Shown: positions 1-64,000 of the stretch, piece after piece | Position numbering within the stretch: the stretch's first letter is position 1 | Layout: the number at the start of each line of letters is the position of its first letter | Position numbers and translations under genes: made by a program | Source of the DNA: Clostridiales bacterium | Lineage (GTDB): Bacteria > Bacillota > Clostridia > Oscillospirales > CAG-272 | Direction of reading: 5' to 3' | DNA: 64,000 nucleotides | Assembly: GCA_012514145.1 (NCBI GenBank) | Contig: JAAZAV010000026.1 | Location: forward strand, 1-64,000 | Notes under the pieces: generated by a model | Database searches by the model: none | The model's input: only the letters and a program-made list of their open reading frames with translations | Told to the model about the DNA's origin: nothing

Positions 1-14
1 GTCTTGAACGCGCC

Positions 15-65
15 GACTTTGCAGCCTGCATTCGGGGCTTCGCCCCTCATTCCGGCTGCAAAGTC
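15..65. repeat. Long imperfect inverted repeat / REP-like hairpin
   Basis: 12-bp perfect arms GACTTTGCAGCC (15-26) and GGCTGCAAAGTC (54-65) enclose a second stem GGGGC-TTC-GCCCC (34-46) flanked by CATTC/CATTC. No T-tract follows immediately. Confidence 0.6.
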
Positions 66-154
66 CTTAACACACTCCATCCATTTTTCTTGCCTTTTTA
101 GTCTCACATCATTGACAAAACTACATAAATACACAAAATATTTCCCGAAACACC

Positions 155-183
155 TTGAATGTTGCGTCAAAATGTGGTAGGAT
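155..183 (+). promoter_or_regulatory. Putative sigma-A promoter TTGAAT-N17-TAGGAT upstream of the DHHW-like lipoprotein
   Basis: -35 155-160, -10 178-183, 17-bp spacer, gene starts at 211. Confidence 0.45.
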
Positions 184-210
184 AAATGGACTTTACTATA
201 GGGGGATATT

Positions 211-2103
211 ATGTCCAGTATCAGAAAATACACAACCCGGCTGATTGCCGCGGTCTTGCTCATCTCGGTTGCCGCGGCGACTCTTATTACCACATCCTGC
301 GGTGACACGGGAATTTCCGACGAAGTGATTCCGGCAAGAGAGATAGTCGAAGCCGCCGTCGCGGCTTACAAACAGGAAGATATTCCGGCATCTCTTCTCT
401 ACTGGAAGGATGCCGAAACCGAAGAGAATATACTCGACATGGATATGGCAGGGCTCTATTTCTACGATGAGTTTGCTGCTGATATGTCCGCATTAACCGC
501 GCTTGCGGACTGGGCACTTTATATTCCTGCCACAACACATGTATTCGAGATCGATGTGCTTCGCGCTGAAACCAAAGCCGGTTTGGAATCTGCCTCCGAA
601 CTTCTTGCCATGCGTCTCGAGTCTAAGACCGGCAGTGAGGTTCTCGGTTACCATCCCGAGGAGGCTCCGCTGATTGCGGGAGCAGAGATATTTACGCTCG
701 GCGATTACGCGGTGCTTCTGGCGACCCATGACAACAAGCTTGCCAAGGGTGCCATAGTCAATCTGCTTAACTCCTCCGCTGATGCGGAAGATACAGAAGC
801 TGAAACCACTTCCGCCGGTCCGGCTGTCGGCGGCAATGTCGCCGTTCCTCCGAATGCGGCACAGGGTGAAGCCGCCGCCTCTGAGATATATGATGCCAAA
901 TCCATCGTTATGACTGCCGCCCCGGTCGAGGCTCCCAAGATTTCCGACGCGGCAAAATCCACCGAAAAGCCGCTTATAACCGTAACCTCCCATGTTGAGA
1001 ATAACATGGTGATTTTTGCAGGCACATGTGAGAGAGATGCCAGCGTTATCATGCGCTGCGGAGATAAAGAATATGTCTATAAGGCGGACGGCATAGATTT
1101 CCGGGGTACCGTGGAATGGAGCGCCGCAGAGAGTGCCGTTGAGGTAATAGTCACCGCCAAAGCCGAGGGCAAGGAAGAGAGTGCCGCTCAATCCTTTACA
1201 ATTCGTACACGCGATGATGTAAACTTCGCCAAGAGCCTGGGCACCTACTACTATATCGCCGGAGATGGCGGCCGCTGTTTCATATATGGTGAGATTGCCG
1301 ACTATGAAGGCACAAATAAGTTCAACGACAGACAAATGGAGTCTATAAAGAACCGTCTGAAGCAGAAGGTCGACTTCTGTAATTCCATAGGTGCCGAACT
1401 CATCTACCTTGTGATCCCGGTTCCCATGAATGTCTATACCGAGTTGGTGCTCGATAAATACACAAAGAATACATCCGGTGTGTCCCGTACCTCACAGTTT
1501 GAGGACGCGGCGATCGAGGCGGGCGCCACGGTTATCGACCTGCTGGAGCTCTTTACAGAACATAAGAACGATGAGTTTCGTCTCTACCACAACACAGATA
1601 CCCACTGGACTCACTACGGCGCTTACCTTGGTTATGCCGAACTGATGAACTATATCAATAAAAGCTGGCCGGACGCCAAACCCATTGAGGTCGGCAAGGA
1701 TATCGAGTTCTACAAGGAACGCCGCATGTCGGGGGACATGCCTATCCACATGGGCATCGACAAGTCGCTGATGCTCGAGGATGCCACCTTCGCACGCTAT
1801 CCCGGAGGACTCAGCGATGTTTCGGGTATGTTCTATGAAGGCACTACCAGGCTCAATCACGACAAACTGCAGAGGGCTGGTACCATCCGCAACAGCAATG
1901 CCTCAGTTAATCTGCCGAGTATCTACGTATTCCGTGACTCCTTCGGCTCCAATACCTATACCTATATGAACGCCTCCTTCTCGACGGTCACCTGGAAGGC
2001 AATGTGGGATTACAAGTTCAACGAGAACGAGATCAGGAATGTCAACCCCGACTACGTATTATATCTTGTAACCGAGAGAAACATCGATGCCATTATCGGC
2101 TAA
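211..2103 (+). CDS. DHHW-like / AlgX-AlgJ-type SGNH-hydrolase-like lipoprotein
   Basis: N-terminal signal with lipobox-like ATLITTSCGD; C-terminal 'YHNTDTHWTHYGAY' (DxHW) and 'YVFRDSFGSN' motifs typical of DHHW/AlgX-like acetyltransferase-fold proteins; RBS gggggatatt. Confidence 0.75.
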   Translation: MSSIRKYTTRLIAAVLLISVAAATLITTSCGDTGISDEVIPAREIVEAAVAAYKQEDIPASLLYWKDAETEENILDMDMAGLYFYDEFAADMSALTALADWALYIPATTHVFEIDVLRAETKAGLESASELLAMRLESKTGSEVLGYHPEEAPLIAGAEIFTLGDYAVLLATHDNKLAKGAIVNLLNSSADAEDTEAETTSAGPAVGGNVAVPPNAAQGEAAASEIYDAKSIVMTAAPVEAPKISDAAKSTEKPLITVTSHVENNMVIFAGTCERDASVIMRCGDKEYVYKADGIDFRGTVEWSAAESAVEVIVTAKAEGKEESAAQSFTIRTRDDVNFAKSLGTYYYIAGDGGRCFIYGEIADYEGTNKFNDRQMESIKNRLKQKVDFCNSIGAELIYLVIPVPMNVYTELVLDKYTKNTSGVSRTSQFEDAAIEAGATVIDLLELFTEHKNDEFRLYHNTDTHWTHYGAYLGYAELMNYINKSWPDAKPIEVGKDIEFYKERRMSGDMPIHMGIDKSLMLEDATFARYPGGLSDVSGMFYEGTTRLNHDKLQRAGTIRNSNASVNLPSIYVFRDSFGSNTYTYMNASFSTVTWKAMWDYKFNENEIRNVNPDYVLYLVTERNIDAIIG

Positions 2104-2212
2104 ACGGTTTGGCGTGTAGAGATACATAGGACTGCGTATCCTGCCCCGTCTACCAACGCAAAGCTGGCGGATTTGTATGAGAATTTCGGAAATTGAGAAA
2201 GGAGATATCATT

Positions 2213-2935
2213 ATGTCAAAGGTTAAGGAAGTAATTGTAATCACCGGCGGCTCTGCCGGCTACGGCAAGGCAACCGCGGAAATCTTCGTAAAAAACGGTT
2301 ATAATGTCATTATAACCGGACGAAACGAGGAGCGGCTGAACGCAGCCGCAAAGGAAGTGGGTGCAGAAGCCTTCCGCGCCGACGCCACCTCACCGAAGGA
2401 CTGGGATGCCCTGTGCGAGCATGTAATGAAGAAATACGGCCGCATAGATCTGCTGCTCAACAACGCAGGCGGAGGAGTCGCAATAAAGGAAACCCCCGAC
2501 CTTACGGTTGACGAAATCGACCGTACCATTAAGCTCAACCTCAACAGCTGCATATACGGCTGTCGTGTATTCGCTCCCGTGTTCAAGGAACAGGGCTTTG
2601 GCACCATCATCAATGTCTCATCCATCTGCGCAAAGGAAGCATGGCCGGCATGGACGGTATACGCTTCGGCAAAGTGGGGAGTTCTGGGCTTCACCAAGGG
2701 GCTGACCACCGAACTGCAGCCCTACGGCATACGGGTTACCTGTCTGCTGCCCGGCGCCGGAGATACCGACTTCGACCGGGCTGCTAACTTTACCGGACGA
2801 GGCAGCATCCCCGGGCTCAAGGCAGACAACATAGCCGAGTCGATTTACGCGGTATACACCCTGCCCAAGAACACCTGGGTGGAGGAAATCACCGTCTGGG
2901 GCAACGATCAGATCGTCGTGCCGCTGTCAAGATAG
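2213..2935 (+). CDS. SDR family NAD(P)-dependent oxidoreductase
   Basis: GGSAGYGKATAE nucleotide-binding motif, LLNNAGGG, YASAKWG catalytic YxxxK; ATG at 2213 preceded by aaaggagatatc (ORF track starts upstream at 2177). Confidence 0.88.
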   Translation: MSKVKEVIVITGGSAGYGKATAEIFVKNGYNVIITGRNEERLNAAAKEVGAEAFRADATSPKDWDALCEHVMKKYGRIDLLLNNAGGGVAIKETPDLTVDEIDRTIKLNLNSCIYGCRVFAPVFKEQGFGTIINVSSICAKEAWPAWTVYASAKWGVLGFTKGLTTELQPYGIRVTCLLPGAGDTDFDRAANFTGRGSIPGLKADNIAESIYAVYTLPKNTWVEEITVWGNDQIVVPLSR

Positions 2936-2993
2936 TTATTTACGGGGGATCGCCACAGCGGCATCCCCCATAAATCGTTAAACGGAGGATAAA

Positions 2994-4931
2994 ATGAACA
3001 GATATCTGATAGAAGCCGAGAGTTTTAAAAAACGCGGCGGTTGGCTGATTGAGACTCAGTCGGTGTTGACCATGGGTTCTGCTTATCTAATGGCGCACGG
3101 CATGGGCATACCGGTTGAGGATGCGGTTACATCTGTCGATATTGCCGCTGACGGACGATACAGTCTATGGGTACGCACCCGAGACTGGACAAAGCGTTGG
3201 GGACGGGGCAGACCCGCGGGACGTTTTCAGCTCTGTGTCAACGGTCAGGCGCTGCCCGTGATTCTCGGTACAAACGCGGACGAATGGAGCTGGCAGAAAG
3301 CCGGAGATATCTCGCTGAAAGCAGGGAAGAACAGTTTGGCGCTGCACGATCTCACAGGATTTAACGGTCGCTGTGACTGTATCTACATCACCGACGGCGA
3401 TGAAGTGCCGACAAACGATCCTTCCGAGCTTGACGCCCTGAGACGTGAGTTAAACGACATCGGACCTGTCGATTACCCCGAGGAGTTCGGACTTATAGTC
3501 GCCGGCGGCGGCATGTCAGGCGTATGCTGTGCGCTGACCGCCATTCGTTCGGGTGTCAAAACGCTGCTGGTTCAGGACAGAAGTGTGCTTGGCGGCTGCA
3601 ACAGCTCCGAGATACGCGTTTCTCTTGGCGGTGTACCCCACGCCGACCCCTATCCGGCGCTGGGCAACACCGTTGTCGAAATCGGTCCCATAATGGGTTC
3701 GGGCGGTACATATCCCGCATCCTATTACGAAGACGAGCGCAAGCGTCAGGTTTTCGAGCTGCAGGATCGCAATCTGTGGAAGTTGGAACTGAACACTTCG
3801 GTGGTGCGCCTGGAGCGCGAGGGTTCGAGGATAACCGCGGTCATCTGCCGCAGCAATATAACCAGCAAGGAAACCAGATACCGGGCTCCCCTCTTCGCAG
3901 ACTGTACCGGCGACGGCATACTCGCCCGAATGATGGACTGCGAGACCATGTACGGTACCGAAGCGCGCAGTCAATACGGCGAAGAACTTGCCCCCGAGGT
4001 GGCTTCACGTCAGGTTATGGGTCAGTCGGTGCTCTGGCTGTCGGAGGACACAGGCGAATATTCCGAGTTCCCGGAGGTTGACTGGGGACTGGAATTCAAC
4101 GATGACACGGTACTCTATGTCAAGGGCGGCGACTGGGAATGGGAAAGCGGCCAGTACCGCGATCAATCTACAGAAGCGGAGGAAATCCGCGATTACGCCA
4201 TGATGGCGATCTACGCCAACTGGTCATATCTCAAGCATCACTCACCGAAGAAAGCCGAGTATGAGAACCGTAGGCTCACCTGGGTATCTCCCATCGGCGG
4301 CAAGCGTGAGAGCTACCGCGTTGTCGGTGACCATGTGCTCACACAGAACGACATTGAGAACCATGTGGAATATCCGGATATGACAGCGTCAATCACCTGG
4401 GATATCGACATTCACTATCCCGACCCCAACTATATAAACCAGTATCCCGAGCCCTTCCGCTCCTGCGCATATCATCGCGGGATAGGCTCGCCATACGCCA
4501 TACCCTACCGTTGCCTCTATGCCCGGGACTGCGACAATCTGTTCCTCGGCGGCCGCATTATCAGCACGACACATGTCGCATTCGCAGCCGTTCGTGTCAT
4601 GCGTACACTGGGACAGTTAGGCGAAGTTATAGGCATGGCAGCCGCGATATGCACAAAGCACGGCTCTGACCCACGTTCGGTTTACACAGACTATCTTGAG
4701 GAGCTCAAGGAGCGCATGACCCGGGGTGTACATGTGCCATGGTATCACGGCTGGCTGCCGACGAGCCGTCACCAGACCTACCATTTCAAGGAACTGGGGC
4801 ATATTCGAATCCCTGCCGATTATCCGCGCATCCTTGCCGATGAGAATCTTAAAAAGCGTATTGAAGCGCTGGATGTAATCCATGTGGACGGCATGAAGAT
4901 GAAGGACGTAAAGCTCGACTCCGAAGCCTGA
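2994..4931 (+). CDS. FAD-dependent oxidoreductase with N-terminal carbohydrate-binding-like beta domain
   Basis: 'LIVAGGGMSGVCCALTAIRSGVKTLLVQDRSVLGGCNSSEIR' FAD-binding motif (FAD_oxidored-type); the first ~140 aa look like a CBM/jelly-roll domain ('GRYSLWVRTRDW...GRFQLCVNG'). Confidence 0.8.
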   Translation: MNRYLIEAESFKKRGGWLIETQSVLTMGSAYLMAHGMGIPVEDAVTSVDIAADGRYSLWVRTRDWTKRWGRGRPAGRFQLCVNGQALPVILGTNADEWSWQKAGDISLKAGKNSLALHDLTGFNGRCDCIYITDGDEVPTNDPSELDALRRELNDIGPVDYPEEFGLIVAGGGMSGVCCALTAIRSGVKTLLVQDRSVLGGCNSSEIRVSLGGVPHADPYPALGNTVVEIGPIMGSGGTYPASYYEDERKRQVFELQDRNLWKLELNTSVVRLEREGSRITAVICRSNITSKETRYRAPLFADCTGDGILARMMDCETMYGTEARSQYGEELAPEVASRQVMGQSVLWLSEDTGEYSEFPEVDWGLEFNDDTVLYVKGGDWEWESGQYRDQSTEAEEIRDYAMMAIYANWSYLKHHSPKKAEYENRRLTWVSPIGGKRESYRVVGDHVLTQNDIENHVEYPDMTASITWDIDIHYPDPNYINQYPEPFRSCAYHRGIGSPYAIPYRCLYARDCDNLFLGGRIISTTHVAFAAVRVMRTLGQLGEVIGMAAAICTKHGSDPRSVYTDYLEELKERMTRGVHVPWYHGWLPTSRHQTYHFKELGHIRIPADYPRILADENLKKRIEALDVIHVDGMKMKDVKLDSEA

Positions 4932-4941
4932 GGATACTACA

Positions 4942-6078
4942 ATGAGCAGTTTTAAGGATATCGGCAAATACATGGAGGAGATTGTATGCGGTGAGCACGG
5001 TGTTCCAGGCTGCGATATACTCGTAAAACGCAGTCATGAGACCCTTTACCGCTACACCTGCGGCTACTCCGACCGTGAGAATAAAATACCCCTGTCGCCG
5101 GAACAGCTCTACTTCATATATTCCAACACGAAGCCGGTTACCGCCACCGCCGGTATGCGCCTTGTAGAGGAGGGAATACTCAAACTCGACGACCCGCTGA
5201 TGAAATACATGCCCGAATTCGCCGACGCATACATAATGAAGGACGGCGAACGGACAAAGATTTCGCGGCCGATACTGATAAAACACCTCTTTACAATGAC
5301 AGCCGGCTATGATTACGGTCTGCGTTCACCTGTAATAAACGAACTTCTGAAAAACAGCGGAGGAAACGCCGGCACTGTTGAGATCAACGCCGCTCACGCC
5401 TCACGTCCAATGGCAGCCGAACCGGGAGAACGCTTTATATACAGTGTCTGCCATGACATTCTGGCAGCGGTGATCGAGATTGCAGCCGGTATGCGTTTCT
5501 CGGAGTATCTTAAGAAGATAATGTTTGAGCCGCTGGGTATGGAAAACAGCACTTTTTCCGGTACTCCCGATGTGCTTGCCCGTGTATCAGAACAATACGC
5601 ATCGGACAAGGACGGCAATATCACTCGGGTCGAAAAGGTCATAAGTCATGTGCTCACTCCAAATTACGAGAGCGGTGGCGCGGGACTTATCAGCTCTGTG
5701 GAGGATTATTCGAAGTTTGCCGACACCATGTCTTGCGGCGGCAGATCAGCCGAAGGCTACCGGCTGCTGAAGCCCGAGACGATAAAACTCATGACTGCCG
5801 AGCAGCTGTCAAAGGTTGCAAATGATACCGGCTTCAGCTGTGCGGCAGGTCCGGGTTACGGCTACGGACTCGGCGTGCGCACCCGCGTTACCCACGAAGG
5901 CGGACGCTCTCCCCTGGGTGAATTCGGCTGGGATGGCGCAGCGGGCGCATATGTCATGATGGAGACCACAAACGCGATTTCCATAACCTTCGGCATGCAT
6001 GTACTGAACTGGCCGAGCTGCATCGGCAGTGACCACAGGGTTATGCGTGACATTGTTTACGATACTCTGGGTCTGTAA
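4942..6078 (+). CDS. Serine hydrolase, beta-lactamase (class C)/esterase family
   Basis: 'YSNTKPVTATAGMRLVEEGILKLDDPL' with SxxK (SNTK), 'YSVCHDILAAVIE' YxN-like motif, 'FGWDGAAGAY' HxG-like motif. Confidence 0.85.
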   Translation: MSSFKDIGKYMEEIVCGEHGVPGCDILVKRSHETLYRYTCGYSDRENKIPLSPEQLYFIYSNTKPVTATAGMRLVEEGILKLDDPLMKYMPEFADAYIMKDGERTKISRPILIKHLFTMTAGYDYGLRSPVINELLKNSGGNAGTVEINAAHASRPMAAEPGERFIYSVCHDILAAVIEIAAGMRFSEYLKKIMFEPLGMENSTFSGTPDVLARVSEQYASDKDGNITRVEKVISHVLTPNYESGGAGLISSVEDYSKFADTMSCGGRSAEGYRLLKPETIKLMTAEQLSKVANDTGFSCAAGPGYGYGLGVRTRVTHEGGRSPLGEFGWDGAAGAYVMMETTNAISITFGMHVLNWPSCIGSDHRVMRDIVYDTLGL

Positions 6079-6124
6079 GCTGCGGCGCTGCCAAAACCGA
6101 AAAGTTATCAGCATAATAATCAGT

Positions 6125-6154
6125 AATGCGCCCCATAGAGCCGGGGCGCATTTT
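6125..6154 (+). terminator. Rho-independent terminator after the serine hydrolase gene
   Basis: ATGCGCCCC-N8-GGGGCGCAT-TTTT. Confidence 0.8.
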
Positions 6155-6173
6155 CATATTGAATAATACCGGC

Positions 6174-6202
6174 TTGCATAATCCGGCGGCACGATGTATA
6201 AT
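6174..6202 (+). promoter_or_regulatory. Putative sigma-A promoter TTGCAT-N17-TATAAT
   Basis: -35 6174-6179, -10 6197-6202, upstream of the 6256 CDS. Confidence 0.6.
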
Positions 6203-6255
6203 ATCTTACGAGAATCACGAGAAAAACGCAAACATGCTGTCATAAGGGAGAATAT

Positions 6256-7296
6256 ATGAAATTTTCTGCATATACAACCGCGCTGCTTGAGGATATTGAA
6301 GCGCGTATCGACCCTTACACCGAGGAGGAACTTGAAGCCCGGTGGAATACCTTTCTTGCCGGAGAATTCGACGGTGATGTTTTCAGCCCGAACAGGAAGA
6401 AACACAGTGTCCCCGGCATTGAGGTAAGGCAGATAAACATCAACGACGCAATAGAAGATTACGAAATGATGGTGAATATGCAGTTCGCGGCGGTGTCAGC
6501 ATCGCTGGCATCGGGAGGACGGGTTCTGAGCGTCCGCTCAAACTACGGAACCGGAATACTTTCCACCCCGTTTGGCGCGCCGCTGTTCATGATGAGCCGT
6601 GAAGCCAACACGCTGCCGACAACCCGCGTCGTTCCGATAGAACGCCTTGACGAGATGCTTGAAGCAGGATTGCCCGACATAAACGCTGGGCTCTGCGGCA
6701 AGGTTTTCGATATGGCAGAGATATATGCTGAAATCTTCGATATGTATCCGAAGATACGCCGGTATGTTCACGGCTATCACCCCGATACACAGGGACCGGT
6801 GGACATTGCAGAGCTGCTCTTCAGCGACCAGCTTTTCTACGAGATGTACGATAATCCCGAGCGCCTGCATGCCTTCCTGCGGCTCATATGCGATGAATAT
6901 ATACAGGTGATAGAGAAATGGTACTCAATAATACCCGCCCCCGAACCCAATGTCCACTACGGATTTTTCATGAAGGGTGGCATCCTGCTGCGTGACGACA
7001 GCGCCATGAATCTCTCACCCGAGTTGTACCGCGAATTCGGTTACCCATACGATTCAATGCTTCTGACGCGGTTCGGCGACGGAGTCGTTCATTTCTGTGG
7101 CAGAGGCGACCATTACATTGACATCATAACCTCCTGTCCCGCACTCACCGGTATCAATATGTCTCAGCCTCATCTCAACGATATGGAGAAGATCTATTCA
7201 TGTACCGTTGACCGGGGAATACCGCTTTTCGCCTTTCCGAAGGCATACGCGGAAGCGGACATAGGACGCGGATTCAACGGTCTGATGCATGTATGA
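6256..7296 (+). CDS. Uroporphyrinogen decarboxylase (URO-D)-superfamily protein, possible methyltransferase-like
   Basis: URO-D-like C-terminal half: 'YDSMLLTRFGDGVVHFCGRGDHYIDIITSCPALTGINMSQPHLNDMEKIY'; no haem genes nearby. Confidence 0.65.
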   Translation: MKFSAYTTALLEDIEARIDPYTEEELEARWNTFLAGEFDGDVFSPNRKKHSVPGIEVRQININDAIEDYEMMVNMQFAAVSASLASGGRVLSVRSNYGTGILSTPFGAPLFMMSREANTLPTTRVVPIERLDEMLEAGLPDINAGLCGKVFDMAEIYAEIFDMYPKIRRYVHGYHPDTQGPVDIAELLFSDQLFYEMYDNPERLHAFLRLICDEYIQVIEKWYSIIPAPEPNVHYGFFMKGGILLRDDSAMNLSPELYREFGYPYDSMLLTRFGDGVVHFCGRGDHYIDIITSCPALTGINMSQPHLNDMEKIYSCTVDRGIPLFAFPKAYAEADIGRGFNGLMHV

Positions 7297-7327
7297 TAAG
7301 CCGATGGCGATGGTTAAGCATGACATT

Positions 7328-7340
7328 GTTAATCATTAAC
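7328..7340. promoter_or_regulatory. Palindromic operator-like site GTTAATCATTAAC upstream of ackA
   Basis: Perfect inverted repeat GTTAAT-C-ATTAAC. Confidence 0.5.
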
Positions 7341-7376
7341 GCAAATTTTGTTCATGCAAATTTCATTGCAATAATG

Positions 7377-7382
7377 TATAAT
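7377..7382 (+). promoter_or_regulatory. -10 element TATAAT of the putative ackA promoter
   Basis: TATAAT 7377-7382; weak -35 TGCAAA 16 bp upstream. Confidence 0.5.
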
Positions 7383-7398
7383 ATTCTCATTGTTTCGC

Positions 7399-7410
7399 GT
7401 TAATATTAAC
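7399..7410. promoter_or_regulatory. Palindromic operator-like site GTTAATATTAAC downstream of the ackA -10 element
   Basis: Perfect 12-bp palindrome with the same half-site as 7328-7340. Confidence 0.5.
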
Positions 7411-7452
7411 ATGCCGTCCGACAGACGGACAGGCTGACCGGAGGTTAAATTC

Positions 7453-8679
7453 ATGAAAGTATTGGTAGTAAACGCCGGAAGTTCCTCGCTGAAGTATCAG
7501 CTTTTCGACACCGAGACATCTGATATGCTCGCCAAGGGTATCTGCGAGCGTATCGGTCTTGACGGATGCATTGAGCATCGTCTCGGTGAGGACGGCGAGA
7601 AGCACAAGAAAGATATTCCCATGCCCAACCACTCGGTGGCGACCGAGATCGTCGTCAAGTACCTGACCGATCCCGTCCTGGGCTGCATAAAGGATATGAG
7701 TGAGATTGAGGCTGTCGGTCATCGAATAGTTCACGGCGGTCCCTACTTCTTTGAGAGCGCACTTATTACCGATGAAGTTATAGAGAAACTCCGCCTCTGC
7801 GTGGATTTCGCTCCGCTCCACACTCCCGCCCATCTGATGGGTATCGAGGGCTGCATTGCCGTTATGCCGGACACCCCCCAGTGCGTGGTATTCGACACTG
7901 CATTCCATCAGACAATGCCGAATTACGCATACACCTATCCGATTCCCTATGAGATGACCACCGAGGCTCACATCCGCCGCTACGGTGCTCACGGCACTTC
8001 TCACCGTTTTGTATCAGCTGAGATGGCTAAGATTCTCGAGGCTAACCGCGGGATCAAGAAGGAAGACAGCAAGATCATCACCTGCCATATTGGCAACGGC
8101 TCATCAATCACCGCTGTAAAAGGCGGCAAGTGCATTGATACATCCATGGGATTCACTCCCCTTGAAGGCGTTGAGATGGGCACCCGCTGCGGTTCCATCG
8201 ACCCGGCAATTGTCACATATGTTATGAAGAGGGAAGGATTTACTCCCGACGAGATGTCCGAATGGATGAACAAGAAATGCGGCTTCCTCGGCGTATCGGG
8301 CATATCCTCCGACAGCCGCGACATCGAGGCAGCAATCCTTAAAGGTGACAAGCGCGCATGGCTCACTGCTCACATACTCGCTTACCAGGTTAAGAAGTAC
8401 ATCGGTGCCTACACTGCTGCTATGAACGGTCTGGATGCCATAGTATTTACCGCGGGTATGGGCGAGCACAACCCCGAGCTTCGCGAGCGCGCCTGCACAG
8501 GTATGGAATACTTCGGCATTGAGATCGACAAGGCAATAAACGCTAAGACACATCACCAGCCCAACATCGTAAAGCTCTCCACCGATGCCTCCAAAGTTGA
8601 CGTTTATGTGCTTCCCACCAACGAGGAACTTGTAATAGCCAACGACACCGAGGAGATTGTAAATAATCTAAAAAAGTAA
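7453..8679 (+). CDS. ackA: Acetate kinase
   Basis: 'MKVLVVNAGSSSLKYQLFDTE', 'CHIGNGSSITAVKGGKCIDTSMGFTPLEGVEMGTRCGSIDPAI', 'FTAGMGEHNPELRE'; RBS ggaggt. Confidence 0.98.
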   Translation: MKVLVVNAGSSSLKYQLFDTETSDMLAKGICERIGLDGCIEHRLGEDGEKHKKDIPMPNHSVATEIVVKYLTDPVLGCIKDMSEIEAVGHRIVHGGPYFFESALITDEVIEKLRLCVDFAPLHTPAHLMGIEGCIAVMPDTPQCVVFDTAFHQTMPNYAYTYPIPYEMTTEAHIRRYGAHGTSHRFVSAEMAKILEANRGIKKEDSKIITCHIGNGSSITAVKGGKCIDTSMGFTPLEGVEMGTRCGSIDPAIVTYVMKREGFTPDEMSEWMNKKCGFLGVSGISSDSRDIEAAILKGDKRAWLTAHILAYQVKKYIGAYTAAMNGLDAIVFTAGMGEHNPELRERACTGMEYFGIEIDKAINAKTHHQPNIVKLSTDASKVDVYVLPTNEELVIANDTEEIVNNLKK

Positions 8680-8690
8680 TATTTATACTC

Positions 8691-8724
8691 GCAGCAGCCG
8701 GCGAATTTGTCGGCTGCTGTTTTT
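8691..8724 (+). terminator. Rho-independent terminator after ackA
   Basis: GCAGCAGCCG-loop-CGGCTGCTG-TTTTT. Confidence 0.85.
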
Positions 8725-8739
8725 ACGTGGGAATAACTG

Positions 8740-8768
8740 TTGAAATCAGGGCAGCGTTGTGATACAAT
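8740..8768 (+). promoter_or_regulatory. Putative sigma-A promoter TTGAAA-N17-TACAAT
   Basis: -35 8740-8745, -10 8763-8768, upstream of the 8900 CDS. Confidence 0.55.
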
Positions 8769-8899
8769 ATCATACAAGAACAGAGGTTTATTGAATATAC
8801 GACGCCGGCACCATAACGATATAACAAATATAACTGCGAATTACTTAACATGGAATATTATGGCATACTCCGTTCCGAATACGCGGCAGGTACGCTGAA

Positions 8900-10048
8900 A
8901 TGAATGTAACCGCCGTTATCTGCGAATACAACCTCCTGCACAACGGCCACCTGCGACAGCTTGAGGCAATACGGGCGGCATACCCCGACACCGTCATACT
9001 TTCGCTTATGAGCGGCAGCTTCGTCCAGCGCGGCGAACCGGCAATACTGCCGCCCTACCTGCGAGCAGAGGCGGCGGTGCGGTCCGGCTGTGACCTGGTG
9101 CTTGAGCTGTCCTATCCGTATTGTATGTCTGCGAGCCAATATTTCGCACTTGGTGCCGTCCGTATACTTGAAGCCCTTGGCTGTGTGAATCGCCTCTGCT
9201 TCGGAAGCGAAAGCGGTTCGCTGGAAGAGTTGACAACAGCTTCCAGGCGGCTTCGGGAGGATTCCTTTAATGATGAGTTAAGACGGCGCGCCTCAAACGG
9301 GTCAAAGCGCTATGCTGTGCTTCGTGATGAGCTGTACAGGGAGCTGTATGGCGAGAACTGTCCGGTTCACCCGAATGACATTCTCGGAGTGGAGTATCTC
9401 TCGGCTTTGGCACAGACCGGAAGCGTTATCAAACCCTTTACCATAAAGCGCGAAGGCGAGGATTCGGCAACCGCCTGCCGGAGATTATACCGTGACAGAG
9501 ATTTTAAAGCATTGGAGCAAATGATACCTCCCGCCATGCTCTCAATTTGCCGTGAGCATCAGCCGACCGACATTGAAAACGCGGCGTCACTGCTATTGGG
9601 CTGCCTGCGCATGAGCGATCCGGCTGATTTTGAGGGTATAGCCGAGACTGGCTCAGGACTTGAATACCGCATAGCCGAGGCAGCAGGGAAGGCTGTCAGC
9701 GTGTCAGAGCTTTATAATCTGCTTGCTACAAAGCGTTACACCGATGCAAGGCTGAGGCGGGCGGTTATGTCGGCACTGCTTGGCATACGCAAGACCGACC
9801 TTGAAAAACCGCCGTCATATACGACAGTTCTGGCTGCAAATGCGAAGGGCAGGGCGGTCATCGCCCGGATGAAGAAAACCTCGATTATCCCGGTGATCAC
9901 CCGTCCGGGAGTTTACACCTTGCTTCCCGAACCTGCGAAAGAATCATTCGCGGCGATGCTGCGTGCCGAGGGACTTTACGGACTTATGTGCTCACCGCCC
10001 CAGCCATACGGCACAAGACTCAAGAGCAAGCCATATATCGAAACATAA
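8900..10048 (+). CDS. tmcAL: tRNA(Met) cytidine acetate ligase-like nucleotidyltransferase (TmcAL/DUF795 family)
   Basis: 'MNVTAVICEYNLLHNGHLRQLEAIRAAYPDTVILSLMSGSFVQRGEPAI' HxGH nucleotidyltransferase motif and FVQRGEPA signature. Confidence 0.88.
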   Translation: MNVTAVICEYNLLHNGHLRQLEAIRAAYPDTVILSLMSGSFVQRGEPAILPPYLRAEAAVRSGCDLVLELSYPYCMSASQYFALGAVRILEALGCVNRLCFGSESGSLEELTTASRRLREDSFNDELRRRASNGSKRYAVLRDELYRELYGENCPVHPNDILGVEYLSALAQTGSVIKPFTIKREGEDSATACRRLYRDRDFKALEQMIPPAMLSICREHQPTDIENAASLLLGCLRMSDPADFEGIAETGSGLEYRIAEAAGKAVSVSELYNLLATKRYTDARLRRAVMSALLGIRKTDLEKPPSYTTVLAANAKGRAVIARMKKTSIIPVITRPGVYTLLPEPAKESFAAMLRAEGLYGLMCSPPQPYGTRLKSKPYIET

Positions 10049-10066
10049 ACCGAAAGGACTTACAAT

Positions 10067-10990
10067 ATGACCGAAATCAGAATCATCAACTACAAAAACT
10101 ACGGCAAATGCGTTGAGCTGGACAACGGTAAGCTGAAAATTGTCGCCACCCTCGACTGCGGACCGCGCATCATCAGCGCCGGTCTCTGCGGTATGAACAA
10201 CCTGATGTTCAACGATGACGACAGGATATTCAGCGAAGATGTTTCATCGGCATTCGGAGAAAACGAGCGCTGGTATATCTACGGCGGTCACCGCATGTGG
10301 GTAAGCCCCGAGAATATGCCCCTTTCCTATTACCCCGACAACTGCCCTATAGAATATGAGTTTGTTGAAAACGGCGTTATTCTGAAACCGGCGACACAGC
10401 GCGTCAACAATCTGCGCCATGCAATGGAGCTGCGTATGGCTCCCGATGAGGCGAAACTTGACGTCATCCATTATCTCACAAACGAGTCGTCGGAGGATGT
10501 CAGGGGAGCCATATGGGCGCTGTCGGTCATGGATGCCGGCGGTGTTGCGGTCATTCCCCAGCCTCAGGAGGACACCGGACTGCTCGGCAACCGCATATTA
10601 GCTCTCTGGCCGTATACAAATATGGCAGACAGCCGCATATACTGGGGCACAGACCATATAGCCCTGCGTCAGGATTCGGAAATCGCAGACAAGTTCAAGC
10701 TCGGTATTAACAACACCGAAGGCTGGATTGCCTACTTTAACCACGGTCAGGCGCTTGTAAAGTCATACAGCCCGGATCATGTGAACGGCGAATATCCCGA
10801 TTTCGGCGTATCGACCGAGGTCTTTACCAACGGTATCTTCCTTGAGGCGGAGACGCTGTCGCCGCTTTTCGTCATGAAGCCGGGGGATAAAATATCTCAC
10901 ACCGAGCACTGGCAGATATTCGGCGGAGCTAATAAGCCGGATTTCTGTGCTGAATCGATTTCCCGCGAGGTTTCAAAACTCGGGAGATAA
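10067..10990 (+). CDS. DUF4380-like / mutarotase-like beta-sandwich protein, function unknown
   Basis: 'KIVATLDCGPRIISAGLCGMNNLMFND', 'YGGHRMWVSPE'; clean ORF with RBS gaaagg. Confidence 0.55.
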   Translation: MTEIRIINYKNYGKCVELDNGKLKIVATLDCGPRIISAGLCGMNNLMFNDDDRIFSEDVSSAFGENERWYIYGGHRMWVSPENMPLSYYPDNCPIEYEFVENGVILKPATQRVNNLRHAMELRMAPDEAKLDVIHYLTNESSEDVRGAIWALSVMDAGGVAVIPQPQEDTGLLGNRILALWPYTNMADSRIYWGTDHIALRQDSEIADKFKLGINNTEGWIAYFNHGQALVKSYSPDHVNGEYPDFGVSTEVFTNGIFLEAETLSPLFVMKPGDKISHTEHWQIFGGANKPDFCAESISREVSKLGR

Positions 10991-11141
10991 GCTATTTGCC
11001 TGAATTCGGCATACTGACCGACGATTATGTGAAAGTTTACATTTAGACTGTTGAAAATATGCGTTCGGTGAGGTATCATTATACTATTGATTAATTGTAA
11101 AGATGAATCAGTCTTTTTAAGCAAAGCGAAGGAGTGAATGA

Positions 11142-11454
11142 TATGGCAGCTGACGCGAACGGCAAGTTTCTGATGTTCCGCGGCAAACCGCTTGTCCGTG
11201 AGAGAAATGCTATTTGCTATGGCGATATGAGCGATAAATACGTCCTGTTTATGCTGATACTGTCCAATAAAACGATAGAAAGCCCCGACGGAAAGACAAA
11301 AACCGAGGTTCCGGATAAAATCCTCGTGCAGATTATCAGCACTGACACCAATAAAAAGCCGGCAGATCGCATGGAGAAGCAGTTTGAGAAATCAGGTCTG
11401 ATGGATGCCTTCGATATCGGTCTTATATGGCTCAACAGACTCAATGAAAATTAA
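11142..11454 (+). CDS. Small conserved-looking hypothetical protein (104 aa)
   Basis: ATG at 11142 preceded by gcgaaggagtga; no motif recognised; followed by a strong terminator. Confidence 0.6.
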
Positions 11455-11501
11455 TAAAATATGAGAGCGGACGCAATCTAGCGCCCGCTCTCATATTTTA
11501 T
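11455..11501. terminator. Bidirectional terminator between convergent genes
   Basis: AAAATATGAGAGCGG...CCGCTCTCATATTTT hairpin between the 11142 (+) and nadE (-) genes. Confidence 0.85.
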
Positions 11502-11514
11502 GCTGCAATATTAT

Positions 11515-13425
11515 TCAGCTCTCCAGCCAGATTGCGGATGAAGCGTCGGAGGGCATAACAAGACCGCCGCGGGGCGAAAGTGATACAGAGCCAACAGCGG
11601 GGCCGTCCGGCAAACAGGAACGCTTGAACTGCTGCATAATAAATCGGCGGGTGAAGGTTCGCAGACACTTGGCTATCACATCACTCTCAAACACGCAGTC
11701 AAAGGCGTGATTTGCCATGAATTCTATTTTCTCCGGCGAGAAGCCGAAGCGAACAGTATAGTATAGAAAGAAATCGTGCAGCTCATAAGGACCCAGGATA
11801 TCCTCGGTTTTCTGAGCTATGCCGCCAACTTTATCGGCAGGCAGCAGCTCGGGGCTGACCGGAGTATCAATGACATCAACCAGAGCAGATGCGAGCCTGG
11901 CATCGGGACAGTTGTCCGCATACCAGCGCACAATCCGGCGAATCAGCGTCTTTGGCAGCGAGGCGTTGACCCCGTACATCGACATGTGGTCGCCGTTGTA
12001 GGTTGCCCAGCCCAGCGCCAGTTCTGACATATCGCCGGTTCCTACCACCAGACCGCCGGTCTGATTGGCGATATCCATAAGAATCTGAGTGCGCTCACGC
12101 GCCTGGGCGTTTTCGTAGGTTATGTCATGCATATCAGGATCATGCCCTATGTCGGCAAAGTGACCGAGTACCGCGTCGGCAATGCTGATACAGCGGCAGC
12201 TCGCGCCAAGCTGTTCAATCAGGATTTCGGCGTTTGAGCGGGTGCGCGCGGTGGTACCGAAACCGGGCATAGTGACGGCAATGAGGTCTTGGGGCTGTCT
12301 GCCGCACAGTTCCAGAGCTTTGTGGGCGACAAGCAAAGCGTGGGTGGAGTCGAGACCGCCGGATGCGCCGATAACCGCGGTCTTGGCGTGAGTGTGGGAA
12401 ATGCGCTTTGCCAAGCCGCGGCATTGAAGCTCAAAAACCAACTTGCAGCGGCGTGCGCATTCGGCTTCATCCTCCGGTATGAATGGAGTGGGTGAAATAT
12501 GCCGGGTCAGGGGCAGGGACATTTTATTCTTATCCCGAAGCCAGTCACAGGCAACTCTCACGATACCAGAATTTTCGGCATTGTCAGTATTGCCGCCGAA
12601 GCGCAAACGTTCAGCGCAAATACGACCGATGTCCAGCTCAACGGCACAGCAATTGTCGGTAAACGGCTCCGACTCGGCAAGCATTTTGCCGTTTTCGCAA
12701 ATGAAGCAGTGACCGCCGTAAACATAGTCTGTGGTGGACTCACCGCAGCCTGCATCTGCAAATATATAGCCAGCCGAAATACGTTCAGAACTTGACAGCG
12801 CCATCATGCGGCGCCGTTCGGCAGAACCCACAAGCTCGGGCAGCGCAGAAGGGCAGAGTATAATCCGTGCGCCGGCCGCGGCGAGAGCCGGGGTCTTTGA
12901 TTCGGCTGAGAACAGCTCCGTCGAGAACTCAACGGCAGCCGACATACCGCTCATATGCGCCGATTCAAATACCTGCATGGCGCCGAAGGGAATCGGGCAG
13001 CCAAGACTGTCGATTGAGATTTCCCGAATTTCGGCTGTTCCGGGCGAGAACTGACGAGATTCGGCGTGGGTGAGTACAGTCTTCGGTACAAGACCGCAGA
13101 CTTTTCCGCAGCAGCAGACAGCGGCACAGTTATAAAGACGCCCGGAAACTTCAACCGGCAGTCCTACAGTGAAGAGCACATCTTCGGACCCGGTTTCTTT
13201 CAGTATGTATATTAGAGCCTTGACGGCTGCATCGCGAAGCCGTTCATTGCGGAAAAGATCTCCGCAGGTGCTTCCGGTTAGACAGAGCTCGGGCAGTACG
13301 GCAAGGCGCACTCCATCGGCTGCACAGCGTTTAACGGCAGCAATAATAGCTTCGGCGTTGGCGTTAACGTCAGCGACGACAACGGAGGGTGACAGCGCGG
13401 CGGATTTTATGAAACTGCTAAACAT
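11515..13425 (-). CDS. nadE: Glutamine-dependent NAD+ synthase
   Basis: N-terminal nitrilase-like amidase ('AVLPELCLTGSTCGDLF') and C-terminal 'AVIGASGGLDSTHALLVA' PP-loop, 'TGDMSELALGWATYNGDHMSMYGVNASLPKTLIR'. Confidence 0.96.
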   Translation of the reverse strand: MFSSFIKSAALSPSVVVADVNANAEAIIAAVKRCAADGVRLAVLPELCLTGSTCGDLFRNERLRDAAVKALIYILKETGSEDVLFTVGLPVEVSGRLYNCAAVCCCGKVCGLVPKTVLTHAESRQFSPGTAEIREISIDSLGCPIPFGAMQVFESAHMSGMSAAVEFSTELFSAESKTPALAAAGARIILCPSALPELVGSAERRRMMALSSSERISAGYIFADAGCGESTTDYVYGGHCFICENGKMLAESEPFTDNCCAVELDIGRICAERLRFGGNTDNAENSGIVRVACDWLRDKNKMSLPLTRHISPTPFIPEDEAECARRCKLVFELQCRGLAKRISHTHAKTAVIGASGGLDSTHALLVAHKALELCGRQPQDLIAVTMPGFGTTARTRSNAEILIEQLGASCRCISIADAVLGHFADIGHDPDMHDITYENAQARERTQILMDIANQTGGLVVGTGDMSELALGWATYNGDHMSMYGVNASLPKTLIRRIVRWYADNCPDARLASALVDVIDTPVSPELLPADKVGGIAQKTEDILGPYELHDFFLYYTVRFGFSPEKIEFMANHAFDCVFESDVIAKCLRTFTRRFIMQQFKRSCLPDGPAVGSVSLSPRGGLVMPSDASSAIWLES

Positions 13426-13521
13426 GAGATATCTCCTTATGAGTTGTTGCTGATAACCATGGTAAATCGGGATTTCTCGCGGGAAACATCAACAGACAAA
13501 TACATCGGTATCTTTATGCTG

Positions 13522-14730
13522 TTATCTCAGCGGGTCGATACGGCGTCCCTCGATGTAGTAACGTTTGCCGGCAGCCTCTCCCATTGAGAAGGTCTTGCGG
13601 GGCAGAGCACCGTCGCGCTTAACAGCCGGGAAAAGCAGGGATTTGCCCATCCCCTCAAAGATGAAACCTATGGCATTAGGTTTTGCCGCCAGCTCACAAA
13701 CGACATCCTCGCCGTGGATGTAGTCAACCGAAGCGCCGCTGTGGGAGGCGAGATACTCGTCAATAAAAGCCTGCAGTGTGCCCACCGGAAGCGCGGTGTC
13801 CTCGCTCATGCCGATTTCGGTTTTGCCGGATGAGGTAATAACCGTGAGTTCCTGGGGACCGCCTGCCGGGAAGCGGGTTCTGAGAGCCGCAATTACATCA
13901 TCCGGGTCAACATTAAAGAGCACACGGTAAATAGGCTCGAACTCCAGCGCATCGTCGTGGATGTTCACAAGCTCAACTAAAGCATATCGGTTGCGGGGAG
14001 TCGGATTATTCAGATAGCAGGTCTTGGCGGTGGCGAGAGAATGGTTACCGTCGCCCACCGCAAACAGCATCGGAGCGTCTCCGCCGGCGTTCTCGGCATC
14101 AAGTAGCGCTTCAATGGCATCAGCTACACGAGCTCTCGCAGGTTCGCCCAGAAGATAGCCGCGGATATGACCGCCGCCCAGCATAAGCTCAAAATCATAA
14201 ACGAGAGTTTTATCGTCATCGGTGCAGGGCTCGATGATTGTCTTGTTCGGGTCGTCGGTGAGCAGCATAACGTGTGGCAGCTCGATCGGAGCATGCTCGC
14301 GGATCTTCACGCGCGGCGGGATGCGCTCAAGCACGGTTCCTTCGGTGGCGCGCACAAGGGGCTTCGTTCCCTTCGCGAAGTCATAGGTCTCAAGGTCAAC
14401 GGCTCCCACAATACCGCGGCGTACCAGCCCGTCCGGCTGGGTACGTTCGATGTATACGAGAGCATTTTTATACTCCTCATAAACGCCGTCGGTAAGATAC
14501 TTGCTCATTGCGGTGTTTATGGCGGCTGTTCGGCTATCGGGATCGTCGGAGAGATATATCTCGGGCAGAATAAGTCTCAGAGTTGAGGGAGCGTCGCCGA
14601 CAAGGCAATCTGCCTTTTCCCAATAGTCGGGCTGGCTGGTGAATTGGTCACAGGCGACAACAGCCCACTTTGGAAAGCCGGTTTTCGGCAGAAGAATATC
14701 GGCGGGGACGAAGGGGATATGTGTGCTCAT
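13522..14730 (-). CDS. DUF1015 family protein
   Basis: 'PFVPADILLPKTGFPKWAVVACDQFTSQPDYWEKAD', 'FAVGDGNHSLATAK'. Confidence 0.85.
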   Translation of the reverse strand: MSTHIPFVPADILLPKTGFPKWAVVACDQFTSQPDYWEKADCLVGDAPSTLRLILPEIYLSDDPDSRTAAINTAMSKYLTDGVYEEYKNALVYIERTQPDGLVRRGIVGAVDLETYDFAKGTKPLVRATEGTVLERIPPRVKIREHAPIELPHVMLLTDDPNKTIIEPCTDDDKTLVYDFELMLGGGHIRGYLLGEPARARVADAIEALLDAENAGGDAPMLFAVGDGNHSLATAKTCYLNNPTPRNRYALVELVNIHDDALEFEPIYRVLFNVDPDDVIAALRTRFPAGGPQELTVITSSGKTEIGMSEDTALPVGTLQAFIDEYLASHSGASVDYIHGEDVVCELAAKPNAIGFIFEGMGKSLLFPAVKRDGALPRKTFSMGEAAGKRYYIEGRRIDPLR

Positions 14731-14997
14731 TTATTGCTCCTTGAAGTAAGATTGTTTTGTAATATTATACTGCAATAATGTAAATAAATCAACAGGCAGA
14801 CACAAATTCGAGTTGTGCCTGCCTGTATATGTTATCATCGGTAAAAAAGACTGCGGTAATTCGTGTTTACGACGATACGGCGGCGTCAGCTGCCAATGAC
14901 ATGATATTTCACAAGATCAATTCTTCGTATACGCCAAACATTTTATCATTTAATTGAGAATATGATAATAACCAATTCTAAAAATGCGAAATAACAG

Positions 14998-15026
14998 TTG
15001 ATAATGATGTAAATGTATGGTAATAT
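14998..15026 (+). promoter_or_regulatory. Putative sigma-A promoter TTGATA-N17-TAATAT
   Basis: -35 14998-15003, -10 15021-15026, upstream of the 15079 CDS/operon. Confidence 0.5.
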
Positions 15027-15078
15027 ACACGCAAGGCGCAGCATCCAATATAAGCACCGGTATTTAAGGAGCATTTCA

Positions 15079-16071
15079 ATGAAAAACGAGTACGGTTTTA
15101 TAACCGCAGAATCCTTGACGCGCGACGGCAGCGCCGATGTGGCGGACCTGCTTCAAACACTGATAAACGAGAATCCGAACCGCACAATATACCTGCCGGA
15201 CGGTGTGTATCTGCTTTCCCACACTATCTTTACCCCGGCAGACCCTAAGCTGAGCGTTGATCTGCAGCTCTCAAATTATGCCACGCTGAAAGCCTCGGAT
15301 GACTGGAGCGGCGGACCACTGGTATCGCTTGGCGGAATTTATCCGGCAAACGATACCCATACGCCGGGCAGCAACTATTCATTCACCGGAGGCATTGTCG
15401 ACGGCTCAGGCAAGGCGGACGGAATAACCATAGCCGGCGGGCGTGAGACGGCTGTAAGACGTGTATCAATCAAGAACACTCCGGTGGGTCTGACAATCGA
15501 TTTCGGCGCCAACAGCGGCTCCTCCGACTCGGATATATCGGATGTCAATATAATCGGCACCAACACCCGTGAATCGATAGGCGTGATCGCGCGCGGCTAC
15601 GACAACACCTTCACCAACATGCGAATCGGCGCGGTGTACCGCGGTTTCGAGGTCTATTCCTCGGGCAACATTCTGCGCAATATACATCCCCTATACTATG
15701 GCGATTATGTCGATTACGAGGACAGCTGCGGCTTCTACGACAAGGGCGGCAACAACTGGTACGACTATTGTTACAGCGATCAGTTCGGCACCGGTTTTAT
15801 CGCCGAGGGCAATATAAAGAGCATCTTCGAAAAGTGCTTTTGCTTCTGGTACTCATCAAAGGGTAAAAATCTGGTTGGCTTTCGCGCCGACGGTAAGTTC
15901 AACTCGCTTGTTACCGGTTTCAGAGTAGACTTCCGGGGCGACACCGAGAATACTCTGCTCAAAGTGCGCGAGGAAGGCGGTTACGGCGTAATGGAAAACC
16001 TTTTAGCGAATCCCGCCATATTTGACACGGCGCCGCTTGAACCGTATCTGCGCGGAACCATACTCGGCTGA
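15079..16071 (+). CDS. Right-handed beta-helix protein, pectate_lyase_3-like
   Basis: 'LQTLINENPNRTIYLPDGVYLLSHTIF' N-terminus plus repeated beta-helix turns; start at ATG 15079 after taaggagcatttca. Confidence 0.7.
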   Translation: MKNEYGFITAESLTRDGSADVADLLQTLINENPNRTIYLPDGVYLLSHTIFTPADPKLSVDLQLSNYATLKASDDWSGGPLVSLGGIYPANDTHTPGSNYSFTGGIVDGSGKADGITIAGGRETAVRRVSIKNTPVGLTIDFGANSGSSDSDISDVNIIGTNTRESIGVIARGYDNTFTNMRIGAVYRGFEVYSSGNILRNIHPLYYGDYVDYEDSCGFYDKGGNNWYDYCYSDQFGTGFIAEGNIKSIFEKCFCFWYSSKGKNLVGFRADGKFNSLVTGFRVDFRGDTENTLLKVREEGGYGVMENLLANPAIFDTAPLEPYLRGTILG

Positions 16072-16095
16072 GCGCGGCGGGAGGCTATATGTAAT

Positions 16096-18276
16096 ATGTA
16101 CGATATACTAAAGTTCAACTTTCAACACCCCACGCCAGACTTCACGCCCTATCCCTTTTGGCTGCTGAACGACGAGCTGGAGGAAGGGGAGCTGATCCGT
16201 CAGATAGACGATTTCAAGGCACATGGCATTTATGGCTTCATACCCCACCCGCGCATGGGATTGTCGAGGAATATCCCTTACATGTCCGAGCGCTGGCTGG
16301 ACTTGGTGGAGCTTTGCGTAAAGCACGCCAAAGAGCAGGGAATGACAGTCATACTCTATGACGAGGCGTCTTACCCGTCCGGCTCCTGCTGCGGTCAGGT
16401 TGTGGCAGCCGACCCGTCATTTGCCTCCCGCTGTCTGAGGATGAATGATGTAGACGACTATACTTTGGGCGAAGGCGAGCGGATAGTCGCCACAGTGGGC
16501 GGACATGTCTTTATCGAAGGCTTTACCGGCGGTACAATCCGGGGAGTTCATGAAGGACAGGACGACGGTCAGCCCGATGCTCCCGCCTCCGCTGACCTTC
16601 TGAACCCCAAAGCCACCGCGACATTCATTGAGCTGACACATGAAAAGTATTTTAGACGTCTGGGTAAGTATTTCGGCGAGACGATAATCGGCATTTTCAC
16701 TGATGAGCCGTCTCTCACCGGCCGGCGGAACGTAATAAAGGGCAGTATCAGCTGGACGGCGGAGTTCCTATATGACTTCATTGAAGCGGGCGGGTGCACA
16801 GAATGGCTGACGCTGCTCTTCGGTCCCGAGAACGAGGAAAACGCACCCGCGAGACTGGCGTATAAACGTGCCATTCGTTCAAGGCTCGCCGAATGTTATT
16901 ACAAGCCTCTGTCAGACTGGTGCAAAAACCACGCCATTGCACTGACCGGACATCCCGCACACGGCGGGGAGACCGATGTACAGCGTTTCTTCGGCATTCC
17001 CGGTCAGGACCTTGTCTGGCGCTGGGTAGAGCCGGGAACCGAGCTGACAGCGCCGGAGAGCGTGGTCGGAAAGTGTTCGGCAGACTCGGCGCGGCACCTG
17101 GGCGCACCGCGCAACATGAACGAGGTGCTGGGCGTCTGCGGCAAACAGGGCAACCCCTGGGATTTCACCGTTTCGGATATGATGTGGTACTTCAACTACC
17201 TTTTCGCCCGGGGCGTGAATATGCTTGTGCTGCACGCATTCTACTACTCGCTGCGCACGCCGCTGCAATATGGTGAGCGCCCGCCGGATGTGGGACCGGG
17301 CAACATCTGGTGGAAGCACTACAACAGAATAGCCGAATATATCAAGCGCATGTGCTGGCTCAATACATCAGCCACCAACCATCCATACTGCGCCGTGCTG
17401 ACCGACGGTATAACACTTCCGGTTGAGCCGGTCAGAGAGCTGTATGAGAGGCAAATCGATTTCAACTACCTGGACATGGGTGTCTTTGAGTCAAAAGCAG
17501 AGATTGCCCGCGGAACCTGCACCTGCAGCCGATACAGCTATGATGTAATCTGCCTGCCCGGGGACGTTGAACTTACCGAAGGTGCGGCGGAAAAACTGAA
17601 ACTCTTTGAGATGACCGGTGGTAGAGTGCTGCGCGGAGATGATTTCGCTGAGGAACTTATTAAGTTCGTTTTGCTCGATGACATGTTCATACCCGACGGC
17701 GAGGATACCGGCAGGCTGCGTCTTGTTCGTCTCACAAAATGCGGTATCCCTTACATTCTGTTGGTAAACGAGGGAGACACCGCCATGTCCGGCCGCCTGT
17801 GCACAAACAAGGTTGGAGCCTGCGAGGAGTTCAATCCCTGGACGGGCGGAATATCTCCCGCTGACATCATCGCAGCGGATGAAAAGACCATGACGGTTGC
17901 CGTAACCGTTCAGCCGCGAATACCCACCATAATTGCGGTGAATCCCGATATGCAGCCCGTGTTGCATATGTCGCGGACTCTGACTGAGTTGACAGCTTAC
18001 CCGATTGATTCGGACAAGGTTACCATAACAAAGCGCGGCGATGCCGAATATTTCATATGTGCCGACGAAGTGCGGGATCTGGCGGACATTTTTGTAAACT
18101 ACCGCTCGGCGGGGACGCTGATGTTCATACCGTTTGAGGTGGATGTAACCGATTACATAAAGGACGGCGATAACCGTATTACAGCAGAAATCACCGGCAG
18201 CATGGCTAATAAATACGGGAAGCCGGTACCCACAGGCATATCCGGGCTGAGACTCGAAGAAAGAGTATATAACTGA
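16096..18276 (+). CDS. Glycosyl hydrolase, GH106 (alpha-L-rhamnosidase)-like with C-terminal GH2-type beta-sandwich
   Basis: 'PFWLLNDELEEGELIRQIDDFKAHGIYGFIPHPRMGLS...YMSERWLDLVELCVKHAKEQGMTVILYDEASYPSG' and 'IIGIFTDEPS'; C-terminal 'FIPFEVDVTDYIKDGDNRITAEI'. Confidence 0.72.
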   Translation: MYDILKFNFQHPTPDFTPYPFWLLNDELEEGELIRQIDDFKAHGIYGFIPHPRMGLSRNIPYMSERWLDLVELCVKHAKEQGMTVILYDEASYPSGSCCGQVVAADPSFASRCLRMNDVDDYTLGEGERIVATVGGHVFIEGFTGGTIRGVHEGQDDGQPDAPASADLLNPKATATFIELTHEKYFRRLGKYFGETIIGIFTDEPSLTGRRNVIKGSISWTAEFLYDFIEAGGCTEWLTLLFGPENEENAPARLAYKRAIRSRLAECYYKPLSDWCKNHAIALTGHPAHGGETDVQRFFGIPGQDLVWRWVEPGTELTAPESVVGKCSADSARHLGAPRNMNEVLGVCGKQGNPWDFTVSDMMWYFNYLFARGVNMLVLHAFYYSLRTPLQYGERPPDVGPGNIWWKHYNRIAEYIKRMCWLNTSATNHPYCAVLTDGITLPVEPVRELYERQIDFNYLDMGVFESKAEIARGTCTCSRYSYDVICLPGDVELTEGAAEKLKLFEMTGGRVLRGDDFAEELIKFVLLDDMFIPDGEDTGRLRLVRLTKCGIPYILLVNEGDTAMSGRLCTNKVGACEEFNPWTGGISPADIIAADEKTMTVAVTVQPRIPTIIAVNPDMQPVLHMSRTLTELTAYPIDSDKVTITKRGDAEYFICADEVRDLADIFVNYRSAGTLMFIPFEVDVTDYIKDGDNRITAEITGSMANKYGKPVPTGISGLRLEERVYN

Positions 18277-18299
18277 TTAAATTAACAGGAGGAAATATT

Positions 18300-19637
18300 A
18301 TGTATCCGGTTTGGCTTGAATATCAGAGAGAGATGGGCGGCTGGAGCGACACCACTATGTCGCTGGGCGCAGAATACAAGCAGGCATTCGAGGAGGGCAA
18401 GGATGTAGAAGCCCTCAAGCCGGTGTTTGACGCGGTGATTGCGCTTGAATCATCCGACTCCAAGAAGCGGCTTGCCAACGACCTGTATGATATCGTTCAG
18501 GAACTGCCGATCCGCGAGGGCTATCCCTATGTGGAGCCTTCGGATCTTGAGGGCATCAAGGCAGCCCGTCCGGCGAACCGTCCGGTTCTGCCGGCGATTC
18601 CCGATGACAAAAAGCTGCTTGACCGTTTCCGCGGCGCATGGTACGGACGTGTCTGCGGCTGTCTGCTGGGCAAACCAATCGAAGGCTGGAGAGCTCACCA
18701 GATTATCGATTATGCTAAAGCCACCGGCAACTGGCCTATAAACTACTATCTCAAGACAGATGCCGAAGCTGCTGCAAGGGTCGGTCAGTCTCCCAACCGC
18801 TGCTTTATAGATACAGTCAAGGACGCTTCTCCCTCCGACGACGACACCAACTATACCGTAACCGCGCTCAAGCTGATAGAAGCCAAGGGCAAGGAATTCA
18901 CCCCCTCCGACATGGCTTTCGCATGGTTTAAAAACGCCACTGTCTTTGCTTACTGCACGGCTGAGCGCACGGCATACATCAACCTGCTTGCCGGCATCAA
19001 GCCGCCTTATTCGGCAACCCACCGCTCACCCTACCGTGAGTTCATAGGCGCCCAGATACGCGCCGACTACTTCGGGTATATCTGCCCCGGCAATCCCGAG
19101 CTGGCCGCCGAACTTGCATGGCGCGACGCCTGTATTTCTCACGTCAAGAACGGCATATACGGCGAGATGTTCGTCGCAGCAATGCTGGCAGCCGCCGCCG
19201 TCACCGATGATCTCCGCCTCGTTATCGAAGCGGGTCTGGGCGAGATTCCGGCGAACTGCCGCCTCGCCGAGGATATAAAGGATGTGCTGAAATCATACGT
19301 TGAGGGCAAGATATTTGACGTCGCCCTCAACGCCAAGTATTCCGAGAACAAAGACTGGTGTCTGACCCAAGCCAACGCAATGATAGTTGTTGCGGCTCTG
19401 CTCTGGGGCGAATTCGATTTTGCAAATACTATACACCTGTCGGTTGTTACCGGTTTTGACACCGACTGCAACGGCGCCACCGCCGGTTCAATCCTCGGCA
19501 TGCTCAAGGGCGACGCAATTGTTCCGCAGGAGTGGAAGGCTCCAATCTGCGGCAAGCTGCGCACCTCTATCGCCGGCTATGAACTGGTAGAAATCGATAA
19601 AATGGCGGAAATCACCCTCAGACATTCCAAGCTGTAA
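18300..19637 (+). CDS. ADP-ribosylglycohydrolase-fold family protein
   Basis: 'RFRGAWYGRVCGCLLGKPIEGW', 'DASPSDDDTNYTVTALKLIE', 'VVTGFDTDCNGATAGSILGM' metal-binding motifs of the ARH/DraG fold; RBS aggagg. Confidence 0.88.
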   Translation: MYPVWLEYQREMGGWSDTTMSLGAEYKQAFEEGKDVEALKPVFDAVIALESSDSKKRLANDLYDIVQELPIREGYPYVEPSDLEGIKAARPANRPVLPAIPDDKKLLDRFRGAWYGRVCGCLLGKPIEGWRAHQIIDYAKATGNWPINYYLKTDAEAAARVGQSPNRCFIDTVKDASPSDDDTNYTVTALKLIEAKGKEFTPSDMAFAWFKNATVFAYCTAERTAYINLLAGIKPPYSATHRSPYREFIGAQIRADYFGYICPGNPELAAELAWRDACISHVKNGIYGEMFVAAMLAAAAVTDDLRLVIEAGLGEIPANCRLAEDIKDVLKSYVEGKIFDVALNAKYSENKDWCLTQANAMIVVAALLWGEFDFANTIHLSVVTGFDTDCNGATAGSILGMLKGDAIVPQEWKAPICGKLRTSIAGYELVEIDKMAEITLRHSKL

Positions 19638-19655
19638 AGCCCGAATAAAAACTAT

Positions 19656-19693
19656 GCTCCCGTCAGAGCTATTCTGACGGGAGCGTTGTTTTA
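19656..19693. terminator. Terminator between convergent genes
   Basis: GCTCCCGTCAG-loop-CTGACGGGAGC-gTTgTTTT. Confidence 0.85.
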
Positions 19694-19700
19694 TATAAGT

Positions 19701-21512
19701 TTATTTAGCTTTAAGAGTAAATACCGTCTCGCCGTCGGCTTTTCCGAAGAGGCGCACGCGGTGCAGACGGTCGGTGCTCCACTCGCGGGTGAGTTTCGGG
19801 TCGAGAGGGAAGGTATCGACCTCGGCTTTGTCATATCCGCAGTAAACGGCATTGACTCCGGCGTCGGGCAGGGTAAAGGAACCATCCGAAAGCTTCGGCT
19901 CCTCGGAGCACATCAGCGAGAGAACAAAACTGCCATCACCGCCGAGTTTGACTTTATCTGTTACCAGGAAACCTTCATCATCGAGCTTAACCGTGCGGAT
20001 ATAAGAAATAATCTCAGCCTCCGACGGGTAGGCAGCTTTCAACTCCACCGAGAAACAGCGGTCGCTGCATGAGAGCAGCTCTGCATGATAAGCTCTGCCG
20101 GGCTTCTGCTCACAGCCATTGATTTCCGGCAGATTGTGGCAGAGAGAGCGCATAGCCCAGAGGGTATAACGCTTTGAACTGAATGTTTCCTTACAGTAGG
20201 TCTCCACGCCCGGGTCAACAAACACCGGCTTGCAATCCTTGAAGAGTATGAAGGAGCCAACATCGTTGTGATTGTGACTCTCGGCGTTGTGACCGCCTTT
20301 TACGGCGGTTACCATGCCTCCGGCGTTTCGCGCAATCATTACGCAAAGACCTTCGTAGAAGATGAAATCCGGGGCATCGTATTTCAAAGGCTCGGGGGCA
20401 GGCTCATACATGTTCATGACGGCGCGCCAGAGAGTGTGGCTGTGGTGCCAGCCTCTGGGTCTGTCATTTCTTGCAGCCATTGCCGTGAGCTTGTCTGAGC
20501 CGGTAACTCTGCCCATACGCGCCAACAGCGCAGAATCGCAGCCTAAAATATGCGGTGCATCCGCGAAGTTGGCATAAATATTTCCGCAGAGATTGAAATC
20601 GGCAATATACTCGCACATGCGGCGCAGGAAGGGATCTTTAACGAGAGAAACACTGCCGCCGGTCAGCTCGGAAATCAACTCGACACAGTCAAAATAGGAT
20701 GCACCGGCAACTCCCCAGTAGCTGGGACCTTCATCGCAGCCGCCGTCGGAGGGATAATCTTTTGTAAAACGGTCGATATAGGTAACGGAACGAATTACGG
20801 CTTCTTCGCGTTTTCCGTCGTCCGACTCGCAGAGCATAATTGCGAACAGTACATTCGAGACGATCCAGGGTGTCCAGTTGTTGAGGGCTCTCCCCTCGTT
20901 GCCCTTCCACCAGCAGGTGCCTTCAAAATCATTGAGATAACCGTGGAAAATACGCTTTTCAATGAGTTTCTTGAGACGAGAACGAATAACCGGCGTCACA
21001 GGATCAAGTACCTTGCCGCCGAAGTACCACACATAAGCCATCGCCGCGCCGGTCATGGCCGAGAAGAGATCTATGTTGCGCACATCGTCATCCTCGTCAA
21101 GCATGAATGCGTCGGGCAGGCAGTTTATGGGGTTGCCGTGATCCGGATGGTTATGAGCCGGTATGACCCAGGTGGATTCCTCGCAGATTGCCCAGATGTA
21201 GTCAACCAGCAGGTCGGTGAATCGCCCTTTGCCCTCGGTCAGTTCGGCGGTGAGCAGAGTGGTCGCTGCGGCTCTGCGGGCGAAATAGGGTCCTTCATAG
21301 TTTGAGCGGTTGCCGTTGCGATAATACTCCATGTATAGGGTAGCCGGCAGTTCCGGAACCGGCTTGCCGAGATATGCCTCGGCAGCGGCTATAGAGTTGG
21401 GAGTGCTGATCTCCTTGTTCGCAGCCGGAGTGCCGGCAAACGGAACGAATTCGGCAAAGGGTATCAGTTTGCCGCGTACGGTGAGATTGTTGTCTTCGTA
21501 GAGCTTTGGCAT
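19701..21512 (-). CDS. Heparinase II/III family protein
   Basis: 'VKGGHNAESHNHNDVGSFILFKDCKPVFVDPGVETYCKETFSSKRYTLWAMRSLCHNLPEINGCEQ' typical heparinase II/III C-terminal domain; start at MPKLY (21512) with RBS ggaggag. Confidence 0.85.
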   Translation of the reverse strand: MPKLYEDNNLTVRGKLIPFAEFVPFAGTPAANKEISTPNSIAAAEAYLGKPVPELPATLYMEYYRNGNRSNYEGPYFARRAAATTLLTAELTEGKGRFTDLLVDYIWAICEESTWVIPAHNHPDHGNPINCLPDAFMLDEDDDVRNIDLFSAMTGAAMAYVWYFGGKVLDPVTPVIRSRLKKLIEKRIFHGYLNDFEGTCWWKGNEGRALNNWTPWIVSNVLFAIMLCESDDGKREEAVIRSVTYIDRFTKDYPSDGGCDEGPSYWGVAGASYFDCVELISELTGGSVSLVKDPFLRRMCEYIADFNLCGNIYANFADAPHILGCDSALLARMGRVTGSDKLTAMAARNDRPRGWHHSHTLWRAVMNMYEPAPEPLKYDAPDFIFYEGLCVMIARNAGGMVTAVKGGHNAESHNHNDVGSFILFKDCKPVFVDPGVETYCKETFSSKRYTLWAMRSLCHNLPEINGCEQKPGRAYHAELLSCSDRCFSVELKAAYPSEAEIISYIRTVKLDDEGFLVTDKVKLGGDGSFVLSLMCSEEPKLSDGSFTLPDAGVNAVYCGYDKAEVDTFPLDPKLTREWSTDRLHRVRLFGKADGETVFTLKAK

Positions 21513-21557
21513 TATTTCTCCTCCATTACATATGTGCTGCACCGGCATCGGGCAGGC

Positions 21558-23414
21558 TTATTTTATTTCTGCGCGCTTGAAAGTGGGTACAAGTTTCATC
21601 AGCTCCCGCTCTATTACTTCAGGGGCGGGATTGCTTTGAGCGATCTCCCCAAGTTCCGAAAGAGCATGGAAGAATTCGGACGGGTCGAGTATAGTCGGAC
21701 GACCGATAAAAATCTTCTTATTGTCGGTGCTGCGAAGCTTTTCCTCGGACATTAAAAGTTCCTCATACAGCTTTTCGCCGGGACGTAGACCCACATATTC
21801 AATCTTTATATCCTTATCCGGAACAAGACCGGACATCTTGATGAGCTGGCGGGCAAGAGTGTCTATTTTGATCGGACTTCCCATGTCAAGTACGAATATT
21901 TCGCCGCCCTTAGCCATCTTGCCGGCAGCTAAAACTAACTGCGCTGCTTCGGGGATTGACATAAAGAAACGCGTAATCTCAGGATGAGTGACTGTCACCG
22001 GACCGCCTGCAGCTATCTGCTTTTTGAAAAGCGGGATAACCGAGCCGTTCGAACCCAGCACATTTCCGAAACGCACTGCGGCAAATGTGGTACCGATCGA
22101 TTCGCACGCCAAGGCCTGGATAACCATTTCACAGAGCCGCTTTGAGGCTCCCATTATATTTGTGGGGTTGACTGCCTTGTCGGTGCTGATGAGAATGAAG
22201 TTTGATACCCCTGCTTCCAGAGCGGCGCGGGCGGTATTATAAGTGCCGAAGATGTTGTTCTTGACAGCTTCCTGCGGTGAAGTCTCCATCAGCGGTACAT
22301 GCTTGTGTGCCGCGGCGTGAATTACCAGCTGTGGAGCCTCAGCGATCATGATATCCCGCATACGCGGGAAGTCGCGTACCGAGGCGATAAGCACCGACAG
22401 ATCCAGACTTTTTCCGTATTTTGTACGCAGTTCCTGCTCAATGTCGTATGCATTGTTCTCATAGATGTCTACTATAACCAGCCGCTTCGGTTTCTGTGCG
22501 GCAATCTGACGGCAGAGCTCCGAACCTATGGAACCTCCGCCGCCGGTTACGAGAACTACCTTACCGTCAATAAAATCTCCGAGCAGTTCATCGGCAACAC
22601 GAATCGGCTCACGTCCAAGCAGTTCATCTATGGTGACATCGCGGATGTTATCGCGCAGACTTGAACCAAGATCCAGCTGTTCTATGTAAGGCAGAATCTT
22701 AACTTCGCAGGTCAGTTCGGAACAATAGCCGAGAAGTCTGGCGCGGGTATTGTAATCGGCAGACGGAATGGCTATGTAGATGAGGTTGATGTCATAATCC
22801 CGTGCTATTTCCGGAATCATGTCGCATGTTCCGGCAATATATACGCCGCTGACATAGTGGTGCAGCTTTTCGGGGTCGTCATCCACTGCCGCAACAGGCT
22901 CAAGCTCGGAGTATTGGTTGCTGCGTATCTCGTTAATAAGGTAAAGCGACGCAGAACCCGCGCCTACAATAAGCAGACGCTTCTTGCTTTTCGCCGGATC
23001 TGTCTTATTGAACGGACTATGCAGCTTGAAAAGCAGAATCCGCAGTATTATACACAAAGATGAGGAGCAGAGCATTACGATGACATAGTGGGCACGATCG
23101 AATTCCGGACCTATACCGAAGGCGCGATCCAGCAGGATCCAGAGAAGACCTGCTCCCAGTGTGTTCAGGTAGTATATGCTGTATTCGCGTATCTGTGCAT
23201 AACGCCAGAGATTCGAATATACACCGCCGGCCATGAATACTATGAGATATACGGCAGTCGGGAAGAGCACTCCCAGCGGTGTAATCTTGCCGGAAAAATA
23301 CGAGCAAATTAAATTTATAAGTATAAGCAGCAGCGTGTCTGAGGCAAGCAAAGCAAGAGTTTTATACTGCCTCAGCCGTGTGTAAATTCTATTGATTGAA
23401 TTATTCTTTTTCAT
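21558..23414 (-). CDS. Membrane-anchored nucleoside-diphosphate-sugar epimerase/dehydratase (CapD/PglF/FlaA1-like)
   Basis: Four N-terminal TM segments, 'LLIVGAGSASLYLINEI', 'VVLVTGGGGSIGSELCRQIA', 'STDKAVNPTNIMGASKRLCE'. Confidence 0.93.
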   Translation of the reverse strand: MKKNNSINRIYTRLRQYKTLALLASDTLLLILINLICSYFSGKITPLGVLFPTAVYLIVFMAGGVYSNLWRYAQIREYSIYYLNTLGAGLLWILLDRAFGIGPEFDRAHYVIVMLCSSSLCIILRILLFKLHSPFNKTDPAKSKKRLLIVGAGSASLYLINEIRSNQYSELEPVAAVDDDPEKLHHYVSGVYIAGTCDMIPEIARDYDINLIYIAIPSADYNTRARLLGYCSELTCEVKILPYIEQLDLGSSLRDNIRDVTIDELLGREPIRVADELLGDFIDGKVVLVTGGGGSIGSELCRQIAAQKPKRLVIVDIYENNAYDIEQELRTKYGKSLDLSVLIASVRDFPRMRDIMIAEAPQLVIHAAAHKHVPLMETSPQEAVKNNIFGTYNTARAALEAGVSNFILISTDKAVNPTNIMGASKRLCEMVIQALACESIGTTFAAVRFGNVLGSNGSVIPLFKKQIAAGGPVTVTHPEITRFFMSIPEAAQLVLAAGKMAKGGEIFVLDMGSPIKIDTLARQLIKMSGLVPDKDIKIEYVGLRPGEKLYEELLMSEEKLRSTDNKKIFIGRPTILDPSEFFHALSELGEIAQSNPAPEVIERELMKLVPTFKRAEIK

Positions 23415-23545
23415 TTAATATTCTTTGCACGATTCATCAAATCGCATGCATTCGTTAGTTATCAGAAACGGGATAACAAAATATCGTTAATTGGCAACAG
23501 TCGGAAAACGGAAAATATTGGATGAAGCACTTGCATACATTAAAG

Positions 23546-23574
23546 ATTCTACCACTTAATTTGTAATATTGCAA
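23546..23574 (-). promoter_or_regulatory. Putative sigma-A promoter TTGCAA-N17-TAGAAT for the CapD-like gene
   Basis: On the - strand: -35 23574-23569, -10 23551-23546. Confidence 0.5.
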
Positions 23575-23653
23575 GTAAAATCATGAATTTTTTACGAACA
23601 TACCCGAATTATAACGAAAAATCCTATCAAACGGTAAATCCCTGAAATCATTC

Positions 23654-23682
23654 TTGCGGTGTATTATAGGATGTGTTATAAT
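23654..23682 (+). promoter_or_regulatory. Putative sigma-A promoter TTGCGG-N17-TATAAT
   Basis: -35 23654-23659, -10 23677-23682, TGTGT upstream of -10; precedes the 23718 CDS. Confidence 0.7.
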
Positions 23683-23717
23683 CACGACACAGAACATCTG
23701 CGGAGGTATATATTTTA

Positions 23718-26700
23718 ATGAAAAAAATTATGAAGAACAGCTTCCTTTCACCGCCCGATATTTATCGCGGCACCGATTTCTGGATGCTTAATGACGCACT
23801 TTCGGATGATGAAATCCGCAGGCAGATATCTGAAATGCACGACAAAGGTATATGGTCGTTTATAGCGCGCACCTACATAGGTCTGAAATCTGACTATCCC
23901 GGTCCCGGCTTCAAGAGCAGTCTGCGCACAATCGTTGACTGCGCAAAAGAGCATGACATGAAAGTATTCCTGCAGGCAGGTTACATGCCCGAGGCGGTGC
24001 TTGATCTGCCGCCCGAATATGCGCTCTATTATCTCATATCATATAAAAGCGGGGAAGTGCCCGAGGGTACTGAGATAGTCGCATCTTTCGACAACTATGA
24101 CATTGCTGCGGTAAATTCTATGACATTCCTTAATATGTTCCTGCCCGAGGCAGTGCAGTTCTATATTAAGCAGAGCTATGAGGACATGTGGACAGACTTC
24201 CGCGGCGAATTCGGCAAGACCATCATATCAATCTGGGTGGATGAGCCAAGCTATGGCAGGTCGGGTATGCCCTGGATGCCGCAGCTGCCGGAGCTCTTCC
24301 GCGAGCGTTGGGGTTTTGATATACTGCCCCATATTGAATCGCTTTACAATGACCTGCCCGAGAGCAGCCGTGTGCGCTACTGCTATCGCATGCTGATTGC
24401 AGAGCTGCTGGAGAATGCTTATTTCCGTATGGTGCGCGAGTGGTGCAACACAAACGGCGTATGGTTCAGCGGCCACCTCATGATGGAGGACACAATGACG
24501 GGCACCATCGCCCGCGCAGCCCATACCATGCCGTACTACAAGTATTTCGATATACCCGGCATCGACCGTCTAACCGCCGGGATGAACTGGCGGAACATGG
24601 AAATAAAGGAGCCGGGTGGAAGAATCGCCCGTCGGCACAACGCCTATACCACACCGCTTCAGTGCACATCAGCGGCGCATCAGTCGGGGGCGGGGCATAT
24701 ACTTGCCGAGATGTACGGCGTTACCTCCCAGAATATGGCGTTCCGCGAACAGCGCTGCATGTTCGACAGCTATGCGGTGATGGGCATCAACCACCGCAGC
24801 GTACACGGCATCTTCTACTCGCTTCACGGCAGAGGCAAACGCGCCTTCCCGGTACATGTCAACTATTACCAGCCGTATTGGAAGGATTACCGCCGCATGA
24901 CCGATTATGTCTGCCGAACCTCCTGGTTCATCTCACAGGGCAGACCGGTGCGGGATATAGCGGTAGTTCATCCCATGTATACCGCATATATGTACGAGCC
25001 GGCGTCTCTGCCCGGCAGACCGAAGGTTTCGAAAACCGGCAGGCTTGACTGCGCCTTTTATGATCTGCTTTTCTACATGTCGCACGACCGGCTGGACTTT
25101 GAACTGGTGGACGAAAAGACCATGGCTGACTGGGGCTGTCTGCGCGAAGGCGGCATCGGGGTAGGGAAGATGACCTACAGAACCATGGTGTTCCCATATA
25201 TGGAAACTGTGGATGATACAACTCTGGCGCTGGTACGAAAACTGTCGGCTTCGGGAGGCGAAATATTCTTTGTCGGCAGGTTCCCGGACAGAATCTGCGG
25301 TGAGCTGTCTGACACTCTCGCTGATGAGCTGGCGGGTCTGCCCGGAGTCACGCTTTGCGACGGCTTTGCCGAACTCGCAAGAGCACTTAAAAACTATCGT
25401 CCCAACTATCTGGTAGATTGTGCTGACGCCTCGCCCATTCTCTGCAATCACCGCGCCGATGGCGATACACATTACTACATGTTATACAATTCCGACTGTG
25501 CAGAGGGGCGAACAGGGCGATTCATACTCAATGGCAGCTATCGCGTGACGCTGTACGATGCCGCCGACGGAAATACAAGGGCACTCCCGGCTCAATACGA
25601 TGCGGGCAATACCTTTGTGGATATTGAAATCCCCGAAGGTAGCTCAATTCTCCTCCGTGCCGACGGGATTGCCTGTAATGAAGCTCAATCTGAAGTTCAT
25701 GATATGCCGCTCGAAACGGTGCGGCGCCTGTCATGCAGAGATTTTGAGTATAAACGTCATGAGGACAACTGTCTGCTGCTGGAGTTCGCCGAATATAAAG
25801 CGGGTGACGCTCCATACTCGCCGCCGATGCCCGTTATGGCGATTCACGAGCAGCTGACGGCAAAGGAATACAGGGGACCTCTGACTCTGAGATTTACTTT
25901 CACATCCGAGAAAGTGCTGACCGGCCTGAAACTGGCGTTGGAGGACGCTGAACAGCATGAGATATTCCTCAACGGCGAGCGTGCCGAAAATATACCCGAG
26001 GGATACTATTTCTCGCGTTCCTTTGAAACTGTAAAACTGCCCGACAGCTGCCGTGTCGGTGAGAATGAGCTGATTCTCAAGCGCGAATTTGTGCCGCTGT
26101 CAAAATACAAATCGGCGATAACTTCGCTGTTTGAGCATCAGAAGGGATGCGAACTTGAATCGGCGTATCTGCTGGGAGATTTCGCGGTAATCGGGCAGCC
26201 CGAGCCGACCTTCAGCGGCTGTCTGAGATATGACCGGCGCTTTATACTCGGCGAAGAGAATTCAACGGTCGGCAGCGAGCTTACCTCTGCGGGCTATCCC
26301 TTCTATACCGGGAGTTTTGAGCTGACGACAAATTTCAACATGACCGCTGACGAACTGGCAAAGCCCGAAGTCGTACTGCGTACATCCTTCATCAATGCTG
26401 CTATCGCTGATGTGGCGGTGAACGGGAAATCAGCCGGCAAGCTGCTCTGGGCACCCTATGAGATTGATATTCGTCAATACCTGAACGAGGGCGTGAACAA
26501 CCTGACCCTGACCTTGACAAACACTCTGCGCAACCTGCTTGGACCCTATCACCGTCCCGAGGGCGAGGTTGGCAATCTCTTCGGAGGCGGCTATACCAAC
26601 CCCAATAAACCCTGGACCGGTGGTACCACAGACTCCGAATGGTTCCTTTACCGCGAACCCGACACAGCCGAATGGGCTGAAGGCTATCTTCAGCAGCCCT

Positions 26701-26735
26701 TTGGTATTGGCGGGCTGACAATAGTAAGCAGATAA
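23718..26735 (+). CDS. Glycosyl hydrolase, GH106-like with C-terminal GH2-type beta-sandwich domains
   Basis: 'DFWMLNDALSDDEIRRQISEMHDKGIWSFIARTYIGLKSDYPG', 'ISIWVDEPSYG', C-terminal 'VNGKSAGKLLWAPYEIDIRQYLNEGVNNLTLTLTNTLRNLLGPYHRPEGE'. Confidence 0.75.
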   Translation: MKKIMKNSFLSPPDIYRGTDFWMLNDALSDDEIRRQISEMHDKGIWSFIARTYIGLKSDYPGPGFKSSLRTIVDCAKEHDMKVFLQAGYMPEAVLDLPPEYALYYLISYKSGEVPEGTEIVASFDNYDIAAVNSMTFLNMFLPEAVQFYIKQSYEDMWTDFRGEFGKTIISIWVDEPSYGRSGMPWMPQLPELFRERWGFDILPHIESLYNDLPESSRVRYCYRMLIAELLENAYFRMVREWCNTNGVWFSGHLMMEDTMTGTIARAAHTMPYYKYFDIPGIDRLTAGMNWRNMEIKEPGGRIARRHNAYTTPLQCTSAAHQSGAGHILAEMYGVTSQNMAFREQRCMFDSYAVMGINHRSVHGIFYSLHGRGKRAFPVHVNYYQPYWKDYRRMTDYVCRTSWFISQGRPVRDIAVVHPMYTAYMYEPASLPGRPKVSKTGRLDCAFYDLLFYMSHDRLDFELVDEKTMADWGCLREGGIGVGKMTYRTMVFPYMETVDDTTLALVRKLSASGGEIFFVGRFPDRICGELSDTLADELAGLPGVTLCDGFAELARALKNYRPNYLVDCADASPILCNHRADGDTHYYMLYNSDCAEGRTGRFILNGSYRVTLYDAADGNTRALPAQYDAGNTFVDIEIPEGSSILLRADGIACNEAQSEVHDMPLETVRRLSCRDFEYKRHEDNCLLLEFAEYKAGDAPYSPPMPVMAIHEQLTAKEYRGPLTLRFTFTSEKVLTGLKLALEDAEQHEIFLNGERAENIPEGYYFSRSFETVKLPDSCRVGENELILKREFVPLSKYKSAITSLFEHQKGCELESAYLLGDFAVIGQPEPTFSGCLRYDRRFILGEENSTVGSELTSAGYPFYTGSFELTTNFNMTADELAKPEVVLRTSFINAAIADVAVNGKSAGKLLWAPYEIDIRQYLNEGVNNLTLTLTNTLRNLLGPYHRPEGEVGNLFGGGYTNPNKPWTGGTTDSEWFLYREPDTAEWAEGYLQQPFGIGGLTIVSR

Positions 26736-26820
26736 ACCATGCGGTATCTTGAACTCGATATTACAAAAGTGAATGCGATTATCTGTTTAACAGTAATTAA
26801 CAAAGCCCCTGATTTTTCCC

Positions 26821-26849
26821 TTGACAGATGTTTAACGGTATGTTATAAT
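26821..26849 (+). promoter_or_regulatory. Perfect-consensus sigma-A promoter TTGACA-N17-TATAAT
   Basis: -35 26821-26826, -10 26844-26849, exact consensus hexamers. Confidence 0.85.
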
Positions 26850-26896
26850 CCCTTATCACATTTGATAATATCGGTAAAACAATAAAGGAGATCAAA

Positions 26897-28372
26897 ATGA
26901 AACGCAACATGACAATCTCATTGCTGCTTGTTTTGTGCGCTGCGTTCATATTAAGCTCATGCGGCGGCAGCGGTACTAAGACAGACACGGCAGTGAAAGT
27001 AACGGAAACGGCAGCAGATACGGTAGAGACAACAACCGGTGAGCTTAAACCCGATCTTCCTGACAGTAACTTCGAAGGCTATGAGTTCGTTATACTCGAC
27101 TCGAACGCCAGCGATACCAACGGCGTTGACTGGGTGACATATGATGTCTATACCGAAGAACAGAACGGCGATGCGATTAACGACGCAGTCTATACACGCA
27201 ACCTCTACCTTGCCGAGACATACAATGTTGTTATCAAGGAGTTTCAGGGTGTTACACTTACTCTTGCTCAGAAAGCGGTTTCATCAGGCGACTCGATCTA
27301 CGATGCAGTAATGACTAACTTTGTAGCAGCCTCGACACTCGCCCAGAACGGTATGACCTATGACATGTATGACATTCCGTACATCGATCTCTCACAGCCC
27401 TGGTGGGATCAGAACGGTGTCGAGACCCTCTCGATCGGCGGACACATGAACTACGCAACGGGTGATATAACCTGTATCGTAAACGACGCAACCTGGACGC
27501 TGATGTTTAATAAGCAGCTTGCCGAGGATTTCAACTTCGATTTTTACAGTCTTGTCGACAACGATCAGTGGAACTTCGATCTTATGTATGAAATGTCGAC
27601 TCAGGTTTCCGCAGATAAGAACGGTGACGGTGTGCGCAAGTTCGCCGACGACCAGTTCGGAATTATCGCAACCGGCGACATTGCTCAGGCGTTCCTTTAT
27701 GCAGGCGGCATGCTAATCGCCGATAAGGATGCCGACGACCTCCCTGCACTTAAACTTGACGTTGACCGCATGGCAACAGTTGCTGAAAAGGCAGGTGCCT
27801 ATTGTGTTGATAAGGAGGTTATGGTCAGCAATCACCTCGATTCCTCAATAAGTACCGATAATCTGCGTATCGGATTCCAGGAAGCCAGAGCCCTCTTCTA
27901 CGGCGAATGTATGCAATGTATCAAGCGTATGCGCGAGTCCGAGACCGATTTCGGTGTCATTCCATGGCCGAAATTCTTTGAGACGCAGGACAGATACTAC
28001 TCCTTCGTACATTCTACCGCCGGCAAGTGCATAACTGTACCCAGCACACAGACCGAGCTTGAAAGAACAGGTATCGTGCTTGAAGCGATGGCTGCTAAGT
28101 CCAAATATACACTTACCGTTGCATATTACGATGTTTCCATGACCAACAAATTCATCCGTGACGAGGAATCCGCCCGCATGCTGGATGTTATCCTCGCCAA
28201 CCGCGTCTATGACCTGGGTTATATCTATGACTGGGGCGGACTCTATTCCGGACTTCGCGCAGTAGTTACTGGAAACACCGGCAACTTCGCCTCCAAGTAT
28301 GAGTCTCTTACTCCCGCCTTCAATGCGGCAATGCAGAAGACTGTAGACTACTTCCTGGAGCACAACGCATAA
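26897..28372 (+). CDS. Extracellular solute-binding lipoprotein (ABC sugar-type)
   Basis: Lipobox 'AAFILSSCGG'; SBP-like fold ('NDAVYTRNLYLAETYNVVIKEFQG', 'NDATWTLMFNKQLAEDFNFDFY'); RBS aaaggag. Confidence 0.82.
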   Translation: MKRNMTISLLLVLCAAFILSSCGGSGTKTDTAVKVTETAADTVETTTGELKPDLPDSNFEGYEFVILDSNASDTNGVDWVTYDVYTEEQNGDAINDAVYTRNLYLAETYNVVIKEFQGVTLTLAQKAVSSGDSIYDAVMTNFVAASTLAQNGMTYDMYDIPYIDLSQPWWDQNGVETLSIGGHMNYATGDITCIVNDATWTLMFNKQLAEDFNFDFYSLVDNDQWNFDLMYEMSTQVSADKNGDGVRKFADDQFGIIATGDIAQAFLYAGGMLIADKDADDLPALKLDVDRMATVAEKAGAYCVDKEVMVSNHLDSSISTDNLRIGFQEARALFYGECMQCIKRMRESETDFGVIPWPKFFETQDRYYSFVHSTAGKCITVPSTQTELERTGIVLEAMAAKSKYTLTVAYYDVSMTNKFIRDEESARMLDVILANRVYDLGYIYDWGGLYSGLRAVVTGNTGNFASKYESLTPAFNAAMQKTVDYFLEHNA

Positions 28373-28388
28373 TCCTATGATAATTCAT

Positions 28389-28418
28389 AAAAGACCGTTC
28401 GTTATGGACGGTCTTTTA
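28389..28418. terminator. Terminator between the SBP gene and the convergent MBL gene
   Basis: AAAAGACCGT...ACGGTCTTTT. Confidence 0.8.
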
Positions 28419-28486
28419 TTGTTTCGTGCTTATGCGTTTATAAATGAATACGATTATAAATTATCACTTTGCCATGCCGGAGTTTG

Positions 28487-30352
28487 TTACCAATCCCAAT
28501 CGGTATAGCTGATACCTATGACATCAGCTTCGTACACAACTTCGAGCTGCCCGTCTACAACTTCTATGCCGACCGTTTGGTCACCGCCAAAGTATATATG
28601 TTTGGATATACTCCGCACAACAGGGAGTACCGCCTGTCCATTCCCGCTGGGACCGCGCAGCGCTCCGCCTGAGGATTGTGGATATAGCGAATACGTGGGC
28701 TTCATAAAGTTGTATAAGGTCTTAAGATTGTTCCAGCCGTGGTGCGAAACCTGAAGTATATCGGTTTTAAACTCCGCGCGGTCGTAGTAGCTGACGAGCA
28801 CCTTCTCCGCTTCTTTATTGATATCACCGGTCAGCAGGAACACATGATCGTCAAATAAAACTCTAAGTACGGTGCAGCTGTCATTGAAATCCGTTGAAGC
28901 GTATTTACCGGTAACCGGCATTATCTGATCCTCGAGGGTATACATGACATCCATCTTGATATCAGCCAGCTGAATCGATTCGCCTGTGTGAGGTTTGTGA
29001 TATATTACGTCAGAGTAAAATTCCTGTACATAATTCAGTGTTTTGGTGAATTTGGCAGTCGCCTCGGTGAAGTTGTACATCATTCGCTCAAGCTCAAACC
29101 TGTCGTGGTAGAGAGTGAGGAAACGTGCGAATCCCACATAGTGATCGGGATGACAGTGGGATATAAACCAACAGCTGATGCGTATTTTTTCACCCTCCGG
29201 AACGCCGGTAACCTCGCGGCAGAAGTCCAGAAGACCGTCGGCAGCCTGATTGCTCATCTCGGCGTTGTCTCCGCCGTCAACGATAACCAGACTGTTATCA
29301 GCCAGTTTTATGATATACATGTGACCGCAGTTCAGCCGAGTTCCGCCGTTTTTGGAGAAATCTATACCGTTGGGGTCCATAACAAGACCGTACTGGTAAA
29401 CGGTGGTGTTGTCGCCGGGCTGCTTGTCATAGCTGTAGCAAAATTCCTCAAGCGGCGCCGTGTCGCACTGATCGAGAACGAACCGCGCATATCTTACTTT
29501 TTCGGCATAATATGCGTAGGCAGAGACAGCATTCTTAGTCAGTCTGTAGGCGGTTATGCCGTTTACGCCGGAAACACTATCGGCATTAAAGCCGTAACTC
29601 TCAGCCTTTTTAATATAATCGGCGAATTCCGCAGCGCTTGTGCCGTAGGAGCAGACGACACGGCAATCGGTATCGTATCTATTATACCCGATCTTTTCGG
29701 AATAATAATCGGTGGATAGCTTGCCGCCTTCGTATGCAGGCAGCCCGGGCATGTCCCAGTTGTCGCGGAAATAGCCCGAAAGGTCTCCGACGATGTCCAG
29801 GTCGTCGGGAATGGTACCGACACCGTTGGAGTCGACATCTATAAGACCGATAAATTCGTTAACGGCATCTGAAAGCATCCACTCGAGAGTGGCGCAGATA
29901 ACCACACGATTTCCGACAACCTTGATTCTGTATGTACCCGGAGTTAATTCAGCCGCGACAGCCGCTGATTCGGGACGGTTAGTATCGCCGACAAGAATTT
30001 CGGGAGTGCCTTCGGGAGCCGATTCGCCCCGTTTTACCCAGTCGGTTGTAAGCAGGGCATCAACCTTCATCTGGTCGCGAAGGAATTTATGTATCGATGT
30101 CGTAACACTGATAGTCGGTCGTTCGGCTATATCGCTGCGAATTATCGAATAGTTGCATTTGCCGTTTTCGAAGAGAACGAGCACGTTTTCAGCCGGAGAA
30201 GATTCGGAACCGCCGGATTCGGTCACAGCGGTATTTATTTCCGCAGACACCGGAGATTCATCGGCTGAACAGGAAATCAAAAAGAATAACAGCAGAAGAG
30301 TAAGCACGACAAGTGCAGTTCGGCAGAAAATCTTCACAATCAAAGTTAACAC
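28487..30352 (-). CDS. Metallo-beta-lactamase-fold lipoprotein (ComEC C-terminal-like MBL hydrolase)
   Basis: N-terminal lipobox 'LLFFLISCSAD'; 'MYIIKLADNSLVIVDGGD', 'SCWFISHCHPDHYVGFARFL' HxHxDH, 'VFLLTGDINKEAEKVLVSYY', 'LQVSHHGWNN'. Confidence 0.85.
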   Translation of the reverse strand: MLTLIVKIFCRTALVVLTLLLLFFLISCSADESPVSAEINTAVTESGGSESSPAENVLVLFENGKCNYSIIRSDIAERPTISVTTSIHKFLRDQMKVDALLTTDWVKRGESAPEGTPEILVGDTNRPESAAVAAELTPGTYRIKVVGNRVVICATLEWMLSDAVNEFIGLIDVDSNGVGTIPDDLDIVGDLSGYFRDNWDMPGLPAYEGGKLSTDYYSEKIGYNRYDTDCRVVCSYGTSAAEFADYIKKAESYGFNADSVSGVNGITAYRLTKNAVSAYAYYAEKVRYARFVLDQCDTAPLEEFCYSYDKQPGDNTTVYQYGLVMDPNGIDFSKNGGTRLNCGHMYIIKLADNSLVIVDGGDNAEMSNQAADGLLDFCREVTGVPEGEKIRISCWFISHCHPDHYVGFARFLTLYHDRFELERMMYNFTEATAKFTKTLNYVQEFYSDVIYHKPHTGESIQLADIKMDVMYTLEDQIMPVTGKYASTDFNDSCTVLRVLFDDHVFLLTGDINKEAEKVLVSYYDRAEFKTDILQVSHHGWNNLKTLYNFMKPTYSLYPQSSGGALRGPSGNGQAVLPVVRSISKHIYFGGDQTVGIEVVDGQLEVVYEADVIGISYTDWDW

Positions 30353-30432
30353 ACCTCACTAATATACATATATCATTCAATTATATATCGGGTTTTGCCG
30401 GACAACAAGCGATATTATGTAAATGTTCCTGT

Positions 30433-30470
30433 AAAAAAGTTCGGCGGCTCGGATAATTTCGAGCCGCCGC
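30433..30470 (-). terminator. Terminator of the hydrogenase operon
   Basis: GCGGCTCG-loop-CGAGCCGC with TTTTTT on the - strand. Confidence 0.8.
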
Positions 30471-30479
30471 GGTTATGCC

Positions 30480-32228
30480 TTATTTATTGTATAGTCCGCG
30501 CTTCACATACGATGTGTGAAGAACCTCATGAGCCTTGTGGCTGTTGGGCGCTCCGAAGTATTCATCATACAGAGCCTTGACGGCACTGTTCTCGTGGGAC
30601 TTGCGGAGATCGTTTTTCTTGTCGGATTTATACAGAACAGCCGCTCTTACGGCGCGAAGGTCGATAGTCTCGCGGACCTTAGCGGGCTGAGTGGGCTGAC
30701 CGCCGCCGTTGACGCAGCCGCCCGGGCAGGCCATGATTTCAATGAAGTCGACCTGCTCCTCACCGTTTCTGACTCTGGTAAGCAGTTCCTTTGCGTTAGC
30801 GGTACCGCTGCATACGGCAACCTTAAGCTCGATGTCGCCCAGCTTATAGGTGGCGCGCTTGATGGGATCTGTGCCGCGGACATCCGAGAAGTCGAGGCAC
30901 TCGAGCTTCTTGTTAAGAACAACCTCGGCTGCGGTTCTGAGAGCAGCTTCCATAACGCCGCCGGTTGCGCCGAATATTTCGCCTGCGCCGGAAGCGAGTG
31001 CGAAGGGCTCGTCAAACTCCTCATCGGGAAGGTTGACAAAGTCGATACCTGAAACGGTGATCATTCTGCCCAGTTCGCGGGTGGTGATTGCGACATCAAC
31101 ATCCGGAACACCGGCTGCCGACTGACCGTCGCGCTGGACCTCGAACTTTTTGGCAGTGCAGGGAATTGCCGATACAAAGAAGATATCCTTCGGATCAAGT
31201 CCGTGCTTCTCGGCATAGAAGGTCTTGTAGACAGCGCCGAACATCTGCTGCGGACTCTTGCATGTGGAGAGATTCTCGGTGAAATCCGGGAAGTAATGCT
31301 CGCAGAACTTGATCCAGCCGGGAGAACAGGAGGTAATCATCGGAAGCTTGCCGCCGTTCTGGAGCCTGTCAAGGAACTCATAGGCTTCTTCCATGATGGT
31401 AAGGTCGGCAGTGAGATTCATGTTGTAAACGCCGTCAAAGCCGAGATGTCTGAGGGCGGCAACCATTTTGCCCTCAACATCGGTGCCGGGAGCCATGCCG
31501 AAGCACTCGCCCAGAGTGGCGCGCACGGACGGAGCCGTGCAGATTGCTACATGCTTCTTGGGATCCGCCAGAGCCTCGAACACCTTCGCGGTGTCGTCGC
31601 GCTCTCTGAGAGCCGCGGTGGGGCAGGCAACTATGCACTGACCGCAGTTAATACAGGAAGACTCGCCCAGCTTGCCCTCGAATGCACACCCGATATGAGT
31701 ATCATACCCGCGGTCAAGCGCACCTATAACGCTGACGCCCTGGTACTTGTCGCAGACTGCCACGCAGCGGCGGCAGAGGATGCACTTGTTATTGTCGCGG
31801 ATGATGGCTGCGGAACTGTCGTCGACCTTGTAGGTCACATCATGCGGAATAGCGAAATGACCGGCATTAACACCGTATTCGTTGCAGAGTGTCTGAAGCT
31901 CGCAGGAGGTGCTGCGGGAACAGGACAGGCACTTCATCTCGTGATTGGAGAGAACCAGCTCAAGGTTAATCTTGCGCGCCGCCCTGATAGCGGGTGAATT
32001 GGTAACTATCTCCATGCCCTCATTTACGGGGTAAACGCAGGCGGTAACCATCCCGCGGGCGCCCTTAACTTCAACAAGGCAGAGACGGCAAGCGCCGATC
32101 GCGTTGATGTCCTTCAGGTAACAGAGGGTCGGAATATCTATATTGGCGGCTCTTGCAGCTTCGAGAACTGTGTAGTTGCTCGGAACCGTATAAGGGCGGC
32201 CGTTAATTTTAATGTTGACGGTATCCAT
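30480..32228 (-). CDS. hydA: [FeFe] hydrogenase catalytic subunit of an NADH-dependent (HndD/HydA-like) complex
   Basis: N-terminal [2Fe-2S] and ferredoxin clusters; H-cluster motifs 'TSCSPGWIKFCE', 'PCTAKKFE', 'EIMACPGGCVNGGGQP'. Confidence 0.95.
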   Translation of the reverse strand: MDTVNIKINGRPYTVPSNYTVLEAARAANIDIPTLCYLKDINAIGACRLCLVEVKGARGMVTACVYPVNEGMEIVTNSPAIRAARKINLELVLSNHEMKCLSCSRSTSCELQTLCNEYGVNAGHFAIPHDVTYKVDDSSAAIIRDNNKCILCRRCVAVCDKYQGVSVIGALDRGYDTHIGCAFEGKLGESSCINCGQCIVACPTAALRERDDTAKVFEALADPKKHVAICTAPSVRATLGECFGMAPGTDVEGKMVAALRHLGFDGVYNMNLTADLTIMEEAYEFLDRLQNGGKLPMITSCSPGWIKFCEHYFPDFTENLSTCKSPQQMFGAVYKTFYAEKHGLDPKDIFFVSAIPCTAKKFEVQRDGQSAAGVPDVDVAITTRELGRMITVSGIDFVNLPDEEFDEPFALASGAGEIFGATGGVMEAALRTAAEVVLNKKLECLDFSDVRGTDPIKRATYKLGDIELKVAVCSGTANAKELLTRVRNGEEQVDFIEIMACPGGCVNGGGQPTQPAKVRETIDLRAVRAAVLYKSDKKNDLRKSHENSAVKALYDEYFGAPNSHKAHEVLHTSYVKRGLYNK

Positions 32229-32253
32229 TAATGTCAGGCTCCTTTCGTTTTGC

Positions 32254-34134
32254 TTATTTCCTTACGATGGCGCCGAACTTGCACTTTTCCATGCATGCGC
32301 CGCACTTGATACACTTGGAGGAATCGATGGTGTGCGGCTTCTTGACCTCGCCGCTGATGGCGCCGACCGGGCAGACGCGGATGCAAGCGGTACAGCCCTT
32401 GCACTTTTCTGCGATAATCTCATAGCTGAGAAGTTCCTTGCATACGCCTGCCGGGCACTTCTTGTCAACTACATGTGCGATATACTCGTCACGGAAATAG
32501 TGGAGAGTAGAGAGAACCGGGTTCGGAGCTGTCTGACCGAGTCCGCAAAGGGAGGCAGATTTAATATAGTTGCAGAGCTCTTCGAGCTTGTCGAGATCCG
32601 CAAGCTCACCGTTGCCGGCTATAATCTTGTCAAGAGTCTCAAGCAGTCTCTTGGTACCTATACGGCAGGGAGCGCACTTGCCGCAGGACTCGTCGACAGT
32701 GAAGTCGAGGAAGAAACGGGCGATGTCAACCATACAGGTGTCTTCGTCCATAACTATAAGTCCGCCGGAGCCCATCATGGCGCCGATGGCAAGTAGGTTG
32801 TCATAATCTATCTCGGTGTCCTGGAGGGAAGCCGGAATACATCCGCCGGAAGGTCCGCCGGTCTGAGCCGCTTTAAACTTCTTGCCGTCCGGGATGCCGC
32901 CGCCTATCTCGTCGATAACGGTGCGGAGAGTTGTACCCATCGGAATCTCAACAAGGCCGGTGTTGGTAATATTACCGCCGAGGGCGAAAACCTTGGTACC
33001 CTTCGACTTTTCGGTACCCATAGACGAGAACCAGTCTGCGCCGCGGAGAATGATCTGAGCTACATTGGCATAGGTCTCAACATTGTTGAGAATCGTAGGC
33101 TGACCGAACAGACCCTTTACCGCCGGGAAGGGGGGACGCGGACGCGGCTCGCCTCTGTTGCCCTCGATGGAGGTCATGAGAGCGGTCTCCTCGCCGCAAA
33201 CGAAAGCGCCTGCGCCGAAACGGAGCTTAAGCTCAAAGGAGAAGTCGGTGCCGAAAATGTTGCTGCCAAGCAGACCATATTCATGAGCTGCGTCGATGGC
33301 GATCTGCAGTCTCTTAATTGCAATTGGGTACTCGGCCCTTACATAGATATAACCCTCGTCGGAACCGATAGCATAACCCGCAATTGCCATAGCTTCGATA
33401 ATTGCATGGGGGTCGCCCTCAAGCACCGAACGATCCATGAATGCGCCCGGGTCGCCCTCGTCGGCGTTGCAGCAAACGTACTTCTTATCGCTCTGGGAAG
33501 CCTTGGCGAACATCCACTTTCTGCCGGCGGGGAAACCTGCGCCGCCTCTGCCGCGCAGCCCGGAATCCAGCATGACTTTGATGACATCATCCGGAGTCAT
33601 GGATGTGAGAACCCTGTTCAGAGCCTTATAACCGTCGCGGGCTATATACTCGTCGATGTTCTCCGGGTCAATAACGCCGCAGTTGCGCATTGCAACGCGC
33701 TTCTGCTTGGCGTAGAATTTTGTATCTTCAATTGATGTTGCTTCCTCGGGAGTGCCGCTGGCGTTGTTGGCGCCGACGGTATACTCGGTGATGACTTCGC
33801 CGCCCTTGATATGCTTCTCGAATACTTCGAGAGCCTTCTCAGCGGTCATCTTTACATAGGTAACTCTCGGCTGACCGGCCTTGTAAACCTCGAATACAGG
33901 CTCATACTGGCAGATGCCTACACAGCCGGTCTGGGAAACGGTAATGTCATCGCTGCCGAATTCTGCGGCAGCCTTAACCAGCGCGTCGAATATGGGAGTG
34001 GCACCGGCTGCTATACCGCAGGTTGCCAGTCCTACGACAATACGTGTCTTGCCGCTGTCGGGAGCGAGCTCGACCTTGCCAACATTTGCGTTCTGTACGG
34101 CAGCAAGCTCATCTGAGTTTCTGATGAATGCCAT
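32254..34134 (-). CDS. hydB: NuoF-like NADH dehydrogenase subunit of the hydrogenase (HndC/HydB-like) with N-terminal thioredoxin-like [2Fe-2S] and C-terminal 2[4Fe-4S] domain
   Basis: 'GLRGRGGAGFPAGRKWMFA', 'NADEGDPGAFMDRSVLEGDPHA', 'ESCGKCAPCRIGTKRLLE', C-terminal 'CKGCTACIRVCPVGAI...CIKCGACMEKCKFGAI'. Confidence 0.95.
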   Translation of the reverse strand: MAFIRNSDELAAVQNANVGKVELAPDSGKTRIVVGLATCGIAAGATPIFDALVKAAAEFGSDDITVSQTGCVGICQYEPVFEVYKAGQPRVTYVKMTAEKALEVFEKHIKGGEVITEYTVGANNASGTPEEATSIEDTKFYAKQKRVAMRNCGVIDPENIDEYIARDGYKALNRVLTSMTPDDVIKVMLDSGLRGRGGAGFPAGRKWMFAKASQSDKKYVCCNADEGDPGAFMDRSVLEGDPHAIIEAMAIAGYAIGSDEGYIYVRAEYPIAIKRLQIAIDAAHEYGLLGSNIFGTDFSFELKLRFGAGAFVCGEETALMTSIEGNRGEPRPRPPFPAVKGLFGQPTILNNVETYANVAQIILRGADWFSSMGTEKSKGTKVFALGGNITNTGLVEIPMGTTLRTVIDEIGGGIPDGKKFKAAQTGGPSGGCIPASLQDTEIDYDNLLAIGAMMGSGGLIVMDEDTCMVDIARFFLDFTVDESCGKCAPCRIGTKRLLETLDKIIAGNGELADLDKLEELCNYIKSASLCGLGQTAPNPVLSTLHYFRDEYIAHVVDKKCPAGVCKELLSYEIIAEKCKGCTACIRVCPVGAISGEVKKPHTIDSSKCIKCGACMEKCKFGAIVRK

Positions 34135-34252
34135 AAAAAAACTATACCTCCGAATTATTTATGAAGCTTGACCGCGCCGCCGATAGCGGATATGGCAGGC
34201 GCGGTGCATCTCGACCGGGTCAATGCCGGCCTCAGATGCCTGTCTGCCGTGT

Positions 34253-34747
34253 TTATTTATATTTGGCGAGGATACCGGCAATTTCGTTCTTCTTGACTCT
34301 GCCGTAAACATCGCCGTTGATGGTCATAACCGGAGCAAGACCGCATGCGCCTATGCAGCGGGTTGCCTCGAGGGAAAACTTGCCGTCGGGAGAAACAGAA
34401 CCGGATGCAACACCCAGCTGAGCTGTAATCTCATCAATGACGTCCTGTGAGCCCTTTACATAGCAGGCGGTGCCGAGACACACGTTTATGGCAACCTCGC
34501 CGGCAGGGTTGAGCTTGAACTGGGAATAGAAAGATGCGATACCGTATATCTCCGTGAGGGAAACACCGGTTTCTCTGGCAATGATAGTCTGAACTTCAAT
34601 AGGCAGATATCCATAGATATCCTGAGCCTCCTGAAGAATCGGCAGCATTGCGCCCTTGGTACCGCGGTACTTCTCGATAACAGCCTTCAGCTGAGCCTCC
34701 TGCTCGGGAGTGCCGCGAAAGGCTACCGTGGTCTGCTTCTTTTTCAT
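34253..34747 (-). CDS. hydC: NuoE-like [2Fe-2S] subunit of the hydrogenase (HndA/HydC-like)
   Basis: 'GIASFYSQFKLNPAGEVAINVCLGTACYVKGS...CIGACGLAPVMTING'; likely start MKKKQTT at 34747 with upstream ggagg. Confidence 0.93.
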   Translation of the reverse strand: MKKKQTTVAFRGTPEQEAQLKAVIEKYRGTKGAMLPILQEAQDIYGYLPIEVQTIIARETGVSLTEIYGIASFYSQFKLNPAGEVAINVCLGTACYVKGSQDVIDEITAQLGVASGSVSPDGKFSLEATRCIGACGLAPVMTINGDVYGRVKKNEIAGILAKYK

Positions 34748-34836
34748 AACCTGTATGACCTCCGTACAAATTGAAACAATAATAAGGGAATTTCTTCTGT
34801 TCATTTTACAATAAAACACGATAAAAAGCTATACTA

Positions 34837-34856
34837 ATTCTCAAAATTATGAGAAT
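34837..34856. promoter_or_regulatory. Inverted repeat ATTCTCA-N6-TGAGAAT upstream of the hydrogenase operon
   Basis: Perfect 7-bp arms about 90 bp upstream of the hydC start. Confidence 0.45.
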
Positions 34857-34965
34857 ATTTACAAATGACCGTATTTTGTAAAATATTACCCGTATGCGGC
34901 ATCACCATTGTTTATATCGCCGAAAAGCACATGTTAAATAATCACAAAAGTAACACGGGCGGCGG

Positions 34966-34994
34966 TTGACAATGAAAAGACGGTGATGTATACT
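34966..34994 (+). promoter_or_regulatory. Near-consensus sigma-A promoter TTGACA-N17-TATACT directed antisense to the DUF1294 gene
   Basis: -35 34966-34971 exact consensus, -10 34989-34994 5/6 match; no obvious + strand gene downstream until 36695. Confidence 0.5.
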
Positions 34995-35012
34995 TAACAG
35001 GGTCGGATAACT

Positions 35013-35336
35013 CTATCTCCCAAGCACAATTATCAGAACGGCAGCCAGCAAATGCAGCATCAGAAACAGCGGTACTGATATGATAAACCTCATGTGCTGT
35101 GTCTTATGTCTTAACAGTCTCATGCCTAAAAGCGAGCCTAGTGAGCCTCCGAACGCCGCAAGCGCTATGAGTGTCGTCTCCGGAATACGCCATTTGCCGT
35201 TTTTTGCCTTGTGCTTATCGATGCCGTATGCCGAAAAAGCGACAATGTTTATGACAGCGAGATAACCGATGACATAGACCGGATATGCCGTACAGAAATC
35301 GTATATTACCGATGCTGCTGAACGAAGCGTTTCCAT
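35013..35336 (-). CDS. DUF1294 domain-containing small membrane protein
   Basis: 'AYGIDKHKAKNGKWRIPETTLIALAAFGGSLGSLLGMRLLRHKTQHMRFIISVPLFL'. Confidence 0.92.
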   Translation of the reverse strand: METLRSAASVIYDFCTAYPVYVIGYLAVINIVAFSAYGIDKHKAKNGKWRIPETTLIALAAFGGSLGSLLGMRLLRHKTQHMRFIISVPLFLMLHLLAAVLIIVLGR

Positions 35337-35568
35337 GACTGTTGCTCCTTTGAGGTGTTAAGTGATCATCAAGTCGAAAAAGCGAATACCGATTCCCCGT
35401 ATGGATGTGAATACATGTATATCCTCCGTTCGGCGGGAGGTGCCGGATTTGCGGAGTATTTCGTGATGGAATTTTTCCGACCGGAAAAAATTCATCCGGC
35501 CTTCTCAGCGTATTTTATCAGAATAACGGCATCAACGCCGCAAGGCTCCGCCGGGAGTGAACCTGTCT

Positions 35569-36588
35569 TTATTTCAGGAAGGTCTTATAGTCCTCGTAGT
35601 TGCGTTTTAACAGTGCCGGTGTATAAAGGCCGTAGGGACACTTAGAGGCGCACAGACCGCAGTTCCGACAGTTCTCTATAAGCTTCATCTTTGTCTGCCA
35701 GGCTTCGCTGAGCCAGCCCGCGGTGGGAGCACGCCGGAGCATAAGCGACATACGAGCCGCATTGTTGATTTCGATGTTTTCGGGGCATGGCATGCAATAA
35801 CCGCAGCCCCTGCAGAATTCGCCTGACAGCGACTTGCGTTCTTTTTCTATAAACTCCGCGATTTCATCGGTCATAAACGGCGGATTTTTGCGGTGAGCAA
35901 TGAATTCGTCAAGTTCCCGTTCGCGCTGAATGCCCCAGATTGGCAGCGCATTTTCAAACTGAGAAATATACGCCCATGCCGCATCCGTACGGGTGATGAG
36001 TCCGCCGGCAAGCGCCTTCATGCAGATGAAGCCGACATTCAGTTCGCGGCAGCGGTCAGCCAGCGCACATTCCTTTTCGTCAGCCAGATAACTCAGCGGG
36101 AACTGAAGTGTATCATATAGCCCCGATTCTATCGCTTCGTACGCCAGAGTAATCTTATGGTTTGTGATGCTGATGTGCCTGATCATTCCCTGAGCCTTTG
36201 CGTCAAGCATAGCTTCATAGAGACCGCTTCCGTCTCCCGGCTTGGGACAGAAGGGCGGGTTGTGAAACTGATATATATCGATGTAGTCGGTTTTAAGCAT
36301 TTTTAATGAAGTGTCAAGGTCGCGCCGGAAGCTTTCGGCATTCCGCGCACCGGTTTTAGTTGCTATAACAATGCGGCTTCGCACATCAGAGAGCGCATCG
36401 CCTATCTTCTCCTCGCTGTCGGAGTAAGCCCGGGCAGTGTCGAAATAGTCGATACCGTTTTCATAAGCGCGGCGCAGAAGACGAACTCCGTCGTCATGCG
36501 AACAGCGCTGAACCGGAAGCGCGCCGAAACCGCAGCTGTCGACAGTTATGCCGGTTCTGCCGAGTGTAATTCTTGCCATATATATCAT
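35569..36588 (-). CDS. Aldo/keto reductase with C-terminal 4Fe-4S ferredoxin-like domain
   Basis: 'LGRTGITVDSCGFGALPVQ', 'DYFDTARAYSDSEEKIGDAL'; C-terminal 'CRGCGYCMPCP' and 'CRNCGLCASKCPYG'. Confidence 0.93.
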   Translation of the reverse strand: MIYMARITLGRTGITVDSCGFGALPVQRCSHDDGVRLLRRAYENGIDYFDTARAYSDSEEKIGDALSDVRSRIVIATKTGARNAESFRRDLDTSLKMLKTDYIDIYQFHNPPFCPKPGDGSGLYEAMLDAKAQGMIRHISITNHKITLAYEAIESGLYDTLQFPLSYLADEKECALADRCRELNVGFICMKALAGGLITRTDAAWAYISQFENALPIWGIQRERELDEFIAHRKNPPFMTDEIAEFIEKERKSLSGEFCRGCGYCMPCPENIEINNAARMSLMLRRAPTAGWLSEAWQTKMKLIENCRNCGLCASKCPYGLYTPALLKRNYEDYKTFLK

Positions 36589-36694
36589 ACCTTTCCGCCG
36601 TTTTCAGACCGCAAGTCAGTTTAATGCAGTTATTATATCACGATAAGTCCATGATTTCAACCGACGGAACAAATTCCGCGTAACATTGAATATT

Positions 36695-38782
36695 ATGAAA
36701 GAATTTATAATCAAATCTGATCTGTTTACAGATAATATCCCCTCCGGAACACTTCCGCCCTGCATGGGAATAGAAATCGGAGACGGTGTCGCTTGTGCAG
36801 TGTCATCGCTTGCGGGAGATTCGCTGACGCCATATATGCGCCGGCAGTTATACCCCGATGCAGGCCGGGGCGGTGACTTCATAACCTTTTCGGTTGGTGA
36901 GGACGGCTCTCTCACCGAACTTGCAAGACTTCGGGAACTGGGCAATCTGAGGCAGCTCCGTCTGTCCGGCAGATATGCCTATGTAACCGCCCGCGAGGAT
37001 GGACTGTATATCATAGACATAGGCGACCCATCACACCCCCGTGTAGCACGCCGATGGGATACGGTGGAGTTTGCCACCGGCATCGCCGTCTGTGGTAAGG
37101 TTGCGGCTATCGGATGCCGCAATTACGGCGTTGAACTTATAGATATCTCCTGCCCGGCGCTGCCGAGACACCTGTGCTCCTTCAGCGCCGGCGAAGTGCA
37201 GTCGGTTTTTATCGACGGCGGATGTCTCTACACCGGTTCATGGGGCGAACGTGAGTGCAATATTTTTGACATAAGAAACGCAATGCAGCCAAAACAGGTG
37301 GGAAAAATCGCTCTTGACGGCAGAGGCGACGGCCTGTATGTCTCAAACGGTCTGTTGTATCTTGCCACCGGACAGAGTTCGCGCGCCATGAAGAAGACCG
37401 CATACGATGACCCGGGATTCGGTTACGGCAACGGGTTGGAGATTTACGATGTATCAGACCCGTCCGCCCCCGTGCTGCTGTCGCGCACTAAGTTCGACAG
37501 ACTGCATTTTACCTATTTTGACATGTGGGATGTCAAGGTGTCATATCCCTACGCCTATGTGTCGATCAACTATCTCGGGCTTTTTGTGCTTGACATTTCA
37601 GACCCCCGCAGCCCCCTTGTTCTCGAGCGTTACCATATCTCGCTGCCGGCAGAATGTCGATATTTTGCCGATGTTCTCGGCGATAAAGACTTCAACCGCA
37701 CCGTTGTGTTTCCCTTCGACCATGTCAACGATCCGCGTGGTCCTGTATGCGGTATAGCCGTTACGGAGGGCTGCGCATATCTTGCCGGCTGTCTGAGCGG
37801 ATTGCATATACTGCGCTCCGAACTCTTTCACCGCACCGAAAAATCGGAAAGAGCAGGAGAGAGTGTCTGCGATTATTACGACACAAATCCCGGCAGCGGA
37901 CTTGAGGGTGTCAGGATTATCCGCACACCGGGTCAGGCGAGGGCAGCGGCATGGGACGGCAATGTTCTGTACACCGCCTGCGGAAATGCGGGAATAGTCA
38001 TTTATGACGAGATAGGTGAGTATCTCGGACATATCCCCACAGCCGGACGCGTGATGGATATAAAGCTGCACAACGGGTATATTTTCACCGCCGAGGACTC
38101 AAACGGGCTGGTTATCCGCAGATTATCGGATTTGGCTCAAATCGGCAGATTCGACAATTTCGGTAATAGCATACAGCAGGTAATTCTGCCGGGAAACAAT
38201 CGCTTCGCGCTCATGCACAGCGGCTGTGATTCGGTGGTTATCGCCGACATTTCAGATTTGTCTGAACCGTGTGAGGTGTATCGCGAGGCGAACAAACCCG
38301 GACTTGTTTACGGCCGTCAGGCATCGCTGGGCTGTGTGGGCGGCAGATACTGCTCATTCAGCTGGAATTCTAATATGACATACTGGTATGATCTGGGAGG
38401 CGGGCAACCGGAAAAGCAGCCCTGGGTGCAGCATGGGGTGAGCACTTCCTTAGGCATCTGCCCCTATGATGACGAAAGAGCACTCCTTACGACACGGGCG
38501 GGCTATATTATATTTAATATCCGTGACAGCTTCACATTGCCGATTGAAGATACCGCTCAGCTTGAGGGCGGAGGCGTGGGCAAGCCGGCGCTGTTCGGGA
38601 AACTGCTGTTTGTAACAAACCGTTCCCGGCACAGAGCCGATGTTTACGATATTTCCGATATCAGGCATCCAGTGACCTTGAAGCGCATGATACTCGCGGG
38701 AGACCCGGACTGTGCAGTTTATAACGGAAGAACGGCTGCTATACCTGCGGGGTACCAGGGAATAGCGTTGTTTGAGATATAA
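36695..38782 (+). CDS. LVIVD-repeat beta-propeller protein
   Basis: Repeated 'YAYVTAREDGLYIIDIGDPSHPRV', 'AYVSINYLGLFVLDISDPRSPLVL' units; no N-terminal signal seen; weak RBS, start uncertain (TTG 36686 or ATG 36695). Confidence 0.78.
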   Translation: MKEFIIKSDLFTDNIPSGTLPPCMGIEIGDGVACAVSSLAGDSLTPYMRRQLYPDAGRGGDFITFSVGEDGSLTELARLRELGNLRQLRLSGRYAYVTAREDGLYIIDIGDPSHPRVARRWDTVEFATGIAVCGKVAAIGCRNYGVELIDISCPALPRHLCSFSAGEVQSVFIDGGCLYTGSWGERECNIFDIRNAMQPKQVGKIALDGRGDGLYVSNGLLYLATGQSSRAMKKTAYDDPGFGYGNGLEIYDVSDPSAPVLLSRTKFDRLHFTYFDMWDVKVSYPYAYVSINYLGLFVLDISDPRSPLVLERYHISLPAECRYFADVLGDKDFNRTVVFPFDHVNDPRGPVCGIAVTEGCAYLAGCLSGLHILRSELFHRTEKSERAGESVCDYYDTNPGSGLEGVRIIRTPGQARAAAWDGNVLYTACGNAGIVIYDEIGEYLGHIPTAGRVMDIKLHNGYIFTAEDSNGLVIRRLSDLAQIGRFDNFGNSIQQVILPGNNRFALMHSGCDSVVIADISDLSEPCEVYREANKPGLVYGRQASLGCVGGRYCSFSWNSNMTYWYDLGGGQPEKQPWVQHGVSTSLGICPYDDERALLTTRAGYIIFNIRDSFTLPIEDTAQLEGGGVGKPALFGKLLFVTNRSRHRADVYDISDIRHPVTLKRMILAGDPDCAVYNGRTAAIPAGYQGIALFEI

Positions 38783-38826
38783 AAAACGGTACCCGGAAGA
38801 ACTACAAACCGGGTACCGTATGTTTT
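38781..38826. terminator. Bidirectional terminator
   Basis: ACGGTACCCGG-loop-CCGGGTACCGT with flanking A/T tracts. Confidence 0.85.
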
Positions 38827-38837
38827 ATCGGAAATCG

Positions 38838-40307
38838 CTATATCTCACAGTATTTGGCGGCAAGTCTGCACATTGAGGTGAGCGTCGCTTTCATTTCTCC
38901 GGGAGCCGGCGGCGTGTCCGAGTAGTGGGTAAGCTCAAAGGCATCGGTGATTCTTGATATATCACGGATTTCAAAGCGCGATACTATTTTATCGCGTATA
39001 ACTCTCGGAGTGTCGGATATGGCAATCGGAGCGTCCATCCCTCGCCAGCATTCAGTGAGAAAGCCGTAAGCGAAGATCATCTTCTCGTGGTCGTTTTTCA
39101 GCGAATTGAAGCGGTTAGAGAACTCACGATATGTCATGCGCTCTCTGCGGCCGGTATTTTCATTGTATTCACGAACCGATGCGCCGTCCATCTTCTGTTC
39201 TTCATCGCGGTAATTGAGAGCAACCGTGTTGTCCTCGCGGCTGCGCTTCTTAAACAAGTTATTTATAAAATCTAAGATGCTGTTATACAGCAGGATAAAG
39301 AAACGCTTGAAGCGTCCCACAAGGTTGTAGCGTTTGGCAAAGATGAAGAAGAGCGCAGTACCTATAATAAGCAGGATGAGGGTTATAAGAATGGTCTGTC
39401 CGAAGGTGGAGCCCTCGATATTCAAAAACTCCAGGTCGAATACCACCTCGTTGAAGTCGGCTGCCGCATCCGAACCTCTGTAATACTGCTTGCCTGTTTC
39501 TTTGAATATAGCAGACAGCGTCATATACAGCAGCATTCTGCCAAGCAGGTAGAAACCGAGCACTATTGTAAACGCCACGGCGGTCAGAAACAGGGCACAA
39601 ATCGCCACCATAACCACTAGTGAAATATTGTAGATACGCATGTTGCCGGTAGCGGCTCCCATGTCTGTGGCGCCTATCATACGATCCACATAGCTCTGAT
39701 TCATGACAATGCAGGAGCAGAAGAGGAATATCGCGAACAGAATATTGGTAACTAATGTGCCGCCGGAGGTGAATATCATAACGACCAGCTGGATCACGCA
39801 AAGGTAGAGGAAGTTCAGCAGGGTGATGATACGGTCGTAGGGATAGAACCAGAGCGCCACGCCGATAATCATAAAGAGAAGCGATATTCCGGCTGTCACA
39901 TAAGGCATAGGCGAGAGTGGATCATAATAAGGGATTTTACCGTTCAGAGCCTGCAATTTCATAACACCGAAAGAGGCGACAAACACGATTATCGCAATCC
40001 CGATGCAGATAACGATAGCAATAATGCTCTTTTCGGGTTTGAAGTAACGTCCCGTGTTTTCATAGGAGTGGGTAGCGTTCTTAACCCTCTGCAGCTTGGC
40101 GCCGGCGGCATATAACGACTGCAGCACGTACCCGAGTATCAGAAAACAAATGGGAAGCAGTATCGCCGAAAAACTGCGGGCGCCCATGAATTCTACTATA
40201 AATGTTATGGGCAGCGCCGAAAGACCGCAGATTACAGCCGTCACGGCTACGAGCTTGTAAAACAGCTCGAATATATCGGCTTTGACGTGGTTGATTTTCC
40301 TATTCAT
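38838..40307 (-). CDS. Multi-pass membrane protein with C-terminal DUF4129-like domain, third gene of the MoxR/DUF58 cluster
   Basis: Several hydrophobic segments; cytosolic C-terminus 'TYREFSNRFNSLKNDHEKMIFAYGFLTE'; overlaps the DUF58 gene by 8 bp. Confidence 0.65.
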   Translation of the reverse strand: MNRKINHVKADIFELFYKLVAVTAVICGLSALPITFIVEFMGARSFSAILLPICFLILGYVLQSLYAAGAKLQRVKNATHSYENTGRYFKPEKSIIAIVICIGIAIIVFVASFGVMKLQALNGKIPYYDPLSPMPYVTAGISLLFMIIGVALWFYPYDRIITLLNFLYLCVIQLVVMIFTSGGTLVTNILFAIFLFCSCIVMNQSYVDRMIGATDMGAATGNMRIYNISLVVMVAICALFLTAVAFTIVLGFYLLGRMLLYMTLSAIFKETGKQYYRGSDAAADFNEVVFDLEFLNIEGSTFGQTILITLILLIIGTALFFIFAKRYNLVGRFKRFFILLYNSILDFINNLFKKRSREDNTVALNYRDEEQKMDGASVREYNENTGRRERMTYREFSNRFNSLKNDHEKMIFAYGFLTECWRGMDAPIAISDTPRVIRDKIVSRFEIRDISRITDAFELTHYSDTPPAPGEMKATLTSMCRLAAKYCEI

Positions 40308-41550
40308 AGGCTCTGAAATACACCTCTACATTACCGGGTATATCCGTATTCTGATTTGTGGATGTAATGTAGAATATAACTTTGATGCCGCGGCGAGCCA
40401 TCATTTCGTGGAACACAGCCATCCGTTCGCTGAAATACGAGGAGATGAAAATAAGACTGCCGTTCTCGGCGTACCAGGACGGATTGTTGACGATGTGATC
40501 GAGCATATGCTCAAGAGGACAGGAATAGCGCAGCTGCAGCGCCGCCAGCAGGCGGAGGGCGTTTATCATATCGCGCTTGCCTTCATACTGGGGAGTGCGC
40601 ATGATTTTCGATCCCACATCATCGTCGGACGACAATGTGACGCCGCTGAATTCGGGAACCTCAGGATCAAAGGGGGCATTGATGAAAAGCCGTACAGGGA
40701 TATTCTCGTTTGACACGCCGTCCAGCAATGAGGCGGCAACGGTGATACAAAGCTCCACGCGGTCGGCGATGCTGGGGATTTCAGGGTCCGGCTCTATATC
40801 GCGTGACTTCATATTGAGTATGATGTTGAAATGATGTCGCTCGGTGTACTCCTCTACATTGACCATAAGCCTGCCGTGAGCCGCGGTGGATTTCCAGTTG
40901 ATGCGGTTAAGGGGGTCGCCGGAGATGTAGTCGCGGGTACCGGCAATGCGCAGGGGATCGGTAAGCAGGCTGCGAAGCACCGTGACATCGCCGCTGTGAT
41001 AACGAGAACAGGTGAAATGCAGATCCAGATCTATAGCTCGCGGCAGAACAACAATGCGGTTGAATTTGTCGGGAATTATATCAAGACGCTTGGACTCGGC
41101 ATTGAATCCAAGCAGGTCATTGACGATAATCATGACGCTGCCGGGGTTATAAACACCGCGTTTGCGGCAGGTTACTCTCCAGCGGCGTTTTATGCGCTGA
41201 CGTCCGTGAAGCACAAATACCGACCTTATATTCCTGCGGTAGGTATCGGTATTTGAACTGTTGGGCGCAGCCGCGTCGTAGGCTGTCAGCTGCTGTCTGC
41301 CTGCGTGCTTGACGGTAATCAGCCGGAAATACAATCCCTCGGGTAGCTCGGTGTCCACCTTTGCGGTGGGTATGGGGAGATTGCCGTAGTTGGATATCTC
41401 CTCATACATGAAGATATCTTCACCGGCGAAAACCTCCTCCGAGCTGAGCCTTACATTATATGCCACTTTGTCGATAGTATACTTCGACAGCAGCTGCTGC
41501 TGGATGAGGTAGACCGCCAGGACGGCGATCATTATGCTAATAAACAGCAT
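40300..41550 (-). CDS. DUF58 domain-containing protein
   Basis: 'RSVFVLHGRQRIKRRWRVTCRKRGVY', 'YISGDPLNRINWKSTAAHGRLMVNVEEYTE' DUF58 signature. Confidence 0.9.
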   Translation of the reverse strand: MLFISIMIAVLAVYLIQQQLLSKYTIDKVAYNVRLSSEEVFAGEDIFMYEEISNYGNLPIPTAKVDTELPEGLYFRLITVKHAGRQQLTAYDAAAPNSSNTDTYRRNIRSVFVLHGRQRIKRRWRVTCRKRGVYNPGSVMIIVNDLLGFNAESKRLDIIPDKFNRIVVLPRAIDLDLHFTCSRYHSGDVTVLRSLLTDPLRIAGTRDYISGDPLNRINWKSTAAHGRLMVNVEEYTERHHFNIILNMKSRDIEPDPEIPSIADRVELCITVAASLLDGVSNENIPVRLFINAPFDPEVPEFSGVTLSSDDDVGSKIMRTPQYEGKRDMINALRLLAALQLRYSCPLEHMLDHIVNNPSWYAENGSLIFISSYFSERMAVFHEMMARRGIKVIFYITSTNQNTDIPGNVEVYFRAYE

Positions 41551-41575
41551 TATTGAAGCTCCTCAGGCTGTCGCA

Positions 41576-42523
41576 TCACTTAAGAGGTGCGGGCAGCCTC
41601 TCGAGTATATATTCGATTATGGTTTCGTTGGATTCGGAGATACGGATGGTATTCTGTGAGCGGGAGATAATGCGATGGGAGAGAACCGGCACCGCAAGTT
41701 CCTTGACATCGTCAGGCAGAACAAAATCGCGTCCCTCAAGCGCAGCGTATGCCTGGGACGCGCGCATGAGCGCAAGGGTACCGCGGGGGCTGACTCCGAG
41801 GCGGATGTTCTCGCTTACGCGCGTCTCGGCGGTAATGCGGACGATATAGTCCTTAATAGCGTCGCTGACAGTGATTTTGCGCACATCATCACGCGCTGAT
41901 ATAATAGCTTCCGTGGTGCATACCGGAGCCAGAGTTTCAAGGGGCGACACCTCGATATATTCGTCGAGCATGCGCTTCTCATTTTCGGCGTCGGGATAAC
42001 CGAGAGTGAGCTTCATCAGAAACCGGTCGGTCTGAGCCTCGGGTAGAGGGAAGGTTCCCTGTGTCTCTATAGGGTTTTGAGTTGCGATTACGAAAAACAG
42101 CGGGTCTAACGGGTAGGTTACACCGTCGACCGTTACCTGATTCTCCTCCATGCATTCAAGAAGGGCAGACTGGGTTCTCGGCGTGGTGCGGTTGATCTCG
42201 TCGGCGATGACTATGTTTGTGAACACCGGACCGCGTCGGAACTCAAATTCGCCCGAACGCTGGTTGAAGTAATTGATGCCGGTTATGTCGGAGGGCAGCA
42301 GGTCGGGAGTGAACTGAATACGCTTGCAATCGGCGGATACGGAGCGTGCGAGAGCCTTTGCAAGACTGGTTTTTCCGGTGCCGGGCACATCGTCCATAAG
42401 AATGTGTCCGCCGGAAAGCAGTGCACATACGATATACTTTATCTGCTTTTCCTTATTGAAAATGACCCGCCCTATATTATCGGCGAGTTTATTTCCGGTC
42501 TGAGAGATTTTTTCGCTGTACAT
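41576..42523 (-). CDS. MoxR family AAA ATPase
   Basis: 'GGHILMDDVPGTGKTSLAKALARS', 'IVIADEINRTTPRTQSALLECMEE', 'FFVIATQNPIETQGTFPLPEAQTDRFLMK'. Confidence 0.96.
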   Translation of the reverse strand: MYSEKISQTGNKLADNIGRVIFNKEKQIKYIVCALLSGGHILMDDVPGTGKTSLAKALARSVSADCKRIQFTPDLLPSDITGINYFNQRSGEFEFRRGPVFTNIVIADEINRTTPRTQSALLECMEENQVTVDGVTYPLDPLFFVIATQNPIETQGTFPLPEAQTDRFLMKLTLGYPDAENEKRMLDEYIEVSPLETLAPVCTTEAIISARDDVRKITVSDAIKDYIVRITAETRVSENIRLGVSPRGTLALMRASQAYAALEGRDFVLPDDVKELAVPVLSHRIISRSQNTIRISESNETIIEYILERLPAPLK

Positions 42524-42568
42524 ATGACCGTTCCCTTTCGGAATATTATATTTCAGTTTTGATGCAAT

Positions 42569-42598
42569 GATTGTACCATAATAACACCTTTATTGTCA
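42569..42598 (-). promoter_or_regulatory. Putative sigma-A promoter TTGACA-N18-TACAAT for the MoxR operon
   Basis: - strand: -35 42598-42593, -10 42574-42569. Confidence 0.6.
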
Positions 42599-42702
42599 AC
42601 AATGAATTCATGTGGTTTGCTCAGCCGCGATAAACTCATGACCGGTCTGCGGTTCGGTATATTTCGCAGCTGTAACTCCGATGAGCATATCCATACGAAA
42701 GC

Positions 42703-42741
42703 AAATACTCCCCGCCTGTAATGATGGCGAGGAGTATTATA
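42703..42741 (-). terminator. Terminator of the GH38-Gfo/Idh operon
   Basis: AATACTCCCCGCC-N9-GGCGAGGAGTATT hairpin downstream of the 42769 stop. Confidence 0.65.
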
Positions 42742-42768
42742 ATTCAACTAATTTTACGATTATGCCGA

Positions 42769-43833
42769 TCAGCCGAGGGGAGTTATCTGAACTTCATGGC
42801 CGGTGCGGGCTGACTCATAGATGGCGTCGATCATCTGCATGAGCACGACACCGTCGTGTGCGGGAGCGCGGCACTCGGTGCCGTTTCTGACGCAGTCCAC
42901 AAAATGAGCAATTTCGCGTATGAATATATCACCGAAGGCTGCCGATTTGTTGTACTTCTCCGCAGAGATGATGTCGTTAGTTCCGTCGGTGCGGTAAACC
43001 TGAAGTGGCTCGGAGATTTTAATGCCCGCCTTTGTTCCGAAAATCTCGACGGTGCCGGTGTCCTTCTCGATATTGAGGCTGAAAGAAGCGGCAACATGCA
43101 TAACGAAACCGTTGTCAAAGCGGATAAAACCGGTGGCGAAATCCTCAACGTTGCGCTCGAATTTTCCCGTGGTACTGCTGACCCATACCTTTTCGCCGCC
43201 TTCGGTTGCAAGCAGTTTCTTGAAGGTGACGCCGTAAGCAGCCACCGGCTTCGGACGTCCGGCAAGGTAGCGCGCAAGGTCCATGACGTGAACGCCCAGG
43301 TCAATGAGCGGTCCGCCGCCCGAGTAGCGCAGATCGCCGAACCAGCCGCCGGGACAGCCGTTGCGGCGCAGATAGCTGACGTTTGCGAAGTATATATCTC
43401 CCGCCTCGCCGCCGTCGATATAGTCCTTGGCAGCTTCGACACCGCCCTCGTAGCGGCGAACAAAGCCGATCTGAAGCAGCTTGCCGTTGCGTTTGGCTGC
43501 CTCTTCCATCTTGAGAGCCTCGGCGGTGTTCATAGCCATGGGCTTCTCGCAGATTACGTTGCAGCCGGCGTTCAGCGCCGCGACCGTAGCTCCGCAGTGT
43601 GCGGCGTTCCAGGTGGTGACCGACACGGCATCCAGCTCTTCCTTAGCCAGCATCTCATTGTAATCGGTGTAGAGATTCTTGATACCGTACTTCTCGCCGT
43701 AAGCCTTGAGTTTTGCCTCGTCGATATCGCAGGCTGCCGTAACCTCACAGATATCGGAAAGCGCCAGATAACCGCCCATATGGCAGTGGCTGATACCGCC
43801 GGTACCGATTATTGCAAGTTTGGTTTTTTCCAT
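42769..43833 (-). CDS. Gfo/Idh/MocA family oxidoreductase
   Basis: 'KLAIIGTGGISHCHMGGYLAL', 'CEKPMAMNTAEALKMEEAAKRNGKLLQIGFVRRY', 'GGPLIDLGVHVMDLARYL'. Confidence 0.95.
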   Translation of the reverse strand: MEKTKLAIIGTGGISHCHMGGYLALSDICEVTAACDIDEAKLKAYGEKYGIKNLYTDYNEMLAKEELDAVSVTTWNAAHCGATVAALNAGCNVICEKPMAMNTAEALKMEEAAKRNGKLLQIGFVRRYEGGVEAAKDYIDGGEAGDIYFANVSYLRRNGCPGGWFGDLRYSGGGPLIDLGVHVMDLARYLAGRPKPVAAYGVTFKKLLATEGGEKVWVSSTTGKFERNVEDFATGFIRFDNGFVMHVAASFSLNIEKDTGTVEIFGTKAGIKISEPLQVYRTDGTNDIISAEKYNKSAAFGDIFIREIAHFVDCVRNGTECRAPAHDGVVLMQMIDAIYESARTGHEVQITPLG

Positions 43834-43858
43834 TGTGGTTCTCCTTTGTTTATTGTTT

Positions 43859-46270
43859 TTATTTCAGCTCAGTGAAATCTGTCTCGGATACCCTGCCGCC
43901 GGCGATTCTCCAGCTGCCGAAGCCGAAGGGCTGCAGACTGCCTTCGACGGTTGCGGAGAAAAGTTCTGCCTTGAAGCAGCAGGGCTTGCCGGCGGTTTCG
44001 GCGAATCTGACTATGACGCCGTTTCCGTCCTCGGCGGGCTTTGCTGAGAAGAGTGTGACATTGGGTTCGGAAATCGAAATCGAAGATGCGCGGCGCGGCA
44101 GGCTCCCTTTGTGGTAGGTCTCGGGAATTACCGGGAATTCGGTGTTCAGTTCCTCTGCAAGATGCGCAACAGGTGTAAGATTGCCGTCATACGGCATGAC
44201 TGCGTAACCGAACTTCTGCTCTCCCAGATCCTGCGGTTCCATGCGCTCGTCTCGCTGACCGTAATGGTCCGCATAGTAGCAGCTGCGGGCGGCAATGAAT
44301 CTCATCTCGCCGTTTGCAGCAGATGAGGAATACTTGCTGTCGTTGACAACCGCCACGCCGCGGCCGTTCTCGGTCAGAACCATATAGCGCTGCATCGGAA
44401 GCTCACGCCCCGTCTGTTTGCCGCCTATAACCGTACCCGGAACCTCGCGTATGAATTTGCCGTCGGAAAGACCGCTGTTGCAGCAGAGCTTGACGATAAC
44501 CGGATACTCGTTCAGAATCAGTCTGACCGCTACCCTCACCGCATTGTCGCCCGGATGAAGCGTAAAGGTCTGTTCGAGAGTACTGTTCTTATAGAAGCTC
44601 CTGACAAGCAGGCTGACCTGGCAGTCGCCATCTTCCAGAACCTTGAACTCGGGGGAGGTGAACTCGCCTATCTGATCGTCGAAAACAAAGCGGTTATGCG
44701 CCCATGTATCGTTGGGGCTGTCATCGATTACAATCGCCTTGCCGATATTGCCGCAGATAAAGGTGCCGTCAGATTTACAGAGTTTGCCGATTCCGCTTTT
44801 CGGATCAAATTGCAGGGTTACCTTATCATTTGCAAGCACATGTTCGCTGACGCTGAGTTCATGTTTTGTTTCGGTCTTTTCGAAGGTCTTGTCGCGGTAT
44901 ACGGTATACATGCTCCAGCCGTAAGCCGGCACCTCGGCAATGAAGCGAACTGCGTAAAGGTCGGAGCCGTTGGTATAATCAGCGCGAACCACCTGGAAAT
45001 CAACCGGCTTGCCGTCGGGATCGGTAACCGCCGCGGCGCTGCCCATATGCGCCATATCCACCGGTATCTTCACCGGATGCGACAGCGGATTAAATACCAC
45101 AATCGGGCTGCCCACCTTATCCGAGTCTACGTAAGAGCGCTCACCGCCCTCAAGACCGTCAAGCCATGTATCGATATTCCAGGATATACGCTGAGCCGCA
45201 GCGTTTGAGAGCTTCAGACCCTGTGCGATAGCCGCGCCGTTGAAGGCATAGGCGTCATAATATGCTTCCCGCACCGAGCAGCCGCATATGATGTCGTGGA
45301 ACTGATTGAATATAACACCCTCCCACGCATTTGCGAAGGGCACCGGGTCGCATTTGAAACCGATTGCATTATCGGCAAGCAGACACATGCGCTCAGCCTC
45401 TGTAAGACGATTCTCTGCCGCGCGGTTCATAGCCTTCATCAGTGAATTCGCGGAATAACAGCCGCTTGCGTGGTTCTGCAGCTCGCCGCTGTATATCGGC
45501 ATAACAGCGTTTCTGTGATCGGCAAAATACTCGTCGGGCGAGGAGAAGCGGAAGATATTCTTACTCTCCGGTGCGTGTTCGTGGAGGAGGTCTATATTGC
45601 GTTTGGTGGGACCGCCGCCGTGGTTGCCGACGCCGTAGAACATCATAATGCCCTTGCTCTCCGCATCGGCAAGATTGTCGTATTCGATTATCGGCTGTTT
45701 GTCGTTAATGCGTATACAATATGGGTCTTTAATATGGAAGGCGAGAATCTCATCGTTCCCGCAGCGCCATCTGAAGGTGCGCTCGGGGAAGGGATACTTC
45801 ATCTCGGCGCCGTTAGCCGGGCGCATGTAGGCATAGCCGCTCATAGCGCCTGCTTTAAGCAGGGAAGGCATTCCGGCGGTGTGGCCGAAGGAGTCCACAT
45901 TGTAGCCTGTGACGGCGATTCTGCCGAATTTTTCATAGAAATAACGCTGCGAATAGAGCATATGACGGGCAAAACTCTCGGTGGACGGTATGTTGCAGTC
46001 GGGCTGTACCCACATGCCGCCGGTGAAGCACCATTTGCCGTCCTTAACCGCCTGCCTGATCTCCTCAAACATCTCCGGACAGTTTTCCTCTACCCATTTG
46101 TAGTAGGATGCACATGCCGAGGTGAAGACGAAATCATCGTATTCATTTATTCTGTCAAGAGCCGAGCGGAAGGAAGCCTTGATTTCGGCGAAGCCTTCCT
46201 GAAAACGCCAAAGCCATACGGGGTCGATGTGAGCATTGCCTATAAGATATACGGTTTTTTTGTCTGTCAT
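43859..46270 (-). CDS. Alpha-mannosidase, GH38 family
   Basis: 'VYLIGNAHIDPVWLWRFQEG', 'CFTGGMWVQPDCNIPSTESFARHMLYSQRYF', 'YNVDSFGHTAGMPSLLK'. Confidence 0.93.
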   Translation of the reverse strand: MTDKKTVYLIGNAHIDPVWLWRFQEGFAEIKASFRSALDRINEYDDFVFTSACASYYKWVEENCPEMFEEIRQAVKDGKWCFTGGMWVQPDCNIPSTESFARHMLYSQRYFYEKFGRIAVTGYNVDSFGHTAGMPSLLKAGAMSGYAYMRPANGAEMKYPFPERTFRWRCGNDEILAFHIKDPYCIRINDKQPIIEYDNLADAESKGIMMFYGVGNHGGGPTKRNIDLLHEHAPESKNIFRFSSPDEYFADHRNAVMPIYSGELQNHASGCYSANSLMKAMNRAAENRLTEAERMCLLADNAIGFKCDPVPFANAWEGVIFNQFHDIICGCSVREAYYDAYAFNGAAIAQGLKLSNAAAQRISWNIDTWLDGLEGGERSYVDSDKVGSPIVVFNPLSHPVKIPVDMAHMGSAAAVTDPDGKPVDFQVVRADYTNGSDLYAVRFIAEVPAYGWSMYTVYRDKTFEKTETKHELSVSEHVLANDKVTLQFDPKSGIGKLCKSDGTFICGNIGKAIVIDDSPNDTWAHNRFVFDDQIGEFTSPEFKVLEDGDCQVSLLVRSFYKNSTLEQTFTLHPGDNAVRVAVRLILNEYPVIVKLCCNSGLSDGKFIREVPGTVIGGKQTGRELPMQRYMVLTENGRGVAVVNDSKYSSSAANGEMRFIAARSCYYADHYGQRDERMEPQDLGEQKFGYAVMPYDGNLTPVAHLAEELNTEFPVIPETYHKGSLPRRASSISISEPNVTLFSAKPAEDGNGVIVRFAETAGKPCCFKAELFSATVEGSLQPFGFGSWRIAGGRVSETDFTELK

Positions 46271-46345
46271 ATTGCCTCCGCAGTTGTTTATTCGGTTTAT
46301 ACACCATGTTTTTATTTGACAGGTGTCGTTGCGATACCGCTTATC

Positions 46346-46374
46346 ATTATACAGCCTCCGGAAAGATAACGCAA
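46346..46374 (-). promoter_or_regulatory. Putative sigma-A promoter TTGCGT-N17-TATAAT for the GH38 gene
   Basis: - strand: -35 46374-46369, -10 46351-46346. Confidence 0.6.
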
Positions 46375-46395
46375 TAGTAAAATTAGGATTATCTC

Positions 46396-46424
46396 TTGCG
46401 GCAGTCCGTCCGCTGTGCTATAAT
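46396..46424 (+). promoter_or_regulatory. Putative sigma-A promoter TTGCGG-N17-TATAAT
   Basis: -35 46396-46401, -10 46419-46424, upstream of the 46471 CDS. Confidence 0.65.
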
Positions 46425-46470
46425 CAGCATAATGACAATTTACGAATACACTTTAATATCGGAGGAAATT

Positions 46471-48213
46471 ATGGACAGAATATACCTTAGCTCATGCGGT
46501 ATAATTCCCGGCTGCGATATAACCGAAAAACTTCACGAAATCTTCAATGCGCATCCGAGCGACACCGAGTTCGTCTTTGATAAGGGTGATTATTACTTCC
46601 CGCCAAAGCTGTCGCGTGACTATCGACTGTCTAATACCGACGTTATTCCCGAGAGAAAACTCGGTATCTGGCTCCGCGATATGAAGAATATAAAGATCGA
46701 CTGTTCTGGTTCCAGGTTTCTGTTTTCGGGTCACATGTCGGCTGTCACGCTTGATAACTGTGAGAATGTGGAGATAAGGAACTGCATCATCGACTGGCTA
46801 AAGCCGTTGGCAGCCGAGGGAATTGTTACCGGCTCGGGTGACGGCTATATTGACATGTTTGTCTCATCCGATATATTTCCCCATCGCTACCGTGACGGAT
46901 GGCTGGAGTTCAACGTCGGCAACGGCGAATGGTATCCAATGAGCCGTTACAGCCATATTCAATTTGACGCGGTGACCCGAACCGTGAGACGCGCCAGCGG
47001 CGACCGCTTCAGCGCAAAGACCATCGAAGACCTGGGCGGCGATATCTACCGCTTCGGCTGCGGCTACACCGATACATCGATAGGAAATATCTTTGTTCTG
47101 CGGCATAATGAGCGCATGCATGCGGGCATATTCACAGAGCGCTGCAGGTCGGTTGTGTTTGAGGATATTACATTCCATTCCTGCGGCGGACTTGGCTGTC
47201 TTGCCCAGTTCTGCACCGATCTGACATATCGCCGCGTGAACTTCCTGCCCAACACGAAAGCAGGGAGAAAGGTGGCAAACGGACGCGATGACGGCATGCA
47301 TATCACCTGCTGCTCCGGTCGTGTTACCATCACCGAATGCTCCTTTACCGGGCTTATGGACGACCCGATAAATGTTCACGGCTGCTGTGTCACCGCCGCC
47401 GAAGCGGTCGACAGCCGGACTCTGCGCTGCCGTTTCCGTCATCCGCAGGCTCAGGGCTTCTTCTACTGGGCGAAAGCGGGAGACGAGATAGCTTTTATCG
47501 AGCGCCGGCACATGGAAACCCTCGGAACTCTGAGAGCATCCGGATATTCGCTTGAGACGCGCGATACTTTCCTTATAAGCTTTGAGTCCGATATCCCTTC
47601 GCGTTATCTTGAAATGATTGATGACCCGGAATGCATGGCGCTTGACAACCTAACAAATACTGCCGAGTTTGTCTGCACCGACAATCGCTTCGGCAGCTGC
47701 CGCGCCCGGGGAATTCTGGTCTCAACTCCGAAGCCGGTTCTCATTGCGCGCAATATATTTGCGTCGTCGGGCTGTGCGGTGCTGGTTGCGGGTGACGCCA
47801 ACTACTGGTTCGAGTCGGGCGCGTGCCATGATGTGGAAATCCGCGATAATGTCTTCACCGACGCCTGTCTTTCATCGATGTACCAGTTCTGCGAGGGTAT
47901 TATCAGCATCTGTCCGGTGGTGCCCGAGCCGAAGACAGATAAGCCCTTCCACAGCAATATTAGAATTACCGGCAACCGCTTCGACACCCCCGATACGCCG
48001 GTTCTCTATGCCTTTTCCTGTAAAGGATTGAACTTCACGGGCAACACAATAACCTCCTCGCCGTGTGCCGACAAATGGCACGGAGGAACCGCACTGATAA
48101 AGCTTAATCACTGTATTGATGCCGAATTGAGCGGCAACCTGAAGGTCGGCACCTTTAATCTGAATGACATTGAAACCGCCGACTGTGAAAATATACGGTG
48201 GAACGGTAAATAA
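46471..48213 (+). CDS. Right-handed beta-helix protein, GH110 (alpha-1,3-galactosidase)-like
   Basis: 'VTLDNCENVEIRNCIIDWLKPLAAEGIV', 'NGRDDGMHITCCSGRVTITECSFTGLMDDPINVHG' resemble GH110; start ATG 46471 after ggaggaaatt. Confidence 0.65.
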   Translation: MDRIYLSSCGIIPGCDITEKLHEIFNAHPSDTEFVFDKGDYYFPPKLSRDYRLSNTDVIPERKLGIWLRDMKNIKIDCSGSRFLFSGHMSAVTLDNCENVEIRNCIIDWLKPLAAEGIVTGSGDGYIDMFVSSDIFPHRYRDGWLEFNVGNGEWYPMSRYSHIQFDAVTRTVRRASGDRFSAKTIEDLGGDIYRFGCGYTDTSIGNIFVLRHNERMHAGIFTERCRSVVFEDITFHSCGGLGCLAQFCTDLTYRRVNFLPNTKAGRKVANGRDDGMHITCCSGRVTITECSFTGLMDDPINVHGCCVTAAEAVDSRTLRCRFRHPQAQGFFYWAKAGDEIAFIERRHMETLGTLRASGYSLETRDTFLISFESDIPSRYLEMIDDPECMALDNLTNTAEFVCTDNRFGSCRARGILVSTPKPVLIARNIFASSGCAVLVAGDANYWFESGACHDVEIRDNVFTDACLSSMYQFCEGIISICPVVPEPKTDKPFHSNIRITGNRFDTPDTPVLYAFSCKGLNFTGNTITSSPCADKWHGGTALIKLNHCIDAELSGNLKVGTFNLNDIETADCENIRWNGK

Positions 48214-48226
48214 AGACAATAAACAG

Positions 48227-48269
48227 AAAACCGGAGACATCTGTCAATTAACAGGTGTCTCCGGTTTTT
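48227..48269. terminator. Bidirectional terminator between convergent genes
   Basis: AAAACCGGAGACATCTGT-caatta-ACAGGTGTCTCCGGTTTT. Confidence 0.9.
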
Positions 48270-48290
48270 ATGCTCATTATTTATCAATTT

Positions 48291-48494
48291 TTACTCGCCG
48301 AGGGACTTGTGATAAAGCATACAGTGACAGTAACCCTCGAATTCCGGATCCGCCATCTGCTCCTTGAATTCGCGGCACATGCATTTTGTATCCTCGGTGC
48401 GCTCAAGACGGCAGGGACAATACCCTCCGGTGCGTTTTAGACCTTCGCGTATAGCACGGACTACCTCGGCGTCCGGATTCAGTGTAATCTTCAT
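48291..48494 (-). CDS. Stand-alone ferredoxin-thioredoxin reductase catalytic-subunit-like protein (67 aa)
   Basis: 'GGYCPCRLERTEDTKCMCREFKEQMADPEFEGYCHCMLYHK': CPC, CMC and CHC motifs; RBS aggagg. Confidence 0.85.
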   Translation of the reverse strand: MKITLNPDAEVVRAIREGLKRTGGYCPCRLERTEDTKCMCREFKEQMADPEFEGYCHCMLYHKSLGE

Positions 48495-48550
48495 TAGGCT
48501 TATCCTCCTGTTGTTATAGAAATCTTATGGTTCTGATTGAATCGTCTTCA

Positions 48551-48594
48551 ACAATATTATATCATATTGTCGGCGCAATGCATTGCACAATATG
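48551..48594. promoter_or_regulatory. Nested palindromes upstream of the FTR-like gene
   Basis: ACAATAT (48551-48557), ATATTGT (48564-48570), GCAATGCATTGC (48575-48586), ACAATAT (48587-48593); overlaps a TATAAT on the - strand (48559-48554). Confidence 0.5.
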
Positions 48595-48628
48595 GAATAT
48601 TCAGTGAATTTTTAAGAACAATTCCATA

Positions 48629-49786
48629 TCAGCCGCAAATTTCAGCTAACCAGAGGGCGTTGTTGCTGCCGTATTTCTCACAGCCTGCCGGCTGCATCCA
48701 TTCGGTGACCGTAACCAGTACCCGGTCGGCATCGACATTGCATACACCGAAGTTTCCGAGGCGTGCCCCCCGTTCGGGAATAACCTCGAATTCACTGTCG
48801 CGGATAAGACGCAGGCTGCCGGTATTGACCTTTGCGGCGTACAGCGGGGCTCTGTGTCGGAAAACATGATCGTTTCTGCCGTTTTTGCGGGTATATACCA
48901 GCCACAGAGTGCCACCAAGGGTGAACCAGTGAGATTGGGTGTTATAGGTCGGGACAATTTCGCCGTCTTCCCACCGCCAGATTTCCGGCTTGGTATAACC
49001 AAGACCGTCGGAACTGACGCTGACATAGCCGTATGTATCGCCCCTTATTGTGAGATAATATCGTCCGCCGCACATAATGACCGAGCATTCGCCGATACCG
49101 CGCACCTCGTCATGTACAGCAATCTCACCGCCGATATCCAAAAGCCGCATTGTTTCGCCATCAAAGCCGCACCTCAGCACCGCCGCACCGGTCTCGTGCT
49201 TGTGCTGATTCGGCAAAGCATAACTGACCGGCACGAGCACTGAACCGTCGGGCAGTTCGACGCACTGACTGCACCCGCTGCCGCAGTCAGCAAAGCGTTC
49301 GTCTCCCGGCATCTCAAGATATTTTACCTCTCCGAATACCCGTCTGTCAAAATCGTAGACCGAGTAGGGAAGGGAGCGCCGTCTGACAGAGGCGTTGACC
49401 GGGAATATGCTGCCCCCCGAGTACTGGGCGATATGACCGGTGGCTATAAAACATTCGGCGCGACGGTGGTACATCGGAGTCATATCGCAGCAGACCGAGC
49501 GTATGCCGCCGTAATATACCGAGTGGAAATGGCCGTTCTCACTGAACCCGTCCCAGGTCTGCCCGCCGTCGGTGCTGCACATGCTGCGAATCGGGAAGAA
49601 GCAGTCGCTGCCTGCCACATTCATCTTCTGAGCCGTAATGAGCATACGCTCACCGCCGTCGGATGCAATACGCGCGTGCACATAGCACAGTTTCCCGTCC
49701 CAGCCTTCGCGCAGTATGCGGACAGAACACTGCGGCACAGACTTGGAACAACTTGTCTGTTTGTTCATATTATTTATGTTATTCAT
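48629..49786 (-). CDS. Sialidase/BNR-repeat-like glycosidase-family protein
   Basis: Asp-box 'CSTDGGQTWDGF', 'ARIASDGGERMLITAQK', beta-propeller-like layout. Confidence 0.7.
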   Translation of the reverse strand: MNNINNMNKQTSCSKSVPQCSVRILREGWDGKLCYVHARIASDGGERMLITAQKMNVAGSDCFFPIRSMCSTDGGQTWDGFSENGHFHSVYYGGIRSVCCDMTPMYHRRAECFIATGHIAQYSGGSIFPVNASVRRRSLPYSVYDFDRRVFGEVKYLEMPGDERFADCGSGCSQCVELPDGSVLVPVSYALPNQHKHETGAAVLRCGFDGETMRLLDIGGEIAVHDEVRGIGECSVIMCGGRYYLTIRGDTYGYVSVSSDGLGYTKPEIWRWEDGEIVPTYNTQSHWFTLGGTLWLVYTRKNGRNDHVFRHRAPLYAAKVNTGSLRLIRDSEFEVIPERGARLGNFGVCNVDADRVLVTVTEWMQPAGCEKYGSNNALWLAEICG

Positions 49787-49879
49787 GGCAATTCCCTCGT
49801 ATATCTATCGTTATCAGTGCTTCCATTATACCATCTTCAGGAACTGTCCGCAACGGCTGTCGGGTTTATTTTTCTTGTG

Positions 49880-49908
49880 TTGACTATGTGCATCGGTGAT
49901 GATAGAAT
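49880..49908 (+). promoter_or_regulatory. Putative sigma-A promoter TTGACT-N17-TAGAAT
   Basis: -35 49880-49885, -10 49903-49908, upstream of the 49946 CDS. Confidence 0.6.
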
Positions 49909-49945
49909 AATAATATAAGCCAAATATTTAATGGAGGTAAATGAT

Positions 49946-51286
49946 ATGAAGATTACCGCTGATTTCAAAAGGATTACAGGTAAAATCAAGCCAATGCATG
50001 CCATCGGACAGCCTCCTAACTACGGTGCCAGGGATAACCTGATGCATTATGTCGGCGAAGCCGGGCTTCCTTATTCGCGGCTGCATGATGCAGGGGGACC
50101 CTACGGCGGCGCGCGTTATGTGGACATACCGAATGTCTTCCCCGATTTCAGCGCGGATGAGAACAATCCAGAATCCTACGACTTTGTGTTTACAGATTGG
50201 CTTATAACCGCGCTTATGAAGCAGGGCTGCGAGCCATTCTACCGGCTTGGCGTGACTATCGAAAACTTCTACAAAATGAAGCCATACCGCATCTATCCGC
50301 CTGAGGACTTCGGGAAATGGGCGCGCATCTGCGAGCATATTATCCGCCACTACAACGAAGGCTGGGCGGACGGCTTCAACTACAACATAAGATACTGGGA
50401 AATCTGGAACGAGCCTGAGGGCGGATCAGACAAGAAGGGCGGCGCCATGTGGCTCGGCACCGCTGAACAGTATTTCGAGCTGTATGAGATTACCGCGCGT
50501 CACCTTAAGAATTGCTTCGGCGACAGTATAAAGGTTGGCGGTTACGCGTCCTGCGGCTTCGATATTCCGGACAGCGATCCCGAGCTTACGGGAATACCCG
50601 ATGTGGTCGCTGAAAACTGGGGAACCCACCTTTATCAATACGCTCATCAGTTCTTCAAATATATATCCGAGCGCAATGTGCCTATCGACTTCTTCTCCTG
50701 GCACTGTTACGGCGACCCGCAGCGGGTGCTGAGCCGCGCAGATTCCACCAGACGGGTAATGGAGAAGTACGGCTTCGGCGATGTCGAGGATATCTGCAAC
50801 GAGTGGAACCCCACTCCCGACCCGGTTCGCCGCAGTACAGCCGCAGCTGCCGCGAAGGTGTCCGCGGTAATGCTCGGTATGCAGAAGAAAAAGACCTGGA
50901 TGCTTAACTTTTACGACGCGCGTATCGGCAGCAGCCAGTACGGCGGTATCTTCGACCCGAATACCTGGTATCCTTATAAGTCGTATTACACGCTTATGTC
51001 CTTCAACCGTGCCTATCGTCTCGGAAACGAGGTCTTCACCGAGTCGGACGATGCGAATCTCTATGTATGCGGAGCGGTATCGGACGACGGCGGCAAAGCC
51101 GTGCTGCTGGTGACGAATACAGGTTCATCAGCCGCACAGGTTGAGTTTGATCTCTCGGGTGTCGACATCTCGGATGCCGAAATACTGTTCATCGACGATT
51201 GCTATACCTATACACCCACGGGCAAGAGGATCGTAGACGGCAAGCTGACCCTTTCGCCAAACTGCTGCGCCGAGATACGCTTTTGA
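49946..51286 (+). CDS. Clan GH-A glycosyl hydrolase, GH39-like (beta-xylosidase family)
   Basis: 'YWEIWNEPEGGSDKKGGAMWLGTAEQYFELYEITARHLK', 'VEDICNEWNPTPD'; ATG 49946 after ggaggtaaatgat. Confidence 0.72.
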   Translation: MKITADFKRITGKIKPMHAIGQPPNYGARDNLMHYVGEAGLPYSRLHDAGGPYGGARYVDIPNVFPDFSADENNPESYDFVFTDWLITALMKQGCEPFYRLGVTIENFYKMKPYRIYPPEDFGKWARICEHIIRHYNEGWADGFNYNIRYWEIWNEPEGGSDKKGGAMWLGTAEQYFELYEITARHLKNCFGDSIKVGGYASCGFDIPDSDPELTGIPDVVAENWGTHLYQYAHQFFKYISERNVPIDFFSWHCYGDPQRVLSRADSTRRVMEKYGFGDVEDICNEWNPTPDPVRRSTAAAAAKVSAVMLGMQKKKTWMLNFYDARIGSSQYGGIFDPNTWYPYKSYYTLMSFNRAYRLGNEVFTESDDANLYVCGAVSDDGGKAVLLVTNTGSSAAQVEFDLSGVDISDAEILFIDDCYTYTPTGKRIVDGKLTLSPNCCAEIRF

Positions 51287-51312
51287 GTTTGTTTCCGGAG
51301 GAGTTGATTTAA

Positions 51313-52662
51313 TTGAAAGACTTTATTACAGAGCCGGCACGCAACATTCCCGTCATAGCCGAAACCGATATCTGCATAGCCGGAGGCAGCTGTACCGGCG
51401 TATTTGCCGCTATTCGCGCTGCGCGTCTGGGCGCCAAGGTACTGCTTATCGAGCGACAGAACTGTCTCGGCGGTGTGGCTGTGTCCGGTCTGGTGAATAT
51501 CTGGCACACACTGATGGATATAAGCAACAAGCGGCAGATTATATCGGGTCTTACCGAGGAAGTCATAGACCGGCTTTACGCGCGGGGCGCTCTTACAAAG
51601 CAAAATGCCCGGAGTTCTTCGTATAACTTCAACCCCTGTGAACTGACGGTTCTGCTGGATAGAATGACCGCCGAGAACAAAGTAAAGGTCATGCTGCATA
51701 CATCCTATTCCGCAGTGGTGCGCGAAGGTGACAAGGTTAAGGCGGTTATAATAGAGAACAAGGACGGCAGGCAGGCGATACGCGCGAAATTCTTCATAGA
51801 TGCCACCGGCGACGGCGACATCGCCCGTGACCTGGGTATCAGCCGATTCGTCCATGAGTATATTCAGCCGCCCACCGCGGTTTTCCATCTTCAGGGAAAC
51901 ATGGACGGCGTGTCTCTGCGCGAGCTTATTGAGGCACACGGCAAGGAATTCGGACTTGACGATGATTGGGGCTGGAATACGCATGTAGCCGGTGTTCAGG
52001 ATATCACAATGCGCGCCGACAATCATGTTTTCGGCGTACGCTGTGACCGCGCGGATGATCTGACGGCTGCCGAGATCGAAGGCCGCCGCCGTGCCATGGC
52101 TTTTGTCGATATGGTGAAGGCATACGGCAGATCCGGAGAACACTATGCAATGACGAATCTGTGCTCATATATAGGCATACGCGAAACGGTCCATTACGAC
52201 ACTGTCTTCAGAGCAATCGGGCGTGACCTGCTGCTTGGCAGGGAATATGAGGCTCCGATTCTGCACGGTACATATCCGGTTGATATTCATCATCAGGCTG
52301 ACAACGGTATAACCTTCCGCTATCTCGACGGTTTTGAGCAGACCATATACGGCAAGGGTACCCGCACGGTAAACGGAAACTGGCGGGAGCGCGAGGGTCT
52401 GACCGGCGAACCGGCACAGTTCTATTCGGTGCCGTTTGACATACTTGTCTGCCGTGATTACCGCAACTTTACGGCAGCGGGACGTATGATAAACGCCGAT
52501 GCAGACGCATTCGGAGCTCTGCGGGTTATGGTTAACCTGAACCAGCTTGGTGAGGCCGCCGGTACTGCGGCAGCTCTTTGTCTTGATTCCGGCTGCGACC
52601 AGAGAAAGCTGAACGGCAGGCTTGTAACCGCCGCGCTCAATCGCGGCGGTTCGGCGTTATGA
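51313..52662 (+). CDS. FAD-dependent oxidoreductase (FAD_oxidored-type)
   Basis: 'DICIAGGSCTGVFAAIRAARLGAKVLLIERQNCLGGVAVSGLVNIWHTLMD', 'FIDATGDGDIARDLG'; TTG start after cggaggagttgat. Confidence 0.88.
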   Translation: MKDFITEPARNIPVIAETDICIAGGSCTGVFAAIRAARLGAKVLLIERQNCLGGVAVSGLVNIWHTLMDISNKRQIISGLTEEVIDRLYARGALTKQNARSSSYNFNPCELTVLLDRMTAENKVKVMLHTSYSAVVREGDKVKAVIIENKDGRQAIRAKFFIDATGDGDIARDLGISRFVHEYIQPPTAVFHLQGNMDGVSLRELIEAHGKEFGLDDDWGWNTHVAGVQDITMRADNHVFGVRCDRADDLTAAEIEGRRRAMAFVDMVKAYGRSGEHYAMTNLCSYIGIRETVHYDTVFRAIGRDLLLGREYEAPILHGTYPVDIHHQADNGITFRYLDGFEQTIYGKGTRTVNGNWREREGLTGEPAQFYSVPFDILVCRDYRNFTAAGRMINADADAFGALRVMVNLNQLGEAAGTAAALCLDSGCDQRKLNGRLVTAALNRGGSAL

Positions 52663-52689
52663 CAAAAACAGGCATATAACACAGGCATA

Positions 52690-52744
52690 TAAGATTCCCG
52701 GAGCGGGCGAAACCGTTTGATTTCGTCACCGCTCCGGGAATTCT
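52690..52744. terminator. Long hairpin terminator between convergent genes
   Basis: GATTCCCGGAGCGG...CCGCTCCGGGAATTC with nested CGAAA/TTTCG. Confidence 0.8.
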
Positions 52745-52758
52745 TGCTATTACAATGA

Positions 52759-55575
52759 TTATTCGTGTTTTACTTCTTCCATCTCGAAGACTTCGAATAT
52801 ATCGCCTACCTTCAGATCATTGAAGTGCTCAAGACCGACACCGCACTCGTAACCCTGCGCGACTTCGCGGACGTCGTCCTTGAAGCGGCGGAGGGAACTG
52901 ATCTTGTCCTCGGCTAATATAACACCGTCGCGCAGGACGCGGATCTGAGCGTTTCTTCTTATGATACCGTCCTGTACATAGCTGCCGGCGATTGTGCCGA
53001 CGTTAGGAACACGGATGGTCTGACGCACAGCCACATGCCCAAGCAATTTCTCGCGGAATGTGGGTGCGAGCATGCCCTTGGCGGCAGCTTCGATCTCCTC
53101 GATGCACTCATAAATGACACGGTAAGTGCGAATTTCTACATTCTGACGCTCTGCCGAGTCGATAGCGCCCTTATCGGGACGTACATTGAAGCCGACTATG
53201 ATAGAGTCAGAAGCGGCTGCAAGCATAACATCGCTTTCGCTTATGCCGCCCACAGCGGAGTGGACAATGTTGATTCGAACTTCCTCAACCGGTATCTTAA
53301 GCAGGGATGCCTTGACCGCTTCCTCGGAACCGACAACATCAGCCTTGACGATGATGTTGAGTTCCTTGCGCTCGACCAGGTTGTCGAAGCTGACAGCCTT
53401 ACGGCTGGCGTTGAATTCGTCCTCTCTTTGTTTGGCACGGCGCTGTTCGGCGAGTTCACGAGCCATGCGCTCGTCTTCGACAGCGTTGAACTCGTCGCCG
53501 GCTATCGGAACGTCGGAGAGACCGTCAATCTCGACAGGATGGGAAGGACCGGCTGTCTTTACTATCTCTCCCTTGTCGTTGGTCATTGTACGGATACGAC
53601 CGACGGCTGTTCCGGCGATTACAACATCGCCCGAGTTAAGAGTGCCGTTCTGTACCAGTACGGTGGCAACAGGTCCGCGACCTTTATCGAGCTTAGCTTC
53701 GATTATAATGCCCTTGGCGCGGCGGTTGGGGTTTGCCTTAAGTTCTTTCATCTCGGCGACAAGCTGAACGTTTTCAAGCAGGTCGTCGATACCCATCTTG
53801 GTAAGAGCGGAAACCGGAACGCATATAATATCGCCGCCCCATTCCTCGGGAACCAGGTCATATTTGGTAAGCTCGGTTTTTACAGTTTCGGGATCTGCAC
53901 CATATTTGTCCATCTTGTTTATTGCAACTATAATGGACACACCGGCCGCTTTTGCGTGGTTGATAGCCTCTACTGTCTGAGGCATAATGCCGTCATCCGC
54001 AGCGACCACGAGAATCGCGATATCAGTACACTGTGCGCCGCGCGCTCTCATGGAGGTAAATGCTTCGTGACCGGGAGTGTCGAGGAAGGTAATCGGCTTG
54101 CCGTTCACGGTTACGCTGTACGCGCCGATAGCCTGAGTAATGCCGCCCGCTTCACCTGCGGTAACGTTGGCATTTCTGATTGCGTCAAGCAGGGAAGTCT
54201 TGCCGTGGTCGACGTGACCCATAACAACAACTATCGGAGGACGCTCTTCAAGAGACTCGGGCGTATCTTCGGCTTCATCGAACAGGCGGTCTTCTATAGT
54301 AACAACAACCTCGCGGTTTACCTTGGCGCCGAACTCGTCGGCTATCAGGTATGCCGTATCAAAGTCAATGGTCTGGTTCGCGGTAATCATCATCCCCATC
54401 ATCATCAGCTTCTTGACAACTTCTGCGGCGGTGACCTTTAGCTTCATTGCAAGTTCTGATACTATGATTTCATCGGGTATGGTAATTGTAAGAACAGCCT
54501 TCTTTGCTTTCTCTAAAGCTTCCTGTTTTCTGAGTTTCTCGAGAGCCAGACGCTCCTTCTCGCGATCCCTGCGATTGTCCTGTTTCTTCAGCTTCTGCTT
54601 CTCGGCGTCGACTTTCTTGCCGGCGCTTGCGCTTGCATCGGCGGCGATTTTGTCGAGACGCTCGTCGTACTTGGAAAGGTCTACTGCATTGGATGAACGG
54701 GTGTCAACAACCCGCGCTCCGGCGATACGTGAACCGCGGCTGCCGGAATCGATGGTCTCAACCTTAACTTCACCCTTGGCCACATCGGTGCGCTGAAGGA
54801 TGCTGCTGGACTGCTGCTTTCTGCTATCAGCTTGCTTTTTACGCTCGGCCTGCTGCTTCTTCCTGCGCTCAGCCTGTTCCTTGGCAGTCTGAGGCTGCTG
54901 CTTCTGCTCGAAGCGTGCGAGAACACGCTGCTGTCCTCCCTCTCTGTGCTGAGCCGCTGCCTGCTGATCGCGCTTTGCCGTATCCGGTTTATCACTGCGC
55001 TGCAGCTGCTGACCCTGCTGAGGGGCTGTCTGACGGCCGGTACCCTGATTATTCTGAACAGATCCGGCTCTCTGCTGAGTATCCTGCCGGCTCTGACCGC
55101 GGCTGCTCTGACGCCTGCCACCCTGACGGCCGCTCTGACCGCGGTTGTCGTTCTGACGGGTGCCGCCGGTTCTGCGGCCTGTATCCGATGCGGCAGTATC
55201 GGCACCGGTCTGCCTGACCTTGCTGTCATCAGCTTTGGGCTGCTCGGTTTTAGCAGCTTCCGTCTTGGTAAGATCAGCCTTTACTTCATCATTTTTAGGC
55301 TGCCTGGCTTTCGCTACATCAGCCTTGGGTTCTTCGGGCTTGGGAGGTTCGGTTTTACGTATCACAATTTCACCGTTAATATATCTGTCGATGTTGCCGA
55401 TCTGGTTGTCAGAGGTAAGCTGGTCCATGACAATATTAAACTCATTCTGTTCGAGTACAGCCATGTGAGTAAGATCGGTATAACCTTTGGCGGCAAGCAT
55501 GTCAACGATATCCTTGCTCTTAACATTAATATCCTTTGCCAGGTTACTGATTCTGTATTTAGAATTAGACAGCAT
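52759..55575 (-). CDS. infB: Translation initiation factor IF-2
   Basis: '[19 protein letters not shown]', '[19 protein letters not shown]', 'VAINKMDK'; IF2_N '[21 protein letters not shown]' domains; ATG 55575 after gggaggtgttgata. Confidence 0.98.
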
Positions 55576-55942
55576 TATCAACACCTCCCGCGGAATCCTC
55601 CGCTTTACAACTCAAATCAATGCCTTCAATTATCTTTGTGACTGCCGCTGTAAAGCCGCTGTCCGCAATACCTGCCGCCGTTACGGCTCCATGTTTTCCG
55701 ATGGCGTGCGCCAGTTCAGCCGCCGTCACCCGGATCGGCTGCAATGGCTTTTTATAATATGCACAGCAGTTCTCAATACGCTTGCGTGAATTGTCTGAAG
55801 CGTCGCAGGCAACAAGCACCAGTTCGATATTTGGTTTACCGCAGCGAATGGCTTCACAGACGCGTTCGGTACCCATTACGAGTTTACCGGCACGCCTTGA
55901 CAACCCGAGCATCCCGAGCAGTCGTTTATTTTTTGTCTTCAT
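55565..55942 (-). CDS. ylxQ: L7Ae-family ribosomal protein-like, YlxQ
   Basis: '[56 protein letters not shown]'; position between ylxR and infB. Confidence 0.9.
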
Positions 55943-56228
55943 CTTGCTGCAGTTTCCTTTCGAGCCCATCATAGACCTCATCGGGAATCGCGCTCTCGAG
56001 GCTGTGCTCAAGGCGCTTGGACTTCCGCGCTTTTCGGAAGCAGGAGAGGGAACGGCAAATGTATGCGCCCCTACCCGACAGCTTTCCCGTGAAATCAATT
56101 GATATGCTGCCGTCCGGTGCGCGAACGATTCTTATCAGTTCGTTCTTTGCCTTCGACTCTGAGCAGCCGATGCATTTGCGCTCCGGTATTCTTTTTTTCG
56201 GTCGAACATTGTTATCCCGCGATTGCAA
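55926..56228 (-). CDS. ylxR: YlxR/DUF448 family RNA-binding protein
   Basis: 'KKRIPERKCIGCSESKAKNELIRIVRAPDGSISIDFTGKLSGRGAYICRSLSCFRKA'. Confidence 0.95.
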   Translation of the reverse strand: MQSRDNNVRPKKRIPERKCIGCSESKAKNELIRIVRAPDGSISIDFTGKLSGRGAYICRSLSCFRKARKSKRLEHSLESAIPDEVYDGLERKLQQDEDKK

Positions 56229-56316
56229 ACTATTGCCAGCCTCCCGTATAGGTATGTTTGTTTCGGCACAGCCCGGTGAACCTTCACCCGGGCATGTCTA
56301 TGCTGTTGTTTTGGAA

Positions 56317-57411
56317 TTAAGTCAAAGATTCTGACGCCGACAGAGACTCTCTCGTTTTTATGTCTATCTTGTATCCGGTCAGACGCGCTGCCAGACGCGC
56401 ATTCTGACCTTCCTTGCCTATTGCAAGAGAAAGCTGATCATTGGCGACTATAACCCGGCAGGAACGCTGTTCGCCTTCAAGAATCGTAACCTCCTCAACC
56501 TTGGCGGGGGAGAGGGAAGCCTTGATATACTCGGCGGGATCGTCGCTGTATTTGATAATATCGATGCGCTCACCGTGAAGTTCCCTTAGAACACTGTTGA
56601 TTCTTACCGAATGGCTTCCGATGCAGGCACCGGTGGGATCAACAGCGGGATCTCTTGACTCAACCGACATCTTTGTGCGTGAGCCGGCTTCACGGGAAAT
56701 GTTTCTGATAACCACCGTGCCGTCCTGAATTTCGGGTATCTCCAGCTCAAAGAGGCGCTTCACCAGCCCCGGATGGGTGCGGGAGACTGTGACGATCGGC
56801 CCCCTCTGCTCATTGTTTACTTTGATTACAAAAACCTTGATCTTGTCACCCTCACGGAAGGTTTCGCCGGGAATCTGCTCGCTCTTGATGAGCGGAACAA
56901 TGCTCGTTCCCGTGTCTATCATAACCGCTTCGGTCATCTCGTCTATGCGGGTGACGGTGGCGGTAATAATCTCTTCTTTTTTATCCTCGTATTCACGGAG
57001 CATCCGACCGCGTTCCGCTTCACGAATACCCTGAATGATTACCTGCTTCGCAGCCTGGGTGCTGAGCCGTCTGAAGTTCTTCGGTTTCAGCTCGATCTGT
57101 ACGCTGCTGCCGATTTCGTATCGGCGGCGGGAGTGAAGGCGATTGGCTTCCTCGAGACTTATCTGAGTAAACTCGTTCTCGACTTCCTCAACAACCTCCA
57201 TGACCTGATAAACCTTGAAGTCGCCCTTTTTGTCATCTGCTTCGACCAGAATGTTGGCGTCTTCGCAGCCGCTTTCTTTTTTGAATGCGCTTGCGAGAGC
57301 TGTGGTTACACGCTCCAGCATATATTCCTTTGAAATGCCCTTTTCCTTTTCAAGCAGGTCAAGCGCACTGAAAAATTCGCTCTGATCTTCGCTTTGCTTG
57401 CGGTTCATCAT
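56317..57411 (-). CDS. nusA: Transcription termination/antitermination factor NusA
   Basis: 'FFSALDLLEKEKGISKEYMLERVTTALASAFKKE', S1 region, 'DPTGACIGSHSVRINSVLRELHGERIDIIKYS', 'LAIGKEGQNARLAARLTGYKIDI'; start codon among MTEDMM uncertain. Confidence 0.97.
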   Translation of the reverse strand: MMNRKQSEDQSEFFSALDLLEKEKGISKEYMLERVTTALASAFKKESGCEDANILVEADDKKGDFKVYQVMEVVEEVENEFTQISLEEANRLHSRRRYEIGSSVQIELKPKNFRRLSTQAAKQVIIQGIREAERGRMLREYEDKKEEIITATVTRIDEMTEAVMIDTGTSIVPLIKSEQIPGETFREGDKIKVFVIKVNNEQRGPIVTVSRTHPGLVKRLFELEIPEIQDGTVVIRNISREAGSRTKMSVESRDPAVDPTGACIGSHSVRINSVLRELHGERIDIIKYSDDPAEYIKASLSPAKVEEVTILEGEQRSCRVIVANDQLSLAIGKEGQNARLAARLTGYKIDIKTRESLSASESLT

Positions 57412-57419
57412 GTCCTCCG

Positions 57420-57956
57420 TCAAAATTTGAAATCGAAAACAGTCGTTATCCGCGATATGGCGGAGCGCTTCAGCACAAGGTGTGATGAATCGCCCTGTTT
57501 CCAGTCGGAAATCGTGACCGTATCGTTTTCGGAATCGTATGCTTCGAGTATTCCGGTCAGGCGTTTGAGCCTGGACACCGGGTCTGCGGCAAACAGCTTA
57601 ACACTCACCTTCTCGCCGATACCGAAGCTGAAATGCTCGGGCAGGCGAAGTTCCCGTTCGATGCCCGGGGAGGAAACCTGAAGGTAATAGGAGTCCTCTA
57701 TCGGGTCAACTTCATCTATAAGCGGCTCAATGGCCTTATGGAAGTACTCGCAGTCGTTGATGCTGATTCCGTCCGGTTTGTCAAGAGTAATCCGCAGGAA
57801 CCAGTCGGAGCCTTCCTTAAAATACTCCACATCCCAAAGACTGACATTCTGTTCTGACGCCAGCGGCTCGGCAAGCTCTCTTACGATTGCCGTCACATTC
57901 TTATTTCTTCTATTGCTTTTGCTGCTTACTTCAGCTTTAATCTCTTCTGCCGCCAT
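57420..57956 (-). CDS. rimP: Ribosome maturation factor RimP
   Basis: 'LWDVEYFKEGSDWFLRITLDKPDGISINDCEYFHKAIEPLIDEVDPIEDSYYLQVSSPGIERELR'. Confidence 0.97.
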   Translation of the reverse strand: MAAEEIKAEVSSKSNRRNKNVTAIVRELAEPLASEQNVSLWDVEYFKEGSDWFLRITLDKPDGISINDCEYFHKAIEPLIDEVDPIEDSYYLQVSSPGIERELRLPEHFSFGIGEKVSVKLFAADPVSRLKRLTGILEAYDSENDTVTISDWKQGDSSHLVLKRSAISRITTVFDFKF

Positions 57957-58002
57957 TCTATCTCCCGTTATAATGCCTTAACGCCTGTATGTCCGTATAA
58001 CA

Positions 58003-58029
58003 GTTGGAGAGCAGGTCGCCCTACTCTCC
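58003..58029 (-). other. Leader hairpin upstream of the rimP-nusA-infB operon
   Basis: TGGAGAG-c-AGG loop CCT-a-CTCTCCA, about 11 bp with one mismatch, between the promoter and the rimP start; no T-tract. Confidence 0.45.
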
Positions 58030-58057
58030 ACACTCATCATAATTCGTACCGTGCGAT

Positions 58058-58086
58058 ATTATAACACATTATGTGAAAAAAAGCAA
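58058..58086 (-). promoter_or_regulatory. Putative sigma-A promoter TTGCTT-N17-TATAAT for rimP-nusA-infB
   Basis: - strand: -35 58086-58081, -10 58063-58058, with TGTG upstream of -10. Confidence 0.6.
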
Positions 58087-58125
58087 TAGTAATTTTCAGC
58101 CTGAGTCAAGAATTATACAAAACGC

Positions 58126-59181
58126 TCAATAATATATGCTGCTCAGCGTGTATTCATCTGCAATTTGACTGTTGACATCGATGTTGGCTGTGTAGCTCTT
58201 CAGCATCTCCTGATACTGTTCGAATGAACAGTTGTAAACGAGGTCGGCGAACTGATTCATTTCATCTTTGGTGTATGGCTTATCTTCAAGCTCGAGGCGT
58301 TTTACCACATAGACGCATTTGCTCATTGCGATGACTTCGGCAACGCCGATATCCATGGCAAGCGCGAAATCGATAAGATCATAACCGGTGATGGTGTCCG
58401 GAATGTATACACCGTTCTTGTAAGCGGACATATCCTCGTCGGAATGCTCCGCAATCAGCTTGTCAATATCACCGCCGGCACGGATTTCAGCTGCAAGGCT
58501 TTCAGCCAATTCTTTGATCTCCTCTTTTTCTTCGGCAGTCATATCAATTGTCTGGGTGGTACCGCTGCTGTCGGTCTCCGAATGGAAAAGGTTGAGCGAT
58601 ATATACTTTATTCGCGTGTAATGGTCGCGGTAGTAGCTGTCAAGCTGTTCGTCGCTGGGGAGCATGACACCGTTTTCTCCGATGAAATAGTCTTCAAGAG
58701 CGCTCAGTTTCTCCTGCATTACATAGATATCCCGCAGGATATTGTAGTTTATGTGATAGTTTGCAAGCTCCTGATTCAGCATGGCTTTTGAGCCGTATGA
58801 ATCCACGAGGTCGGCAAGATCGGCGTCTACGGAATCGATCTGCGAATCGGACACACTTAGCCCCAGTTTGTCGTAGAGCCAAAGCCCGGCAAGATTCTTT
58901 TTGATATTCGTGTCTGCGATATCACGCAGGTAATCCTCCATCACCACTCCGTCGGCAATTTCGGATTTCCAGAATCCGGCGGTATCAGATGCGCCGCTGA
59001 AAGATTCAAGAAAGTACCCCTTATACTGTGAAAGCCAGTAGTAGTAGATGTTCGCCGATATGGAGGTATCGTCGAGAGTCATTGCCGTCGCTCCGCCGCA
59101 GGATACAAGCAGCATACAGACGGTCAGTATCAGACATGCGGCGTGCACTAATTTGAGTTTGAGCTTTTTACTTTCTTTCAT
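58126..59181 (-). CDS. SurA_N/PrsA-like peptidyl-prolyl isomerase lipoprotein
   Basis: Lipobox 'LTVCMLLVSCGG'; parvulin-type architecture; start MKESKK (59181) with RBS ggaagg. Confidence 0.7.
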   Translation of the reverse strand: MKESKKLKLKLVHAACLILTVCMLLVSCGGATAMTLDDTSISANIYYYWLSQYKGYFLESFSGASDTAGFWKSEIADGVVMEDYLRDIADTNIKKNLAGLWLYDKLGLSVSDSQIDSVDADLADLVDSYGSKAMLNQELANYHINYNILRDIYVMQEKLSALEDYFIGENGVMLPSDEQLDSYYRDHYTRIKYISLNLFHSETDSSGTTQTIDMTAEEKEEIKELAESLAAEIRAGGDIDKLIAEHSDEDMSAYKNGVYIPDTITGYDLIDFALAMDIGVAEVIAMSKCVYVVKRLELEDKPYTKDEMNQFADLVYNCSFEQYQEMLKSYTANIDVNSQIADEYTLSSIYY

Positions 59182-62100
59182 GAAGTTCCTTCCCGGTTGC
59201 ACTGTATTTCTTCAGCAAAGCCGCCGCGATGTCGATCGGCTTCTCTTCTTTTTTTAGTCTGCAGGTTATGTAAGGTCTGGCGCCGACATTCATCAGCAGG
59301 CGCCCGCGCAGCTGTCCGGCCAGAATTGTCCATACCTCGGTGTCAAGATGCTCCGGCCATAAAACAATCGAGTTATCGGCGTGCTGGATCTTTGACATTC
59401 CGGCAAAAGCGCCGAGACCGCGGATCAGCGATATATTTATGAGATTCAGCACAGGCTGAGGCGGATCGCCGTATCGATCGAGCAGTTCATCGGTTATATC
59501 GATTACATCCTCGCCGTTTTCTATCGAGGCAATCTTTTTGTATGCGTCGATTCGCTGTGCCGGAGAGGCTATGTATTTATCGGGTATGAAGGCATCGCAC
59601 TTGATATCAACGGTGCATTCGATCTTCTTGGGTGTCTCTATACCCTTTTCCTCAAGGATCGACTCGTTGAGTATACGCATATACATGTCGTAGCCCACCG
59701 ATTCGATCTGTCCGTGCTGCTCGGCGCCCAGCAGATTTCCCGCGCCGCGGATTTCAAGATCGCGCATCGCAATCTTAAAGCCCGAACCGAATTCGGTGAA
59801 GTCACGGATTGCCGTCAGACGCTTTGCGGCGATTTCGGACAGAGCCTTTCCCCGGCGGTATGTGAAATAAGCATAGGCGCGCCTTGACGAGCGCCCGACT
59901 CTGCCGCGTAACTGGTGCAGCTGTGACAGCCCCATGCGGTCGGCATTCTCGATAATAAGGGTGTTTGCGTTCGGCACATCCACGCCGGTTTCTATGATGG
60001 TTGTGCTTACAAGTATATCGAGGTCACCTGTGACAAGATCCCGCCAGATGTCTGAAAGCAGTTCCCGATCCATCTGTCCGTGGGCGGTGGCGATACGCGC
60101 GTCGGGTGCCATCTTGCGAACACGGGAAGCAGCGTTATCTATATAGCCGATATCGTTGTGAAGATAGAATACCTGACCGCCCCGTCTCAACTCGCGGTTG
60201 ATGGCGTCGGCAATTATGGCATCGTCGTATTCAAGCACATAAGTCTGTACCGGAATCCGATCCCTGGGAGCCTCCTCAAGCACCGACATGTCGCGTATGC
60301 CGCTCATCGCCATGTTAAGTGTCCGTGGTATCGGTGTTGCGGTAAGGGTCAGAACATCGATATTCGCCGCCAGCTGCTTGATTTTCTCCTTCTGCGCCAC
60401 GCCGAAGCGCTGTTCCTCGTCTACAATAAGCAAGCCGAGGTCTTTAAAGGTTACATCATTGGAAAGCAGCCGGTGAGTGCCGACGAGTATGTCGACTTCA
60501 CCGCGTCTTAGCCTGCGGATTGTCTCAGCCTGCTGCTGCGTAGTTTTGAAGCGGGATATGAAATCCACTGATACCGGAAATCCACGCATTCTTGCGCAAA
60601 GGGTGTTGTAATGCTGCATGGCGAGAATGGTTGTAGGTACGAGTATGGCGACCTGCTTTGATGACGCCACCGCTTTGAAGGCGGCGCGCAGCGCCACCTC
60701 GGTTTTTCCGAACCCCACATCGCCGCACAAAAGACGATCCATCGGATGAGACGCCTCCATATCGGCTTTAATATCGGATACCGCAGACAGCTGTCCGTCG
60801 GTTTCCTCATGTTCAAAAGCCGATTCGAACTCACGCTGCATTTCGTCGTCCGGATAGAAGGCAAAGCCATCGCGCTTCAGCCGTTCGGCGTAGAGTGCTA
60901 TAAGTTCCTTTGCTATATTCGCGGCGGCCTTTTTTGCGCGCTGTTTCGCACGGACCCACTCGCTGCCGCCCATTTTTGTAAGTTTTACCTGGCCGTCGTC
61001 CGAGCGGGCGCCGATGTATTTTGATATCATGTCAAGCTGATCGGTGGGGATGTAGAGCACATCCGTCCCGGCATACTGCAGCTTGATGTAGTCCCGGGTA
61101 ATTCCGTCAAAGGTAATGGTTTCGATACCGTGGTATTGTCCTATACCGTGGTTCACATGCACTACATAATCGCCGATGTTGAGGTCGGCGTAGGACATTA
61201 TTCTCTCCTGCGCCGAATGTTTGTTCTCACGGCGTTTGCGTTCCCGTGCAGACCGCCCGACAGCGTTGGGATTGGCATACATCGACAGGCAGGCAAAACG
61301 TGTCAGCGGCAGTTCGAAACCGGCGAAGTTCACGCCGTGAGCGATATTCGGAAACCCTTCTGAAAGAGATGTTCCGTCGGTAAGAACCGATGCAATGCCG
61401 GAGTCCGAAAGAGCGCCGTGCAGATTCGCCGCGGACTGTTCGCTCTCGCAGAGTAGCAGTGATGTATAGCCAATCGAGCGGTATGTCTCCAGCTCTTCAA
61501 TGAGCAGTTCAAAATTGCCGGCGAAGGATATAGTCTGCTTTGTATTAAATGCAAAATTGCCCGAAAGGCTGCGTCCCGAGCGAACCGTGAACAGATCTAC
61601 ATTCATCGACGGACGGCATTCGTTGTATATATCGAGGTCAGCCTGCCGCTTGCAGTATTCGGCGTATTTTGCCGGCAGAACACCAGACTCGAGCATGGAG
61701 GTTACCGCCTCGTTTATACGCATTTCAAAGCCTTTGAGCCTGTCGCAGAGAGCCGGGTATTCCTCAAACACGGTGAGCGGTATATTGTCGAAATAGTCAA
61801 GCAGGCATTCCTTTTCCGGGTATATAAGGGAAATATACTTATCGGCGGCTGCAAGCTCCCGATCGGATTTAAGAGCCTCCAGTTCGCCTGACAGCACCTG
61901 TTTCTGTGCTTCGTCCTTAGCGCGTCTGAGCTGTGCCGTTATCGTCTCCTGAAGCTCTTTGCCGATCTCTTCCGATATCAGTACCTCACGCGCCGGCGAA
62001 ATTTGGAAGGAATCTATATTCTCAATCCGGCGCTGAGTAATGGTGTCGAATATGCCGATTTGTTCAATCTCGTCGCCGAAAAAATCGATCCTGACCGGAT

Positions 62101-62686
62101 ATTCTGAGCGGGAGGGATAGACATCAATAATTCCTCCGCGGTTCGAATATTGACCGGTACCGTCAACCATTTCAGTGCGAGTGTAACCCGCGGAATTCAG
62201 AAATTTGATGAGTTTGTCAACATCCATGCTGTCGCCGAGCGTCAGGTTCAGCGTTGACGCAGCCAGGGAATCCCTCGGAATGGTGTATTGCAGCGCCGCG
62301 TCGGGAGTGGCGACAACAGCGTCGCAGCTTCCCGAGATCACATTTGACAACACATGCAGCCTCTCATGCTCAAAGTCATGGGAGGCGGCGGCGTTATGGA
62401 AGACGAAATCGCGCAGCGGGAAGGGAAGCGCCCTTAGCCCTACGCTTTCAAGACTGTCGCAGATGCGTCTGACGGCTCTTTCGTCCGGGACGACGAATAA
62501 TACAGGCTGCCCGTACAGACGGCGGATGTCCTCGCAGAGAGCCGCGTAGAATGCGTACATAGCGCCTTCGCAAAGCCCGGTCACCTGCAGCGGTCTGGGA
62601 CTGCCTGAACGCGCCTGTACCCCGATTATCTGCAATGCATCGCCGTAAATGTGTTCGCGGCGTATGCTGTCGGTGATTATTTTCAT
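59168..62686 (-). CDS. mfd: Transcription-repair coupling factor
   Basis: '[20 protein letters not shown]', '[24 protein letters not shown]', '[19 protein letters not shown]', '[27 protein letters not shown]', '[19 protein letters not shown]'. Confidence 0.98.
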
Positions 62687-62694
62687 ATCGGCAG

Positions 62695-63321
62695 TCAGAT
62701 ACCGTTATAGGTACTCATGGCGGTTTCAAAGTCGCCTTTCACAATGAGTTCGGCAGCCGGAAGCACATTCTCGATACAGCGGAAAACCGCCTCCTGATCG
62801 GATTTCGGAATGTCTCCAAGCACCCAGTCGGCAAGATCAAAGCCTTCCGGCGGCGAGCCGACGCCGAGACGTATCCGCGGGAATTCTTCCGAGCCGAGAT
62901 GGTATATAATGCTCTTAAGTCCCTTCTGTCCGCCTGCGCTGCCTTTGCGGCGTATGCGCATACGGCCCGGCGGGAGGGAAATGTCGTCGGATATGACTGT
63001 GATGTTCTCGGGTGCAATCTTATAGAAGTCGGCTGCCTCGCGGACGGCAATGCCCGATTCGTTCATATATGTCTGCGGCTTGAGCAGAAGCACTCCCTCG
63101 CCGCCAATGACACATTCGCCGCAGAGGGCGCTGAAGCGCGCGCGCGTGATTTTTATGTTGAGCTTCTGCGATATGTAATCCATACATATGAAGCCTATAT
63201 TGTGGCGATTGTGAAGATACTTATCCCCGGGGTTTCCCAGTCCGCACAGTATGCGGGTTATCGGTGTCTTAAGTGTCGGCTGAGTTTCGATTTTTCTGAA
63301 AAGATCAAATATGTCGCTCAT
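62695..63321 (-). CDS. pth: Peptidyl-tRNA hydrolase
   Basis: 'RILCGLGNPGDKYLHNRHNIGFICMDYIS', 'LLKPQTYMNESGIAV', 'SDDISLPPGRMRIRRKGSAGGQKGLKSIIYHLGS'. Confidence 0.98.
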   Translation of the reverse strand: MSDIFDLFRKIETQPTLKTPITRILCGLGNPGDKYLHNRHNIGFICMDYISQKLNIKITRARFSALCGECVIGGEGVLLLKPQTYMNESGIAVREAADFYKIAPENITVISDDISLPPGRMRIRRKGSAGGQKGLKSIIYHLGSEEFPRIRLGVGSPPEGFDLADWVLGDIPKSDQEAVFRCIENVLPAAELIVKGDFETAMSTYNGI

Positions 63322-63560
63322 AGTATTCCTGTGTTTGCTTGGACGGATGTTGTATTACGGCAACATGTTGTAGAATAATATCACAAAATGGTTAACGATT
63401 CAAGACCAAAGCGTAATATTTCATATCAGGACGTATATGAGGATTGCTCCGCAAACGCAGCGGCGGTCAAGATAAATTGCAGCAAAAAGCGGTGTTAAAC
63501 TGAATGGGATTTGTCGAGAGTAATGATAATTTAAGATTCTGTAAATTATACCCGAAATAG

Positions 63561-63589
63561 TTGATATTTTTAACATTATGTGTTATAAT
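63561..63589 (+). promoter_or_regulatory. Putative sigma-A promoter TTGATA-N17-TATAAT for ppdK
   Basis: -35 63561-63566, -10 63584-63589, with TGTGT upstream of -10. Confidence 0.7.
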
Positions 63590-63636
63590 TCTCAAGTCCT
63601 AAGAAAAAATAATATTTAACCTGGAGGTATAATCCC

Positions 63637-64000
63637 ATGAGCAAGAAATTTGTATACTTGTTCTCCGAGGGCAACGCCGGTATGCGCGAGCTTCTCGGCG
63701 GTAAGGGCGCCAACCTTGCCGAAATGACTAAAATCGGTCTCCCTGTTCCTCAGGGCTTCACCATCACAACCGAAGCCTGCACCCAGTATTATGAGGACGG
63801 CAAACAGATCAACCCTGAGATAATGGCTCAGATCATGGAATATATCGAGAAGATGGAGAAGATTGCCGGCAAGAAGTTCGGCGACAAGGATAACCCGCTT
63901 CTCGTTTCTGTTCGTTCCGGCGCAAGAGCTTCCATGCCCGGTATGATGGATACCATACTCAATCTCGGTCTTAACGATGAGGTTGTCGAGGCTATGGCGA
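63637..64000 (+). CDS. ppdK: Pyruvate, phosphate dikinase (5' part, runs off the window)
   Basis: '[55 protein letters not shown]...[27 protein letters not shown]'; RBS ggaggt; absent from the ORF track because truncated. Confidence 0.97.

Follow-up and report, generated by a model that had tools for sequence, protein, structure and literature searches.

The 64,000-nucleotide stretch of Clostridiales DNA analysed here (the window) carries a run of three closely spaced genes, the last of which encodes a 445-residue ADP-ribosylglycohydrolase (ARH)-fold protein, P0001 (18300..19637, plus strand). We hold with moderate confidence that P0001 is a cytoplasmic two-metal hydrolase of a divergent branch of PF03747, the DTDC branch, and most likely a small-molecule glycosidase; proteins carrying ADP-ribose are probably not its substrates. 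The run formed with a beta-helix gene and a GH106-like gene is particular to its lineage and cannot serve to define the substrate. The label ADP-ribosylglycohydrolase is routinely given to ARH-fold proteins but is unsafe for inferring ADP-ribosylation signalling, and the present results suggest that sugar or nucleoside salvage is the proper setting of a large bacterial branch of the fold, with at least 592 relatives, many of them in Clostridia of herbivore guts, confirmed in a genome scan. In about half of the clade of P0001 the ARH domain is joined to a DNA-binding domain for which a putative operator can be identified, and direct tests are now possible of the substrate and of what may be a new kind of enzyme-sensor regulator. 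No activity data for the DTDC branch were found in the open-licence papers searched, and its function is read here from sequence, structural modelling and gene context.

P0001 is a member of the ADP_ribosyl_GH superfamily PF03747 by both profile and fold. The full profile is covered (residues 112-411, E=5e-51, 174.5 bits against a cut-off of 26.2), and an AlphaFold model built with 61 homologues (pLDDT 93.8, pTM 0.94) has ARH3, MJ1187 and DraG as its nearest folds, at 15-18% identity and with TM scores by target of up to 0.78. Ahead of this domain lies a helical extension of approximately residues 1-103 (EEG...EPSDL; 18300..18608, plus strand), which is conserved across the clade and in which E32, G33, E79, P80 and I86 are invariant in both alignments (A1 and A2). 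The clade was taken from 120 close-homologue loci (100 after removal of redundant ARH sequences), mostly from Clostridia metagenome-assembled genomes (MAGs) of herbivore guts with a few from Armatimonadota and Chloroflexota, and was profile-aligned with 23 canonical ARHs from the same phylum. The genomes are mostly draft MAGs with genes called as simple open reading frames, and the high-GC loci, where greedy calling had missed genes, were rechecked by tblastn.

The earlier note had described the metal-binding set as intact, which is correct for the acidic residues. D181, D182, D387 and D389 align with the four aspartate metal ligands, the codon at 18681..18683 (plus strand) encodes E128, the conserved catalytic glutamate of ARH enzymes by profile alignment, and all five residues are invariant in A1 and A2. 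The hydroxyl ligands of the canonical site, in contrast, have been replaced throughout the clade by Asp180 and Cys390, so that the set is modified rather than simply intact. In ARH3 these hydroxyl ligands are Thr76 and Thr317, while Asp77 and Asp314 contact the 2''- and 3''-hydroxyls of the ribose (PMC8141533), and the motifs of ARH1 and ARH3 are [T/S]DDT and DxD[T/S] (PMC6309922), where P0001 has DDDT (D180-T183; 18837..18848, plus strand) and DTDC (D387-C390; 19458..19469, plus strand). The form DDD[TIL] occurs in all 100 clade members and [TS]DDT in all 23 canonical proteins, and DTDCN is found in 99 of the 100 and in none of the 23. P0001 also lacks the GNGxxMR loop of characterised ADP-ribosylhydrolases of the ARH1/ARH3/DraG type (0/100 in the clade, 18/23 in the canonical set), in whose place the profile alignment puts REFIGAQIR (R246-R254; 19035..19061, plus strand), and the corresponding pattern RExxGAQIR is present in 98 clade members and in no canonical protein. 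The canonical TH histidine persists as the histidine of an SH pair, H281 (19140..19142, plus strand), invariant in A1 and A2. DTDC or DVDC types are also found in many other PF03747 proteins; the second ARH of the window genome (L081:8805-10706, contig C51), of 633 residues and with a C-terminal extension, is of the NDDL...GYDTDCT type.

It is unlikely that P0001 is a conventional ADP-ribosyl-acceptor hydrolase that has come to lie beside sugar genes by chance. It shares with ARH3, ARH1 and DraG the fold, the glutamate, the four aspartate ligands and the TH-type histidine, and other kinds of ARG-centred systems have been proposed to counter ADP-ribosylation (PMC9503650). However, both Thr/Ser ligands are changed and the GNGxxMR loop is gone clade-wide, P0001 carries a long N-terminal helical extension that those enzymes do not, and the recurrent genomic partner of the clade is a ribokinase, with no ADP-ribosyltransferase among the listed families having at least two adjacent genes. 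Mutation of a single metal ligand abolished activity in ARH enzymes (PMC6309922), and replacement of both Thr/Ser ligands in P0001 could alter or abolish catalysis, a point that also weighs against the glycosidase reading preferred here.

The preferred reading of P0001 as a small-molecule glycosidase draws on the gene neighbourhood of the clade, in which ribokinase is the sole enriched neighbour. Ribokinase-like genes, identified with a kinase profile, account for 12 of the 108 adjacent co-directional genes as against 3 of the 1148 other genes at the same loci (p=3e-11), and three of these neighbouring kinases pass the ribokinase equivalog cut-off. A figure of 14 kinase loci obtained by clustering was discarded in favour of the 12 of the profile recount, as the cluster had chained AraC regulators and two-component proteins. 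PfkB also heads an independent Pfam tally (11 of 89 adjacent proteins) and is absent among the families listed for the distant control. The adjacency is scattered over the tree of the clade with 10 changes and thus is not one inherited pair, and the kinase is present in only about an eighth of clade loci. At L069 and L161 a ribokinase-like gene, the clade ARH and a second ARH form one run; at the former (L069:7217-11856) the ribokinase is fused to an AraC HTH and the second ARH is lipoprotein-like with a PKD domain.

Links to nucleoside salvage were also observed in the wider branch, in other classes of the phylum, where 14 of 49 DTDC-type ARH genes have a salvage gene (ribokinase, nucleoside hydrolase, NupC-type permease or DeoC) on the same strand within 6 kb, a count offered as support rather than as a statistic. 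Domain calls in this set come from Pfam for ten proteins and from profile matches or inspection by eye for the remainder. Two loci (L304 and L325) encode, in order, a BMP-type nucleoside-binding protein, an ABC ATPase, two permeases, a nucleoside hydrolase and the ARH, and at L326 the same BMP/ABC transporter is followed directly by the ARH. At six others (L297, L309, L318, L322, L329 and L336) the ARH and a ribokinase occur with LacI, ABC-transporter or DeoC genes, L336 having the run DeoC-ribokinase-ARH. One of them (L318:5989-10358) carries four tandem PF03747-type genes behind LacI, ribokinase and a sugar-type ABC transporter, the LacI and permease calls being made by eye. The association is not exclusive to the DTDC type, as 6 of 17 canonical-type ARH genes in the wider-branch loci also have a ribokinase. 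At L287 and L306 a canonical TDDT-type ARH adjoins a PfkB kinase, with a gene nearby that by eye resembles the T component of an ECF transporter, and salvage links may extend to such canonical ARHs.

The earlier note had suggested a glycosidase acting on a sugar or nucleoside-like glycoside. That suggestion is strengthened by the ribokinase adjacency, the nucleoside operons and the loss of GNGxxMR, and it gains little from the glycan operon on which it had been based. In the proposed mechanism, the metals would hold a ribofuranosyl-like group by its cis-diol, P0001 would hydrolyse the glycosidic bond of a small molecule, and the freed ribose-like sugar would pass to a kinase; in HTH-fused members, the ARH domain may sense the same ligand. 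ARH1 and ARH3 act on alpha-linked ADP-ribose only (PMC6309922), and by analogy an alpha-riboside is the natural first guess for the substrate. The TH-type histidine touches the pyrophosphate in ARH enzymes (PMC6309922), so that with H281 retained the ligand may be phosphorylated. Several observations bear against a riboside. Nucleoside hydrolases accompany only ARH genes outside the clade, none having been found near the clade's own loci, and neither the window locus nor its nearest relatives (56-57% identity) show the salvage linkage of the clade and wider branch, there being no neighbouring ribokinase. In the window genome, a 2.8 Mb draft that is 85% complete, no protein reaches the curated ribokinase cut-off (best 113 bits against 299.65). 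The context of the clade is thus carried over to P0001 from its relatives, and the sugar that it would release may be a different one.

Comparable associations exist in known systems. Nucleoside hydrolases (PF01156) belong to a family unrelated to ARH, yet in NupABC-type operons of the wider relatives an ARH adjoins or replaces the nucleoside hydrolase behind a transporter of the same kind; the window gene lies outside such an operon. In the Bacteroides Rus ribose-utilisation locus, BT2803-2809, one gene is annotated as an ADP-ribosylglycohydrolase. Ribokinase and nucleoside hydrolase are combined there in one ribose-scavenging locus (PMC12596196; gene list in PMC10434189). Rus, however, is an outer-membrane system of Bacteroidota, and no such locus was identified in the window genome.

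The three genes of the window are co-directional, as the earlier note had it, with open reading frames at 15079-16071, 16096-18276 and 18300-19637 (plus strand), gaps of 24 and 23 bp and Shine-Dalgarno-like sequences before all three; the first may alternatively start at 15013. Of the promoter and terminator that they were said to share, the terminator is a good hairpin (19654..19686, bidirectional, with a 15-pair stem on the plus strand and a 12-pair stem on the minus strand) that also serves the minus-strand gene at 19701-21548, whereas the sigma-70-like promoter candidate (14998..15026, plus strand) is weak, matching the consensus at 9 of 12 positions and being one of 11 such matches in the region where 4.1 are expected. 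Crude hydropathy revealed no evident signal peptide in any of the three products. The first product, P0003 (15079..16071, plus strand; 330 residues), had been called a pectate-lyase-like beta-helix protein, and a PF12708 match is present, yet at 23.1 bits it lies under the Pfam cut-off of 27. For the second, P0002 (16096..18276, plus strand; 726 residues with a C-terminal jelly roll), the description GH106-like is fair in view of weak profile and structure matches, and membership of GH106 proper is not borne out: its scores fall below the Pfam and NCBIfam cut-offs, with no Pfam GH106 match at E 0.001 (PF17132, E=0.23), 53.8 bits against a cut-off of 1300 for the BT4145 rhamnosidase model NF049897, confined to the jelly roll, a sub-cut-off 33.7 bits for NF045579, and E about 0.002 against related solved structures.

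This arrangement was seen in the window genome alone, the only representative of its genus among the genomes searched, and a conserved beta-helix/GH106-like/ARH operon was rejected whichever of the three genes was taken as the starting point. Among the 120 ARH loci there is no P0003 homologue and a single, distant and weak P0002 homologue (L169, 24% identity). Conversely, no ARH occurs in 18 loci of P0002 or P0003 homologues; the P0003 homologues (47-57% identity, in 14 other genomes of the family sample) and the P0002 homologues of the family (37-46% identity) are in no case near an ARH. Glycosidase enrichment beside the clade was likewise rejected, as adjacent glycosidases are no commoner than distant ones (rhamnosidases make up 2 of 89 adjacent co-directional proteins in the Pfam tally and 1 of 89 distant ones, where there is also one fucosidase). 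The earlier note had named conservation of this neighbourhood beforehand as the check that could refute it, and the ARH does not co-occur with glycosidases in relatives; a carbohydrate operon thus fails as a clue to the substrate, since a trio that is not a conserved context tells little about it. No paper pairing an ADP-ribosylglycohydrolase with polysaccharide loci was found in the open-licence literature.

We accordingly consider it improbable that P0001 is a plant-glycan glycosidase, acting for instance on a rhamnogalacturonan fragment together with its GH106-like and beta-helix partners, and rhamnogalacturonan as the substrate has no support. The tight co-directional spacing, the ribosome-binding sites and the shared terminator are in its favour, as are the further glycan genes of the region and the nearest relatives (56-57% identity), in which the ARH is flanked by a solute-binding lipoprotein and an SLH or beta-helix protein. 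These points are countered by the uniqueness of the trio, the lack of glycosidase enrichment in the clade and the presence of at least seven GH106-like places in the window genome, which makes one beside an ARH not very surprising. A second GH106-like gene lies at 23718-26735 of the window (PF17132, 57 bits), and the minus-strand gene at 19701-21548, near the trio, is heparinase II/III-like. A further glycan-degradation stretch, recognised by eye at 42769-48213, comprises a MocA-type oxidoreductase, a GH38-like alpha-mannosidase and a beta-helix protein.

An N-terminal XRE HTH is present on 45 of the 100 clade members (Pfam HTH_3, E=6.5e-14, in the protein of L107); in a structural model it folds as five helices set apart from the ARH domain, with a low-confidence linker (residues 71-78) between them. 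Most HTH-bearing members fall into one large group when a tree is built from the shared region, with 19 changes on the best tree and 3 forced by starred branches; P0001 clusters outside this group with its nearest relatives and L063 (support 90-91), placing the window gene by sequence in an HTH-less sister lineage. The tree gave no support for a link between HTH fusion and ribokinase, with 3 independent pairs only. XRE HTH-ARH loci include L082, L083, L103, L107, L120 and L149 and about 40 further ones, approximately half of them with a palindrome upstream. No paper describing such a fusion was found in the open-licence literature, and an XRE HTH fused to an ARH-fold enzyme is apparently an undescribed architecture.

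Of 46 HTH-fused genes, 24 have the exact palindrome CAAC-N5-GTTG in the 250 bp upstream, where shuffling gave a mean of 0.19 and a maximum of 2, and none of 53 HTH-less genes has it (Fisher p=1.3e-10). This p-value is optimistic because the motif was spotted by eye in 20 upstream regions that all lie inside the set later counted. Better evidence comes from the HTH-less members, which lack the palindrome, and from loci outside the training set. A position matrix built from 25 sites, with 4.5 Mb of strand scanned, matches almost only HTH-ARH promoters and two other XRE genes, and the matches at HTH-ARH promoters outside the training set are at L247, L248, L104, L094 and L077. The window contains one exact match (60188), as many as chance would give, and P0001 has neither an HTH nor such an operator upstream.

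A role for the ARH domain chiefly in ligand sensing, or as a pseudo-enzyme, with HTH-fused members as repressors and HTH-less members binding the same ligand in a different regulatory capacity, accords with the frequency of the fusion, the upstream palindrome and the altered metal ligands, but is decidedly unlikely, as the four aspartates, the glutamate and the histidine are (nearly) invariant in HTH-less members too, which suggests that catalysis is under selection, and as P0001 itself is without HTH and operator. Tentatively, and with somewhat less than even confidence, we propose that HTH-ARH proteins autoregulate through CAAC-N5-GTTG and sense the riboside that they hydrolyse, that an adjacent ribokinase completes the salvage, and that P0001 is an HTH-less sister enzyme. 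ARG-centred anti-ADP-ribosylation systems similarly link an ARH-fold protein to one-component HTH regulators (PMC9503650). In those systems a Nudix or WYL protein distinct from the ARH carries the HTH, accompanied by phosphatases and chaperones, whereas in the clade of P0001 the ARH chain itself bears the XRE HTH and the companion is ribokinase.
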